Assembly (NCBI GenBank): GCA_010015675.1
Contig: ML976990.1
Coordinates: forward strand, 579,327-643,326
From: Byssothecium circinans
Lineage: Eukaryota > Ascomycota > Dothideomycetes > Pleosporales > Massarinaceae
Reading direction: 5' to 3'
Length of the DNA: 64,000 nucleotides
Shown piece after piece: positions 1 to 64,000 of the stretch (position 1 is the first letter of the stretch; every line of letters starts with the position of its first letter). The notes beneath the pieces were generated by a model. It saw only the letters and a list, made by a program, of their open reading frames with translations, was not told the origin of the DNA and did no database searches. Position numbers and translations under genes: made by a program.

Positions 1-2543
1 TCAGCAATCTTGATGAGCGTATCCAGGCTGTGAAGGACCAAGAGAAGGCGAGCTGGGAAGAACGGAAGGCTTCCATTGTAAAGCAAGCTAGGGATAAAGC
101 TAAAGCAGATGCGGAGAAGAAGAGGGAGCTCACGGCGGAGCGCGATCAAAATGCCGCAGAACGCGACCAAGCCACTGCCGAACGGGACCAGGTTACAGCG
201 GCGCGCGAGCAGGTCACCGCCGAATTGGAACAGGTCAAGGGCCACCTTGCGAGCGTACAATCGGAACTGGAGTCGGCGCGGCAATCTCTTGAGCAGACTA
301 ATGCCAATTCTGATGTCAACATGGATGAAGAGGGACAGGTCAACGAAGGGGAGACTGGCTTCACGAGGGCTGAAAAGGCCGATCTGGAAGCCCGTCTTGC
401 TGCAGCCGAAGACAAGAGCAACACGTTCTCGAATCAGTCCACTGCTCTTGGTATCCGATTTGAGGAGCTGCAGAAACGTGAGCGAGAGCTTGAGTCACAA
501 ATCGTAAGTCACGATACAGCGTTCGAGAAGAGCTTCACAAGGCTAACCACTCACCAGGCCGAGTTCCAACAGCGTATCGGCGCTCTCAACGACGAAGTCT
601 CAAAAGCGCAAAACGAAAAAACACAAGCTGACGCCCGCATCAAAGAACTGCAGTCTGGCGTTTCATCAATTGAGCCATCCGCACTGCCACAGTCGTCAGA
701 AGAAATGGAAGATCTCAAGGAGAAGCTCGCTGCGGCTTTGAAAGAGGTGGAAGATCTTCAGACACGGGCGGAGATGACAAACTCTGTTGAGAACCAGAGT
801 TCCGATGAACGTGTAAGGTCTCTCATGGATCAGCTCACAGAGCAGTCAAAACAGATCGCTTCGATCCAAGCCACATTGGAGGAACGGGAGAAGAAGTTGG
901 CTGAGGTCGAAAAGGAACTTGCCGAAACCCAACAAAAGCTTGCCAAAGCTGAACAAGAGGTTGCTGCAGCCGAAAAGAAGTACGACGACCGCGAGATTAA
1001 AGTCGAAAACGACAAAGAGAAGCTCAAAACCAAGGCCAACGGAAAGATCAAAGACTTAGTGGAGAAGCTGAGGCAGCAGGACTCGACCATGACAAGTCTT
1101 ACGACAGAAATCGAAGAACTGAAGAAACAGGTTCAGGGTCAAGCCGCCCCTGAACAGGCTCAAACTGCTCCCGAAAGTGTGACGGTGCCGAGCGCTTCAA
1201 CAGCACCCGATGGTTCCATATCATCCTTTACTATATCGCTACCACCTGCAGATGCTTCAGAACGTGAGATTCAAGACTGGATCAGTGGCAACAAGACGGC
1301 GCAGGCGATCATCAAGCGCAATATTCAGAAACGTGCAGAGCAGGAGAAGAAGGCTGCTCAAGGCGCGGGGGAGACAACACCAATCGTACCTGCATCCCCA
1401 GCCTTAAAGTCTGAGGACAAAGGAACGGCCGAACAAGCGTCAGGAGCCGAGACGATCACGAAGGAAGAACACCAGAAAGCCTTGGCCAGAACCGAAGAAC
1501 TGGTGACACAGAAGAGCAGGACCCAACTCAGCATGGCCAAGAACAGGTTCGCAGCCCTTGAAACCAAGTGGAAGGTCGTGGAGAAGGCTGCGGAGGAAAC
1601 ACCCGAAGAGCCAGTCAAGACTGTCTTCGAGGCTGCTAAGGTTGCGAAACCAGGACCAGCACCACCCGCAAATGCTCCAGCGAACGCCCAGCCCGCACAA
1701 CAGCAGGCTACTCAATCACATCAACCTGCCGTTCAGAAACCCCAACCTGTACAACCAGTACAGCAGCCATCCAACGCGCCAGTTCCAGTCCCGGCCTACA
1801 ATGCACCTGTACAGCAGCAGCCCGGTCAATACGCTCCTGGGGGCGGCCTACCTCAAGCCAATGGAGCTCGCACAAACAACTTCGGTCAGCACGCCAACTT
1901 CGGACAGCCTGCCTATGGCCAGCCAATGAACCCGTTCTCTCAATCGCAAGGCGCGAACCAGTCCTTCCCCAACGCCATGCAAAACTTTGGTTCCGGCGGT
2001 ATACCACAACCCGGCTTTGCAAACACGCAGAACCAATTTGGCCAATTCCAACAAGGCCGCCCGAACTCGCCGTTTGCCCAGCAACAGCAGCAGCACCCAT
2101 TCCAACAAGGTGGGCGTGGCCATGCTGACATCGGCACGGGTCCCGCTGCACTTCGCAGCCTAGGCCAACCCGGCCAAACGGGGATCCCTCGCGGCGGTTC
2201 TAATATTCCTATGCCCGGTCGAGGTAGAGGTGGCCAGCAACAGCAACAGCAGCAGCACGCGGGCCAGCATCCCAATGCTCAGGGCACCGGTCAATCACAA
2301 ATCGGACGCGGTGGCGGTAGAGGAGGTGGCGCTGGTCGTGGTGCTGGCCGTGGTGGACTACCACAACAACCGGGCAGTCCTATGAATCCCGGCGCGCCGA
2401 CGTTCCAACCCGGAGGGAACGGCGCGGGTCGCGGACAGAAACGCGGTGCTGAAGATGATGGCGGGGGATCGCAACGCGGAGGCAAGCGTGCTAGGGGTGG
2501 TCGGGGTGGTGGTGCAGCGACGGGAGGTGGTGGGGAAGAGTAG
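1..2543 (+). CDS. Mlp1/Tpr-like nuclear pore basket protein, C-terminal part (5' partial)
   Basis: The frame is open from the left edge, so the start lies outside the window; the GTG at 30 is not a start. About 846 residues are visible. The first ~380 are charged heptad coiled coil (repeated AERDQ, LEQV and EKELAE blocks). A conserved stretch follows with REIQDWISGN, IIKRNIQKR and a basic/Leu region near AKNRFAALETKWK, as in the C-terminal part of Mlp1/Tpr. The last ~300 residues are low complexity, rich in Q, P, N and G with NNFG, NFGQ and GRGRGG repeats, ending in a KR-rich GQKRG..GGKRARGG tail that probably serves nuclear import. Mlp1/Tpr proteins line the nuclear basket and act in mRNA export quality control and telomere/chromatin tethering. 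The family call rests on the layout and the short conserved block; another long coiled-coil nuclear protein is less likely. Confidence 0.8.
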   Translation, partial: SNLDERIQAVKDQEKASWEERKASIVKQARDKAKADAEKKRELTAERDQNAAERDQATAERDQVTAAREQVTAELEQVKGHLASVQSELESARQSLEQTNANSDVNMDEEGQVNEGETGFTRAEKADLEARLAAAEDKSNTFSNQSTALGIRFEELQKRERELESQIVSHDTAFEKSFTRLTTHQAEFQQRIGALNDEVSKAQNEKTQADARIKELQSGVSSIEPSALPQSSEEMEDLKEKLAAALKEVEDLQTRAEMTNSVENQSSDERVRSLMDQLTEQSKQIASIQATLEEREKKLAEVEKELAETQQKLAKAEQEVAAAEKKYDDREIKVENDKEKLKTKANGKIKDLVEKLRQQDSTMTSLTTEIEELKKQVQGQAAPEQAQTAPESVTVPSASTAPDGSISSFTISLPPADASEREIQDWISGNKTAQAIIKRNIQKRAEQEKKAAQGAGETTPIVPASPALKSEDKGTAEQASGAETITKEEHQKALARTEELVTQKSRTQLSMAKNRFAALETKWKVVEKAAEETPEEPVKTVFEAAKVAKPGPAPPANAPANAQPAQQQATQSHQPAVQKPQPVQPVQQPSNAPVPVPAYNAPVQQQPGQYAPGGGLPQANGARTNNFGQHANFGQPAYGQPMNPFSQSQGANQSFPNAMQNFGSGGIPQPGFANTQNQFGQFQQGRPNSPFAQQQQQHPFQQGGRGHADIGTGPAALRSLGQPGQTGIPRGGSNIPMPGRGRGGQQQQQQQHAGQHPNAQGTGQSQIGRGGGRGGGAGRGAGRGGLPQQPGSPMNPGAPTFQPGGNGAGRGQKRGAEDDGGGSQRGGKRARGGRGGGAATGGGGEE

Positions 2544-4117
2544 GGGGTTTAATATGCGTGAATATGGTTGATTGATTGATCGATTGATAGGAGGAGGTAG
2601 AACGAGCTCGCTCTTCCCCCCCTTCGCTCGATGGGTATGGTACACACAGGGCATGTATCTTGCCTGCATCTCTTTTTCTGCCTCCTAGCGAGGGCTTCCC
2701 TTTTGTCATTTGCGTTTCTGTTTTACTCTCGTGCGTGCATCACTTCGTTCAGAGTATGGCGTACATGGGACATGGGGGCTTTGTTTTCCCACTTTGCTTC
2801 ATTTCGTCATCGTCAAATGGAAATGGAGAGATGGACAGACAGTGTAGTGTGTATGTGTGGGTATGAAAAAGCTGGGAATTGGCTGGCTGGGTTTTGGCCA
2901 TTTGCATTTACATGCGCAGATATATGTATTATAGGTATGGAATAGGAATAGGACAGGAAGTGTGTTTTATTCACTGCTCTTCTTTCGCTTGTTTGGGTCT
3001 TGGTGCTTTTGATGTTGAATGGGTTGCAAGCAGCCAGTGTTAAGTAAATAAGCAATGCCGAGTCTGGGGAGGTGCATGGATTAATGGATAATGGTGGGGT
3101 ATTGGGTTTGTGTAGTGTGCATGTTTGAGGCTACGGCGGAGAGGGGGAGGGGGGATGGGGCATACATAGCGCAGTAAAGAAAAACAGGTGCATACATTGA
3201 CATAAGATCTCGCTACCAAAACTCTGGTTATAGGTAGCCTTACGTATATTATAATATCATTATCCATGGTAAAATTTGCTATTATTAACCAACCAACACG
3301 AAAGCACGTGAACTAATATATCTACATGTCCGGGTACCTACCTATCTCGGGTCCCGAATTTGCAAGTTCCAGGTGTGCCGCATGCATATCTCATCCCACC
3401 TAGGACAATAATAACCAGGTTCGCAATTCCGTTAGGCATTCTTCTCAACATCGGCATGTTGTCAAGCTGCCGTGGGGTGGGACGGTGGAAATGGCACTCG
3501 GACATTTGCCCGCCTGAGGGGCTGAGTTTGGCATTTGTACTTCCTAGTGTGGCTTGCTGGAAAGGGGTGTGCGCTGAGCGGGCTGACACTAGACTAGGCT
3601 TTAATTGGTGCATGTGGGGTTTGGAGAAGTAAGGCAAATGAGGCCGAACGCCCTATGAGGTGAGGAGGGGACAGAAGCGTGGGTGTTTAACGGGATTATT
3701 GATGGTCATGTCACCGAAGTAGTTGCGGATTTCTTAAGGGCATTGCTTTTGGATGTTTCGTCGCGGTTTTATCAATTAATCTGAGATGCAGGCAAGGGAG
3801 GCCGGGAAATACAAATAGAGACTAGCGGCAAGCTTCGGGGAGATCGCTGGCCAGGTTCTTGGAAATTGGGGACCTCGTTCGTGAAAGGGCGAGAGGGTAA
3901 GCAGTAGCTCAGCCTTTCTCAGCCCTGCTGCTTCAACCTCCTTCGGGCCTCCCGTCCTCTTCTTCTTCTTTTTCTTCTCCTTCTTCATTCCATTCTTTGA
4001 TTTCTGGCTCTCCTCCCCTTTTCCCTGCCCACGGCGCGTAAGAGAGGATATCGCGATACTACGCACCCCGGAGTCCCGACTTCACTTGGGCGATAGGAGG
4101 TTTCGGACACCATCATC
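2544..4117. other. Intergenic region, no gene seen
   Basis: This is the 3' flank of the Mlp1-like gene and the promoter of the sugar transporter. It has a short TTGATTGATTGAT tract near 2570 and a strong pyrimidine tract at about 3955-3990 on the + strand, close upstream of the next start, typical of fungal core promoters. The open frames here have no recognisable protein features. Confidence 0.6.
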
Positions 4118-5584
4118 ATGATTGATCGGGCTGCGCTGTTGGGAGGGGTGCCTATGAAGGCCCTCTCCCTAGTCATGGTATGCTCAATGTGCTCGAGAAC
4201 GCATACCGACAGCTAACAATTGCCTACAGCTCACGTTCCAAAACTCAGCCCTCATTCTGGTATTGACTACACCCCGCGCGACCACGACCCCGAACTGACA
4301 CGATGCGCAGATCATGCACTACTCGCGCATAATGCCGCTCGTAAACGGCCACCGCTACTTCACCTCGACCTCTGTCTTCCTCAACGAAGTCATCAAGCTC
4401 GGCATCTCTGCCACCATGGCTCTGTACGACCTCTCGAGTAACATGCCGCCGAACACACCTGCCACGTCGCTCATCTCCGAACTTGTGTCTACAATGTTCG
4501 CAAACGATAGCTGGAAACTCGCCATCCCAGCCGCGCTATACACACTCCAGAATTCGCTGCAGTATGTCGCTGTTAGTAACTTAGACCCGAGCACATTCCA
4601 GGTCACATACCAGCTGAAGATTCTCACGACGGCGATTTTCAGCGTGTTGATGTTGGGGAGGAAGTTGTCAGCGAAGAAGTGGGCGAGTTTGGGACTGTTG
4701 ATGGTTGGCGTTGCTATTGTGCAGTTACCGCAGGATACATCCAAGGTCACGGTTGAGGACTCGAAGACGGAGGAACCCAAAATTGGACGGCGCGCGCTCG
4801 AAGTAATTGGTACCTACACCATCAATTCGCTCCTCCCGCGCTCCGGCTCCTACGAAGGCATCAAAGAAGACAAACAACTCGAGCACCCCACAATGAACCG
4901 TTCAGTAGGTCTCATGGCTGTCCTCATTGCATGCGCCCTATCCGGTCTTGCGGGTGTTTGTTTCGAGAAAGTGCTGAAGCAATCACCTCCCACGCAAAAG
5001 CCCGTCTCGCTCTGGATCCGTAACTGCCAGCTCTCCTTCTGGTCCCTGTTCCCCGCCTTCTTTATTGGCGTTTTATGGGTTGATGGAGAAAACATTGCGA
5101 AAGCGGGATTCTTTGCCGGATACAATTTTGTGGTGTGGACGGCGATCATGTTCCAGGCTGGTGGAGGCATCATCGTCGCGCTGGTGATTAATTATGCGGA
5201 TAATATTGCCAAGAACTTTGCTACGAGTATCAGTATTATTATCTCGGCGTTGGCTAGCGCGTATTTCTTTGACTTTCGGATTACTATCACGGTGAGTTTC
5301 TTTTATCCAGCGATTCCTTGATCGCGTTGCTAATCAGAGACTAGTATCTGCTTGGCACGTCCGTTGTCATGGCCGCAACGTATCTCTACAGTCAACCGGA
5401 CATGCAACCTCCGCCCCCTAAAATCGCGGAATACGAGGAAACGTCCATTGGACGCGATTCAGAAGAAAACGAGACGGCAACACCGCTTATGATGCAGCCA
5501 TTGAGGAAAGTAAGTGAAGAGGGGGAAAGGCCAGGGAGTCCGACGGAGGATGAGAGGGAGCAGTTTTTGAAGAGGGGGGATTGA
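4118..5584 (+). CDS. Golgi UDP-galactose/UDP-GlcNAc-type nucleotide-sugar transporter
   Basis: Exons are 4118-4177, 4230-4259, 4311-5291 and 5345-5584, giving 436 aa. The introns are 51-53 nt with GT..AG ends and CTAAC/CTGAC-like branch points. The spliced N-terminus reads LTFQNSALILIMHYSRIM, a hallmark of the nucleotide-sugar transporter family (SLC35A, PF04142). Further family blocks are TLQNSLQYVAVSNLD, TFQVTYQLKILTTAIFS and YADNIAKNFATSISIIISA. About ten hydrophobic segments are visible. The protein would exchange UDP-sugar for UMP across the Golgi membrane to supply glycosylation. The acidic C-terminal tail after ATYLYSQPD is disordered and probably cytosolic. The 30-nt second exon is unusually small, but it restores a perfectly conserved motif. 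The exact sugar specificity cannot be read from the sequence. Confidence 0.9.
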
Positions 5585-6159
5585 TGATGCAGACGATTTT
5601 TTCCCTTTTACTGAAGACTTTGATGGTGAGGGCATGGCATTCTTGATGTTTGATCTGAAGTTTTGGCTCGAGTTTTGTGTTCTGCGTGGGAAGCGTTTTC
5701 TGATTTCGATACGATGGTGTGGGTTTATTGTGGCCTTGGCCTATGGGGAAAGTACTTGGTTTTCTAACAGTGTACGGAAGATTTATTCTGGCGTGCGTGT
5801 GAAGAGCATGGAGTTGTATGGGCGAGCATATGCATCATGCGGGATTCGAGCAAGCATAGAATATGTAATAGAAGGGTGCCGAAAGTGGGGAGGCTTCAGT
5901 ATCGACGGTAAAGCCTGAGGGACGAGTCATGACGATAGCATTGTTACATCTTGAATCTATTCAGGACCAGGTTCTCCGTCCGAGTGTAATGGTGGTTACC
6001 GCTTTTACTCAGTGGGTAGTCGCGACTTCCCCTTCCATCCCGTCAAGCTTCAACATCGCCACCCTCATCTCTCACCTCACTTTCTTCTTTCTTTTCTGCT
6101 CGACAAGACATTCACATTTCATCTTCATCTACGCTGCGTTATAGCGCTGCGCGCTAGCC
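5585..6159. other. Intergenic region
   Basis: This holds the 3' UTR of the transporter and the promoter of the helicase gene. A pyrimidine-rich stretch (TTTCTTCTTTCTTTTCTG, about 6080-6098) precedes the helicase start. Nothing else is supported. Confidence 0.5.
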
Positions 6160-9100
6160 ATGGACGAAGAGCGATACCGATATCGCGACGAGCGAAATGG
6201 TCGGGGAGGAGGGCGTCGCGAGTCGCAGCAGTACCCAATTCTTCAACCTCAGTTCAAACAACCGTTTCGACCTATAGCGCCTCGCGACCGTTTCCGCGCT
6301 CCTCGGCATGAGCCGGCGTTCGACAGGGTGGACGATGAGGATGATCAGTACGAGGAGCCTGTATTTGACTCATTCGGCAAGTGGTCCAGTGTGGGGGTAT
6401 ATGAGATGGTACGCTGACTTTGCTACAGATGAGAGGCTGCTGCATCAGCCTGTTGATGATCGGCGGCGGTTGGCGGAGAAAGGGCAGTCGCGATTGTCGT
6501 TCGATCCTTCATATCCGCAGCCGTCATATCGGCCGCGTGAGAGTGTGGCGTATGACCTCGATGGTAAGATCAAAACACACGCCTGCATCAGAACGTCGCT
6601 GATTAGTTGGTAGACCAGCGTGGGTATCGACAGCAGCCGCGACTTCTGCAAAATCTGAGTACGTCGCTCTGATCATCTCTTCTGGGTCACGATGCTAATC
6701 AACATCAGGCCAGTTCGCCTATACCGCTACACAACCGCAAGAATCTAGTTCGGATGTACCACTTGGGCCTTCGTCGAGCCCGGCATTCAGAGCTGGCCAG
6801 AGACGGACCGACCACGACTATGTGAACGATGCGCAACCAAGAAGCTATCCCCGCATCGTTGAGCGAGAGGAAATTCGTACGCCTCCCAATGTATCACAAG
6901 ACCGCTCTTGTCACCGACCTCAAGCTTCTTTGCCTGCGCCAAACGTCCCAGCCGCCCGCTCGGGTGCTCCGATGGTTCAAGGCATAGAACTCATTCAGCC
7001 CAATGTACTCCCTGATCGTCTTCGTACGCTCTTTCCCTATCCCACTTTCAACGCTGTTCAATCAAAGTGCTTCGACCACCTCTACAAGTCAGATGACAAC
7101 TTTGTTCTTGCTTCCCCCACCGGTAGTGGAAAAACGGTCATCCTAGAGTTTGCCATCTGCCGAGCCATCGCAATGAATGCTACGGGGCAGTACAAGATCG
7201 TCTACCAAGCGCCCATGAAAGCTCTTTGCTCGGAGCGACAGCGTGACTGGCAAAAGAAGTTTGGTCCACTCGGATTGAACTGCGTTGAGCTTACTGGTGA
7301 CAGTAATGCTGCAGATCTCAAGAACGTTCAGTCTGCGAACATCATCGTCACTACTCCGGAAAAGTGGGACAGCGTGACGCGAAAGTGGAAGGATCACGAG
7401 AAACTCATGCGACTCATCAAGTTGTTTTTGATCGACGAGGTCCACATCCTGAAAGAGAACCGCGGTGCTATCCTCGAAGCGGTTGTTTCTCGCATGAAGT
7501 CTGTCGGCACCGACGTACGCTTTGTCGCTCTATCTGCGACAATTCCCAACTTTGTGGATGTGGCTACGTGGCTTGGAAGGAACTCAATTGAGCCACATGA
7601 GCCAGCCATGAACGAGAAATTTGGCGAAGAGTTCCGACCGGTCAAATTGCGGAAACATGTCTGCGGTTATGGGGGCAATCCGAACGACTTTGCCTTCGAA
7701 AAGACACTCGATTCTCAACTCCCGGAAGTAATTAAGAGATACACAGAGCGCAAGCCGATCATGATCTTCTGCAACACGAGGAAGTCTACGGTGGCTACAG
7801 CTAGGCTACTCGCAAACTGGTGGGCTACGAGACACCCCATGGATCGTCCGTGGAACGCACCATCGACAGCGTTGACATTCAACGATCGCGATCTACGAGA
7901 ATGCGCTGCATCTGGTGTAGCATTCCATCACGGTGGTGTTGATGCGAATCATAGGCTTGCTGTAGAGAAGGCATTCTTGAACAACGAAATCGGTGTCATC
8001 TGCTGCACGTCAACGTTGGCAGTAGGTGTTAATTTACCCTGTCACATGGTCATCATCAAGAATACAGTTGCGTACGTCGATGGAGAGTTGCAAGAATACT
8101 CAGATCTCGAAATCATGCAGATGCTCGGGCGTGCGGGACGACCGCAATTCGAGAACAGTGCAGTGGCAGTCATTATGACCAGGCAGGCAAAGGTCCACAA
8201 GTACGAGAAGATGGTGACTGGAAAAGAATTGCTAGAGAGCACACTGCATTTGAACCTCGTGGATCACCTTAATGCTGAGATAGGTCTAGGGACGATACGC
8301 GATTTCCAATCGGCGAGGAAGTGGTTTGCCAGCACCTTTCTCTACGTCCGTCTCAAGCAGAACCCTGCGTACTACAAGCTCGATGGCTCTCGAAGCGGAC
8401 AGAGTATCGACGAGCAGCTGGACGATATCTGCTTCCGCGACATCACTCTTCTCCGGGAGTGCAACTTAACCGTGGGTGAAGAAGAGTTCAGTTGCACCGA
8501 GTTTGGGCACATCATGGCACGTTACTACATACACTTTGAGAGTATGCGCGTCATTATGGGGCTGCAGCCAAAAGCGTCCATTTCTGAGATTGTAAGTCTG
8601 CTTCCAACCATCTTCGCGATGATTCTGATTGAGATAATCTAGCTTTCTGCGATTGCACAAGCTGCTGAACTCGAGAACATCCGATTTCGACAGGGTGAAA
8701 AGCCACTGTACAAGCTCATCAACAAGTCGCCCTGCACCCGTTTCCCAATACCGGTGGATCTCGCTTTGCCAGCACACAAAATCTCACTCCTCATACAATC
8801 TATTCTCGGAGCTATGGATATTCCGTGGGACGGCGAGATGTCAAAGCACAGGAATCAATACAACACGGAAGCCAACGTAGCTTTCAGAGCCCTAAGCCGC
8901 GTCATTCGCTGCATTATTGACTGTCAGATCGCTCTTGGAGATTCTGTGAGCATAAATAACGCACTGGTATTGGAGCGGAGCATCGCTGCAAGAGTTTGGG
9001 ATGACAGCCCGTCACAAATGAAGCAGATCGACAATCTTGGAGTTGTTGCTATCCGAAAGCTAGTGAACGCTGGGATTAGGAGTATCGAAGAACTTGAATG

Positions 9101-11214
9101 CGTCGAACCAAGTAGGATCGAGTTTCTTCTGGGTCGGAATCCGCCATTCGGTCTGAAAATTATCGAGACTCTGAAGACTTTTCCAAAGCTTCGCGTGTCG
9201 TTGTCAATGGTGCCCAATTCTGTAAGTTCGAAAACTCCCACTCGTGTCTTATCTAATAATCCAAAGATCACTAAGACTCCAGAGGGAGTGAAAGTGATGA
9301 TCAAGACCGATATCGGCTTCATCAACGACAGTGTACCGACAAATTTTGGGTCGAAGCTGGTATACGTATGTATGCTAGCGGAGACCTCGGATGGTCGGAT
9401 GGCTCACTTCGCTCGAACCAGGTAAGCAGTCCCCATTCGCGCATCGAAGAGGGAACTGACTGATCATCAACAGTTCAAGAAAGCTTGGCAAGGGCCAGCA
9501 ACAGACTCTTCCGGTCCTTTTAAGGTCACCCGGGCTGAGCATCAATTGCTATATTATGTGCGATAGTATAGGTAAGGGAGTTGTAGTCCAGTTTCGATCA
9601 TTTCGTTGAAAATTAGTAGCTGGCACACAGCGAACTGCGTCTGTGACGCCGAGGATCGCTCCATCGATGTTTCCTCCGCCCAAGCCATCCGTACCAACTG
9701 GATCCCGCCCCAATTTGCCCACTCCGAACATGTCTAGGCGACGCAGCGATAGCGGAAAATCTGTTGGAAAGGCTTCGACCACGGCTGAAGAATTTGGCGA
9801 CGACGGTATCGATGACGAAGAGCTTGTGAAAGCCGCAATCTCTGACCTGGACTTTGATCACATTGACAACTACGCTGACGCCACTGCTACTCTTACCCGA
9901 GGTAATACAGCAAAAAATGCATCTTCTAAGAATAAGAGCCGCGCCAAAGATCCTCACAACGACGACCTTGAGCCCACACAGCTCGCTAATGGGAAGTGGG
10001 CTTGCAATCACTCATGCAAGAACAAGCAGGCCTGCAAACACATGTGCTGCAAAGAGGGTATGGACAAGCCTTCCAAAAAGACAGGGGCGAAGCGTGTCCC
10101 CTCTAATGAAGATCGTGGTCAGCCTGCTTCCAAAGTCACAGACAAGGCAAAGTCAACACAGACCAAGCTACAGCTCACTTCATCGAAGCGGAAGAGCTCA
10201 GTAGCGGTCGAGGAGCTTGATCTCACCCAACAGGAGAAGAATCGGAAGGCGGAGTATTCTATCAGTGGGCCGAAAGAGTCCCGCGATCTACATAAGCTCC
10301 ACAAAAGCGTTCATAAGCAGGACTTGCCTCCTTCGATCTCGTCGGTCATGCATACGAAGCCAGAGTACTGCTATGCAAAGGGTGGCGACCACAACCTTAG
10401 CTTCATGGATGACCGTCCGAGTTCGAGCGACTACGGCGACATTCAACTTGAAGATTTATATGACAATCTACGCCGCCCTCAGCAGAAGTATGCACAAGGT
10501 GCTGGCGGCAGGGCGCAATATGATCATGTGAGTATTGCTTTCATGGGCTCCCCGGTTGCGGATACTGCTGTGGATCAGCAGTCGGATACGTTTGGCGACG
10601 ATGAGTCCGCCTTTGGAGATGCTATGGTAGGAATTACAAACTCTGAAGACGTCCAACCCGATGGAGCTATGGGACGAAGTGATGATGCTTTGCAGGCGTT
10701 CGAGAATGCCTTGGACGAAGACTACGACTTCGGTTTCCCAGATGACGACTACCCGCTCGACTTGGGTGACGCCCCGAAAACCAACAACGGACTCACAGCC
10801 GCGGTTGAAGGCCCGCCCATGGCATCAACACTCGACGTTCCAATGGGCCCACCTCCCCCCAAGAAACGCCATCCAGTCTTCTTGGACGACACCAGCAGCC
10901 CCCACCCTACCCAGAATCACTTCAAGCCAGCCAAATCTATGTCGAAGGTCTCTGCACTGAAGGAGTCGAAGCACACAAACAAGAATCTGCACACCCCACA
11001 GCGCCGCATATCGAGCGAGAAAAAGAAGGTTTTTGACAAAAAGAAGACGGGTTCAAAGTACGAAGAGGTGTTCGACGATGACGATGTGGTTCTGGGTGAA
11101 GGTGATATTATGATGAACGAGAATGAGAAGCCCCCGACGCCGGAAGCTTACAAGGGGCTTGAACCGTGGCTGTTTCGGGAGTTTGGGGATATTGTTGAGA
11201 TTGTGGAGGAGTGA
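6160..11214 (+). CDS. Meiotic ATP-dependent DNA helicase HFM1/MER3
   Basis: This is a Ski2-like superfamily 2 helicase followed by a Sec63-type domain and a long tail. The N-terminus (MDEERYRYRDER) is disordered and split by at least three short introns around 6389-6428, 6565-6611 and 6659-6707; the first boundary is uncertain. The core frame has Walker A ASPTGSGKT (about 7110), DEVH (about 7434), SAT (about 7535) and QMLGRAGRPQ (about 8118). An intron at 8592-8642 leads to the winged-helix/Sec63 region (LVNAGIRSIEELE, helix-hairpin-helix-like). Further introns lie near 9222-9266 (in frame), 9422-9472 and 9570-9615. The tail has a Cys/His cluster CNHSCKNKQACKHMCC (about 10000-10050) and ends in EPWLFREFGDIVEIVEE. 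HFM1/MER3 unwinds recombination intermediates and promotes interfering crossovers in meiosis. The full length is about 1,490 aa. The main uncertainty is the exact set of 5' and 3' introns. Confidence 0.9.
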
Positions 11215-11451
11215 TAGATGGATGAGAAAAAGGCGAATGTAATGGCGATGGATCTCAAACAGTTTAGGGGATTTCAGCTTTATGTCAATCGCGACGATTT
11301 TTCTGGGGTGGCAGGATGCCTTTTTTGTTTTGGAGCTGAAAGATATGAGGATATTTTATATGAGTTACGTTCAAGTATAGATATCATAAATAGGGATTAG
11401 GTGGGTGTACAGTTTTCTGCGATATCATTACCATATTCACGCTACTTCAAA
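11215..11451. other. 3' flank of the helicase gene
   Basis: This is AT-rich sequence with no convincing gene. It passes into the diverged repeat that begins near 11452. Confidence 0.4.
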
Positions 11452-12025
11452 ACAACAGAACGTTATCCTCTAGTTTGGAATTAACTACAACTGTTGTTCC
11501 CCTAAAGCTCGCCTATATAAGGCCCCAGGTTTAAAGTGTTTAGAAGTCTCACGTGATTTGAAATCGAATAAGAAACTACCATACGCTCGTATGCTCGGAA
11601 ACGTAGGAGTTTTAATGAAGCTATCTTATACATACTGTTTGAATATTTGGATGATAGGAGCTTTTGGGAAGATAAAAGTGAATTAACGACTTCTTGACTG
11701 GGGGCTTGGGGTTCACTCCCACAAACCAGAGGGAGGTCTTTGCAATTCAATCTCAAGCTTGAATGTAAAGGCGAAGCAGGCTTCACGTAGCTTTTAACAT
11801 CACCAGCTAGGCAGTCATATAATTATCATACGCTGTTGGAGCTCTTACTCGTGCAAATCACACCGCCCTTACAACGAACGTATCGATATCGACTTCGATT
11901 TTGAACCAAGCAGACTGCCGCCCTTACGACGAACGTATAGATATCGACTTCGATTTTGAACCAAGCAGATCAAGCTGTGGATCAGAAGAACCTCGAAGCC
12001 AAGGACCAAACTTTTATCTTCGAAC
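11452..12025 (+). repeat. Copy A of a two-copy dispersed sequence (promoter/5' region of the Cys-rich gene)
   Basis: This segment aligns by eye with 36722-37232. Shared anchors include the GTT..CCTAAAGCT block near the left end, CACGTGATTTGAAA versus GACGTGATTTAAAC, CATCACCAGCTAGGCAGTCATATAATTA versus CATCACTAGCTAGACAGTTATATAATTA (given here only as alignment anchors), and TTTTATCTTCGAACAT immediately before the small gene's start. Copy A keeps the open frame at 12026 and copy B does not. Most differences at the anchors are C/T or G/A, with copy B the more AT-rich. It looks like a duplicated gene with its promoter rather than a transposon, as no terminal repeats are visible. Confidence 0.55.
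11863..11970 (+). repeat. Tandem direct repeat, 2 units of about 53 bp, period 55 bp
   Basis: Units are 11863-11915 and 11918-11970. Both run from CCGCCCTTAC through ATATCGACTTCGATTTTG to CCAAGCAGA and differ at only a few positions. Copy B of the dispersed sequence (about 37160-37200) has only one diverged unit, so the duplication is private to copy A. It lies 55 bp upstream of the Cys-rich open frame. Confidence 0.85.
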
Positions 12026-12331
12026 ATGTGTAACGACAAGCAGATTGTGTGGAAGGAGTGCATGCACTCAGATATGATGACCTGGAACGAGACGAAGCAG
12101 AGTGATCCAACAGGATGGTGCAAGGCAGTGTACGCCAAATACAGAAGAAGGCGATTTCCAAATCTCTGTCCTCGAATCCATCGCAACATGAAATACATCA
12201 TACAACCTGGATATTGTCCGCCATGTCAGCGGCGGAACGAGAAAGTGGCAAGGCTACAGCGGCATCAAGGAGGCGGAAATACGCCTCAAGCTCCGAATCG
12301 ACGCACCCGTGGACGAGGCCAGCGGTATTAA
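12026..12331 (+). CDS. Small Cys-rich hypothetical protein
   Basis: This is an uninterrupted 101-aa frame starting MCNDKQIVWKECMH. Six Cys fall at residues 2, 13, 32, 48, 64 and 67, and the tail is rich in R, Q and G. The pattern (Cys near the start, C-x-H, a basic C-P-x-x-x-R-x-M segment, then C-x-x-C) resembles small uncharacterised Cys/His proteins that are numerous in dothideomycete genomes and may bind zinc; that likeness is from memory and not verified. It has no signal peptide, so it is probably intracellular. A decayed second copy lies at about 37233-37400. No function can be assigned. The conserved upstream region shared with copy B supports its being a gene and not a chance frame. 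Confidence 0.5.
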   Translation: MCNDKQIVWKECMHSDMMTWNETKQSDPTGWCKAVYAKYRRRRFPNLCPRIHRNMKYIIQPGYCPPCQRRNEKVARLQRHQGGGNTPQAPNRRTRGRGQRY

Positions 12332-12449
12332 CAACCTTGGAAGTGTCTCCGGTATCGACGAAAACGGGGGGGTTATATCATGATGTAGAGTGGTGGAATT
12401 ATAAAATCTGCCAACCGAGGTACCTTTGTGGGTTCTAAACTAGCCTTAC

Positions 12450-14499
12450 TCAAATAAGATGAAATCTTGTTGCCTCCTGATCAGTCGCTCTCCACTCGTG
12501 TATGGCCTGCCCTTCCATCAACCTATACACGTAACTTTGACCAATAAGCCGCCAGTGATCCGATTCAGATCGAAGAATGAACGGAACGCCTGAACCAAAG
12601 AAGACAACAAGAGCGTCACCAATCTGCAGTGGTGCAGAACCGATTCTCAATAACCCCGCCTCAGTTTTAAAGATATATAGTCCGTGGACAGCCCTTGTGC
12701 TTGCCTGAAAGAACTTATACGCTGGGATTGAACTTGTGTCCGTCGAATCTGATGGTGGTATAACGCTTCCCTTGTCATTTACCGAGATATTTGAAACCCA
12801 ACTGCAGAAAGCATGCATCGCGGCTACGTGTGCAGCCACGTCACGTACCCTAGTATTCATGTCGGTTGAGAAACCCGCAACAAGACACATCGCTATGTCC
12901 TCGTCGGTGGAGCCTGCCTCTCTGAGATGACTAATCAATTCCTGCAAACGATTCTTTACAGTGATATTGAATATTGTCGTATCCTCGAGAGCTGGTTTGA
13001 TAACAGTGACAATGGTGTCAACCAATACTCCGTTCACTGATAGGCAGTCACGCCGACCACAAGTAATAGAGCGATTTATTGAAGCCCTTGTTCTGGCATG
13101 TGCGTTAGGCCCAAGGTTAAACAGAAACACAAGCCCCAAATGAATGAAGTCCGGCACCCAAGATGCATGACCTTCGGGAATTCCATGCAGATGATCCACC
13201 GCCACCAGACAATCAAGATCTTGTTGATCAAGCAAGACCTTTTCAGCTACTCCTTTGAAAACCTCGTACTGCGTCAAAGAATAGTCCGGTTTGACAAAGG
13301 GGTTTTCGCCCTTGGGATCTGAATCGTTGAGAGATGCTCAGAATACCAAACACCTTATCTCTGGGGTCAAAAGCTTGGAATGGCGCCGTGACCATGAGCA
13401 AATTGAAAAACGAGGTATTTGAATATTGCCCTTTATATGCGCGATAGATCTTTACGCAATTTTGGAGACCGTCGACCGCGTCGTCATGACAGGCGAATTC
13501 AGCGAAGAAGTGTTGGTCGATCAGCTCGGCGACAAGAGCCACACACTCGAAGTTGATGCGAGCTTGACCCCAGTATATAGTTGCACCAGTGGAGAGTGCA
13601 ACTTCTTGGAAGATCCATAGGCGGCGGAAGTACCGAGCTTCAAAGAGGTCGGCGAGCGGTTGAAGAGTTGTTGAGTCCAATGTTAGCCCTGCCGCTTGAT
13701 CTCTAGGCATAGCATCTTGTAGGGCGGAAGCATGCGAGCACACAGGAGAAGCGAAAGTGTCGGGAGGGTTTAAAACTAGCGGACCTTCAACCCATGTTGC
13801 TTCAATACCATGGATCTTCTCCACAAGACAAGCGCGATTGGCGATCTGGCAAACTAGGTCCATTGTCCTTTTCACTAGCCGCGGCTCGCGGTATCCTATC
13901 CATACGAGGACGTGAGCTGCTCTTCTGTAAATAGACTGCATGAGTCCCACTTGGTAGCTTTTCTCTTCATCGTCTTGTTGATTGATGCACAGAGCATCGG
14001 CCCATAGAATGCGCGCCCGGTCTGGAAGACGAAAGGTTTGTAAGGCATGAGAGAGGCTGCTGGAAACGCGCGTCCAAGTCCCGTTGCATACGATGTATTG
14101 GGAGAGTTGCCCTGCTACCCTGCCATCATGGAGCGGATTGGCGTAGTATTTACCCCATGTGTAAGAAATCGCTTCGTAAGGGATGTGCTCTTCGTCTCCG
14201 AGACTTATATGCACTAGGGAACACCTGATCTCCATATACGCCGTTCCTAGCTTCAACTTCAGAACTCGGATCCAGATTGGATATGGCTTCGGCAGAGGTT
14301 GGTAAACCAATGGCGTGATTGGATGATAAGGAGGTAATCCTGGCTCGATTTCCAGCTTCGCTGAATAGGGTCGTTTACTTTCCAAAGATGAAGGCGGGAT
14401 AAGGATTGGAGTCGGAGTCGTTGGTTTGAACTTTGAACTTTGATGTTCGAGTGCGGTATCTTCGTCATCGTCGTCGTAATAGCTTGCGGTCTCAGACAT
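12450..14499 (-). pseudogene. HET-domain protein gene, broken by a +1 frameshift
   Basis: The gene reads from 14499 (ATG) down to 12450. The first frame (418 aa as it stands) carries the HET domain (PF06985): YEAISYTWG at residues 108-116, ILWADALCINQ at 164-174, YFRRLWIFQEV and DPRDKVFGIL. The downstream frame (to 12450) carries the rest: DSDPKGENPFVKPDYSLTQYEVF and GHASWVPDF, ending EATRFHLI. The two frames join at about 13316-13326 with one extra base, and the whole span is 2,050 nt (3n+1). The paralogue at 38361 reads straight through the same place (LGIPTSDSNPLKG), and no intron of usable length fits. HET proteins mediate heterokaryon incompatibility and programmed cell death after non-self recognition. 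The break may be real or a sequencing error; without it the protein would be 682 aa. Confidence 0.8.
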
Positions 14500-15853
14500 T
14501 GTAAGATTCTAAATAACTAAGTTTTGCTGCTTTAAATTTTACAGAATAGCTTATATATTAGGAATCGTCTGGCGTTGACCCTATGTATGAGGCATTTAAA
14601 TTTCAGCGAGTCCCCAAGGCTAAGTTCCACAGCAGCAACCAAGGTAGCATGAGTGGCACAAGCTTGCTCCACGATGAGTATTGGTGTACTCCATGTTGTC
14701 ACACACGACAAAAATGCAGGTGTGAACTCGCATTCAGTTCTAAGTGCTTATTTAGCCATTCTATATAGTAAACTCTAGCTTGCCGCATACCGCGAGGAAG
14801 CTACGTTCAACGTAAATTAAATAAGCCCTATATAGGGCATCTTTTAAGGCGATTGTAGGTTAATATTATGGTGGAAGGACATGTTCAGCCTAACGTCAAG
14901 CAACGCTCGGGGTGTGACTTTGTGTGTAGCTTCGCGAGGCTTACCAGGCGCAGGACACAACCCACCACAACCAACTATTATTGGGACGACACGGTGGTAG
15001 ACCATACGGAATCTCATCTCTATATTTCGGTAAAAGAAAGCTCAGCACTAATGTTGATAGCAATAAGACTCCAGCATGGTTCTATAACTGCTCGGAGCTA
15101 GAAGTAGGGACCGAAGAGAGAAGTATAATGGGTACGTTGAGTGCGATTAATGCATCGTGGAAATACGGAGAATACGGGCGGCCTTTGGCTATACGGTTAT
15201 ACGCGTCCGGGGCACTATACTGACATGTTAAGTTTGAATTCCCTGGAGTTGTGTATCCGATAAAGTGCACTACTTGACCTAGACTCTTACGGTATCTTGC
15301 GTAAATTCATCATGTCTTACTTGGGCTCTTGCGCTTCCCTTTACCGTGAACATGGTGAGGATCGCGATTCATTCCTTGCTGTTTCTTATTGAGGATTGGT
15401 ACTTTAATTGAAGGCTTTTGTTTGGCGGTCGTTACGATAGGAATGGTGAATGGAGACGCTCGGCGCAGCATTTCCGAGGAGCAAACACTACCATGGTATG
15501 ACTAGAGCGGACGCACTGTTGGAAATGTGCGGCTGTATCCCCATGGGGTAAAATAATTATACATGACGTAGCTCTATATCTTCCCCGCACTAAAGCTTGT
15601 CACACGACAGTGCGCAATAGAACTATTGTTTTTGCGCGACGACTACACCGCACTGGCAACACACCGCTGTTGCGCCGACCTGCCACATTAGGCAATTGCA
15701 TCGTGCACGACAGGCCGCAGATATCCCGACCTAAGAAGAAGCTAGTTTCGGCATTATGGCAGGCGAGCAAGCTGAACTGGTATTAATGAGGGTGAGCGCC
15801 CAAAGAAAGATCCCCCATCTCGGCTCCGGCTTAAGAGGACGCTTCCAATCGTC
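14500..15853. other. Intergenic region of 1.35 kb, no gene seen
   Basis: This is a moderately AT-rich gap between the divergently oriented HET gene and the carboxylesterase. It contains a 14-bp perfect palindrome GCCCTATATAGGGC (about 14825-14838). The short open frames show no family features. The last ~100 bp should be the esterase promoter. Confidence 0.45.
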
Positions 15854-17545
15854 ATGATGTTTTCCGGTACGACTTTACTCTTGTTCTGGTATTTCGGCGC
15901 CTTCGGGTTGGGGCGACCGGTTGACCAAGCTCTGGAAGGGGACTTTGAGCGAGTCGTTACGCTGCCGGGCTACGGATCTTTCCAAGGGACGAGGGTCCTC
16001 ACCAATCTCAGGAACACGACTACTTTCAGTTCACCGGTCGATGCGTGGTTAGGAGTTGAGTACTCTACGCAGCCTGTTGGCGAGAATCGGTTCAAGCCTG
16101 TGACTTGGCCCGAAGCATTCAACGGCACCAAGGCCGCGACCACCTATGGACCAGCTTGCTACCATAACCTTTCTAGCTCGCTTCAGCAGTCGGAGGCATG
16201 CTTGAACATCAACGTATATCGTCCATCTAGTATCTCCCTGGATGAGAAGCTACCCGTTTTCGTTTTCCTCCACGGAGGTTCGTTTGTATCAGGATCAGGA
16301 CGCAGCTTCGATGGCGCATCATTCGTGGCCAAGAGCGCGCAACCGCTGGTTGTCGTGACCGCGCAGTATCGACTAGGCGCGCTAGGAACCCTGCCGGCCA
16401 AATTCATAGAAGAGGAGGGCTTATTAAATCTGGGTATTAGAGATCAACGACAGATGCTGGAATTCATACGGAAATATATTGGAAGCTTTGGTGGAGACCC
16501 CGATCAGATCACCTTAGGAGGCCAAAGTGCTGGGGGGCATTCTGTCGGCATCCACCTGTTCCATAACTACGGTGATGATGCAGGAAAGCCGTTGTTCAGC
16601 CGTGCAATCCTGTCGTCTGGATCAGTAACTGCCCGCGCGTTCCCAGGCGTCGATTATGCACTGTATGAAGCACATGTCTCACAGTTCATGGACTACGTCA
16701 ACTGCCCAACATCGCCGAGCTCTGCTGCGCTGGAGTGCCTCCGGGGCCTGAGCGTCAACGACATCCAATTTATCTCGTCGTCCCTATACAGCGCAAACAA
16801 CTACAACATAACTTGGCCCTGGCAACCCGTCTCACCCGGCCCCATCTTCGAGAAACGCGGCTCCAAGTCTGGCAAAGACGGCACATTCTTCAAAGTCCCG
16901 ATCTTGATTTCCTCAGTCACCGATGAAGGTATCCCCTTCGCTCCACAAGATCTGCGCACCAACACCGAATTTCTCAATTTCTGGAAACGACTCGCACCTG
17001 GCCTAACAGCTGATGATTTGATTGAGCTAGAAAACCTGCATCCCGATCCCATAAACGGCACTGGTCCATACGTCCCGCAGACTCTCACTTACATATCCCC
17101 GCAATTTGAGCGCATCTCGGCCGCATATGGAGACTATAGCTACATCTGCCCCGTCCAAGACACCGCCTCCGTTCTCTCTGCTTCTGGCGCACCCGTCTAC
17201 AAAGCACGCTTCAACACGCCCAACAACTCACCAACCTTCTACGGCGTCCCGCACGGGAGCGACGGGTCGTACTTCAATGGCCAAGCAGGTACTCAGTATC
17301 CTGAGATTTCGGACTTGTATAGTAGCTACTACGCGAGCTTTGTAGTCAGCGGGGATCCGAATACACATGCAATTGAAGGTGCGCCAACGTGGGACACGTA
17401 TGGTGGGGTCGGCGGACAGGAGTTGGTAGTAAATCCAACCGTGCAAGGGACGAAGATGGAGACGGAAGGAGATGATGGTGCGATTAGGATGCAGCAGTGT
17501 GCATGGTGGAGGGATCCGGAGAGGATGAAGAGGCTCAACAAGTAA
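15854..17545 (+). CDS. Secreted type-B carboxylesterase/lipase
   Basis: This is a single-exon gene of 563 aa. The hydrophobic N-terminus (residues 4-20, LLLFWYFGAFG) is a likely signal peptide. The alpha/beta-hydrolase carboxylesterase fold (PF00135) is clear. The oxyanion-hole HGG is at 140-142, the nucleophile elbow GQSAGG has Ser225, the acidic residue is Glu358 in TDEG, and the catalytic His is H467 in GVPHGSDG. Several N-x-S/T sites fit a secreted glycoprotein. It would hydrolyse carboxylic esters outside the cell; the substrate (lipid, phenolic or xenobiotic ester) cannot be told. It stands alone between accessory genes, with no cluster partners in sight. The length is normal for fungal family members (about 530-580). 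Confidence 0.9.
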   Translation: MMFSGTTLLLFWYFGAFGLGRPVDQALEGDFERVVTLPGYGSFQGTRVLTNLRNTTTFSSPVDAWLGVEYSTQPVGENRFKPVTWPEAFNGTKAATTYGPACYHNLSSSLQQSEACLNINVYRPSSISLDEKLPVFVFLHGGSFVSGSGRSFDGASFVAKSAQPLVVVTAQYRLGALGTLPAKFIEEEGLLNLGIRDQRQMLEFIRKYIGSFGGDPDQITLGGQSAGGHSVGIHLFHNYGDDAGKPLFSRAILSSGSVTARAFPGVDYALYEAHVSQFMDYVNCPTSPSSAALECLRGLSVNDIQFISSSLYSANNYNITWPWQPVSPGPIFEKRGSKSGKDGTFFKVPILISSVTDEGIPFAPQDLRTNTEFLNFWKRLAPGLTADDLIELENLHPDPINGTGPYVPQTLTYISPQFERISAAYGDYSYICPVQDTASVLSASGAPVYKARFNTPNNSPTFYGVPHGSDGSYFNGQAGTQYPEISDLYSSYYASFVVSGDPNTHAIEGAPTWDTYGGVGGQELVVNPTVQGTKMETEGDDGAIRMQQCAWWRDPERMKRLNK

Positions 17546-18825
17546 TAGCATTGCATAATAAGCGGCGAGCAGCATTCATGAAACATTCTGCTTCAACAAC
17601 ACGTCCATTCAAATCTAGCCACACAGTGATTGCCTCAGTCTCTGGCGGTCGTCGGCAGCTGAGCGTAGTCTTCAACGCTATGGATTACATGACGTGTAAG
17701 TAAGTAGTGAACGTTCGACGTATAGCCTAGTAAACGAAAACGCAAACCAAAGAGCGGGCCACCAAACGCATGAAAATGCAAATCGACAATCAGCTCTGGC
17801 ACCTATAATACCCTGGGGTACGAAAAGCTGGATGGTGGGAGGCGGGTAGTGTTAGCGGCGGTCGAAAAATGCCTTACAGGAAATTCGCTGAGGCCTAAGG
17901 AAATTCGTTAGCATATGCGAGGGAGTTGGGACGAAGGGATAAGAGTAGAGAGAAAAGGTTTGGGAGAAGGGGAGAAAATAACGGCGGAGGAAGGGCCTTT
18001 TATAGTGGACGTTGAGGCTAACTACTGGAGTTGCGGCCATCGCGAGTTGGATGGAGGGCCATGAGGGCCAAGTTTATAGTGGTTATTGCTAATATCTAGC
18101 TTCACACGGGTTGAATCCCCTAGGCGTGTGCTTTTCACATGCTCGCTCGGTTAAGGTCGCACCGTATAAATTATGGCTTCCCCTTTCAGTGTAGATAAGA
18201 AGAGGCTAACTACACTTTCAGGCTTAGCGTGAAAAGTTGTCTAAATTCATTACTACCTTAAAGCGCTATACAAGGTTTAAAAGAATATATATCAAAGGTA
18301 TTTAAAAGTAAAAGCTATCTACAAGGGGTGAGACTAGGGTTAAAGGGAATAGCACTGGAGAAGAAAAGGTTTCCGAAGCCTTGTAGTGTTATAGTATAGT
18401 TTTGGGGCTTGGAGTTAGATGGCGAGAATGACTACCTATACACCAACGGCGCCATGCCCGTGCGATCAGCCCATGAGCATTCCACGGCCCATATGGAAGT
18501 TATGAACAATCATGACTGCGCAGGAGAAGCAGCATGTATTGAGGAAGACAGGAAGACACTGTTAGTTGAAAGAGAAGTACAGTGTCACGTGGGGTTTCAT
18601 CTCCAGGTGTGTGGGCAAATAGCCGATCCATGACCGAAGTTCCTCGGATGACCATGTTTGCCGCATAAATGAAAGCTATCTCCAAATAGGAACCATAACC
18701 CGAACATCCTCCTGATTTCTGAATATCCTCACAAATCGTGATAGTTTTGCTCACTTACTTCTCGCTCCCGCCCTCCAAAGGTACGAAAGAGAAAAGTTCC
18801 CGAAGAAGTAATTCGAAACACAACC
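17546..18825. other. Intergenic region with an AT-rich tract and a tRNA-like relic
   Basis: No gene is supported. Positions 18200-18400 are strongly AT-rich. A short duplication AAGGAAATTCG occurs twice near 17877-17910. A sequence at 18070-18123 resembles a decayed tRNA-Val and is listed separately. Confidence 0.45.
18070..18123 (+). other. tRNA-Val(CAC)-like relic
   Basis: TATAGTGGTTAT resembles the A box and D arm, AGCTTCACACG resembles the anticodon loop with CAC, and GGTTGAATCCC resembles the B box/T loop (canonical GGTTCRANYCC). The 3' half of the anticodon stem and the variable loop are missing, and no acceptor stem pairs. It is therefore not a functional tRNA; it may be a truncated tRNA or a tRNA-derived SINE end. 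Confidence 0.25.
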
Positions 18826-20953
18826 TCAGTCCCGCTTCAAGAGCCGAGCCAAGGACTTCATTGAGCGAGCGGTAAGACTCGCCGGCGCCTTTGAACTCCT
18901 CGAGCGGTTGAAGTCAAGCATAACGGCGTACTCCTCCAGAGCGTTGGAAGCTGAATCCTGAGATGAAACATTGTTATTCAGAGACGTTAAAAAGGCATAA
19001 GTCTTGTAGCAGCCATGCTTCAGAGCCAAGGTATTTAGCGTTGCTCCGTCTGGTCGGTAAACAATGTCAAGATTGGCACCTTGCGTGTAGAGCTTTTGAA
19101 CCGTTTGGAGAACATAGTCGTCATCGACAGGTGTACGGGTGAAGCAAGTTTCATGTAGATGTTGCAACCCGCGGCTTTGATATAATCCTTTGTTAACGCC
19201 ACTGTAGGCTACTCTTATGGTGTCGCAGGAATCCCATCCGGCGATGCAGCCCGCTAGAGTCGCTCGATCTTGGCTACTGAGACGGTCGGCGAACGTGAGT
19301 TCAGAGGAGTCGGGAAGCCTCGATAGTATGTCGATGCGCCGCTTCCATTTAGTATTATCCCGCATTAAAGAGCAAAGCCATTCGACCCGAAAATAAGGCG
19401 ATAAGCAGAGCCAGGACAGGAAATTCTTATCATCGTTGTCAGTATAGGCGAAATTGAAACCTTGTGCTTCCAATCTAACCATCAAGCACTCGAAAGCGGA
19501 GCCATGTGACACGCCCGTTCCTCCATTAGACACACATATACAGCCAGCCGGAGCGATGCCCGCAAGGTCGAGATGGAAGAGAAAAGTACGATTGTCGTTA
19601 TCAACACGATGTACGAGTTGTGGGTCGAGAAGTATACTGAGCACTGACAGTGGTGCACCAAGACCAGCAGCGAAAAACAAAGCATTGCATCCTGCGCAAT
19701 CCTGTGCATAGCTGAGAGGAGAACAATCATGGTGCATGAACAAATTCTCTAAAGCTGATTCAAGTGATTGGAGCGTTTCGGTAGCACCCGGAACGATGCC
19801 GTGGTTGACGATGGCTTTTGCTATGCTCTTGTGAATGCAATTGGGTTCCACAGAACAGCATTTATGTACTAATTGCCGGTTCTGGAGACGAATGGAATAG
19901 CGAAAGGTTTGGAAGACGGTGGGAAATGGCCGTATCAGAGGCGGCTCGTATATTCCGTTCGGATCGGGAGGGTTTGGCGAGGGCTCGAGGGCGGAGGCCA
20001 TGTTTGATGTGGCGTAAGAGCTGAATGAATACCGCAATCTTGCGACGCGCTTGATAAGTGTTCTGTCCAGAGACGTGTAACTGAAGCGTCTTAAGATCTC
20101 GGATATTCTGGCACTTTGGTCAGAAAGGACTGATTGCCACTCGTCTGGGTTGTTTTGATGAGGAGAAATAGTAGGGAGTGTGGTCTCTGGTAATTGAAAT
20201 TGTGGAGTGGAAGAAGGTTCATCATGTGCGGCCGGTAAAACCTCATGTTCTATCGTAAATCTTGGCTCTTGTTCTGGGGGCTTCGGATAGGTGGACAATG
20301 CAGTATCCGCAGATGGTATGTCCCAGCTAAAAGATGTGAATGCCTCAATAATACCGAACACGTCCTCGAACGTAACGCATCGTTCGTCCATAGGTCGAAA
20401 GCTGAAGACGGATGGATCGACGGTAATGGAGGGATTCGCCTGCTCTGGTGCTACAGGCGTATTCGATGACATTGTATCGAGAGACCTGTCGTCTTGGAAA
20501 GCTTGCGGAATCCGCTTTGCGCTCTTCGCTTCGAATCTTCGTTGTTCCGAGCCCGCAAGCAGGGTCAAGAATCTTCGTGAAGTTTCTTTATCTGGGGCAC
20601 ACAGTCCTTTCCATCCATCACCAAGTAGCCTTTTCATGTTGTATTGGGCTGTTCGCTCACTATGTGATCAGGTCAGCTTCATATATATGAGAAGCAGAAG
20701 ATACTTACACGTTGGGAGTCGTTCCGCCGCTGAGGACATTGAGAAGCTCGAAGATCTCGCTAAAGTGTAGCCCGCACATGCGAAGAACAACGAGCCTTTT
20801 CAACCAAGGCAGGCTCCATGTTTTCTTTCTACCCCGACCGAGATGCCCATCTTCCTTCAGGGATTTCTTCCTCTTTTTTACTCCTCCTTGCCGTGGCCCA
20901 TCTGTTGCATTTCTTACACGCTTTGGCGCCTGAACTGGGCGAGTAGGGGCCAT
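18826..20953 (-). CDS. Clr5-like/ankyrin protein 1 (module 1 regulator candidate)
   Basis: Exon 1 is 20953-20709 and exon 2 is 20659-18826, with a 49-nt intron, giving 692 aa. The N-terminus is very basic (KKRKKS, RGRKK), a likely nuclear localisation signal. Residues 44-95 (KTWSLPWLKRL, SEIFELLNVL, ERTAQYNMKR) match the spacing of the fungal Clr5 domain (W, K/L-rich helix, a G-x(4)-E turn, then R-T-x-Q/Y-x-x-x-K-R). A disordered middle follows. Ankyrin-like helices begin near residue 400 (GCNALFFAAGLG, FLFHLDLAGI, SAFECLM, NFLSWLC), with degenerate repeats to the end. The paralogue at 22624-25210 has the same exon structure. Both are divergent from a 65-aa peptide gene across a repeat array. 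A role as DNA-binding regulator of the module is inferred, not shown. Confidence 0.75.
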
Positions 20954-21199
20954 TGTGCTGAACGACTGGTGAATGAATTGGAGTCGTCGTCAGAGACACA
21001 GTTCATACAGGAAACTGCGATGGTGGCATTGGAGCGGACGGGAAGGGGCAGGAAGATTACAGTGCTTGAGAAGGACAGTATCGTGGAGTGTACAGAAGCA
21101 ATGTTGTGATGAATAAGAGAATAGGGTATTTAATGTGAATCGGTCAGCTCGGATGTCGCTGCTCAGGGGTTGGTAGAAACAGAAACACTCACCGGCGAC
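20954..21199. promoter_or_regulatory. Promoter-side spacer of Clr5-like/ankyrin gene 1
   Basis: This is the 5' flank of the minus-strand gene. No repeat motif falls within it. The array of CGCAACAATT sites starts at 21200. Confidence 0.3.
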
Positions 21200-21867
21200 C
21201 GCAAGAATTCGGCAGGCAGCATCAACAAGGGTCGCAAGGCTGAGACCGAGGCGCTGTCGAATGGCATGCGGACACAAGACCTGAGGCTGGCGCTTTGACG
21301 ACCTCGACCGCAACAATTGCTCGCGAGACAAGGCGATTTGATTGGCTCGCTTTTCAGTCAGTGCATGACCGCAACAATTCATTCCACGTGACATAAGCGT
21401 GCCTTCAGATGTCTGGGAACAGACCCGCACCGCAACAATTGCTCGCGTGACAAGGCGATTTGATTGGCCCGGTTTTCAATGAGTGCATGACATCAGACCG
21501 TAACAATTCATTGCACGTGACTTAAACTTAACCTTGGAACTTGAGGCGATTCCGGGCACCTGGGAGCAGACCCCACCGCAACTATTGAATCACTGTGTAC
21601 TTCTACTTAATTGGGCTAAGATAACGATGATCCACATATCAATAAAGCGGAGGCGGTAAAAGACAGCATCGGTAGCCCACTATAAGCGCAACAATTGCAG
21701 CTTACTCAGTAGGACTGTTGAGACGACAGACCGCCGAGAGTCTGACCGGCGCAAGAATTGCTCGAGCAGACACAAGAAAAGGTTTCCTGCAGAGGCGGAG
21801 GCGCAACAATTCACACTTGGCTGGGGCAACGCAACAATTCCCACATGGCTGGGGCAGCGCAACAATT
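21200..21867 (+). repeat. Array 1: eleven same-orientation CGCAACAATT-type sites
   Basis: Exact CGCAACAATT occurs at 21309, 21370, 21431, 21687, 21802, 21830 and 21858 (10 bp each). One-base variants lie at 21200 and 21750 (CGCAAGAATT), 21499 (CGTAACAATT) and 21577 (CGCAACTATT). All eleven read the same way, toward the peptide gene at 22046. The last three have a 28-bp period with a shared GGCTGGGGCA spacer. The four sites from 21309 to 21508 sit in two copies of a longer duplication (21309-21430 and 21431-21576). The sequence between sites is otherwise not conserved, which points to the 10-mer as the functional unit, probably a protein-binding site. Confidence 0.85.
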
Positions 21868-22045
21868 CACTGTTTTGATGAACCCCATATGCATAAGAAC
21901 ACCGCTCGCGACCTATATCCAGAAAATCACAATCCCTCTCATCCCAAAAAGTCCAAGCAAACAGCATATCATCGCCGACTTCTCCACTTCGAACCCACCA
22001 CAAATCCCTTCCTCACGACAAGCGAGAGCCAGCCCCGAGAATACT

Positions 22046-22293
22046 ATGGCTCACTCGGGTACGTCTCTCATTCCATCCGGAATAGCAGTGGCTGATTGAG
22101 TTCCTCAGAAACCTTCGAAATGGCCGTCGTCTCCCTCATCTCGAACATCTTGCAAGCGCTCTTCCAGCTCCTCGGCATCATCTTGATCCTGTATTATAGT
22201 CACCGGCCGACTAGGAAAATCTTGAGGACACGCAAACAGGGCTTCGCCGAAAGGAGGGAGGTAAGTTCCTCGTTGACATTACTTTGGCTGTGA
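22046..22293 (+). CDS. 65-aa single-helix membrane peptide 1
   Basis: Exon 1 is only 13 nt (22046-22058), the intron is 50 nt (22059-22108), and exon 2 is 22109-22293: 198 nt and 65 aa. The protein starts MAHSETFEMAVVSL, has one long hydrophobic helix (about residues 10-34) ending in YYSHR, then a basic tail with TRK and RTRKQ. Peptide 2 (25994-26247) has the same 13 + 185 nt exon layout and length and is identical at 26 of the first 37 residues, which strongly supports a real gene. A possible second donor at 22261 (GTAAG) could give an alternative tail. I do not recognise the family. The basic flank after the helix suggests a small membrane-inserted peptide with a cytosolic C-terminus. Confidence 0.75.
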
Positions 22294-22623
22294 GAGTGGT
22301 GGTGACAGTAGCGCAGATACCGTCAAGCGTGCACTCAGCGCGTGAAGATTGATCGAAAGTGGGGCACGGAAGGTAGCTGAGACCGTGTCCGGAATTGTCA
22401 AAGGGCAAAGGACGGCAAAGGATGAAGCCAGGGTGTGAAGCTTGTGGACTCATATACATTGTAGTAGTGGAGAGAAAGTCTGCCTGTCTATCCATTACCA
22501 GCCAGAACAAAAAGAGATCTATGCCACCGAATGCTAGGACCCTTGATCCCCGATGAGTGTGGTGTTGTAAATCCATGCGTCTTGATCAGATCCTCCAAAT
22601 GAGGATGGTGCTACAATGGAGCG

Positions 22624-25210
22624 TCATAGTCCTACATCTCCAGGCATAAAATACCTCCTCACTTGATATGGTCTTGGCTTCGCCTGGAGAACTTCATCGT
22701 ACTCCGCATTCCGCAGCAAAAACGCCGAATCCCGTGCGCGAGTCTCCCACCCTACGTTTGACCTTGACTCTTGCGCCGTTGCACTCGTCGATTTCACCAT
22801 CAAAGGCATGGCCTTGTTGAGAAGGTCCGCAATCGCCCTCATCGATTCACCGGTACGGGTAGCCGATACCCTCGCTTTCCTAGAGGCCTTGTAGTTGCGG
22901 TAGGCGTAATCCAGAGCAGTCGAGCCAGTATCGTCCTTTGGCGAAGTCGAGACACCTAACGAAAGGAGAAAGTCTAAAGTATCCAGGCATAAATTTTCCG
23001 CCGCCCAGATCAAGGGTGTTTTTCCATTGAGAGATGCGGTATCTAGGCTGGCGCACTGATAATACAGATGGCGCGCTATGCGGAGAACGATGGTGTCATT
23101 GCCATCAGGATGGTAAGCAGCGGATAGCATATGGTGCACTCGGGTCCGACCGGAGTGTGTGTATATAGCGGATTTCCATTCCTCAAGAGTAGGAGAGCTC
23201 GCACCCAAGATGGTTTGAACACTTTCTGTCAGTAGATTTCGTCCGTATGAGTTCAGACGGTCAACGAATGACAGCCCGGTGGTATCGAGAGTCCCCGCTA
23301 AAGTGACGACGAGATGCACCCATTCTACATCGCCCTCCATGAGTCTACAGAGCCACTCGATGTTGAAATGTTGAGATGCACACAGCCAGCTCAGGAAACT
23401 CTTATTGTCCTTGTCAAGATGCTCGAAATCGAAGCAACGTAGTTTCAGGAACTTCATGAGGCACTCGAATGCGGAGACGTGCTTGCATCCGAGGATGGGG
23501 TAACAGTGGCAGGCTTCTACTTTAGCGATGCCCGACAAGTCGAGGTGAAAGAGGAAAGACTGGCCGTTTATATCCACAGCGTTGACGTCGTCGGTCTTGT
23601 GGAGGATGAATTCGAGCACGTCCAGGCTTGCGCCTTGACTGGCAGTAAAGAATAGCGCATTTCGTCCTACCACGTCGCGACTGTTGATCATGCTTAACAT
23701 TGTGTGCCGTTTCTTTTCGATCGATGGGCCATCTGCTGGTGTATCAAGTAGAAGGATTGATTCTGGGGAATTACGGACAATCGTCTCGATAATCAGCTCG
23801 TGAATGCATTTTATGGCGCTGAGCTTGCTCTTGTTGTCAAGCCTAAATTTATTTTCGAGGGTTGAACGGCTTTCGTTTCCTGTAAGACAGCATAGTGTTA
23901 CTTCGTGATGTCGTCTCTGTTTGTCGAGTGCATGGACATCCAAAATCGTGTCGGGTCGGCGGTGTTTTTCGGTCGGTTCTGGTGATAACCACTCTGATGG
24001 TAATGTGAATTCCGTACTCTGGAAATGGGAAAAGGATGCCTCAGAAACCGAGCGGCGAGTTGACGTGCCAAAAGAGCTGACAGAATACCTTCTCTTCAAC
24101 CCCGTTTTTATTAACGAGATGAGAGAAGCCGTGTAGCCCTGGCCTTGTAGATATCGATAGATCTTGGCACTTGCATTTGAACCGATGGATCGTGTTTCGT
24201 CGCTTGGCTGTGTGACGTTTCTCAGAGAAGTGTTTTCTGTCCCATCTGAACGCTCGATCGATGTTGACATGCAGAGATCAGGAGCTGGGCCCTCAATAGT
24301 AATATCCATGTGGTGAGAATGTGTTGTCCCTTTCTCTGTCGCAGCACCGGTAATGTCGTATGCTTTTGGATGCATCATGGAATCCTTGTTTGAGGGTGTC
24401 CAAGGCCATCCGGCAACGTCAGGCAGGTCGCTATTATGCCCCCAGTCATCAAAAGTCGTGGAAAGCTCAGACTGGAAGTCAGCATGGAGATCCAGATTCT
24501 TAAATAAAGACCCAAAGGCATCTGAAGAGGTTGCCGGGTACTGGAATGTCCTGTTTGTAGCGAACGGGGACAAAATCGTCTCTGTCGTGTTGGTCACCAT
24601 ACATGTACAAGTTTCACTGGCAACACAAAAACATGTCGGAGAAAGTCCTCGGTGGGCGATTTGACCTTTGTGGTAGGGAGTAGCCGTGGATGCTGGAACA
24701 GAGGTCGTGGCATGTGAACGTATTACACTGGAATATTCGCTTCCGAGCGGTTGTGGGAATTGCATCGATGGCGATCGGTCACATTCATGCTGTTCGGCTG
24801 TCTTAAGAAAGTGGAGGCGTTGCCGCATGATCTCTTTGTTGTTGTACGCACGCAACTTGGCGAAATCTTTCCCAAGCATCCTTTTCAGGTTGTCTTGAGC
24901 AGTACGCATTCTGCACACATTAGTAAGTGAGAATCCATACAAGCGTCCATTGCACTTACTTCTTAGATGTTTTCCCGTTGCTCAGTATATTGAGCACCTC
25001 CAGAGCGTCCCGCATGGGTATACCGCAGCCGCACAGCGTGATGAGCCTTTTCAGCCAGGGTTTACCCCAAGTATTTTTTCGGCCTCGACCCATGTGCGCG
25101 TCCTCTCTCGGCGACTTTTTGCGTTTTTGGACCTTGCTGCCGTGTGCAGACCGACGTGCTCTGTGTTTGGTGGCATGGTTCTGATTCTGAGGTGGACGAG
25201 TCGGAGCCAT
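22624..25210 (-). CDS. Clr5-like/ankyrin protein 2 (module 2 regulator candidate)
   Basis: Exon 1 is 25210-24960 and exon 2 is 24910-22624, with a 49-nt intron at the same codon phase as paralogue 1, giving 845 aa. It has the same basic start (MAPTRP..., KKRKKS equivalents, RGRKNTW), the same Clr5-like block at residues 46-97 (PWLKRL, ALEVLNILSNGKT, MRTAQDNLKR), and a long disordered Ser/Thr-rich middle. Ankyrin units lie near 495-535 (GRNALFFTASQGASLDVLEF) and 714-760 (NGKTPLIWAAENL). The shared core FLFHLDLSGI, SAFECLM, SFLSWLC and WLCRLM links it to paralogue 1. The C-terminal ankyrins are better preserved here. It is convergent with peptide gene 1 and divergent from peptide gene 2. The molecular function is unknown; the Clr5-like domain suggests DNA or chromatin binding. 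Confidence 0.75.
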
Positions 25211-25691
25211 TGTGTCGTTGAAATATCAAGAGTAGCACACTAACAAGCTGAAATAGGGAGGTAAACCACCATAGGGGTATATAAAAGTCTTAAGTGTAGG
25301 GACTGCGCATGATCATGCGGCCGGAGAGATAAAAAAGGTGTAGGAGTTCTCCTGCATTCATGGTGGTCCCTACCCTATCTGGCCACGGCAGCAGATGGCC
25401 CTTGCGGTTTCAAAAGCGATGATTAGGTATAACGCGTCATGTAAGAACGCCACAGCGCAGTATTTCAACTACTGTCAATCATGTTATGAGAGCGAGAGTT
25501 TCCTGGTGTGGGGGCGGTAAAGTCCTACTAGAGAGACGTTTCTCGTATCATGTATGCTGTGGAACACTCTGACTCGCTTGAAACTCTAAGGGCTCCTCAA
25601 TTCTCCCCACTTTCGGCGTGTATCATCTTGGCGTGGCCTCTTATTGGTGCGGGTCATGCGGACCGTGAGAATACAATAGACGGTGAATCGA
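25211..25691. promoter_or_regulatory. Promoter-side spacer of Clr5-like/ankyrin gene 2
   Basis: This holds the upstream flank of the minus-strand gene, with a TATA-like GTATATAAAAG near 25277. No array motif or gene is seen here; array 2 starts at 25692. Confidence 0.35.
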
Positions 25692-25860
25692 CGCGACAAT
25701 TGTGAAGTACACAGACGTATTTCGGTCCGAATAGGCGCGACAATTCAATATGAAGAGACGCGATAATTCATCATGACGAGACGCAACAATTGACTGGGAC
25801 GAGTCGCGACAATTCCCAACGAAGAGACGCAATGATTGACCATGGCGAGACGCGACAATT
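25692..25860 (+). repeat. Array 2: seven CGCRACAATT-type sites, six at exact 23-bp period
   Basis: Sites start at 25692, 25736, 25759, 25782, 25805, 25828 and 25851. From the second onward the spacing is 23 bp each time; the first is 44 bp away. Sequences are CGCGACAATT (four), CGCGATAATT, CGCAACAATT and CGCAATGATT. The 13-bp spacers mostly end in GAGA or a near variant, but their middles differ. All sites point toward the peptide gene at 25994. The 10-mer is the same as in array 1 with A or G at position 4, although the two arrays have different periods. Confidence 0.9.
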
Positions 25861-25874
25861 GCACTCACAGGGAG

Positions 25875-25880
25875 TATATA
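25875..25880 (+). promoter_or_regulatory. TATA box of peptide gene 2
   Basis: TATATA in GGAGTATATAGCC lies 14 bp after the last array site and 114 bp before the peptide start codon, as expected for an upstream activating array over a core promoter. Confidence 0.5.
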
Positions 25881-25993
25881 GCCAGGAATGACTTTCGCGC
25901 AGGTCCCAACACCATAGCAATCCGGAATCTTCACAACCTCCCCAAAGCCACGAGCACCGACACTGCCTCACAGAGCAATCCAGGAAAGCGAGG

Positions 25994-26247
25994 ATGGCAA
26001 AATCAGGTAATGCCCCAATAGCCGTCGCCTATAAGTATCGTGCCTGACGAGCAGTCTTCAAGAAACTTTCGGAATGGCGGTCACCAGTCTCGTTGCCAAT
26101 ATTCTACAAACGCTACTCCAGCTTCTTGCCTTGCTTTTGATCGTCTATTACAGTCATCGTTCGCTTGGAGGTGGAAATACGAAGGGAAATGCTGGCGGAG
26201 CTGGCGGAGCCGGCAAATGTAAGACGGGTCGAAGGTTTTCCGCCTAG
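25994..26247 (+). CDS. 65-aa single-helix membrane peptide 2
   Basis: Exon 1 is 25994-26006 (13 nt), the intron is 26007-26062 (56 nt), and exon 2 is 26063-26247: 198 nt and 65 aa, the same as peptide 1. It starts MAKSETFGMAVTSL, with a hydrophobic helix (about residues 10-34: NILQTLLQLLALLLIVYY) ending SHR, then a Gly-rich tail (GGGNTKGNAGGAGGAG) and a basic end. The acceptor TTCAAG was chosen over an earlier CAG because only it restores the MA-x-SETF-x-MAV start shared with peptide 1. The C-terminal tails of the two peptides differ, so the conserved part is the first 37 residues. The function is unknown; candidates are a membrane-active effector of cell death, a sensor, or a secretory micropeptide. 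Confidence 0.75.
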
Positions 26248-26469
26248 TCGGGATGAAAATAACGATCTGAAAGCGGTGCCGATACAAGGAATTGTTGGCT
26301 AAGTGACAGTAGGAGAGAGAATGACCGACGGATAGGGGACGACGATGGGGGTTGCCTTCAAGATGGTTTCTGAACAGGTTTTAACCCCTACGCTCAGGTG
26401 CCTTAATTGATTGATTGGGCCCACATCGTATCACAATACAATTACATTCTTCACCTTAATTCTGGGCAC

Positions 26470-27313
26470 TTATATCAGAGCCCCTGCATTCATGATAACC
26501 TCTTCCTTCCGCCGCCGGCTCTCCAGCTTGGCCTCTTTCCGCTCCCTTTCCTTCTCTTCAACTTTCCTGCGCGCCGCCTTCTTTGCCTCATGAGCTGCCT
26601 TGGCCCTCTTGTATTCCTCGTACTCTTCCTGCTTCTTCTTCTCTTTCTTCATATCCTTCAGAATTTGCTTGTGCTCGGTGGATGTGAGACGCCATGGCTT
26701 CGACAAGACGTCTTTCTTGAACTTTGCCATTTCCGACCAAGCCTGCGCTTCCTCATCCGTGGTCCGAACTATCCAAGCCCTCTTCAATTCTATCTGTTTG
26801 GCCCCTCGAAACTCTGATATTGTGCCCTTCGCCTTGACGACTGTCCCGATATCCACTTGCTCGCCGCCGATCATAACCTCGAACACGCCTAAAGCACTGA
26901 CAACGTCGACATTCCCGACTGTTGTATTTGAAGGATGCTTAGCGGCATTGTATATGTCCGCGGTAAGTCGTACAATCTTCAACTCGATAGTCGCTCCGCT
27001 CCCATCGTCGATGGTTAAGACGGTGTATTTGAGGTTGATGTCATCGATCGCAACGACGACGCCAACGAGACGTACATAGCAGATGGGGTGGTTGAGATGG
27101 AAGTATATGTGCTGGCCTGAGTGGGACGTGTCAGCGCGCATCGGCGGTGTCCAAGTATACGTGGCGATACTTACTCTGAAAAGCGGGTTCTGATCGCAGC
27201 GCCTGAACATCGGCGGCAGTCAGCTTCACCCAGTCCTTGTATGTATGTGATTTCGGAAAGCAGTATGCCGGCCAAATTCGATAATCCTGCGTCGTTGGTT
27301 GATGTATGGACAT
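26470..27313 (-). CDS. Telomere-capping CST subunit Stn1 (OB-fold)
   Basis: Exon 1 is 27313-27175 and exon 2 is 27116-26470, with a 58-nt intron, giving 261 aa. The N-terminus (RIWPAYCFPKSHTYKDWVKLTAADV) and the OB-fold strands after the intron (HPICYVRLVGVVVAID, YTVLTIDDGSGATIELKI, VDIGTVVKAKGTISEFRGAKQIEL) match the Stn1 OB domain (PF10451). The C-terminal ~80 residues form a highly charged Lys/Glu helix. Stn1 binds the 3' overhang with Ten1, caps chromosome ends and recruits polymerase alpha for C-strand fill-in. The first ATG of the frame at 27313 was chosen because homology begins about 10 residues later. The length is near that of the short filamentous-fungal Stn1 form, which lacks winged-helix domains. 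Confidence 0.85.
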
Positions 27314-28104
27314 GTCATATTGCGTGGAGGATAATGATGCTGAGTGAGTGATGAGTGAGCGGGGCGACGCGGCGCGTTGCGATTGTTGGCGCGCCTGCAC
27401 GTGATAGCCATAATGGGTCTAGCGCGCCTCACATCTGCAAGAGCCTCGGATGATCCGATGATCACAGCACATGCAAGACCTGCATTCACTCCACCACGCT
27501 ACTATACAATAGCCGGCCGCCCAATTCAAGGCAGATGAGGCGGAAGAACAGGGCTTTCCAATGCATCCCGATGCATCTTCCACGCAGCCCGGTGTCCCGC
27601 ATCTTGAATGAGGGGCACAAACCCTGTCACCCGGTGTACCAGGAAGACTGGTCAAGATAGCTTCGACCACCTCAGCACTGCTTCCCGATCACATTTACTC
27701 GAGATACAACTGGTTCACTTCAGTATATATCCGCTCGACGGAACACGCTTCCGGGAACACCTGGTCTAGTAGCTGAGCAAACGTGAGCTACTAGGATACC
27801 GATCAGGCTATCTCCCCACCCATACGCTGGTTTTTGGTTGTCATGACCTATGAGGCTGACCACCTGCTGTGCACACCGGAGCCAGATATGTGCCAACTCC
27901 CCTCTCTTGGTCCGAGAGCTCTACGCGGTCTTAAGACCGTGAGACGCCCGACGGTTCGTCCTATTCCTAGTGTACCAGCGCCCTCGCTGTTGAAGAGCTC
28001 TTTCTCGAACCCCTCAAGCTGCTAGAGCCATCTGCCGCTTCATAATTGTTTCTTTTCTGTCACTTCTTCCCTCCATTTTTTTATCACTATCCACATCTGT
28101 CATT
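27314..28104. other. Divergent intergenic region
   Basis: This is shared between Stn1 and the secreted protein gene. It contains CACGTGAT (about 27399) near Stn1 and a 14-bp palindrome CGGTCTTAAGACCG (27926-27939). No gene is supported. Confidence 0.45.
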
Positions 28105-28800
28105 ATGCATCTTTTGCGCTTTTCTATCGTCCCATTCATAGTACCGTTCAGTTTCGCGACACCCAAAGCTCACCCTGAAGCACTACCAAATCCAGAAGCA
28201 AACCCAGATGCAGAACCTCAATCATATACGAATAATGCTCCGTTCTCGGGCGCAATCTACATCGTAGATCCCAATGGCCAGCAAATTACAACTCAAAACA
28301 CAAAGCTGTGCCCGAATAGCGCCTCCGTAAGCTGCGGGGATATAAACCGTTGGGGCTGGTAAGCGAAGCTCGTTTATAGCTTTCGACCTGTATTGACTGG
28401 GCGAAGGTGCTGTCCCAATGCATATACTTGCGTATCGCCAGGGAATTCAAACGGCTTGATTGGCTGCTGTCCATCCGGAAACACTTGCGGCGGAGCCGTT
28501 GCTGCCGCTGCCAGCACTGTTACAGTCAACGTTCAACAAACCCAGACGCAAAATACCGTATACGTACAACAAACCCAACAACCAACACAAAATACAGTTC
28601 CACAAGCAACTGTATTTGCCGGATACTGTTCAACACTCACCATGAGCGGGCCGGGGTTGCCTACAACCAGACAAGGAGAGTGCGGTACAATTTTAGTGGT
28701 GAATGAGGCACGGCGACATCTACAAGCCATAGGATATGGTGTTGGTGGGATACTTCTACTTCTACATTTGGCACTTGGTCGCATGTTTCGCTGGGTATGA
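28105..28800 (+). CDS. Secreted Cys-rich, probably GPI/membrane-anchored protein
   Basis: Exon 1 is 28105-28358, the intron 28359-28406 and exon 2 is 28407-28800, giving 215 aa. It has an N-terminal signal peptide (MHLLRFSIVPFIVPFSFATP), then a Pro/Glu/Asn-rich linker (EALPNPEANPDAEP). A Cys cluster follows: CPNSASVSCGD before the intron, then WCCPNAYTC..GCCPSGNTCGG after it. A Gln/Thr/Val-rich repeat (TQTQNTVYVQQTQQPTQNTV) leads to a second Cys pair. The C-terminus has a hydrophobic helix (YGVGGILLLLHLALGRMF). The CCP..C/CCPSGNTC spacing is typical of small fungal cell-wall surface proteins. A splice near the 3' end is possible, so the last 30 residues are less certain. The role may be cell-wall structure or host-facing surface; no specific function is shown. 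Confidence 0.65.
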
Positions 28801-28922
28801 GAACTGGTTATTGATACGGCAATCATTTCCTTTCGGCGCAAAGTTATGAATTTACGATTTATGGATACATGTATGCTACACCTATGCCAACAGCGCGACT
28901 ATACTAAGCATTGTGATACAGC

Positions 28923-29774
28923 TCAATTGCCCTTCTTCGCATCCTCCTCCTCGCTCTTCGGCACGTGGATGATCTTCGGAACCGTGGCAGCGTTCAAGTG
29001 TCGGAAAGCCTATTCATCTCAGAGTTAGTATGTGTCTCTCAAAATACTCTATCATCAGGTCGAATCCACAGAATGAGTACCCACCCTCCAAACCCTCGTC
29101 TCCCACGTAAAACTCCACGCCCAAAACGCCCACCCAACGCAATAATGCCCCCACCAAACCGGATCCACCAACTGTAAAACAGAACTCACATTCATAATCG
29201 AACTATCCGGCAGCTTGCCATCCCACTTATCCTCGACCTTTGCAATCTTGCCCTGCTCATCAAGATGAATCGCCACCACGCTCTGAATCGTTTGCTCCTT
29301 GTTGATTCCCTTGATCACATACCGCGTCTTCAGGTCCATCAAGATCGGGTTCCCCGCGTTAGTGACGGAATGGTGCAAGCGCTCAATCTCGGAGAATGCG
29401 GACTGCAGGCCGTACCATTGAGCGGCGTAGCGGTCGCGGCCTGTGGCGACGGTGATGGGGTCGGTGAAGGTAGCGTCGTCGCGCCAGAGGGCCAGTTTGG
29501 GGAGGGAGGGCCGTCCGGCGAAGAGATCCAGGACGGAACCGACGATGGTTTGTTGTTGTTGGGACAGGGAGACGCCTGGGGAAGTTTGGATGACTTTTGT
29601 TTCGATGTTGAGGTTTACGGGTGCTGCTGGGGCGCCTGTGGACGCCATTCTGAGGGTTCCTACTTTGGTTGTTTGGGAGAGGGTAGGTCTTGAGATGGTG
29701 TGGAGTGATGAAATGCAAGTTTGTGGGGAGAAGGGACGCATTGAAAGGCAAGTTGGGGAGGAGATTGTATTCAT
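28923..29774 (-). CDS. SnoaL/NTF2-like fold hypothetical protein
   Basis: Exon 1 is 29774-29085, the intron is 75 nt and exon 2 is 29009-28923, giving 258 aa from the first ATG. The core (VGSVLDLFAGRPSLPKLALWRDDATFTDPI, AAQWYGLQ, VVAIHLDEQGKIAKVEDKWDG) has the helix-then-sheet pattern of SnoaL-like/NTF2-fold proteins common in fungi. The first ~42 residues are Ser/Thr/Arg-rich with few acids, which suggests a mitochondrial targeting peptide; an internal ATG at 29648 (MASTGAPAAP) could be the start of a cytosolic form. A Trp-rich stretch (WWGHYCVGWAFWAWSF) precedes the splice, and the short second exon ends in an acidic EEEDAKKGN tail. The substrate is unknown. Confidence 0.7.
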
Positions 29775-30538
29775 TTATGTTCGGAGAGAGGTTTTCATTC
29801 CTTTAAGCGGAAGGGAGGTTTTCTACGCGTCACTGCTCGTCACACGCGTAGGTGCGGCCATTCATCTTCGCTTCGTGGAAAAGTCATGACGCAATAAGGG
29901 TGTATACGCCAAGATGGCGACATGTGCGACGTAAGATGAGATTGATCGATCCTGTAGGGAGCCAGCTATGGGGAAGGGTCTAGGCTGAGCTGAGGCGCTT
30001 TTGGTCTTGCGTAAGGGTGCGCGTGAATGTCGTCTAGGTACGATCGCCCGTGGAACCTAACACACAGTTAATGAGTCGTTCCTCCCTCAAGCTCAATTCC
30101 TCCACTTGTACCTCTTATAAACAAGCAGTCAACGAGCTGTAGATGGGTTTAAATTGAGAAATAGCTGTTAATGAATTGTTCTAAGAAGGTAGGATCCCTC
30201 TAAGGAAGGGACGACGTCCAATGATACGGTAGCTTGATGGCCCAAGGGAAGACAGCAAACTCATCCACAAATGACAACTTATTCCCAGAATTTGGCATTT
30301 GCCCTACTTACTCTTACATGAACGTATCATTTTCTGGAGCTGTCAACTTTTGAAATGGAACCTATGTTGGACGGGTAACCTCACGTGATCTTGATTATGT
30401 AATCGCGCAGCTGTCAACCGAGTAGCATCATCGTCGAGGCAGCTGTCCAACACCTATCACCACCCCCGACCGACCCTCTCCCCACACCTCCCCGACACAA
30501 GTGTTCCCAGCAGGTGCACTTGTTTTACAGCTGCCAAC
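29775..30538. promoter_or_regulatory. Divergent promoter region upstream of V-ATPase subunit a
   Basis: This intergenic stretch has CACGTGATC at about 30383, an E-box-like bHLH site, then about 150 bp of C-rich leader. No open frame is supported. Confidence 0.4.
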
Positions 30539-33345
30539 ATGGCGCCCAACAAGGACACCATGTTCCGCTCGGCGGACATGTCCTTGACGCAGCTCTACAT
30601 CTCCAACGAGATTGGCCGCGAAGTTGTCAACGCGCTGGGCGAGCTTGGTGTCATGGATTTCAGAGATGTATGTGCTGTCCCGATGAGGGCACAATAGGGC
30701 GGGAAACGTGGGAGATGGCATTTGATGGGACTGGGTGCTAATGATGGGTTCTAGCTCAACTCCGAGACGACCGCTTTCCAACGTACCTTCACGCAGGAGA
30801 TTCGTAGGCTAGACAATGTGGAACGACAGCTTCGTATGTTAATCACTGGGTTGTAGGGGGGGAAATGGGGCTGACGTGGTCAGGATACTTTCATTCGCAA
30901 ATGGACAAGGCGAGCATCCCGATGCGCTCCATCTACGATTTCAATAACCCTTTCACCTCGCCCTCCGCCTCCGAGATCGATGAACTTGCAGACAAGAGCC
31001 AGCAGCTTGAGAATAGGGTTTCATCGTTGAATGAGAGCTATGAGACCCTGAAGAAGCGCGAGGTGGAGCTTACCGAGTGGCGCTGGGTGCTCAGGGAGGC
31101 TGGTGGTTTCTTCGACCGGGTGCGTCATACATATTGGGCATAGGATGAAGGATAGGGAAGCTGACTGAATGCAGGCCCGCGGCCAAACAGAAGAGATCCG
31201 CCATTCTCTCGACGATGACGATGCCCCCCTCCTTGCAGATGTCGAACAGAGTGGCCAAGGCGAGGCCGCCGCCGACCGATCTTTCTCCGTCATGAACATT
31301 GGCTTCGTCGCTGGTGTCATCCCTCGCGAGCGCATCGCCGCTTTTGAAAGGATCCTTTGGAGGACGCTCCGTGGAAACTTGTATATGAACCAGTCTGAGA
31401 TTCCTGAACCCATCATCAATCCCGAGACCAACGAGGAGACGAGCAAGAATGTTTTCATCATCTTCGCTCACGGAAAAGAGATCATCGCGAAGATCCGAAA
31501 GATTTCTGAGTCAATGGGTGCCGACCTCTACAGCGTCGATGAAAACAGCGAGCTCCGCCGCGACCAGATCCGCGAGGTGAACAGCCGACTGAGTGATTTG
31601 GCCAGTGTCTTGAGGAACACCAAGTCTACGCTGGATGCAGAATTGACCGCCATCAGTCGCAACCTCGCTGCTTGGATGGTCATTATCAAGAAAGAGAAGG
31701 GCACCTACCAAACTTTGAACAAGTTTTCATATGACCATCAAAGAAAGACGCTCATTGCCGAAGCTTGGGCGCCGACCAACTCTCTCGGCTTGATCAAATC
31801 TACCCTTTCGGACGTCAACGACCGCGCCGGTCTGTCTGTTCCTACTATTGTGAACCAGGTTAAGACGACGAAGACTCCACCGACGTACTTCAAGACCAAC
31901 CGCTTTACTCTCGCTTTCCAGACCATCATCGACGCTTACGGAACCATCAAGTACCGTGAAGTTAACCCTGCTCTCCCCGCAATTGTCACTTTCCCCTTCA
32001 TGTTCGCTGTCATGTTTGGTGACGCCGGTCACGGTGTCATCATTCTTTCAGCAGCACTCGCTATGATCTACTTCGAACGCAAGCTGCAGCGCAGCAAGCT
32101 GGATGAACTGTTCTCCATGATCTTCTATGGCCGATACATCATCATGATGATGGGTATCTTCTCCATCTACACTGGTCTTCTCTACTGCGACGCCTTCTCC
32201 AAGGAACTTCCGTGGTTCAAGTCTATGTGGGAATGGGATAATGATGGCAAAGGACCGGGATCCAAGCGTGTCGAGGGCCACACCTATCCGTTCGGCTTGG
32301 ATTACCGATGGCACGAAACCGACAACGACTTGTTGTTCTCCAACAGCTACAAGATGAAGCTCAGTATCCTGCTGGGTTGGTGCCACATGACTTTCTCTCT
32401 GATGTGGTCGCTTGTCAACTCCCGCTACTTTGCGACGCCGATCGACATCTGGGGCAACTTCGTTCCGGGCATGATCTTCTTCCAGTCCATCTTCGGATAT
32501 CTCTCCTTTACCATCGTTTACAAGTGGAGCATTGATTGGGCCGCGCGTGGAGAGAACCCACCCAGTTTGTTGAACATGTTGATTTACATGTTCCTCTCAC
32601 CTGGTAACTTGGAGGAGGGCACCAAGCCGCTCTATCCTGGTCAAGCCACTCTGCAAGTCTTTTTGGTACTCATTGCCCTTATTTGCGTTCCAATCTTACT
32701 TTTCCTCAAGCCTTTCTATCTCCGCTGGGAGCACAATAAGGCACGCGCTTTGGGATACCGCGGTATCGGTGAAAGCAGTCGCGTTAGTGCTCTGGATGGT
32801 GATGATGAAGAAAGTCACCATCTCAACGGAGGTCGCGAGAGTTTCGGCGATGACGACGATGGCATTGCTATGATCACCCAGGATGTTGGCCATGGAGAAG
32901 AGCATGAGGAATTCGACTTTGGAGAGATCATGATTCACCAAGTCATTCACACCATCGGTATGTTAACCCACCACTCAGACCCATCACTACCACTAACAGT
33001 CGCATAGAATTCTGCCTCAACTGTGTCTCTCACACAGCCTCGTACCTCCGTCTCTGGGCGCTCTCGCTCGCCCATCAACGTCTCTCCATCGTGCTGTGGG
33101 ACATGACGATGAAGAATGCATTCAGCTTCACCGGCATTGGCGGCTCCATCATCATGGTCGTCGTCTTCTACATGTGGTTCATGCTCACAGTCGCCGTGCT
33201 GTGTGTCATGGAGGGCACGAGTGCCATGTTGCATTCGCTGCGTTTGCACTGGGTCGAAGCCATGAGTAAGCATTTCATTGGCGATGGTGTGCCGTTTGAG
33301 CCGTTCAGCTTCAAGATCTTGCTCGAGGAGGATCCTGTAGAATAA
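30539..33345 (+). CDS. vph1: V-type proton ATPase subunit a
   Basis: Exons are 30539-30667, 30755-30833, 30884-31119, 31175-32957 and 33008-33345, giving 854 aa, the usual family length. The N-terminal cytosolic half starts [20 protein letters not shown] and contains coiled coil ([20 protein letters not shown]) and [19 protein letters not shown]. The membrane half has multiple helices, including [17 protein letters not shown] and WSIDWAARG. The last exon carries [18 protein letters not shown], which includes the conserved Arg essential for proton translocation. Subunit a forms the proton half-channels of the Vo sector in vacuolar/Golgi membranes. Only one isoform gene is expected in filamentous fungi. 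All introns are 50-87 nt with clean GT..AG ends, and the spliced frame is continuous. Confidence 0.97.
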
Positions 33346-34681
33346 TTGTACCTTTTTCCTTTGCGTGTTTTCTCTGGATGGATGAATGTAACTGGTTAGC
33401 GGTAGCATAGTGTACTGTAGAAATGGAAACGCTGAGGCGTTGATTGGCATATATGTCTGTGTTGCTAAAGTGACTGTTCAGTGATGCACGATTGCTTGAT
33501 GCTTGCTTTATGGTGCTGTTGGTATGAGATTGGGAGATTAATCGCGCGGAGTAGGCGAACGATGCACATGTACGATGTTACCTACGTACTCTCTAGGGAG
33601 AACCTTGGAAGTCGGGGCTTTGAGGTCATACTTTCGGATGTTTGGTGTTGCGCGGTGAACAGTGCGCCCGGAATCCTGCTTCGGAATCGCCGTTGGGCTC
33701 TCGGAACGGGAATGACGGGGATGGAAACATTGGAACCCAATTCCTCAGGGCTGAAAAAAGCACGACATGAGGTATTTTTTTCTCCTTCACCATCTATCTA
33801 CAATATCGGGATGGTGGAGGGAATAGCAAGGAATTGGGGAGGTGATGGAATGTACTATTGGGTTATTAGGTGGCGCGTTAAGCGTGCATATGTATCCCAG
33901 TTCTCGATACCATAGTGTCCTCGTACGGCTGAGGACTGAAAGCTTGACGGGGACGTATAGAAGTGCAGTATCACGGTGAGAAATGCATATTTGCTTGTTT
34001 ACTCCCAGCAGCGTTCTGCGTCTGCATCTGGGTTGCAGGCCAAGTCATGTCACAGGAGCTCAAGCTTTCTGTCAAACCCATAACATCTACCCAATACTTA
34101 ACACTTGCTGTATATATATGCCGGTAGATCGCTCCCTTTCGATACCGTGGCAGAGAGATCAAGTTTTCTGACCGCCACAACAAACCCCATGGATATCAAG
34201 GATCGCATCTATCATGCAATGCGTCTGCGGGGATCACAGAAGTGGCGCCGTGAACGGGCGGTGAACAATCGCTCCAGTTTAATAGGCTATCTTCCATCTT
34301 GCATGCCCGATTGATTGGGCCTAGGGTAAGACAGCGCAGGCGGGTTTACGACGACGAGCTGCCTGTTCGAGTCCAGGTGGGCGATCTGTGTGGGAGCTTA
34401 AGCTTAGACCTTGCGTCGTGCCCGGGATGTGCGACGGCGGGGGTTGATGGGTGGGATTCTCGAGCGAGACGGTGACGGTGCGGTGGGACCGGACCCTTTT
34501 TTATTTTTCTATTTGAGTTGGTGAGGTATTTAGGAGAGAGGTGCCCGCTGACTGTAGACTGTTTGCTTTGCTGACTTGTTCGACTTTGACTTGATTTCAA
34601 GCGGTCGTTTACATCTTCTCTCCTTCATCACTCACCCTCCACCCCTCGAAAGACGCTGGGAAAGCTCGCGATTCCATCATC
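33346..34681. other. Intergenic region of 1.3 kb, no gene seen
   Basis: This is the 3' flank of the V-ATPase gene and promoter of the aminotransferase. A T-arm-like CCTGTTCGAGTCCAGG near 34366 has no tRNA around it. No coding signal is found. Confidence 0.45.
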
Positions 34682-36584
34682 ATGTCTTTTTCCGCAGACA
34701 AAGTGCCGATTCTGAAGAAGACGGGGACGTTCAGTAGTAGGAGGTTTTCTTCGACCAAGGATGCTACTGAGAATGGTGAGTTTGCCATCTTTCTCCTACC
34801 CCTCAGCTGTCTTTTGTTTTTCCTTTTTGGAGGGGAGTGCGTCACTGCGCAGCGAGCTGTGGTTTTCTGCGCGACCTTGCTTTTGAGGCGTGAGATGGGC
34901 GGTTGGAGGCTTGCTTGCGTGCTCAATTACTCTTTGTGAGGCGATTGGGTGCGGTTTTCATGGTCTCTGTGAGAATCAGCGCTTTACGGTCTTCCATCAC
35001 CGATCGTCAATATCGGACCCCGAAACCCCATGTCAATCCTTCAGCCCTTCCCATCCCCGCAATACAATCCTACCCAGTCCATAATACCGAAATCGTAGTC
35101 AAACAATGACTAACAAAATATCTCAGAACTCACCTCCAAGATCCACCGTCAATTCCGTGAACACGAAGGCCACAAGCCGCACGCCGGTCTCGACCCCACT
35201 CGTGCCTCGACCGGTGTAGTATGGACATCTGAGCGCGCGTACGAGCACGGCTACCTCGACGACCCAGAGTCTTGGGCGAACTTGGGTCAGGGAGCTCCGG
35301 AGGTCGACGACGAGATTCAGGGATGCTTTGAGAGGCCGAAGCAGGTTGATATCACAGGCCATGGTAGGGAGTATGGCCCTACGGCTGGGATCAAGCCCCT
35401 GAGGGAGGCGGTCGCGAAGTTGTACAACGAGCATCATCGCAAGTGGAGGAAGAGCCAGTACACATGGTGAGTACGACAACCGCGAGAAATAAAGTAGGAG
35501 GCTGATTAGAGGCAGGGAGAACGTCTGTATCGTCCCCGGTGGCCGCGCAGGTCTGATCCGTATCGCCGCTGTGCTCGGAAACTGCTACCTGGGCTTCTTC
35601 ATCCCCGACTACACCGCCTACAACGAGATGTTGTCCCTCTTCCGTAACATTGCCGCAATCCCCATCCCCCTCGGCGAAGACGACAAATACCACATGTCGC
35701 CCGACAAAGTAGCCGAGGAAATCGCCCGTGGCACCTCCGTGATCCTAACCTCCAACCCGCGTAACCCCACGGGCCAAATGATCACCAACCCGGAACTCGC
35801 CCAGATCCAAAACATCTGCCGTGACCGCGCGACCCTCATCATGGACGAATTCTACTGCGGCTACAACTACACGACCAACTGCGACGGCACCGTCATCTCC
35901 TCAGCCGACAACGTAGAAGACGTCGACGAAGACGACGTGCTCATCATCGACGGCCTAACCAAGCGCTTCCGCCTCCCCGGCTGGCGCGTAGCCTGGGTGC
36001 TCGGCCCCAAAGAATTCATCAAAGCGATCGGCTCCTGCGGCTCCTACCTCGACGGCGGGTGCAACGTCCCCTTCCAAGAAGCAGCCGTGGGGATGCTGGA
36101 GCCCCCGCGCGTGCGCAACGAGATGCGCGCGCTGCAAATGCATTTCCGCACCAAGCGCGACTTCGTCATCGGCCGCCTCCAGGAAATCGGCTTCAATTTC
36201 CCCTTCATGCCCAACTCGACGTTTTACCTCTGGCTCGACCTGTCCAGCCTGCCCGAGAGCATCAACGACGGGCTGAACTTCTTCGCGGCGTGCTTGGAGG
36301 AGAAGACGATCGTGGTGCCGGGCATTTTCTTCGATCTGAATCCGAGTAAGCGCAGGGATCTGTTTGATAGCCCGTGCCATCACTTTGTGAGGCTGAGCTA
36401 TGGACCCAGGATGGATGTGCTGGCTAAGGGCATGGATGCTATTGAGAGGATTGTTAAACAGTGAGTTTTTTGTTTTTTTTTGCTGATGGCGGTTGTGGGG
36501 AGTCGTACTGATGTGTGAATTAGGCATAGGGAGAATCCGCGTCCGAAGCATAATGTGCGGTCTCGTGGTACTGCTATCGCTTAG
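34682..36584 (+). CDS. Class I/II PLP-dependent aminotransferase (ACC synthase-like)
   Basis: Exons are 34682-34775, 35127-35466, 35516-36460 and 36524-36584, giving 479 aa; the first intron is long (351 nt). This is the fold-type I aminotransferase family (PF00155). Visible are NLGQGAPEVDDEI, YGPTAGIKPLREAVAKLYN, the IVPGGRAGL phosphate-binding turn, SNPRNPTGQ, MDEFYCGYNY, and the PLP-binding Lys294 in DGLTKRFRLPGWRVAW. Near the C-terminus, HHFVRLSYG holds the carboxylate-binding Arg. It would transaminate an amino acid in the cytosol. The sequence sits in the ACC-synthase-like/aromatic group, and the exact substrate is not determined. The final 61-nt exon was preferred to the in-frame stop at 36461-36463 because the donor GTGAGT splits the last codon and the spliced tail (HRENPRPKHNV) continues in frame. 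Confidence 0.88.
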
Positions 36585-36721
36585 GCGCTGCGCCGAGCGA
36601 GTGACGGATGGATGGATGATGGATGTGCTGGAACTGGGGATGGGATGATGATTACGGTTTGGCTAGAGGGGAATAAAAGCCTTCGAGGCGAAAGACGGGT
36701 AGATGGCCTTCTTTTTTCCTC
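36585..36721. other. 3' flank of the aminotransferase gene
   Basis: This is a short region before the decayed dispersed repeat. No gene is seen. Confidence 0.3.
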
Positions 36722-37232
36722 CTCTTCAAGACGTTAGGATATCCAATACAGCTGTAGTTTCCTTAAAGCTAGCTTACATGAAATCTTTGGGAGTCGGACG
36801 TGATTTAAACCGAACCTTGGAATGTTCAGGTCTTCCCGCCCTATTTATGTGTGAACTATAGTTACAGGAACAATCATTGGCGACGGCGGGGATGTGAGAG
36901 ATGTGGATGGTTTATGACTATATGAAAGTCGCGGATCTTAATGTATAATCTCTAATCTAAGTGTTAATTCTAGGTGTTCTAAGCAAGATAATAAAGAGAA
37001 ATATAATGTTTTCTACGAAGCATTTAATATAAGTACAGCTATTATAGACTTAGTCACTTGTATTTAATCTTAAGCCTTTATTATTAAAGGTAAGCTAAGT
37101 TTTACACATTGCTTCTAGCATCACTAGCTAGACAGTTATATAATTACATAGTACTATTCGCGACGAGAGAAATGATATCAACCTTGATTTTAGATTCAGC
37201 GGACACAGCTTACCGACTTTTTATCTTCGAAC
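36722..37232 (+). repeat. Copy B of the dispersed sequence, AT-shifted
   Basis: This is homologous to 11452-12025 at several anchors: CCTTAAAGCTAGCTTACAT, the GACGTGATTTAAACCGA block, CATCACTAGCTAGACAGTTA, and TTTTATCTTCGAACATA. It is more AT-rich than copy A, especially at 36950-37130 where TATTA/TAATA runs dominate, as expected of repeat-induced C-to-T mutation. It has a single unit in place of copy A's 55-bp tandem. Confidence 0.5.
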
Positions 37233-37400
37233 ATATGTAGCGACAGACAGATCGATTATCACACTGTAGTCATGACCTTTCAGGGTGTCAATACGTGCTC
37301 CAATACTATGATGAGGCAGATCAGTTGTGGTTGGATACAGAAGGGACGTTATACGTGGTTTCCTAGCGTGGATAGATGTGGTAAGCGCACCTCCCTCGCT
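37233..37400 (+). pseudogene. Decayed copy of the small Cys-rich gene (start codon lost)
   Basis: This is aligned with the start of the intact gene at 12026. The ATG of copy A is ATA here (37233-37235), followed by TGT AGC GAC AGA CAG ATC, matching the CNDKQI codons. The G-to-A change at the start codon equals a CpA-to-TpA change on the other strand, the preferred RIP context. The frame goes on with CGWIQKGRYTWFPSVDRC and a GTAAG donor at about 37380. It may be translated from another start, but this is unlikely. Confidence 0.45.
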
Positions 37401-37599
37401 CTCTCTCTCTCTTTTTGCCCCTCTCCACCCTACGTGTACATCCTCGTCTAAAGTCTCTTAATATTACAGTCGCCCCCGTGCTCTCAGCAGATCAGGAGAG
37501 CACTGCCTAGGTAGCTCCCTCCCGAGGTCGCGCAGGAGTCACAACCTCGGGAGTGTGCTTTGGATGGACGTGGATGGGACATTGGGGCGTTGATCTGTG

Positions 37600-37765
37600 T
37601 GTGCTATAATGGGGTCGCTTATGGTTGCATGTGGGCACAGAAGGTACATTGTACGCGGGTTCCTTGCGAGTAATTGGTCTGGGTAGGTGCGTTTCCGTCT
37701 CTCCCAGCTGTTGGCATCTTCTTCTCTTCTCTTCACAATCCCGCCTGGCTACATTTAGTGCTACT
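37600..37765 (+). repeat. Second partial copy next to the decayed Cys-rich gene
   Basis: The stretch around GGGCACAGAAGGTACATTGTACGCGG (the first 20 bases are the anchor) resembles 37325-37400 (GGATACAGAAGGGACGTTAT), and both run into CT-rich tracts of CTCTC. It seems to be a diverged local duplication of the 3' part of the small gene. The alignment is short and made by eye. Confidence 0.35.
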
Positions 37766-38360
37766 TGCTTACAGCACGCGACGGTGTTGTGCTTATCCAT
37801 CTTGTTCTGTTCACCTCGCAGCCCTCCTTGGCTACACCCACGGTATTCACGCACAGCGCACGGCAGCGCTATGCTTCACCAATGTTGTGTCTATGGCCCC
37901 CGTGCCTTCAGTATAACCGGCGGCACGCATCTTCGTGAAGCTCTGTGTCGGATCCCAGGTAGGTGTTTACGAAGAATTTTCCAAGTTGATTTGGGAAAGG
38001 TCGATCAACACTCAACATTCAACTCTTAAGGATAACTCGAGTGTCGGGTGTTGGAATTATCACGACTGGGCATTGCTTCCAGGTCACGCTTACGATCGAT
38101 AAAATTCGTACACTTCACCCAAGCTCAATGTGATGTTCTTGAGTGAACAAAGGCATTTAGTCACAGGTGCTTGATTGCACTGCATGTGTGTTGCTTACAC
38201 CAATTGTCCGTCGTGGAACGAAATCCTAGGTACACGGAGAAAAAATGCCTCAGCTTTGGGACACGCCTTCCTATCGCATGTCTGATGACTGGGGCATACA
38301 TATTCACAGTGCCTTACCCGTTCGATTGTCGCCAGTCTAACGTCTAAGCTATCTGTCGAA
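37766..38360. other. Intergenic region upstream of HET gene 2
   Basis: No convincing gene. It is the likely promoter and leader of the HET gene that starts at 38361. Confidence 0.4.
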
Positions 38361-40298
38361 ATGGCTGACAGCCGCGGTCATGACCGTCGAAACGCCGAGT
38401 TCCACAGAGCCCGCTTCAACTCTCCACTCGTATACGACCCTTTACCGACTTCCATACCACCATGGGTGATAAGACCGTACGTTCAACCGCGTTGGACGAG
38501 AGTGTTGAAGCTGGAGCCTGCGAAGCCTTGCATGCCCATTCGCTGTTCCTTGATGGCTATCGATCTCAACGACAACGACCATGTTCCCTACGAAGCGATT
38601 TCTTACACGTGGGGGCCTTATTACGATGAATACTTGGAAGAAAAAACTCAGTTTTGGTCCCCTGGAAAGAAGATGATACAATGTAACAAGGTCCGGACCA
38701 ATGTATCGCACAGTCTTTGGGACGCGTTACGGAGGTTTCGCCGTACGGATGCTGTGCGCATTCTGTGGGCAGATGCGTTATGTATCAATCAAGTTAATGA
38801 GCAGGAGAAGAGCCAGCAGGTTTCGATGATACATGTCATCTTTCGCAAGGCGTTCCATGTCTTGATCTGGATTGGCAACTGCGATGCGAAGAAAGTGGAA
38901 GAAACCCTGGATCTTACATGTCGTATCATTAACTAAACAATTGATTGGAAGAGTTCTAGAACACGGCATGTCAAAGCCGCCTGGTACGTGGAAGAAGACG
39001 GCACGGGGCCAATCGTCAATCGCAATTGCCAACCATATTTGAACCTGAACCCTCATTTGGATGCCACCTTCGACCCCCATCTCGACATGAAAATGGTCTA
39101 CAAATTTCAACATCTCTTCACGGCATGCTACTTCCGACGCGTCTGGATTTTCCAAGAAGTTGTCCGCTCGAGGAGGGCTACCATGTATTGGGGGCAGGCT
39201 TCCATTCGTTTTGAGTGGATGGGTCTTGTTGCGCTTCTTGCCAATAAAGCGTTTGGCCATTTCCTCCTGTCTTCATGGGAGACAGGCCTTTTTCACTGCG
39301 CATTCATATACAGCACCTGGAAAACAGCGTGTGATATACGCTTCCTTGCACTGCTATCACTACCCCCCGCGTTACACTGCTCTGATCCACGTGATAGAGT
39401 TTTCGCATTATTGGGAATTCCAACATCCGATTCGAATCCGTTAAAAGGCCGACCATACATAAACGCAGATTACACTTTGGAGCTTCGTGAAGTACACAAA
39501 TTAGTAGCGGAAAAAGCATTGGTACAGCAACAAGACCTCCGTTGCCTAGCCATCTATGCTGCTTCTGATACTACGAGTGGTCAAGCATCTTGGGTCCCCA
39601 ATTTCACAATCAAAAAACCATACCGTTTGAACGAGTCAAAAGCTCATGGCCGCACGAAAGCTCAAATCACCGGATCCACCTCATGCTTGCGGATCGATTG
39701 CCTTTCTATTCGAGGCATCCGCGCTGATACAGTGCGTGAGGTCATATCTCCAGCGCGAAGGACAGATGAGTGCCTTGTTGTTGCGTATTCGCATGTACGA
39801 AGTCTCATTGACACCCTCAGAGCCAGACATCACTCTGACGCAGACATAGCTTTTTGTTTTGTCAGGGGAGATGAGGGCGGAAGTCGGTTGCACCGAAGAA
39901 AATACGACAGAGCGGGTCGTGCGGCCACTATGCGTTTATTCTATCGTTGGACCCACGGACTGGAGCCTACAATAGAAGACATCAACATGCTGGAGAAGGA
40001 CGCATTGTCATCCAAGATCGCCGACAAAGTTTGGTCCTTCTTTATACACTGCTTTGGAGTGATAGCTAGCTCGGTGTTTGAGTCATCACAGGGGTTGCTC
40101 GGCTCAGGGTCGCGTACACTGAGAGAGGGCGATACAATCGCTGTACTATTCGGTAGCTCTGCTCCATTTATCTTGGGAGCGGATGGTGATCATTGGCGAT
40201 TAGAAGGCGCCTGTTATGTGGGTGGACTGATGGAAGGACAGGCAATTGAGAAGTGGGAAAAGAGTGGGAAAGAAGCTGAGACTTTTCATATCATCTAA
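38361..40298 (+). pseudogene. HET-domain protein gene with an in-frame stop codon
   Basis: The frame runs from ATG 38361 to TAA 40298 (646 codons) with one interruption, TAA at 38934-38936 (codon 192). Frame and homology continue directly past it. HET-domain hallmarks are YEAISYTWG at 77-85, ILWADALCINQ at 134-144, YFRRVWIFQEV, TMYWGQA and SDPRDRVFALLG. It is a paralogue of the gene at 12450-14499, with the same end motif (EAETFHII versus EATRFHLI). A 57-nt in-frame intron (38901-38957) would remove the stop, but it would also delete a segment conserved in the paralogue (VEETLDLTCRIIN), so I favour a nonsense mutation. CAA to TAA would be a RIP-type change. The family acts in allorecognition and cell death. 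If functional, it is spliced; otherwise the product is a truncated 191-aa HET domain. Confidence 0.75.
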
Positions 40299-41069
40299 GG
40301 AATTCGTCAGTGTCGAACGTCTGGAAGGGATTTTGACTGTTTCAAGTTGCGCAACTATGTACTATCTATCTCTTACCGGGAAAGGCTTTCTTAATTTGGT
40401 CTGTAATACATCCTTGATCTTCTTTGCTTCAGCATCTGCCCACGCCCTCCACTTGCGTGCCTACCACTCTTACAGCCTAACGTTTAAAGTGTGATCATCA
40501 TTGTCCGACCTCAGCCATACCATACACTTTCAAACCCCAAGGTAAAATCAAAGTTTTACCACACTAGTGCTAACACACTTTACACAGTATAGGAACCAGC
40601 TTCTACAACAAGTCCATCAAGTAGCAGCAGCAACAAGCTAGGACAGACTAGAACAAGCCACAGCCTAGAGTCGAGCTAGGATAGCGCCTACGACAGGAGC
40701 GAGAGGGGAAGGGGATTGGCTGGAGGGAGCATTGCGTGCTTGCTACTCTTAGGTTTTAAACATTACAGTAAATAATAAAAGAAACCTTCTAACTAGTTGT
40801 ATAAGCGTCAGCCCATCATCATCAGATGCAAACCTTACTCTCACATTACACTACAACACTACCTGCGCATTTTTCTATTTTACTTCATCTTTAGAAGACG
40901 AGTTAGTGTTCAAGTGTGCGAGGGAGACTGATCGCGGGGTGGGCTACTTGGAAGCCCTGTGGGAGTGTTGGCAATTTTCGAGAAGGGGGCGTGGAATGCG
41001 TGTTGAAAGACGTCTGGACCACTAATAAATACCACACACATTTCCCAACCACGACCCCTGACCACTTCC
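40299..41069. other. Intergenic region, convergent 3' flanks
   Basis: This lies between the HET gene and the 3' end of the EngB gene. It has a low-complexity AGCAGCAGCAACAAGC/CTAGGACAG stretch at about 40620-40690. No gene is seen. Confidence 0.4.
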
Positions 41070-42737
41070 TCAATACCTCGCCCGCATCCCCCTTCTCCTT
41101 CCCCCCGTCCTGCCCCCATCCTCAACACTAGCCATCAACAACCTCTCACCCTCCCCACTCGCCCCGACCCCCGCCCCGACCCCACCACTAATAACCCCTC
41201 CATACTCCCCAACCTCATCTTCAACCACACCCCTCTCCTCCGAAGATATCAACCTAAAAACCCCCTGATCATTACTACTAACCACATTCCGCACCAACTG
41301 TTCCCTAACCAACCCGGCCGCCCTGCCTCTCCCCCTCGCATCCAGCGTCAAGCCCGCAGCCTGCAGCACCGCAAACCGCACTGCATCGATACCAAGAAAC
41401 CTCCCATCCACAACAATCGACGCACTACACCCGAGAAGTTCGCCAAGAGCGCCTGCGCCGCTGGGCGGTTGAATCTGTTCTCTTATCCTCGCCATCGTGA
41501 GACGGAGACTATTAACCGAGCCTTTCGCCCTCGCCTTCGCTTTCGTGAGGAGCGTCCCGTCATGCGTGCGCATCGTTCTCGCGGGGGGGAGATATATCTT
41601 GTCGAGTTTGGAGAGGACGACCTGGTGCGGGATGCCGCCTAGACGGAGGGAGGCGAGGAGTGTCTGGTCTTTACTTTTCACGCCGTGCTCGGCGTCGATC
41701 AGGACGAAGACGCGGCGCAGCTGTTTGCGGTTTTGGAGGTATTTCATTATCTCGACGCCCCATTCGGTTAGAGAGCCCTCGCCGTAGCCGGGCATGTCGA
41801 CGATGGCGAGACCGCCGTGGCCGGTGATTTTCTCGTGGCTGGAGGGGGTGGCGGTGGTGAGGGAGATGCGGGATTTTGGCGCGATGGCGTAGATGTTCAT
41901 GGTTTTTGTGAAGCCCCGGGTGGAGGATGTGCGCGCGAGGAGGTTGGTGCTGCCTGTGAGGGCGTTGAGGAGGCTGGATTTTCCGACGTTGGAACGCCCC
42001 ACGAAGGCGATTTCCGGCACGTCGCTGTCGGGGAAGAAGCGGAATTGGGCTACGCTTTTTAGGAGTTCTGGGCAAGCGTTGGCGAAGAATGCACTGGCTT
42101 GGGTTTTCTGCGGCCAGGACGGCGGGAGGGTTTCCCAGTACCAGTTGTAATCTTGCCATTCTTTTTCTTCGCCCTTGTGGTTTTCGTTGGGCGTGAATCG
42201 CTGCATTATGGTGTCTTTGTCGAGGATCTTCCGGAAGGGGGGCTTCTTGAGTCGGCTTTTGCGGAATATCTCGAGCGCGCTTTCGGGCGCTATGTCTCGA
42301 CGCTGTTCGGGCTTTTTGAGGTATTCCGTCTCTTTGAGGTCGCGTGAGAAGTGCTTGACTACAGTGAAGCCGGTTGAGAGTCTTGATTTCCTTGGGTGGG
42401 TTTTGTCGTGTTCGTCGAGCTCGCGCTTGGGGGGTTTGTATGGGGGAGGTTTTGTACGGCTGTGCCAGGTGCTTTTTTTTGGAGGCCTTGTTTTCAGAGT
42501 GACATTATGCGAGCCTGACGTCTTCTTCTTCGGGGTAGAAATTGGAGGGCTTGAGCTGCGAGGTCGCTGGCGCTGCTGTGGGGCATTTTTCGAGCATGCC
42601 GGTGAGGTTGAGAGGTTACGCGCTTGTTCCTGGTATTGTGCCGTGTTTAATCCTCCTCTTGATACTTGTGGTCGTCTCACGATACTTTGAATGCATCTCC
42701 GGCAGACAAATGTCGCGTTAGTGGGTATGAGCGCCAT
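41070..42737 (-). CDS. Mitochondrial EngB/YsxC-type ribosome-assembly GTPase
   Basis: This is a single-exon gene of 555 aa. The N-terminal ~50 residues are Arg/Ser-rich with two Cys pairs (FVCRRCIQ) and look like a mitochondrial presequence, followed by a basic disordered region. The GTPase domain (EngB family, PF01926) has G1 GRSNVGKSS near residue 247, the switch I segment TSSTRGFTKTMN, G3 DMPGYGEG, and G4-like LSKLDK. Bacterial EngB acts in assembly of the large ribosomal subunit, so a role in mitoribosome assembly is inferred. The C-terminal ~100 residues are extended and disordered. It is divergent from FMC1 with a 209-bp shared promoter; both products are mitochondrial, so co-regulation is plausible. 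Confidence 0.9.
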   Translation of the reverse strand: MALIPTNATFVCRRCIQSIVRRPQVSRGGLNTAQYQEQARNLSTSPACSKNAPQQRQRPRSSSPPISTPKKKTSGSHNVTLKTRPPKKSTWHSRTKPPPYKPPKRELDEHDKTHPRKSRLSTGFTVVKHFSRDLKETEYLKKPEQRRDIAPESALEIFRKSRLKKPPFRKILDKDTIMQRFTPNENHKGEEKEWQDYNWYWETLPPSWPQKTQASAFFANACPELLKSVAQFRFFPDSDVPEIAFVGRSNVGKSSLLNALTGSTNLLARTSSTRGFTKTMNIYAIAPKSRISLTTATPSSHEKITGHGGLAIVDMPGYGEGSLTEWGVEIMKYLQNRKQLRRVFVLIDAEHGVKSKDQTLLASLRLGGIPHQVVLSKLDKIYLPPARTMRTHDGTLLTKAKARAKGSVNSLRLTMARIREQIQPPSGAGALGELLGCSASIVVDGRFLGIDAVRFAVLQAAGLTLDARGRGRAAGLVREQLVRNVVSSNDQGVFRLISSEERGVVEDEVGEYGGVISGGVGAGVGASGEGERLLMASVEDGGRTGGRRRGMRARY

Positions 42738-42946
42738 TAGGTCTTGTCAATGAACAACCTCAGAGGATGGAAGGTGAGATCAGAGAAGTTCACAGGTGGC
42801 CCAAGCTCCCATTCCAACATTTTTCGCCGCAGCACCTCCGCGATCACAACACCCTCATCCTTCCATCCCCACACCACATCACCACTACCTCCTCACTCCA
42901 AGCAAACTTATACCGCCTACTACCACCCTCCTAGACAAAGAAAACA

Positions 42947-43327
42947 ATGACATCACCACAAATCCGCTCCCTTTACCGCCGTATCCTCCGCGAACTCCCC
43001 ACCACTCCCACCACAGCCTCCACCACCTCTACAGCATCGCGCCCCCCACCCACAAAATATCGCTCCACCTCCCACCAAAAGCTCTCCGCGCCCTCGCCGC
43101 TGCAATCGCGCATTCGATCTACACTATCCACACCCTCAACAGCGAACGGTTCCGATAAGAGCCAGTTGGACCTAGGCGAGCAATTCGTGCAATATGTGCA
43201 GGCGCAGCGCATGTACACGACGTTGATTGAGCGGTACAATCCTGGCATGGGCATGAGTGAGGAGGAAAGGGTACGGTTGACGGCGAGGAGGGTGGGGATG
43301 GATTTGCCGCCTGAGTTTACGCGGTGA
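42947..43327 (+). CDS. FMC1: Mitochondrial ATP synthase assembly factor FMC1 (LYR family)
   Basis: This is a single-exon gene of 126 aa. The N-terminal SLYRRILREL is the LYR signature, followed by a Ser/Thr/Pro-rich linker. The C-terminal part EQFVQYVQAQRMYTTLIERYNPG and EEERVRLTARRVGMDLPPEF matches the fungal Fmc1 family. Fmc1 stabilises the Atp12 chaperone needed for F1 ATPase assembly at high temperature in yeast. The start at 42947 gives the LYR motif at residue 8, as in homologues; an upstream alternative frame at 42796 is a shadow. Confidence 0.85.
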   Translation: MTSPQIRSLYRRILRELPTTPTTASTTSTASRPPPTKYRSTSHQKLSAPSPLQSRIRSTLSTPSTANGSDKSQLDLGEQFVQYVQAQRMYTTLIERYNPGMGMSEEERVRLTARRVGMDLPPEFTR

Positions 43328-43739
43328 GGGGGTTGGAGGAGGGAAGGGAGTGAGGAGTGGGAGAAGTAAGGAGGCGATGTATGTGAGGAAAGAGGTGGAA
43401 AGGCACGCGGGGATTATGGGGATTGAGTGTATAATAATTGAGTGTGAGGAACTGGGTGGAGCTGTATCAAATAGTCCAGAGTGTATGTCTATCTATCGTG
43501 TATTCTGATCGGACGCCTGAGCGCTGCAAGCGCGTGCCGCCAATGAAAGGGTATGAAGCTTTTGTGATCTCGCCAGGTGCCTCCCAAAACTCTGAATCTA
43601 TTCATGCAAAGAGTCTCGCATCGATGAAAATCCGCCTCCGCAGCCAACGACTCCACCAACTCATCCCCCATCAATCAGACCGACTCCAACCACTTCCGGA
43701 CTTTTCCACGCACATTTAAATTACACCAAAAACGTCAGT
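43328..43739. other. Intergenic region, convergent 3' flanks
   Basis: This holds the 3' flanks of FMC1 and the Srp40-like gene. No gene or repeat is seen. Confidence 0.4.
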
Positions 43740-45110
43740 TTAATCTTCAAACTTGAAGCCCTTGCCACCAGACGTATCAATCATACCACCCCTGTATGAA
43801 CCCCTCTTCTTCTTGTTCTTTTCTTTTGTAAATCCCTTGCCCTTGGTGACCACCAAGTCGGCGTGTGCGCGGTCGGCGTAGTCATAGGACTGGTATGCGT
43901 TGCTGGACACTCCAGGATCTACTGGAATGGTGGGCTTGACGCGCTGAAATCGGTTCTCAATGTGGCTGCGCTTCTTGTTCGGGGCGGTTGCGGAAGGCGA
44001 GTTTTCAAACTTCCGTTTGTTGTCGGCCGTAGGCTTTGGTGAGCTGCCCTGGAGGGTGGCGGAAGAGTCGGAAGAGTCTGGGTGAGCTTCATGCTTCTTG
44101 TCTGACTTCGCTGGCTCCTTCCCGTCGCTCTTCTTTTCCTCTGCCTCGGATTTGGACGAGTCGCCGTCAGAACTGGAATCGGAATCGCTGCTGGATGGGG
44201 AGGAATCTTTCTTAACCACTTTTTTGGTTTTGCTCTTCTTTTTTGGCGCGGCATCTGATTCGCTATCAGAAGAATCGCTGCTACTGCTACTGCTGGAGTC
44301 GCCGGAAGACTCGCTCGAGGAATCGCTCGAGTCTGAACTAGAGGATGACGATGAGGACGACGATGAAGAAGATGATGAGGAAGATGAGCTCTTGCTCTTC
44401 TCGACCTTGACTGCCGTCTTCTTTAGCTTGGTCTCCTCTTCCGAGCCTGAGCTGGAGTCACTGTCTGAGCTATCCGAAGATGAATCGCTGGAGGAGGAGT
44501 CGGATTCCGGAAGCGGGATTTTGGCGGCGTCGTCCGAGTCGGAACTGCTGGAGGAGCCTGAGGAAGAGCATGAAGATGACGAGACAGAAGCCGATCGAGT
44601 CTTCTTCTTGGGTTTGGCAGCTTTATCGTCATCTTCTGATTCAGACTCGGAGGATTCAGAGCTTGAGCTCGAGTCCGAATCGCCTTTTGTTGCTTCCTCA
44701 TCGTCGGAATCGCTGCTATCGTCGCTCGAGTCACTTTCACTGTCACTGTCGCTGTCGGAATCGGAGCCACTGCTCGCACCACGGCTCGATGCATCTTTCT
44801 TGTCTACATCCACCACATCGGAAGCTTCTTGGGGCTTCTCCCACCTCTCGTAGAGTGTTGTCAAGGCAGGGACATGTTTCGCCGTAGCTTCGACACCAGG
44901 AGACTTGAGCGCCTCATCTTGGAGTTTTTGAGCTGCCTCAAGGTAGCCGTGCTCGTTGAGAAAGGACTGGACGAGGCCGAGGAGGGGTGCGGGCGCCTGG
45001 GGGTATTTCGACTTGCTTATCGACTTGCTGGGCTTTCCGACGCGGCCTGAGGCGACCTTTTCGCTCTTCTTCGGCTTTTGATCACGCGACATCTTCTTGC
45101 TGCTGGCCAT
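43740..45110 (-). CDS. Srp40/Nopp140-like nucleolar phosphoprotein with LisH motif
   Basis: This is a single-exon gene of 456 aa from ATG 45110, which has a good context (CACCATGG); the frame extends upstream to 45212 but without homology. The N-terminus is basic, and a LisH-like motif lies at about 41-70 (LLGLVQSFLNEHGYLEAAQKLQDE). A long acidic Ser region follows (DSDSDSES, SSSSSS runs, about 105-330) punctuated by Lys-rich blocks such as KPKKKTRS. The C-terminal SRP40_C domain contains RFQRVKPTIPVD, AYQSYDYADRAHADLVVTKGKGF and RGSYRGG. Such proteins are heavily CK2-phosphorylated nucleolar chaperones linked to snoRNP and pre-ribosome trafficking. The gene is divergent from SEC3. The Ser repeat is rich in AGC/TCN-type codons and prone to length change. 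Confidence 0.88.
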   Translation of the reverse strand: MASSKKMSRDQKPKKSEKVASGRVGKPSKSISKSKYPQAPAPLLGLVQSFLNEHGYLEAAQKLQDEALKSPGVEATAKHVPALTTLYERWEKPQEASDVVDVDKKDASSRGASSGSDSDSDSDSESDSSDDSSDSDDEEATKGDSDSSSSSESSESESEDDDKAAKPKKKTRSASVSSSSCSSSGSSSSSDSDDAAKIPLPESDSSSSDSSSDSSDSDSSSGSEEETKLKKTAVKVEKSKSSSSSSSSSSSSSSSSSSSDSSDSSSESSGDSSSSSSSDSSDSESDAAPKKKSKTKKVVKKDSSPSSSDSDSSSDGDSSKSEAEEKKSDGKEPAKSDKKHEAHPDSSDSSATLQGSSPKPTADNKRKFENSPSATAPNKKRSHIENRFQRVKPTIPVDPGVSSNAYQSYDYADRAHADLVVTKGKGFTKEKNKKKRGSYRGGMIDTSGGKGFKFED

Positions 45111-45637
45111 GGTGCCAATTGACCGGTAAGAGGCTGGATGTGGTGTCGTTGTGCGGTCGCGTGGGGAAGGAAGGAAAAAAATTGGAGTTCGGTGAAGGTT
45201 TGGGAGCTGCACAGTGCAGCGTCACCAGCCACAGGTGGCGGGGCACGGCTAAGCCCGTTACGGCTTCTCCCGCGAACCTGCCGTTCTGATACACGACACA
45301 CGCACAGGCACAGACACGGGCGAGAGGAGAAGCTTGGAAGAGGAGACCCGTCGACCGACGTGAGCATTCAACATCGCGCCCATTAGTAACCCGACGTGTG
45401 CGCCCCAATATACCAATATACCATATAGGCACCGGCCGCCGTTTGACGAGCCACGCACTCCCTCCCACCACCTCCCTCGTTACGACTGCGACGCTGGAGC
45501 TCTCAGGCTTCATTGATGGCTGCGTCCCCCACATCCTCTGCGCACGCCTAGAGGCTCCGGCCAGCTGGCTTGTCCCGTCCAGGCCACTGCGCTGCTCTGC
45601 TCCCCGATTGCGAGCTTCAACCTGGCCCTGAGCCGCC
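45111..45637. promoter_or_regulatory. Divergent promoter between the Srp40-like gene and SEC3
   Basis: This is a 527-bp GC-rich shared upstream region. No separate gene is supported, although several frames stay open because of base composition. Confidence 0.4.
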
Positions 45638-48600
45638 ATGGACGGCAACCCGCGGTCGCGCAACTACCCCAGCGGTGGCTCGAGGCCCAGCAATGAGAGC
45701 CGCCGTCCGCCTGGAGCACCGGGAGGGCCCCCCTCTTCGGCCGCCTCTTCGGCGCGGTCGGGCATGTCGCGCGCTGAGAGATTCGAAGACGAGCGGCGGA
45801 GGATAACGGCGAGCTGCTTCTCCAAGGTGGACGCCGACGGATCCCGTACGTCTCGCAAGCAACATGGCACGAGGAAGCCGCCTCAATTGGCTGCATACTA
45901 ATGGTGGCCCAGTGCACGAGTCCTACATCACCCACATCCGCATCCAGGAAGATGGCGCCTATCCGCAGTCGCCGCCTCCGCCAGGCGGCGCCCCCGGAAA
46001 CAAGAAACCCCGTGTTATCATCATCACCGTCAAGAACACCAGCCGAGTGTCGCTGCACAAGGCCCGGGAAAACGCGAATGGAACCTTCTCCATCGGCAAG
46101 ACATGGCACATGGCGGACTTGTCGCACATCGAAAACTATGCGAGCCTGATTCCCAGGAATGAAGAGGAGGCTCAGCACAAGCAATGGGCCGGCCAGAGTG
46201 GTTTCACCGTGACCGTGAACAAGCCGTACTACTGGGAGGCTAGCACTGCAAAAGAGAAGGAGTTCTTCATTGGTAGCTTGGTCAAGATCTACAACAAGTA
46301 CACCGACAAGCATCACATCCAACAGGGGAAATTCCCCGTCTTGACTGGCTTCAGCCCGGAGGAGCTCAATGGACTGACGGATGGGCGACCCTACGCCGCC
46401 ACTGAGGAGGGTCGAGCAGCCCATGAAGCCTGGATGGAAAGATACCCTACCAGCAAGCCACCTCCTGAGGATTCAGACCCGTATGCCGCATTACGTAGAA
46501 CTCTCGACTCGAGGAGTAGAAACGGCCCACGAACTCCCCAGCCGCCAGGGCTGCCCTCTCCGGACTCACGACGACCACCTCCCCTCGAAAGTCGAAATTT
46601 GCCTCCCCCTCGTGGTCCAGGACGACCACCCACCTCGGAAGGACCGCAGCGTGAAAGGATGGCTCGGCAACCTGTAACGCCTTCAATGCCAAATATGCGT
46701 GACCCCAATGCTGTGCCTCGAGGACGACCGTCTGAAGACGGCAGACCATCTCCTTCTCCCCGTGCTGGTGCTTTCGGTCCAGGTGCAGGCTTTAGAGATG
46801 CTCGATCGCAACCGCCGCCAGACCAGAAAATTCGAACTCGTCCCAGTCGAGAGAATATGGGTCTGCGTCCTTCCCCAAGCCGCGAGCGCTTAGTTTCAGC
46901 ATCGACTCCTACACCACCGATGCCATCCCCTGCACAGCGACGTCTGTCGCCCAAGTCGTCCAGGAATGAATTGCGTCCAAAGACCCCTGAATCTGCAAGC
47001 ATGTCTCCCGCACCTTCAGCGCTTGCTATAGGAAGACCTCCAATCCCTGACGATGCCAGGTCGCAGAGATCACAAAAGTCATCAGCACCGCCACCCTTCG
47101 ATGGAGCTGCTTTGGGCCCAGGGAGAGCTTCTGCAGAAGAGCGAAGACCCAATGGATATCCTTCGCCCGCGAGACGTGATCCCTCCCCTGCTAGAGGTCT
47201 AAGGCCCGGGACATCACAGAGTAATGCTAGTTCTGCTTTCTCGCGTAACGAGCCTCCTAATGAAACAGTTCCAGCCGCTGTCTTGCCGGAACGGAGGAGG
47301 CCACAGATGGAATCCCGCCCCTCTCAACAATCACAAAGCAGCGTAGGAAACGCGATTAGTGGACCAGTACCAGACTTCTACACCCCTTCGCAGTCACCTG
47401 CACCAATGGTTCCTCCCCCAAGACGAAGACCACAAGAGATACCTGAACGTCCAAAAGGTTCTCCGTACGATGACCCGGCGATCAAAATCGAGTCTAGCAG
47501 ACGTGATCTCCCAGAAAATACAATGTTAGCGAAACCTCCGCCGCCTCCAACGTCACCGCTACCGCAATTGCCCAAGTCCTCAGAGCCCAGAGCGCCAACG
47601 CCCAAAGCATCAGAACCTAAGGCACCAGAACCGAAACCAGTCTCTCCTATTGTCGAGAAACAACACCCGCCTATCGCAGCTGTGCAATCGCCACCGTCTG
47701 TCGCAGAGGACGCATCACTCAAACCGGAAAAGCCACCAGTCGAAGTGCAGCCTGTAAAGATTGAACCGCCGAAAGAAGAGGAAACTACCAAGCCCGAAAC
47801 AGAGACGCCTGTAGCTTCAGTAAACACCTCGGAAAATGCAGAGGACAAACAGGTTGCTGGCCGCCCTGGGCTTGGTCCTATGGTCAAGAACAAGCCTGGG
47901 AAACTTGGTGCAGCAAACACATTCATGAAAGTCGCAGCTGCAGCTGGCGCTTTCAAGCCCCGTGCTGGAGGTGCTGCCGCCAAGCTGTTTTCGAAAGACA
48001 CCAAAACCTCTGACGAACCCGATGGTATCACTGCGGTATTCGTACCCCAACGGCCGGCACCCAAGGAAGAGGAGAAGAAGCCTGAAGAAGAGCCCAACGC
48101 TAAGCCAGATCGAATTTCAAAAGAGCTGCCAAAGGTTGATACTGAAGTGGTCCCAGAAGTGAAGGTATCCAGTCCGCTATCTCCGCCTACGGTGGCCTCA
48201 TCAAATGTAGAGGAAAGGACGCGTTCGCCTTCACCAAGTCCGGACCAGGCTGCCACCAAAGCCGAACCTGAAGCTGAAGTGCGACGCAAGAAGCGCAGGT
48301 CCAACCAGCAGATTATGAACATCTCCAAGCTCGGAATCGATCCCAGCGTTCTGGATGGTCGTGGGTTGGAATTCGAGGTTCTACTGTCAGAAATCGGTTG
48401 GGGAAGCAGTGAGCTTTCAGCAAAGAACATTGAGTCCCTGGAATCTGACATCAAGCGTCAAATTGCTCGCGTCGAAGCTGGTAGTTGGCTCAGCCACCTT
48501 GAGCAGAAGGATGACCGGGTTGAGACTGTTGAACGAATGCTGGACCGAGCAATCGCCGAATGCGACGAGCTTGAAGGCCTACTCACACTGTACAATGTTG

Positions 48601-50837
48601 AGCTAAGCGTAAGTCACTGTCCCATTGGCCAGGAAGATCAAGACTAACCAACTACGAACAGAGTCTCAATGATGACGTGGCATTCATCGAAGCTCAGGGC
48701 CAGGGTCTACAGGTTCAGACCGCCAACCAGAGGCTGCTGCAGAACGAGCTCCAGCAACTTGTTGACACCATTTCGATTACACCAGACCAACTGGAACCGC
48801 TCAGGCGAGCGCCCATTGGCAAGATCAATGGTTTGATGGCTATTGAGTCGTCGCTTGTCCTCCTCTACAAGGCTCTGCTTACGATCGATCCCTCATTTAT
48901 CGAGGGTCGGCGGGGAGGCACCGCTGGAAATGGTACAACTAGTAGCGGTTTCGGTAACAGCGAGTTGGCTTCCATGCAAGCCTTGCGGGAGAAGAAAGAT
49001 CGCTATCTAAGTGATGGCGCGATGTTCTTGGACCGCCTAAAGAAGCACATGGAGATCACGTTCGGCGCTGCTTTCTTACAGACCAAGGATGCACTAGCTA
49101 ACATCGACCGGAATGCTATGCCTTCGACGAAAGCCAACATAGAAGCTCACAATGCCGGCCGGAACATGCTATGGATGCTCAGCCCTCTCATATTGTTCGC
49201 AAAGGAGATCGATCGACAATCTTGGGAAGCTCTGATTCGTATGTATCAGAATCAGGCGGGTGTAATCTACCAGGATGAAATTCGGGACAACATCTCATCT
49301 TGGAAACGATTCGCCCGCAAGCCAACTGGCGATGAGCAGGACCTTCTCTTCACAGCGCAAGAGAAAGAGACGGAGAGCATGGCTGGCGCTGCCAGGAAAC
49401 TAACCGTCAAGAGAAGCCAAACGTTGGCTCGCGGTCTACGTGCAGCTTCAGGAGACAAGGAACCCAAGTCAAATAAGGCTCAAGATGGCAAACTATATGC
49501 TTTTGACGTTTTCTCTAAGGCTCTCGATGACATAGGACCTGTACTGTTAACCGAACAGAACTTCATCACAGAGTTCTTCCATGCGACCTCGACCGATTCT
49601 GTAGATTTTCCTGAGGCAGTCAACAGTGCGCCTCCTGAAAGCCGCCGCGGTCCCAACCTATGGGTCCGGAAGCAGTTTGAGGCAGATCGAGCGATGGCGA
49701 AGCGAGTTGCTGAAGTGATGGAGGACATTTTCTCCTTCTGGCCCACGGAGATCCAGAATTTGGTAGAATGGGCCATCAAGGCTGATCCTTTGTAAGTTCA
49801 ATCATGTCTCTGGCATGACTGCGCATTAACAGGTCGATAGGCAAGGAATAGGGATCCTCTATGCAGTCGATCACAAGCTCCACGAAATCGAAGACTCCAA
49901 TCAAGACTTCCTCACCAGAAACCTGCAAAAGGTGCACGAGCGCCTGACAGGTCTTTTCACGCGCTTCGTCGACGAGCAAATTCGCGCCATTGAAGACACC
50001 AAGGTCAAGATTAAGAAGAGGAGAGGCATCATTGCCTTCATAAAGACATTCCCTCATTTTGCCGTCACTATCGAAAACATGTTGCCCGTTTCGGAAGAGA
50101 CTGATCATCTCGAGATCCGCCGAATGGTAGACGACGCGTACAAGAAGATAAACAAGGCCATGTTTGAGAGTTTGAAGGTGATTGCCAAGGAATCTCCAGC
50201 CGTCATGACTACCCAAGGGCAAGGCGACCCGGAGGATAAGGAGGCGCTCAATTACCACATCCTACTGATCGAGAACATGAACCACTATACGCAAGAAGTG
50301 GACGGGCGTTCCGACTCAGTGCTCTTGGAGTGGAAGACCAAAGCTCAAGAAGAGATGAAAGAGCATATGGACCTCTATGTTGATGCCGTCATCCGCCGGC
50401 CACTGGGTAAACTCTTGGTACGTCTTCTCGTCCCATACCACCCCTCAATTCTCATTTCTTCCTATCACACTACTAACTCATAGCAGGACTTCATCGAATC
50501 CACCGAAACCCTCCTAACGCAGCCCGGCGCCAACGCCAACGCCATCGCCCAACGCTCCTCGCACTCTCGCTCCGTCTTCAAGAAACTCGTCCACTCGTAC
50601 GACGCCAAGGAAATCCGCAAGGGCATCGAGGCCCTGAAGAAACGCGTCGATAAGCACTTTGGCGAGGCCGACGATCTCAATATCAGCAAGGATCTGGTGT
50701 TCAAGGTGCTGGGGGAGTGTGAGAACCGCTATGTGGATGTGCATGATCGTGCTATGAGGGTTAATCAGGACGTGTATGCAGGAGAGGTGGAGACGGATTG
50801 GGGGGTTGGTGAGGTGGCGGCTGCGTTTAGACGGTAA
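45638..50837 (+). CDS. SEC3: Exocyst complex subunit Sec3
   Basis: Exons are 45638-45845, 45913-48608, 48662-49791, 49841-50417 and 50487-50837, giving 1,653 aa. The N-terminal PIP2/Rho-binding PH-like domain (PF15277) spans the first intron: ERRRITASCFSKVDADGSLHESYITHIRI. A long disordered Pro/Ser/Arg-rich segment (about residues 200-800) has many PPP and SP sites. The C-terminal Sec3 helical rods (PF09763) follow: ISKLGIDPSVLDGRG, EWAIKADPLQGIGILYAVDH, KKRRGIIAFIKTFPHF. Sec3 is the plasma-membrane landmark for exocyst and tethers secretory vesicles at hyphal tips. The acceptor at 49840 (GATAG) was chosen over an upstream CAG because only it gives LQGIGIL in frame. The protein is longer than yeast Sec3 because of the middle region. 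Confidence 0.93.
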
Positions 50838-51686
50838 GGTGGTGAGGGTTTAGGATTGGTTGGGTGGAGCGGAGTGGAGTGGGCTTGTTTCTTCTTTGGA
50901 AAGAAGGTGTTGGGTTGGGTTAGGTTGAAGGTGAAGGAAGAGTTGCTGCGTGCGTATGGTGCGTGTGTTACTATACCTGGAGTGGTTTCTTCTAAGTAGT
51001 AGGGAGGGGAGGGGGGCGATGGTTGTATACATTTTCGCTATATATTGTTGCATGCCTTGAGCCTTTACCTTTTATTTATCGTATCCTAATTGAAATCGGG
51101 CCTGTGATGGGTGGGGTGAGTGCTTTTAATAATTGTACATTTTTTAGAGTGTTGGGGTTGGTGGGAGTATCAGAAGAGATGCAAAACTCGATTGAATGTA
51201 TTTTTGGATTGGAAAACTTTTTACCAACCCTTCGCGAACCTTTAGACTCATCTCAAAAATTGCGAGGAATTGGGGCCTATGGACCGCCGCGCGGAGGGTT
51301 TAACGATCCGTGGAGACAGGTGTTTGACGTCCTTGATGTTGGGGGATCTGGACTGACTTTCGGCGCATCATTCCTTTGGAACAGGGCTTAGCAGGGGTAC
51401 GGTGATGACGACATCGATCGCGGGTACGAGTCGCTTGTTCGTCCATCGCGAAGGCGTGGATGGGGAACCTGACATGTGCGATAAAACGAGACGAGATGAA
51501 ATGAGATGAAAGGATAAGAACAAGAACAAGGAAAGGAATCGTCCAACCTACCTTTCTTTCTTTCTTTCTATATCTATGCTCTAAATCCCAAGTCTATCTT
51601 CACCCATCCATCCCACCCATCTCAACCTATCCAACAAACAACAAGTTCCCAAGACTTCGACAGCACTACCAACATCCACACGCATC
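50838..51686. other. Intergenic region of 0.85 kb, no gene seen
   Basis: This is the 3' flank of SEC3 and promoter of the DUF1295 gene. CTTTC repeats (TTTCTTTCTTTCTTTC, about 51552-51568) lie before the next gene. Confidence 0.4.
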
Positions 51687-52955
51687 ATGCCCATCCAAAC
51701 CCTCCTCCGCGCCACCACCTTCCGCACCCCCTTCCTCCGCACCCTCGTCCCCACCGTCGCCCTCGCCTACGGCATCCAGACCGCCGTCGCCGTGCCCTCG
51801 ATCGCCGCGCAGTCGGAGCGCTTTTATGACTTGTCGGGGAGTCTGACGTATCTTTCTTGTACGGCGCTGTCGCTTGTGCTGCCGGTTTTAAGGGCGAGGA
51901 CCGCGGGGGCTTTGGGGGGTGGAGGGGGCATGACATTGGGAGAGTATTTAAAGGCGCCGGGGCCGGGGCAGGGGGGTTGGTGGTGGAGACATGCGGTGTT
52001 GAGTGCGGCGGTTGGGGTTTGGGCTGTTAGATGTGAGTTTTCTACTAATCCCCCTCCTCTTTCTTTTCTTCTCCTTTGCTTCGTTATTGACTTATGCTGT
52101 CGTGTGTATGTATGTATGTATGTATGTATGTATGTATGTATGTATGTATGTATGTATGTATGTATGTAGGATTGTCATCCAGTCTTCCCCGCAAACACAT
52201 CAAATGCTAGTAGTTATACAAAAACAGTTAATTTGTGTGAAAAGACGCGGTGGATAAATGAATGCTAAGGTAATTATCTAGTGGGTTCCTTCCTCTTCAA
52301 ACGCATCACCGACGACGGCGGCACAGACTCGCGCTTCGACGCGATCCGCTCCTCGCCCGCGAAATTCTACATCGCTTTCTTCGCACAGGCTACCTGGGTC
52401 TCGCTCTGCTGTCTCCCCGTCGTGCTGGTCAACTCGCTTCCTCGCTCTGCCTTCGCACTGTCGAGGATCTCCAATGTCACTTCGAAAATCCCGCAACCGG
52501 TTTCCGCGGCGCCGTACTGGACTGATATCCTCGGGCTGTCTATTTTCCTCTTCGGTTTCATCTTCGAGGTTGTGGCGGATCGACAGAAAGCCCAATGGTC
52601 CAGGGAGAAGAAAGAGAAGAAACACTCTGAAGAATTCCTCACCCGCGGGTTGTGGTCGAAGTCTAGGCATCCGAACTATTTTGGGGAGATTACGCTGTGG
52701 TCTGGGATCGCGGTTGCGGCGGGGGGGCTGCTTGTGAGGGATTCGGCGCAGGTGGGGTTGGGGTTCGGGGGAGGATTAGGGGGGAGGGTCCTGGTGGCGG
52801 GCATGTGTGCGGCGAGTCCGGCGTTTGTGACGTTTTTGCTTACGAAGGTTAGTGGGATTCCGCTGAGTGAGGGCAAGTACGATAAGAGGTTTGGCGCGAG
52901 GGAGGATTATCGGAGGTGGAAAAGGGAGACGCCTGTGCTGGTGCCGAAGTTCTGA
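51687..52955 (+). CDS. DUF1295 multi-pass membrane protein (steroid 5-alpha-reductase-like)
   Basis: Exon 1 is 51687-52032, the intron is 249 nt (52033-52281) and exon 2 is 52282-52955, giving 339 aa. The splice restores WAVRLGSFLFKRI, typical of the family (PF06966). There are about six hydrophobic segments, then the conserved C-terminal block RGLWSKSRHPNYFGEITLWSG, which in related reductases and methyltransferases forms the NADPH/SAM site. The substrate is unknown, and the location is probably the ER or a mitochondrial membrane. The intron is five times longer than usual because it contains a TATG microsatellite. Confidence 0.88.
52105..52168 (+). repeat. (TATG)n microsatellite inside an intron
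   Basis: About 16 perfect TATG units, wholly inside the intron of the DUF1295 gene. Confidence 0.95.
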
Positions 52956-53068
52956 GATAGTTGAATCTGAGAGGAGGGGAGTGCAATGTCCGTAGAGCAG
53001 TAGTTTTCTCCTTTCTCTTCCCCTAGGTGTAGTACCATGAGAAAGCACCATCTCAAGCTGAAATAAAT

Positions 53069-53629
53069 TCATTGTTTCGTACTCCCATCCTCCTCCTTCA
53101 CATGCCCCGCCGTCGCAACCTCAAGAATCTCCTCCTCCAACCCCTCCACCTTCACACACTCAACCCCACACTCCCTCAACCTCTTCCTCCCCTCATTCAC
53201 CCCCACAAACTCCTCCGGCTCCCCGACCCCAAAGTAAACCCGCCGTATCCGCCCCGCCCGCACAATCCTTTCCACACACGGCAGATTCCCACTTAGTCGC
53301 AAGTTACAAGGCTCCATGGTCGTGTACAGTACCGTATCTGGCGGTAAGGCCTCGGAGACGCGCTCTTCGGGGAGGTTGTGCAGCGCGGCGTACTTTTGGA
53401 GGCAGCATTGCTCGGCGTGCGTGTTGCCGGGGAGCTCGAGAGTGTAGCCGGTGGAAAGGATTGTGGAGGTGGAAGGGTTGAGGAGGAGGGCGCCGACGCG
53501 GTAGTTTGTGGGTTTTGGGGGGGAGAGCTGGGCGAGGGCGAGGGCGTGGCGGAGGTGGGAGTGGTGGTCTGTTGGGTTGTCTTTTGGATCGGGTATTCGT
53601 GAGCTTTGATTGTCTGTTGAATCTGCCAT
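53069..53629 (-). CDS. CMP/dCMP-type zinc deaminase, DRAP-deaminase-like
   Basis: This is a single-exon gene of 186 aa. The zinc site is complete: H71-A72-E73 in NTHAEQCC and C108/C118 in MEPCNLRLSGNLPC. GALLLNPSTSTILSTGYTLELPG precedes it. The PCNLRLSGN..CVERI block and the GVGEPEEFV segment resemble the deaminase domain of Rib2-type proteins (riboflavin pathway, 2,5-diamino-6-ribitylamino-pyrimidinone phosphate deaminase), but single-domain paralogues of unknown substrate also exist. No signal peptide is seen; it is likely cytosolic. It converges on the DUF1295 gene (113 bp between stops) and is divergent from the J-protein. Confidence 0.8.
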   Translation of the reverse strand: MADSTDNQSSRIPDPKDNPTDHHSHLRHALALAQLSPPKPTNYRVGALLLNPSTSTILSTGYTLELPGNTHAEQCCLQKYAALHNLPEERVSEALPPDTVLYTTMEPCNLRLSGNLPCVERIVRAGRIRRVYFGVGEPEEFVGVNEGRKRLRECGVECVKVEGLEEEILEVATAGHVKEEDGSTKQ

Positions 53630-53908
53630 GCTTGGACTTGAAGCAGGGGAGATATGATTGGGGGATTGTATTTAGGGAGGAAGAGGGGAATGGTTGGTAG
53701 TGTGTAGTATGGAGTAAGGTACTGTACAATTAAGTGAACAGCTGTAGTGTTAGTGGCTATAGCTTCTGCACCAGCCACAGGCTAGTGTGCTAGCTCCGTT
53801 TTAACTCCGAACTCTAGCACCTACTTGACGCGACGGAGCGCGTTCTCAACTACACTCCACGCGCAAATATCAACCACGACCATAACACCACATAGCACAG
53901 CACACAAA

Positions 53909-55070
53909 ATGGCGAGAAAAACCAAACAGGAACGAGAACAGCGGAAGTTCAACCACGAGTTCATCAATGACGATAGCGAGGACATTGAAGGCGAGGACGG
54001 CCCGCCCGTCGTGGACCCGTACGCGGTGCTGGAGCTCGACAAGGACGCAACCGACGACGATGTAAAGAAAGCGTACCGCAAGATGGCGCTGAAGCATCAT
54101 CCGGGTAAATTCTCGCCTCCCGCCGCACCTGCTTCCCACCCCATCTAACATCATCGCAGACAAGGCCCCCGCCGACGAAAAAGAAGCTGCCAACACCAAA
54201 TTCCAAGAAATCGCCTTCGCCTACGCCATCCTCTCCGATGACCGTCGCCGGAAGCGCTACGACCTCACAGGAAGCACGGCTGAAGTTCTGGAGGACGACG
54301 ACGAGTTTGACTGGCTGTCCTTCTACCGCACGCAGTTCGAAAACGTCGTGAACGAGGACAACATCAAGCAGATATCCAACGAGTACAAGGGCAGCGAGAA
54401 AGAGAAACACGATCTACTCGCCGCGTATACAAAGTACAAGGGGAGGCTAGATGCGATATATGAGAGCGTGCTGCTGTCAGACGTGCTGGAGGACGATGAT
54501 CGGTTCCGCCAGATCATCGACGAGGCGATATCGTTGGGCAGTGTGGAGAGCTACGAGGCGTATGAGCGCGACAACAATGATGAGGCGAGGGAGAAAGTTA
54601 AGCAGAGGGAGAGGAAGAGGAGGGAGGATTGGGATAGGCGAGAGGCTGAGAAAGAGGCTCGTGCCGGTGCCGCTTCGTCGTCTAGACAGACCAACGGGAA
54701 GGCAAAGAAGGCTAAGAAGAACGAGGGCGCTGGTGGTAGCATGGCTGATCTCGCTGCTATGATTCAGCAGAGGCAGAAAGCGCGTCAGGGCAACTTCTTC
54801 GACAATTTAGAGGCAAAGTACGCGGGGACGTCGGGTAGGGGTAATAAGAGGGGTAGCCCGATGGATGGGCCGAGTGAGGAGGCTTTTGTGGCTATGGGCG
54901 CGAGGAAGAAGAGTAGGACCAGTGAACGGGCGAAGAAGGCGGGGGATGAGGAGGAGGATGATGGAGATGAGGTGGATATGGAGGAAGAGGATATTGAGGA
55001 GTCTGAGGATGAGGCACCGAAGAAGAGAGGCAAGGGTAGGAAATTGAGGAGGGGCCGGGCGAAGGTTTAA
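53909..55070 (+). CDS. J-domain protein, DNAJC9-like
   Basis: Exon 1 is 53909-54104, the intron is 55 nt and exon 2 is 54160-55070, giving 368 aa. The J domain spans residues 36-100 with the HPD motif at 64-66 (LKHHPD), split exactly by the intron. A DNAJC9-type middle follows ([57 protein letters not shown]), then a charged Glu/Lys helix and an acidic-basic tail ending [20 protein letters not shown]9 is a nuclear Hsp70 co-chaperone that also binds histone H3-H4. The tail supports nuclear location. The divergent promoter with the deaminase gene is 279 bp. Confidence 0.9.
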
Positions 55071-56032
55071 GTCTTACCTCACTATCCTATATGGGGATTG
55101 TGTGGGAGCATCGTGATACCAGGTGGGCGTTCGATGGTTGGGTGGTGGCTCTATGAATGGTTTCAAGGTTTGCATAAGGATTGGTGTCAAGGTCACGGTA
55201 CATGAGCCTTCTTCATGGCTGGCGTGACGGCGATGATTACATACGGGAACGATAAACTCTAGCTCTTATCCTCGCGCATGTGTAACATTCATGACTGTCG
55301 ATTCGTCGTCCGTTAACAGTGAGACCAGTCTCTATCTAGTTAGCTCCTCTCTACGTCACTTTCGACTTCTTGCAACCCCCTGGGAACCAACATCGACATT
55401 TGCATCTTTAGACACACCGCATCTCAACTTGCCGCTTGTAAAAAGGATGTGAGACGGTAGCGTAGCACACTTTTTCGGTTCTGCAAGCTTCTCCATCACC
55501 TGGAGGGCATCTCAGGGGTCGAAATGCTAGTATGACTGGTGTGATGTGAGTATGTCGCAAATGAGTAGTATTTAGCTGGCTGGCTTCTTGACTGGGATTA
55601 TACGTCACAAGGGGAGGTAGGCTGTGAATTGATCCGGATCCGCCTGCACTGAATCTGTATCGTGATATCGTATACTCCCTTCGGCGCAAAATAGGGTCGT
55701 TGTGGTGAGTACTTGTACCGGATCTGTGTCTGGAGTGTATGAGTCATTGTTTCAGATTGTGATGACTCTTCTGTGGGTGACGGTGGAGCTTGTTCAGTCA
55801 TCGTGGTGGAGGGGGAGTTGTATGAGTCGGAGGTTTGTGTGACATGGGTTTGGGGCTTGGCGTGGGTATAAAAGCCATCATTTCTGTCGTCCTCGTTCTT
55901 TCCTTCCTCCTTCAACCATCATCTTTGGAATCTTGTTATTACATCTACGAAGGTTTTATTTACCAATCTATCCTACCACTATCCAACGACTCAGACCCCC
56001 ATCCAACTCCGAATACGGTCGAGTTGTCAAAG
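55071..56032. other. Intergenic region
   Basis: A minus-strand frame at 55598-55915 (Thr/Ser-rich, TEQAPPSPTEESSQSE) may be a small gene, but no homology or clear splice pattern supports it. Nothing else is seen. Confidence 0.35.
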
Positions 56033-57071
56033 ATGAAGGAACGCGACAACGATCACTCGTCCAACGAAGAATTTGAAGAAGATACCAAAGCTCATCAGCA
56101 GGAGGTGGACTGGAAACGACCCGCTGACGAGTTATCTTATCCAAAGCGGCCGAGGTCTACCGTTACGACCTGGGTTCCCGTTCGTGTCGAATGGGCCGTT
56201 CACATGTTGATATACTTCGATATGAAGGGGAGCTGGTACTGCCCGAAACACCCACTCCATATAGAGGACGACCCTCAACACTACGCAGACGCAGAAAACC
56301 GAGACGGACGCAGATCCGTTGTCGAGGACGACGAGCAAAGACGCAATTTTCAGACATACATGGGTCCAGGTCGCCAAGAAGACCACCTATACTATGATGC
56401 TATAGCGGGAAAGGATGCAGCTTATCACATCAATCCTCTTTCGACGTGAAGTCTGTTTACATTACGTCGAAGAAAATGGACAAAAGAAGCTTTGTGGATT
56501 CAATAGGCTGGGGGATGATTGCTGGAGCAAGAAAGCAACAGCGCAAATCAAGGAGAAAGTTTTGAACGAGATTGATCCAAGCAAACCGGGTGCAAAGAGA
56601 TACATCAGGCACTATCAAGCCGTCTTCGTCAGTCGTACAAGGGATAGGCTAAGAAAGCTTAATACATCGGATCCGAGGGTTAAAGAAGAAGCTGTATGGG
56701 ACGAAACATGGCCATGCTATGGCTGTTGCGTTCTATTTGACCAGATCGACGAACCCTTGCTAAGACATTTCAAAACATACGTCGACAACCTTTACCAAGG
56801 CGGCGGAAAGAAGAAACAAGCCATTTTCAACGTTATCAAGCCCGTTGACGTATGGACTGGGCAAAAGTGGACCAAAATGTACTGTTATATCAATGCTTTT
56901 GGCGAGACGGACCCTAAAAGTACGGATATTGATGGGCATATCTGTAAAAATATGCGTTTTGGAAAGGGCCCGGAACAGCTGGATGTGCCTTGTGGGTGGC
57001 AATATGGAGGGTTGCCGAATTTTAGGACATTTCCGGATCGGGGAGGTCTTTATTTGCCGGTTAGAGATTGA
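56033..57071 (+). CDS. Unrecognised Cys-rich protein, probably two exons
   Basis: Part 1 starts at ATG 56033 (MKERDNDHSSNEEFEED; the frame is open upstream but without features) and runs to about 56449. Part 2, in another frame, runs from about 56412 to 57071 (CLHYVEENGQKKLCGFN ... GGLYLPVRD). The overlap at 56400-56450 has no unambiguous GT..AG pair of the right phase, so either an intron in this zone or a frameshift joins them. Part 1 has WYCPKHPLHIED. Part 2 has CGFNRLGDDCW, WPCYGCCVLFD, and MYCYINAFGETDP..GHICKNM; about ten Cys suggest metal binding or disulfides. No family is recognised and no signal peptide follows the chosen start. The coding-like composition over 1 kb supports a gene. 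Confidence 0.5.
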
Positions 57072-58110
57072 CTGCTGATACAGCGTGTTTTCTGGGATGT
57101 CTTCGGAGGACCTTTTTAGATGGGCTTGTACGGATTGGTTGTTATTGATAGATCTTTTTATATGTAGTTGCTTAATTAGTAGATAGAATTATACATTGTA
57201 TAGGCGTAACAATGATGGAGTTCAGTTCCCTTGCCCATCTCAGCCATCTTTGCGGAACAGTGACACTTAGACGACACTGGATGATGGTGCCACCGTCCTA
57301 CCAAAAGAATATACTTTAGTATAACTTCCAGAGATTTTCGATGATTTGGCAAACATCAAGACCCCATGATGTGGACTTTTGTGAGCCTCTGGAGAGGGCA
57401 TGATATGAACGTTATGGAACTAACATACTGAAATGCAAGGTAACGCTATGTAAGGAAGCTTGGAAAAGGAGAAATGATTCGATATACTTTGTGAATTAAC
57501 TGTGCTGATATCCGGTTCGACGTGTGTTAGGATTGTGCGATTACTTGTATCAGAGCCTCCACACCTACAGCCTATCTCCAGAGCAACACGGTTCGAAACA
57601 AATAACAAATTTTGTCAACATGCTTTAAAGCTTGCAGGAGATTTATGATATACACGAGGAATAGAGACAAAGCCTCCGGTCTATCCTAACCTGTGATACA
57701 CAGCTCTGGCACGTTCGCTGTTGGCAAACTTCGCGTCGCATGCCTGTCACGGGCTCAAGTGAGAGTGTCGCCTTTCCATGACCGCACGCAACCCTATGAT
57801 ATCATAAAACAGCTAACCACACGTATAAGCCTCAAGTCGCGCGCCACGCAACACTCTGAGCGCACCTGACTCATTTGCAGCACTGAAAATATAAAATCTC
57901 CCCGCTCACCTGCGCTTTCGTCTCCCTTCCCGACAACATTGTGCACTCAACTTGTGTATCAATAACCCGCGATCAACCCGGCGCCCTATATATTTAGAGC
58001 GCCACCACACTCGTTTCTCAATTCACTTACATTCTCATTCTCAGCCCAACCCGCGTTCTGAGCCTTACCTCATCCTCTCCTCACCGCACGACCGATCGAC
58101 CGTCACGACT
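57072..58110. other. Intergenic region of 1 kb
   Basis: No gene is seen. The leader before 58111 is CT-rich, as in other promoters here. Confidence 0.4.
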
Positions 58111-59573
58111 ATGCCTCTCAAGCGCAAGGCCGCCGCTTCTCCTCCGTCCGGGGCACCTTCGCCTAAGCGGAAGAGGGGCGAGCCACTTTCCTCGCTCGTG
58201 CCCCAAGGCGAGCGCAACAACGCGCAGAAAGGCATCAAAAATACGTCCCTCCTCAGCATGCTTTGCACCGACACCCGCACCGGGGAGACCAAAGAGTTGC
58301 ACTTCAAGAAGCTCGTCCACGCACAGATCGACTGGAATAACACCGAGCACATCATGAAGATCAACTCATGGCGTAACCAGCTCTACGGGCGCGCGGGCAT
58401 GAAGGCCAAGACGGTCATCATGTGGCATGCAGACGAAGAAGCATACATCGAGCTCTTCTTCCATCTTCTCATCTTGGAGGCAGCCCAGCGTGGTCTCATG
58501 GTCCCGAAAGCCAAGGAGATACTCGAAGAGTACAACGACTTCTTCCGCGGAAAGGTGATGAAGGACGCCAATGGCATGGAATCCGATCCTCGTGTCGACC
58601 GCAAGCACAATGCTTTCGTCTCCAAGTTGAACCGCGCTGTCTTGGAGCTCAAGCCCCGTCTGGAATCCATGCTGCTCGGTAAGTCTGGTGACTTCTTCAG
58701 TCCCCAGATCGACCAGGAGAAGTTGGATGTGTACAAGGAGCTGTTAGAGGCGGAGCCGGTCAATGGTGATAAGAAGAATATGGCGAACGTTTTCACCTGG
58801 GAGGTGGGCAAGACACTGCCGACCAGCAAGCCGTATGTTGAGGAGTGGCAGACGGCGTTTACGGAGATGTTGGCTCGGGATCCGGGTTCGACGTTGTATG
58901 ACGAGAAGTATGCAGCGCCAGTGATTGGAGCTAAAGAAGAGCCGAGTAACAGTCTTGGTGTTGCTGGTTCGTCCGAGAAAGGTAGGCTATCCTGCAAGCC
59001 AACGGAACGTTCAACTTTGACTGACGCTTTCACAGCCATTACCGATGGCGACACCTCCAGCCAAGATGAAGGTGACTCTTCCTTCATTGACACTAGCATC
59101 TTCTCCGTCGCAGATGGTGCAGGCGTTGATGATGACGGCGATTCCGACCTCAGCGACGTCGACGACTCAGTCCTTGAGGAGCATGCCGCTGCCCACACCA
59201 AGTCCGATCTTGCGAAAAAGCCCGCTGTCGATGTCCCGAAGAACGAAGCCAAGTTTTCGAGCAAAAACAAGGTGATCGAGGGAACCAACCAGCCAAGCAT
59301 GATCAACGCTGGCAGGGAGTCCGCCGACACACCTATCTTCAAGATGTCCCCCAAGACTTCAGTGGAGAACGAGGTCGCTGAGATCCTCTTCGAAATGAGT
59401 ACAGGTAAGAAAATCTTCTTCCAAAGTTTACCTGTGACTTGATCTCGGTTACTGACGTGTTTGCAGGAGCGCACGCCGGAGCAGACCCTGTTGTCACCGA
59501 CACCGTTACAAAGTCCGTTGTCAACACGACCACTTCGAACCCTGGAACCAGCCCGACTCTCCGTACTCCCTAA
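58111..59573 (+). CDS. Uncharacterised nuclear-type protein
   Basis: Exon 1 is 58111-59404, the intron 59405-59466 and exon 2 is 59467-59573 (466 aa). A further in-frame 54-nt intron (58982-59035, GTAGGC..CACAG with CTGAC branch) is likely, giving 448 aa. The start at 58111 was chosen because it puts a bipartite-like nuclear signal at the N-terminus (KRKAAASPPSGAPSPKRKR). A folded helical domain follows (about residues 45-230: LLSMLCTDTRTGETKELHF, AHIDW-like region, YIELFFHLLILEAAQRG, KLDVYKELLEAEPVNGDKKN), then an acidic disordered half (SDLSDVDDS). The family is not recognised; the layout suggests a chromatin or transcription-related protein, but no function is claimed. Confidence 0.7.
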
Positions 59574-61046
59574 GGGAAAGACCCCCGACATAAACAACTG
59601 GCTTCCAATACACACCGCCCTCGGCCAAAGTACCGCAAAGCACGAACCAAACGAACAATAGGAGACAGGATGATACGATGCACCTCCCACGAATCCGATG
59701 TATTCATCTTCATGCCGTCGATTATCGACTCACCGTCACTACAAAATTCACTCAAACGGTAATACCTTCCATCCTTTCTTGTTTCTTCACTACCTGCTCT
59801 TGTTTGCTTTCTTTTCTTTTCTTCGTCGCCCCCGATATCGACACCGTACCTCATCATTTCTCCTCGGAGTTTTGGCGTCGTGAAGTAGGTGCTCTTATTG
59901 ATACCCCGGAGTCTGGGCGTTTTGCGATTCTGGAGGCCTGTTTTAGTAGAGGGAGATTTCTTTGGACTATGGGCGGTTGATTGGGAAATGACTGGTAGAG
60001 GGTTTGTGTGACTGGGCGTTCATGTTTGATGAACCCTGGGCTGCAAAATCCCCGTCTTGCATTTGTAGCGTAGGAATCATGCGAATGAGTGAGAACCTGA
60101 AGTATCTCGGCATTATTGAGAATAGCTCAGTAATTAATTGAATGACTTTGTACCAAGGCTGTCGCAGTACACACCATTGTTCGCTGTTAAGTAAATATTG
60201 TGAGGCCCACTCGCTCCTTTTATCATACGCACTATGTACGGCCGCTTCCCTTTTATGATGGAAGATTTAAGCTGTGGTAAGAAGACGTTTCCACAACCGC
60301 AGGCTGCGCTGGGATTATAATTATGGTATTATACTCTAACAGTGAGTGATATTATCGGAATGGTCTCCATATTGCTTACGCCCAATCCCTATTGTATGAA
60401 TCAACCGTGCATTTCCCAACAGAATGCGAGTATCTATGCATCCCTTTTCTGCTGCTTGAAAATACTGTTCAGATATTATTCTTCATGGCAGTTATCCATA
60501 TAGCTCTGATCTGTTTGTCATGGAGCGGAACAAGAGCCACCCGGGTGCGGTAGAAAACAATTACCAACCCGTAGGCGGATTGAGATAAAAAACGGCCACG
60601 TAAATTAATCCAGGAAATGAAAAATTCTTTTCCTACCCTCGGCGCCACTATATGTTTGGAGCTCAGAAGATTTAAGCTTCTTCTCGATGACTTCCTTCCG
60701 TGACAATATTGTGGGGTTATTAACGGAATATGTAGTTGGCTCTTGCGTTTCCGCTAAGTGGATTCTCGCCAAAAGTTATAAAGGTCGTTTATGTGCGTGC
60801 AAAGTGTGTAGGAAGACCTGGTTCTCCGCCGTACTGCAATCGGCGTGAACGATCAACCCCTCTTAGCAAATTTTCAAAGCAATCAAGCTTGAAGCTGCAA
60901 ATTTTCCTGGTACGGCATATGCACATGGCCCCTTTCCCCTTTCGTTTGTGCGCCTTACTGCGCCGCAAGATCGCAGCCCCTCCAAGAGTACATCTTCACC
61001 TCTTCTTCCACCTCCATCCTTACACCCAATCCCATTATTTGGAGAC
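59574..61046. other. Intergenic region of 1.5 kb
   Basis: This is moderately AT-rich in the middle (60100-60700). No gene is seen; the last ~150 bp is a C-rich leader of the methyltransferase gene. Confidence 0.4.
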
Positions 61047-62057
61047 ATGGCCAATGCACAAACAACGCAATATGTCGATTCTGCGGGGAAAGCTGTTAGC
61101 AGAAGCAAAAGCCAAAAAGAGATGACAACGGGGTACTCACGTCACTGGGAACAGAATGGGGAGGCTTTGCCAGATGACAGTGAAGCTCGAGACGTCCGGA
61201 AAAAGAAGTATACCGAGCTTGTGAACGAGTAAGTTATAGGATCCACAGAAACGGCTCGTCTATCCCTGGCTGACGGAATGACATAGCTACTATGACGCTG
61301 CTACCGATCTCTATCTTGAATCCTGGGGCCAGTCTTTTCACATGTGCCGTTATCCACGCGGACCAGAGAATAAAGAAAAGGCGACTGCGCGACACGAACA
61401 TTATCTCGCTCATATGATGAGTCTGCGCCCAGGGATGCGGGTGCTTGATGTTGGCTGCGGTGTAGGAGGTCCCGCGAAAGAGCTCGCGGTCTTTGCAGGC
61501 TGCTATATTGAAGGCTTGAACAACAACGGTTATCAGGTACAGAAAGCAACGGAACTGGCCAAGGCGGAAGGCATGGAGAATATGGTACATTTTGTTAAGG
61601 GTGATTTCATGGTGAGTCCGACACTCATTGTATGTGAGTCGTTACTTATGGAATCTTGAAGGATATCCCCTTCGCCGAGGGCGAATTCGACGCAGCTTAC
61701 GCAATCGAAGCGACAGTTCACGCACCGTCGCTGGAGGACGTGTACTCCCAGATCTATCGAGTGCTCAAACCAGGCGCAGTGTTCGGTGTATTCGAATGGG
61801 TCCTAACCGACAACTTCATTCCCTCCGACCCGTCGCACGAAGCAATCCGTTCTGCCATCGAGCGTGGAGCCGGCATTCCCTCGCTGCAGACTAAAGCAGC
61901 AGCTCGTGCAGCAATGCAAAACGCCGGCTTTGAGCTGCTCATGACCGATGATCTCAGCGTGTCCAACAGTCCGTACTACGCTACGTATGAGCTCATGAGG
62001 TGTACGTTACGGGTCAAATTAGAGCTACTTACGTACGGAGGGCTTAAAAAAAGCTGA
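61047..62057 (+). CDS. ERG6-like sterol 24-C-methyltransferase, C-terminus replaced by transposon sequence
   Basis: Exons are 61047-61228, 61287-61611 and 61662 to about 62003, after which the frame runs into the hAT element and stops at 62057 (300 aa in all). Typical ERG6 features are EYYDAATDLYLESWGQSFH-like (here VNDYYDAATDLYLESWG), SAM motif I VLDVGCGVGGPA, GLNNNGYQ, DIPFAEGEFDAAYAIEATVHAP and GVFEWVLTDNF. The sterol methyltransferase C-terminal domain (PF08498) should add about 75-100 residues after AGFELLMTDDLSV, but homology ends at PYYATYELMR. The enzyme would transfer a methyl group from SAM to C-24 of zymosterol in the ER/lipid droplet. Because the C-terminal domain is missing, this copy is probably non-functional, and a full ERG6 is expected elsewhere in the genome. 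Confidence 0.85.
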
Positions 62058-62058
62058 T

Positions 62059-62088
62059 TACGGGCCGTAGGCGTAGCTACGGCCCGTA
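62059..62088. repeat. 12-bp perfect inverted repeat with 6-nt loop
   Basis: TACGGGCCGTAG (62059-62070), loop GCGTAG, then CTACGGCCCGTA (62077-62088). It lies between the end of the transposase frame and the ERG6-like gene, so it is probably a subterminal hairpin of the hAT element. Confidence 0.8.
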
Positions 62089-62133
62089 AACACGTGATAC
62101 CTGTCATCACTCTGGGAGAAGGTCCTTAGGCCC

Positions 62134-64000
62134 CTAGGGAGCTGGAAATTGACGTAAATCTTGCTGTAATATCCACTCTTGAAGCTTAAGTACGTAGCTC
62201 TTAACGACGCCTCTCCGGAGCCAGTTTTTCTGGAGTTGTAAGGCCTTAATAGTCGTTGGAGAGAGGCGGTTTCAGTCGTCTGTAATTGTGCGTTTTGCAG
62301 TTGAAAAGGCCCTCTCACACTCACATGAGGTGGCAGGTATTGAGAGGAAATCGAGGGACATCTTAAAGACGATGGGATACTTAGTACGGCCCACGGAGAG
62401 CCACCAAGCTTGTGGGTTATCAAGGAGCCCTTGATAGGCCTCACTTGGGTTGTCAAGGTCCTCTCTCAGGTCGTCAAAATACTCGTCAAGTTAAGACGGG
62501 CGTTTTTGACGCTTGTGAGACCTTGACCCAGTAAGTAGCATAGGATTAACGCTCATTGTTTTGGAGTAACGGGAGCCTAAAATACCCTCAGGAAGCTTCC
62601 GCCGGGATAGCTGAGAGACAGCTAGCTCCTCAGGATCGCTCTCAGCCTTGAGGTATTGCTTAAAGACCTTACGCGCTGACTGCTCGGCCTTCTTGTGCCA
62701 CGACGGGTGCCTTGCCCAGTGGTCCTTGAACCATGTGAGACGGAGCTTTGGGTGTAAAATCGTCGTGATATAATAGTAGGACGGCTCTGGGTCCATTACT
62801 ATCTAGGTCCAATATGATATAAGCTTCTCAAGCCCAAACTTGACGCCGTTCTTGACAAAGGAGCTGTCTGACTCACCCGCCAGGGCGTCGCGACGCTCCA
62901 AGAGCGAGTCGTAGAGCTCCTGCAAGTTGACAATAGTCTGCCAGAGAGACCCAAACCCAGAGACGCCGACGGAGCCCTCAAGACGCCGGCACATCTCATA
63001 GAACTCTTACAAGAGGTCAATTATTGTATCCACCTCGTCCCATTCATCCTCTGAGAGCGAGTCGAGCAGTGGGTCATAGTCACGGGCGAGAGGCGCAGTC
63101 GCTATCTCATTATCGTCGTCAGACTCGTCGTTGTCTAGATTAGTGGCGTCCCGGAGCTTGCGGATAAAGCGTCAGATAGGCTCTTTAAGCTCTCTGCAAC
63201 GAAGAAGTATTAAATATACTAAGTGCCACCTCACGCCGCCATCCTGGCGGAGGTTAAGGGTGCCAAAGGCCTAGAGGGCGTCAGTCTCACTAAGCTCCTT
63301 CTGGACAGTTAGGAATAGCTCTCGGCGCTTGTGAGATGCGTAGACAGCGTTAACGAAGTTGTGTAGCTTGCTGACGACTCCATGCCTTTAAAAGAGCTAA
63401 AATTGGTCCTAAGGAGCTGCCTGAGCTAGCTCAGCCTCCCACTTACTCACTCTACTACCGTAGATGACGGACTTGACGACCAGGTTAATGATGTGGCCTG
63501 CGCAGCGTATTCAGTGCTAAGGCCTAAGATAGAGGTCTCCAGACCTGGCTACGCACCGGATAAACTTTGTGTCGTTGCTGCTGGCGTTGTCGCTGACGAA
63601 GCAGTTAAATTGCTGACTGAAATCGTAGTCGCTGATAACGCTGAGGATGACCTGAGCTTAATACGCCGCTATATGGTCGCCAAAGAGGTTGTGGAAGGCA
63701 ATAAGAACGTCGTACTGTTTATATAAAGGTCCTAAGTTTGTTAATTTTATCTTCTATCGCTGATTTCCTATTAGGAGACGCCAAGACCTACCCACAAAGT
63801 GCGCGACAACCCTAAGGAACGACAAATTATTACCTGACGTCCATATATCCATACTCAGGCTTATTTTGCTCTGCGCTGACAGTAGGAGCTTCTTAACCTC
63901 CTCCTTTCGCTCCCCCAGCGCCGTATCTACGTACTTCGAGAGCGTAGTCGCCGACGACGACAGGGCGCGCAAAAGGTCGTGACGGTTCTATGTCATGACG
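62134..64000 (-). pseudogene. hAT transposase, decayed, 5' end outside the window
   Basis: Recognisable blocks in order on the minus strand are SLSMDIWTSGNNLSFLRVVAHF (the first 20 residues are the anchor; about 63800-63870), FNCFVSDNASSNDTKF (about 63570-63615), RCAGHIINLVVKSVIYG (about 63460-63515), YYYITTILHPKLRLTWFKDHW (about 62720-62785), and the hAT dimerisation region NPQAWWLSVGRTKYP..SLDFLSIPATSCECERAFST (about 62300-62420). In-frame stops include TAG and TGA between DLYLRP and IRCAG (about 63515-63525) and TGA at 62274-62272, where the family has Arg (CGA to TGA). The reading ends at TAG 62136-62134. The C-to-T stops fit repeat-induced mutation; the copy is dead. Confidence 0.85.

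What the first reader, a model, noticed from the sequence alone, without database searches (positions are those of the whole stretch)
18826..26247. Twice-repeated module: Clr5-like/ankyrin gene, motif array, divergent 65-aa membrane peptide
Seen directly: two neighbouring units have the same plan. Each has a minus-strand gene with a basic Clr5-like N-terminus, 49-nt intron and ankyrin tail. Each has a plus-strand two-exon peptide gene (13-nt first exon, 198 coding nt, 65 aa). Between them lies an array of the same 10-mer (consensus CGCRACAATT) pointing at the peptide gene. Known: the Clr5 domain occurs in a fission-yeast silencing factor and many fungal ankyrin proteins; ankyrin genes are common in fungal allorecognition loci. 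Inference: the large protein reads the array and controls the peptide, as a regulator-operator-effector or toxin-restraint unit.
Basis: partly seen in the sequence, partly recalled or inferred. Interest (0 to 1): 0.88.

Follow-up and report, generated by a model that had tools for sequence, protein, structure and literature searches.

The report
Fungal regulator–array–membrane-peptide gene modules
A fungus carries two neighbouring copies of a small unit in which a large ankyrin-type protein gene and a tiny membrane-peptide gene stand back to back across a run of one repeated DNA word, and a few other ankyrin genes of the same fungus follow a similar plan with another peptide, which points to a possibly undescribed kind of regulator-and-effector gene pair.

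Summary
The anatomy is real. The host is Byssothecium circinans (Pleosporales). Each unit has a minus-strand gene with a 49-nt intron, a head-to-head two-exon membrane-peptide gene and, between them, an array of CGCRACAATT (11 and 7 sites, one direction). In the 48.4-Mb genome the regulator pair and the peptide pair are the only members found, and of 7 close site pairs 6 lie in these two promoters. The peptide core shows purifying selection (dN 0.22; dS about 2.6, near saturation). Array cores hold 1.47 bits per column, flanks 0.25.

"Clr5-like" fails profile tests; only intron phase and place fit. A's ankyrin tail rests on homology with B.

None of the five Clr5 genes without a detected ankyrin repeat has such a peptide.

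Best reading: each ankyrin protein reads its neighbouring array and controls the peptide. DNA binding, expression and peptide action are untested, and the array and peptide could not be checked in other species.

The parts
18826..20953 (-). Gene A, 692 aa: exon 1 20953..20709, 49-nt phase-2 intron 20708..20660, exon 2 20659..18826; conserved N-terminal domain, diverged ankyrin-type C-terminus
   Evidence: splice sites by consensus and by homology, not by transcripts
22624..25210 (-). Gene B, 845 aa: exon 1 25210..24960, 49-nt phase-2 intron 24959..24911, exon 2 24910..22624; ankyrin repeats
   Evidence: identical to public protein P0001; Ank_2 E 1e-9
21200..21867 (+). Array A: 11 sites of CGCAACAATT type (7 exact), all pointing to p1
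25692..25860 (+). Array B: 7 sites, mostly CGCGACAATT type (5 exact to CGCRACAATT), all pointing to p2
21914..21919 (+). TATA-like element of p1, 46 nt after the last site of array A
   Evidence: consensus match only
25875..25880 (+). TATA-like element of p2, 14 nt after the last site of array B
   Evidence: consensus match only
22046..22293 (+). Peptide gene p1: exon 1 22046-22058, intron 22059-22108, exon 2 22109-22293; 65 aa, one predicted membrane segment (residues 14-32)
   Evidence: not in the protein database as far as searched
25994..26247 (+). Peptide gene p2: exon 1 25994-26006, intron 26007-26062, exon 2 26063-26247; 65 aa, one predicted membrane segment (residues 14-32)
22261..22308 (+). 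Possible second intron of p1 that would shorten it to 55 aa
   Evidence: read by eye; untested

Best explanation
Each unit is a self-contained, duplicated regulator-operator-effector module. The large protein has an N-terminal helical domain of DNA-binding type and a C-terminal ankyrin sensor. It binds the same-direction sites of the array just upstream of the peptide's TATA-like element and sets transcription of a one-pass membrane microprotein, more likely as an activator than as a repressor (about 60:40). The microprotein is the membrane-side output. Shown: gene structures, coding constraint on the peptide core, conservation and clustering of the sites, co-location, recurrence of the head-to-head plan at other Clr5-ankyrin genes. 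Inferred: DNA binding, pairing of each protein with its own array, sign of regulation, membrane insertion, and what the peptide does.
For: Regulator family: only A and B in the genome (E <= 0.001; N-terminal piece at E <= 10). Peptide family: only p1 and p2. Close site pairs: 6 of 7 in these promoters, while single sites are not enriched genome-wide (145 against 164 for the reversed control). Core columns 1.47 bits, flanks 0.25 over 18 sites. Peptide core dN 0.217, dS 2.59 (pS 0.726, near saturation), 20 of 35 differences on third positions, P 0.003. N-terminal domain 66-77% identical among A, P0002 and P0003 against 24-36% in the middle and 36-45% in the ankyrin region. B's N-terminus is the odd one (48-51%) while its ankyrin region is not (37-42%), and B's sites are the odd ones too (position 4: A in 11 of 11 A sites, G in 5 of 7 B sites, P 0.0025, sites not independent). 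Similar plan at C15, C46 and C78, with a repeated word that beats 0 of 60 shuffles in one of two test settings at C15 and C78.
Confidence: 0.5

Rival explanations
1. The array is read by another factor, for example an HMG-box protein (the sites contain AACAAT or GACAAT, which resembles an HMG/Sox core; recalled, no call), and the ankyrin protein is only a neighbour or a second target of the same factor.
For: Array lies in a bidirectional promoter and could serve both genes. No DNA-binding family was matched in A or B.
Against: A general factor should have clustered sites at other targets; close pairs are found at only one other place, C79, where no array was seen in the 9 kb fetched (best count 3). 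Divergence of sites goes with divergence of the N-terminal domain.
Confidence: 0.18
2. Feedback pair: the microprotein binds the ankyrin domain through its tail and holds the regulator at a membrane until a signal frees it; the array makes the regulator control its own tether.
For: Peptide and ankyrin protein always occur together here; p1 and p2 have a short N-terminus, one membrane segment and a basic tail.
Against: The tails of p1 and p2 are not conserved while the membrane segment is. No interaction data.
Confidence: 0.12
3. Poison-and-restraint unit: the peptide damages membranes and the ankyrin protein keeps the gene silent except where death is wanted (allorecognition, meiotic drive or defence).
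For: Short hydrophobic peptide, lineage-restricted genes, duplication. Known fungal killers include a small protein with predicted membrane segments, Spk-1 (passages of PMC8092558).
Against: No toxicity or transmission data; two copies kept under purifying selection fit a housekeeping role as well. Array position upstream of TATA suits activation better than silencing (inference).
Confidence: 0.1
4. The arrays are neutral tandem repeats and one old segment was simply duplicated.
For: 28-bp and 23-bp tandem units in parts of the arrays; both units lie side by side.
Against: Core conserved and flanks not; the duplication is old (29% identity between A and B over 814 columns) yet sites and peptide cores persist; a similar plan occurs at unlinked genes with an unrelated peptide family.
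Confidence: 0.1

Closest known systems
Clr5-domain proteins (Pfam PF14420; fission-yeast Clr5)
   Same: N-terminal short helical domain, often followed by repeats; phase-2 intron at a like place in the 8 of 9 own-genome Clr5 genes examined (donors inferred by eye); 4 of 9 own-genome Clr5 genes have ankyrin repeats in the frame scanned; 3 of those 4 have a head-to-head microprotein. A passage of PMC7608984 says fission-yeast Clr5 acts in chromatin silencing in the pathway of histone deacetylase Clr6.
   Different: A and B do not match the Clr5 profile.
HET-S/NWD2-type effector-receptor gene pairs of fungi (abstract and outline of PMC3321046)
   Same: A small membrane-acting protein gene next to a large receptor-type gene with repeats, inherited as a pair.
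   Different: No nucleotide-binding domain was matched in A or B; HET-S/NWD2 pairs signal by a shared amyloid motif, not by a DNA array (abstract); a shared motif was not looked for here.
Fungal spore-killer genes such as Spk-1 (and rfk-1, named in the same passages of PMC8092558)
   Same: Small, lineage-restricted proteins; Spk-1 (134 aa) has two predicted membrane segments.
   Different: Here one predicted membrane segment and 65 aa; no killing or drive known; no regulator-array layout is mentioned in the passages seen.
Other microprotein family of the same genome (C15, C46, C78a, C78b, C20)
   Same: Short, one hydrophobic segment; 3 of 5 head to head with a Clr5-ankyrin gene and a fourth 2.5 kb beyond the end of one of them.
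   Different: p1 and p2 score like shuffles against this family (129 and 122 of 300 block-shuffles at least as high); no 13-nt first exon is needed for the frames of this family (single-exon as read).

Membership tests
Clr5 domain (PF14420) | Match to the Pfam Clr5 profile | tested here: not met
   A and B full length at E 10; N-termini of A, B, P0002, P0003 at E 10, 0 of 4
Clr5 domain (PF14420) | Profile similarity to Clr5 domains of the same genome | tested here: not met
   hhalign probability 0.1% against 8 domains (both alignments shallow); hmmsearch --max best 1.5 bits, shuffles reach 5.1-8.7
Clr5 domain (PF14420) | Phase-2 intron near the middle of the domain (seen in this genome; not part of the Pfam definition) | tested here: met
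   A and B and 8 of 9 own-genome Clr5 genes, donors by eye; C30 was not examined for this
Ankyrin-repeat proteins | Ankyrin repeats by profile or fold | tested here: met
   B: Ank_2 E 1e-9, confident repeats 497-784, ankyrin chains on top in Foldseek. P0003: E 1.1e-10; P0002: E 3e-4, below the curated cut-off. A: no Pfam hit, aligned to B at 37%
Helix-turn-helix DNA-binding domain | Fold of the N-terminal domain | tested here: inconclusive
Fungal NLR (STAND) proteins | NACHT, NB-ARC or other nucleotide-binding domain | tested here: not met
   No such Pfam hit in A or B at E 10 or in P0002/P0003 at E 1
HET-S/NWD2-type pair | Amyloid motif shared by effector and receptor | not tested
   No search made
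Spore killers / poison-antidote elements | Killing by the product and biased transmission | not testable with these tools
   Needs crosses and expression
Five-member microprotein family of this genome | HMM score above shuffles | tested here: not met
   p1 129 of 300 and p2 122 of 300 shuffles score at least as high; the five members 0 of 300 each in leave-one-out

The most novel reading that the evidence does not exclude
Ascomycete fungi carry an undescribed class of compact modules in which an ankyrin-repeat protein with a DNA-binding head (true Clr5 type, or the separate type of A/B) and a one-pass membrane microprotein are transcribed head to head across a private operator array. The modules duplicate as units, DNA-binding head and operator change together, and unrelated microprotein families have been recruited to the same plan. 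They act as local sense-and-respond switches, possibly for cell death, allorecognition or defence.
Probability: 0.33. Interest if true: 0.88.

Novelty: new variant of a known kind. Interest (0 to 1): 0.72.

Why it matters
The papers found by the Clr5 searches mention Clr5-type genes only in listings or passing remarks in the parts I saw; I saw no DNA targets or partner genes named there. If such genes carry their operator and their membrane microprotein next door, their targets can be read from the genome, and microprotein genes that annotation misses become predictable. The A/B pair, with an odd N-terminal domain and odd sites on the same side, is a natural test of how a DNA-binding head and its operator change together.
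Full report
WHAT IS THERE. The window lies at G000:C14:579327-643326 of a 48.4-Mb assembly in 109 contigs. Gene B's spliced product equals the public protein 'ankyrin [Byssothecium circinans]' over all 845 residues, so the host is that species (Pleosporales, Massarineae). Both units exist as described. Gene A (692 aa, minus 20953..18826) and gene B (845 aa, minus 25210..22624) each have one 49-nt phase-2 intron. Peptide genes p1 and p2 (plus strand, 65 aa each) have 13-nt first exons and introns of 50 and 56 nt. The intergenic regions of 1,092 and 783 nt hold the arrays.

THE ARRAYS. The window holds 12 exact CGCRACAATT sites (mean 0.40, maximum 3 in 100 shuffles). Allowing two mismatches gives 11 sites in A and 7 in B, all on the plus strand; three minus-strand two-mismatch matches in B's region were set aside, two of which overlap plus-strand sites. 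At one mismatch the densest 700-nt stretch holds 10 sites; in 20 Markov shuffles of the window it held at most 2. The most frequent word of each of the two intergenic regions was reached by 0 of 60 shuffles. Over the 18 sites the ten core columns average 1.47 bits and the 24 flanking columns 0.25; within array B alone the contrast is smaller, 1.23 against 0.65, because its units are tandem copies. Genome-wide the 10-mer is not enriched (145 sites against 164 for the reversed control). A pattern for two sites starting 20 to 50 nt apart finds 7 places, 6 in these promoters and one on contig C79. Each array ends shortly before a TATA-like element of the peptide gene: 46 nt for p1 and 14 nt for p2 (positions). 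Position 4 is A in 11 of 11 A sites and G in 5 of 7 B sites (P 0.0025; sites are not independent).

THE PEPTIDES. p1 and p2 share 26 of their first 37 residues (counted) and one predicted membrane segment at residues 14-32 (mean hydropathy 2.21 and 2.32), followed by a basic tail that is not conserved. In the 37-codon core dN is 0.217 and dS 2.59 (pS 0.726, near saturation, so the ratio is rough); 20 of 35 differences fall on third positions (P 0.003). This is what a translated, constrained peptide should show. Six-frame searches at E 10 with p2 and with p1 find only these two. The protein database gave no relative (16 candidates, none at E 10), as expected if such two-exon genes are not annotated, or if they are absent elsewhere. 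p1's length is uncertain: a consensus donor at 22261 would end it at 55 residues (read).

A SIMILAR PLAN ELSEWHERE IN THE GENOME. A PF14420 search gave 9 Clr5 genes above the cut-off, a lower bound. I screened 3.5 kb upstream of each for short hydrophobic frames; the screen alone is unspecific. Three genes (C15, C46, C78) have a head-to-head frame 0.5-0.9 kb from their start that encodes related peptides of 42 (C15) and 40 (C78) residues; the C46 frame runs to 116 residues from its ATG and I used its first 44. The C15 peptide's only other match in the genome is the C46 peptide (E 0.047; reciprocally 0.056). The C78 peptide finds two more loci, C78:25654 (2.5 kb beyond the end of the same gene's main frame) and C20:711025. 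The five form one family (leave-one-out 30.5-46.5 bits, 0 of 300 block-shuffles each), to which p1 and p2 do not belong (129 and 122 of 300). The three host genes have frames over 1,000 aa with ankyrin repeats (Ank_2 E 4e-29, 8e-37, 2e-47). A fourth Clr5-ankyrin gene, C4 (E 1e-12), shows no such peptide. In the five others the one frame scanned gave weak, below-cut-off TPR hits (C10, C7, C30), a tri-helical domain (C22) or nothing (C20), and no such peptide. So 3 of 4 against 0 of 5.

REPEATED WORDS AT THOSE PROMOTERS. C15 has a 14-bp tandem array (5 copies same-strand, 0 of 60 shuffles, but 7 of 60 in the both-strand test). C78 has CAAAATCTG-like sites on both strands (6, 0 of 60, but 15 of 60 in the same-strand test). 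The second C78 peptide has GGTGCTTTCT (4, 0 of 60; 6 on both strands, 0 of 60). C46 and C20 have none that passes. Of 6 control Clr5 promoters five show nothing and C10 is borderline (1 of 60 same-strand). The array half of the generalisation is therefore weaker than the head-to-head peptide half.

HOW IT MOST LIKELY WORKS. The simplest reading is a private switch: the ankyrin protein binds the array next door and sets transcription of the membrane microprotein. The array lies just upstream of a TATA-like element, where activator sites usually lie in fungi (general knowledge), so I lean to activation. The ankyrin half would be the sensor and the peptide the membrane-side output. Rivals are a foreign factor on the array, a tether by the peptide, a poison-restraint unit, or neutral repeats.

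WHAT IS KNOWN. 'Clr5 domain' occurs in 4 papers of the library, 'Clr5' with 'ankyrin' in 5 and 'PF14420' in 1; I saw these listings, and passages of three papers (PMC7608984; PMC12258605; PMC5919735) that mention Clr5 in passing. A six-term search held 622 papers with at least 4 terms; none of the 10 listed holds 'Clr5'. A search on ankyrin and bidirectional promoters listed 8 papers, none with this layout in title or abstract start. Passages of a survey of fungal NLR effector domains (PMC9815663) and of a review of fungal cell death (PMC12881547) contain no 'Clr5'. Within these searches I found no description in print; most subscription papers and preprints are not held, and the paper on fission-yeast Clr5 was not held.

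VERDICT. Function remains inferred.

Noticed in passing
G000:C15:873185-874466 (L032), G000:C46:55491-56295 (L039), G000:C78:18808-19596 (L036): Three Clr5-ankyrin genes with a head-to-head membrane microprotein of one shared family; used in the argument above.
   Followed up: yes
G000:C78:25654-25767 (L059): A further microprotein of that family 2.5 kb beyond a Clr5-ankyrin gene, with repeated GGTGCTTTCT upstream.
   Followed up: partly
G000:C20:711025-711129 (L058): Microprotein of that family with no array in 260 nt upstream and no frame of 150 aa or more in the 5.5 kb from its start onwards.
   Followed up: partly
L038:3986-4393 (minus), G000:C7 near 1195000: Upstream of a Clr5 gene on C7, head to head, an 81-aa frame with a hydrophobic start and several cysteines, like a small secreted protein.
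   Followed up: no
window 22261-22308: Consensus donor and an acceptor directly before a stop inside p1's second exon; p1 may be 55 aa.
   Followed up: no
L016 / G000:C15 about 874218: The C15 Clr5 protein begins MAPTRRSKIP, close to the MAPTRP start of A, B and P0002.
   Followed up: no
window 26470-27219: Neighbour on the minus strand matches Stn1, a telomere-capping protein (Pfam E 1.9e-10).
   Followed up: no
window 15776-17545: Neighbour on the plus strand is a carboxylesterase (Pfam E 6e-81).
   Followed up: no
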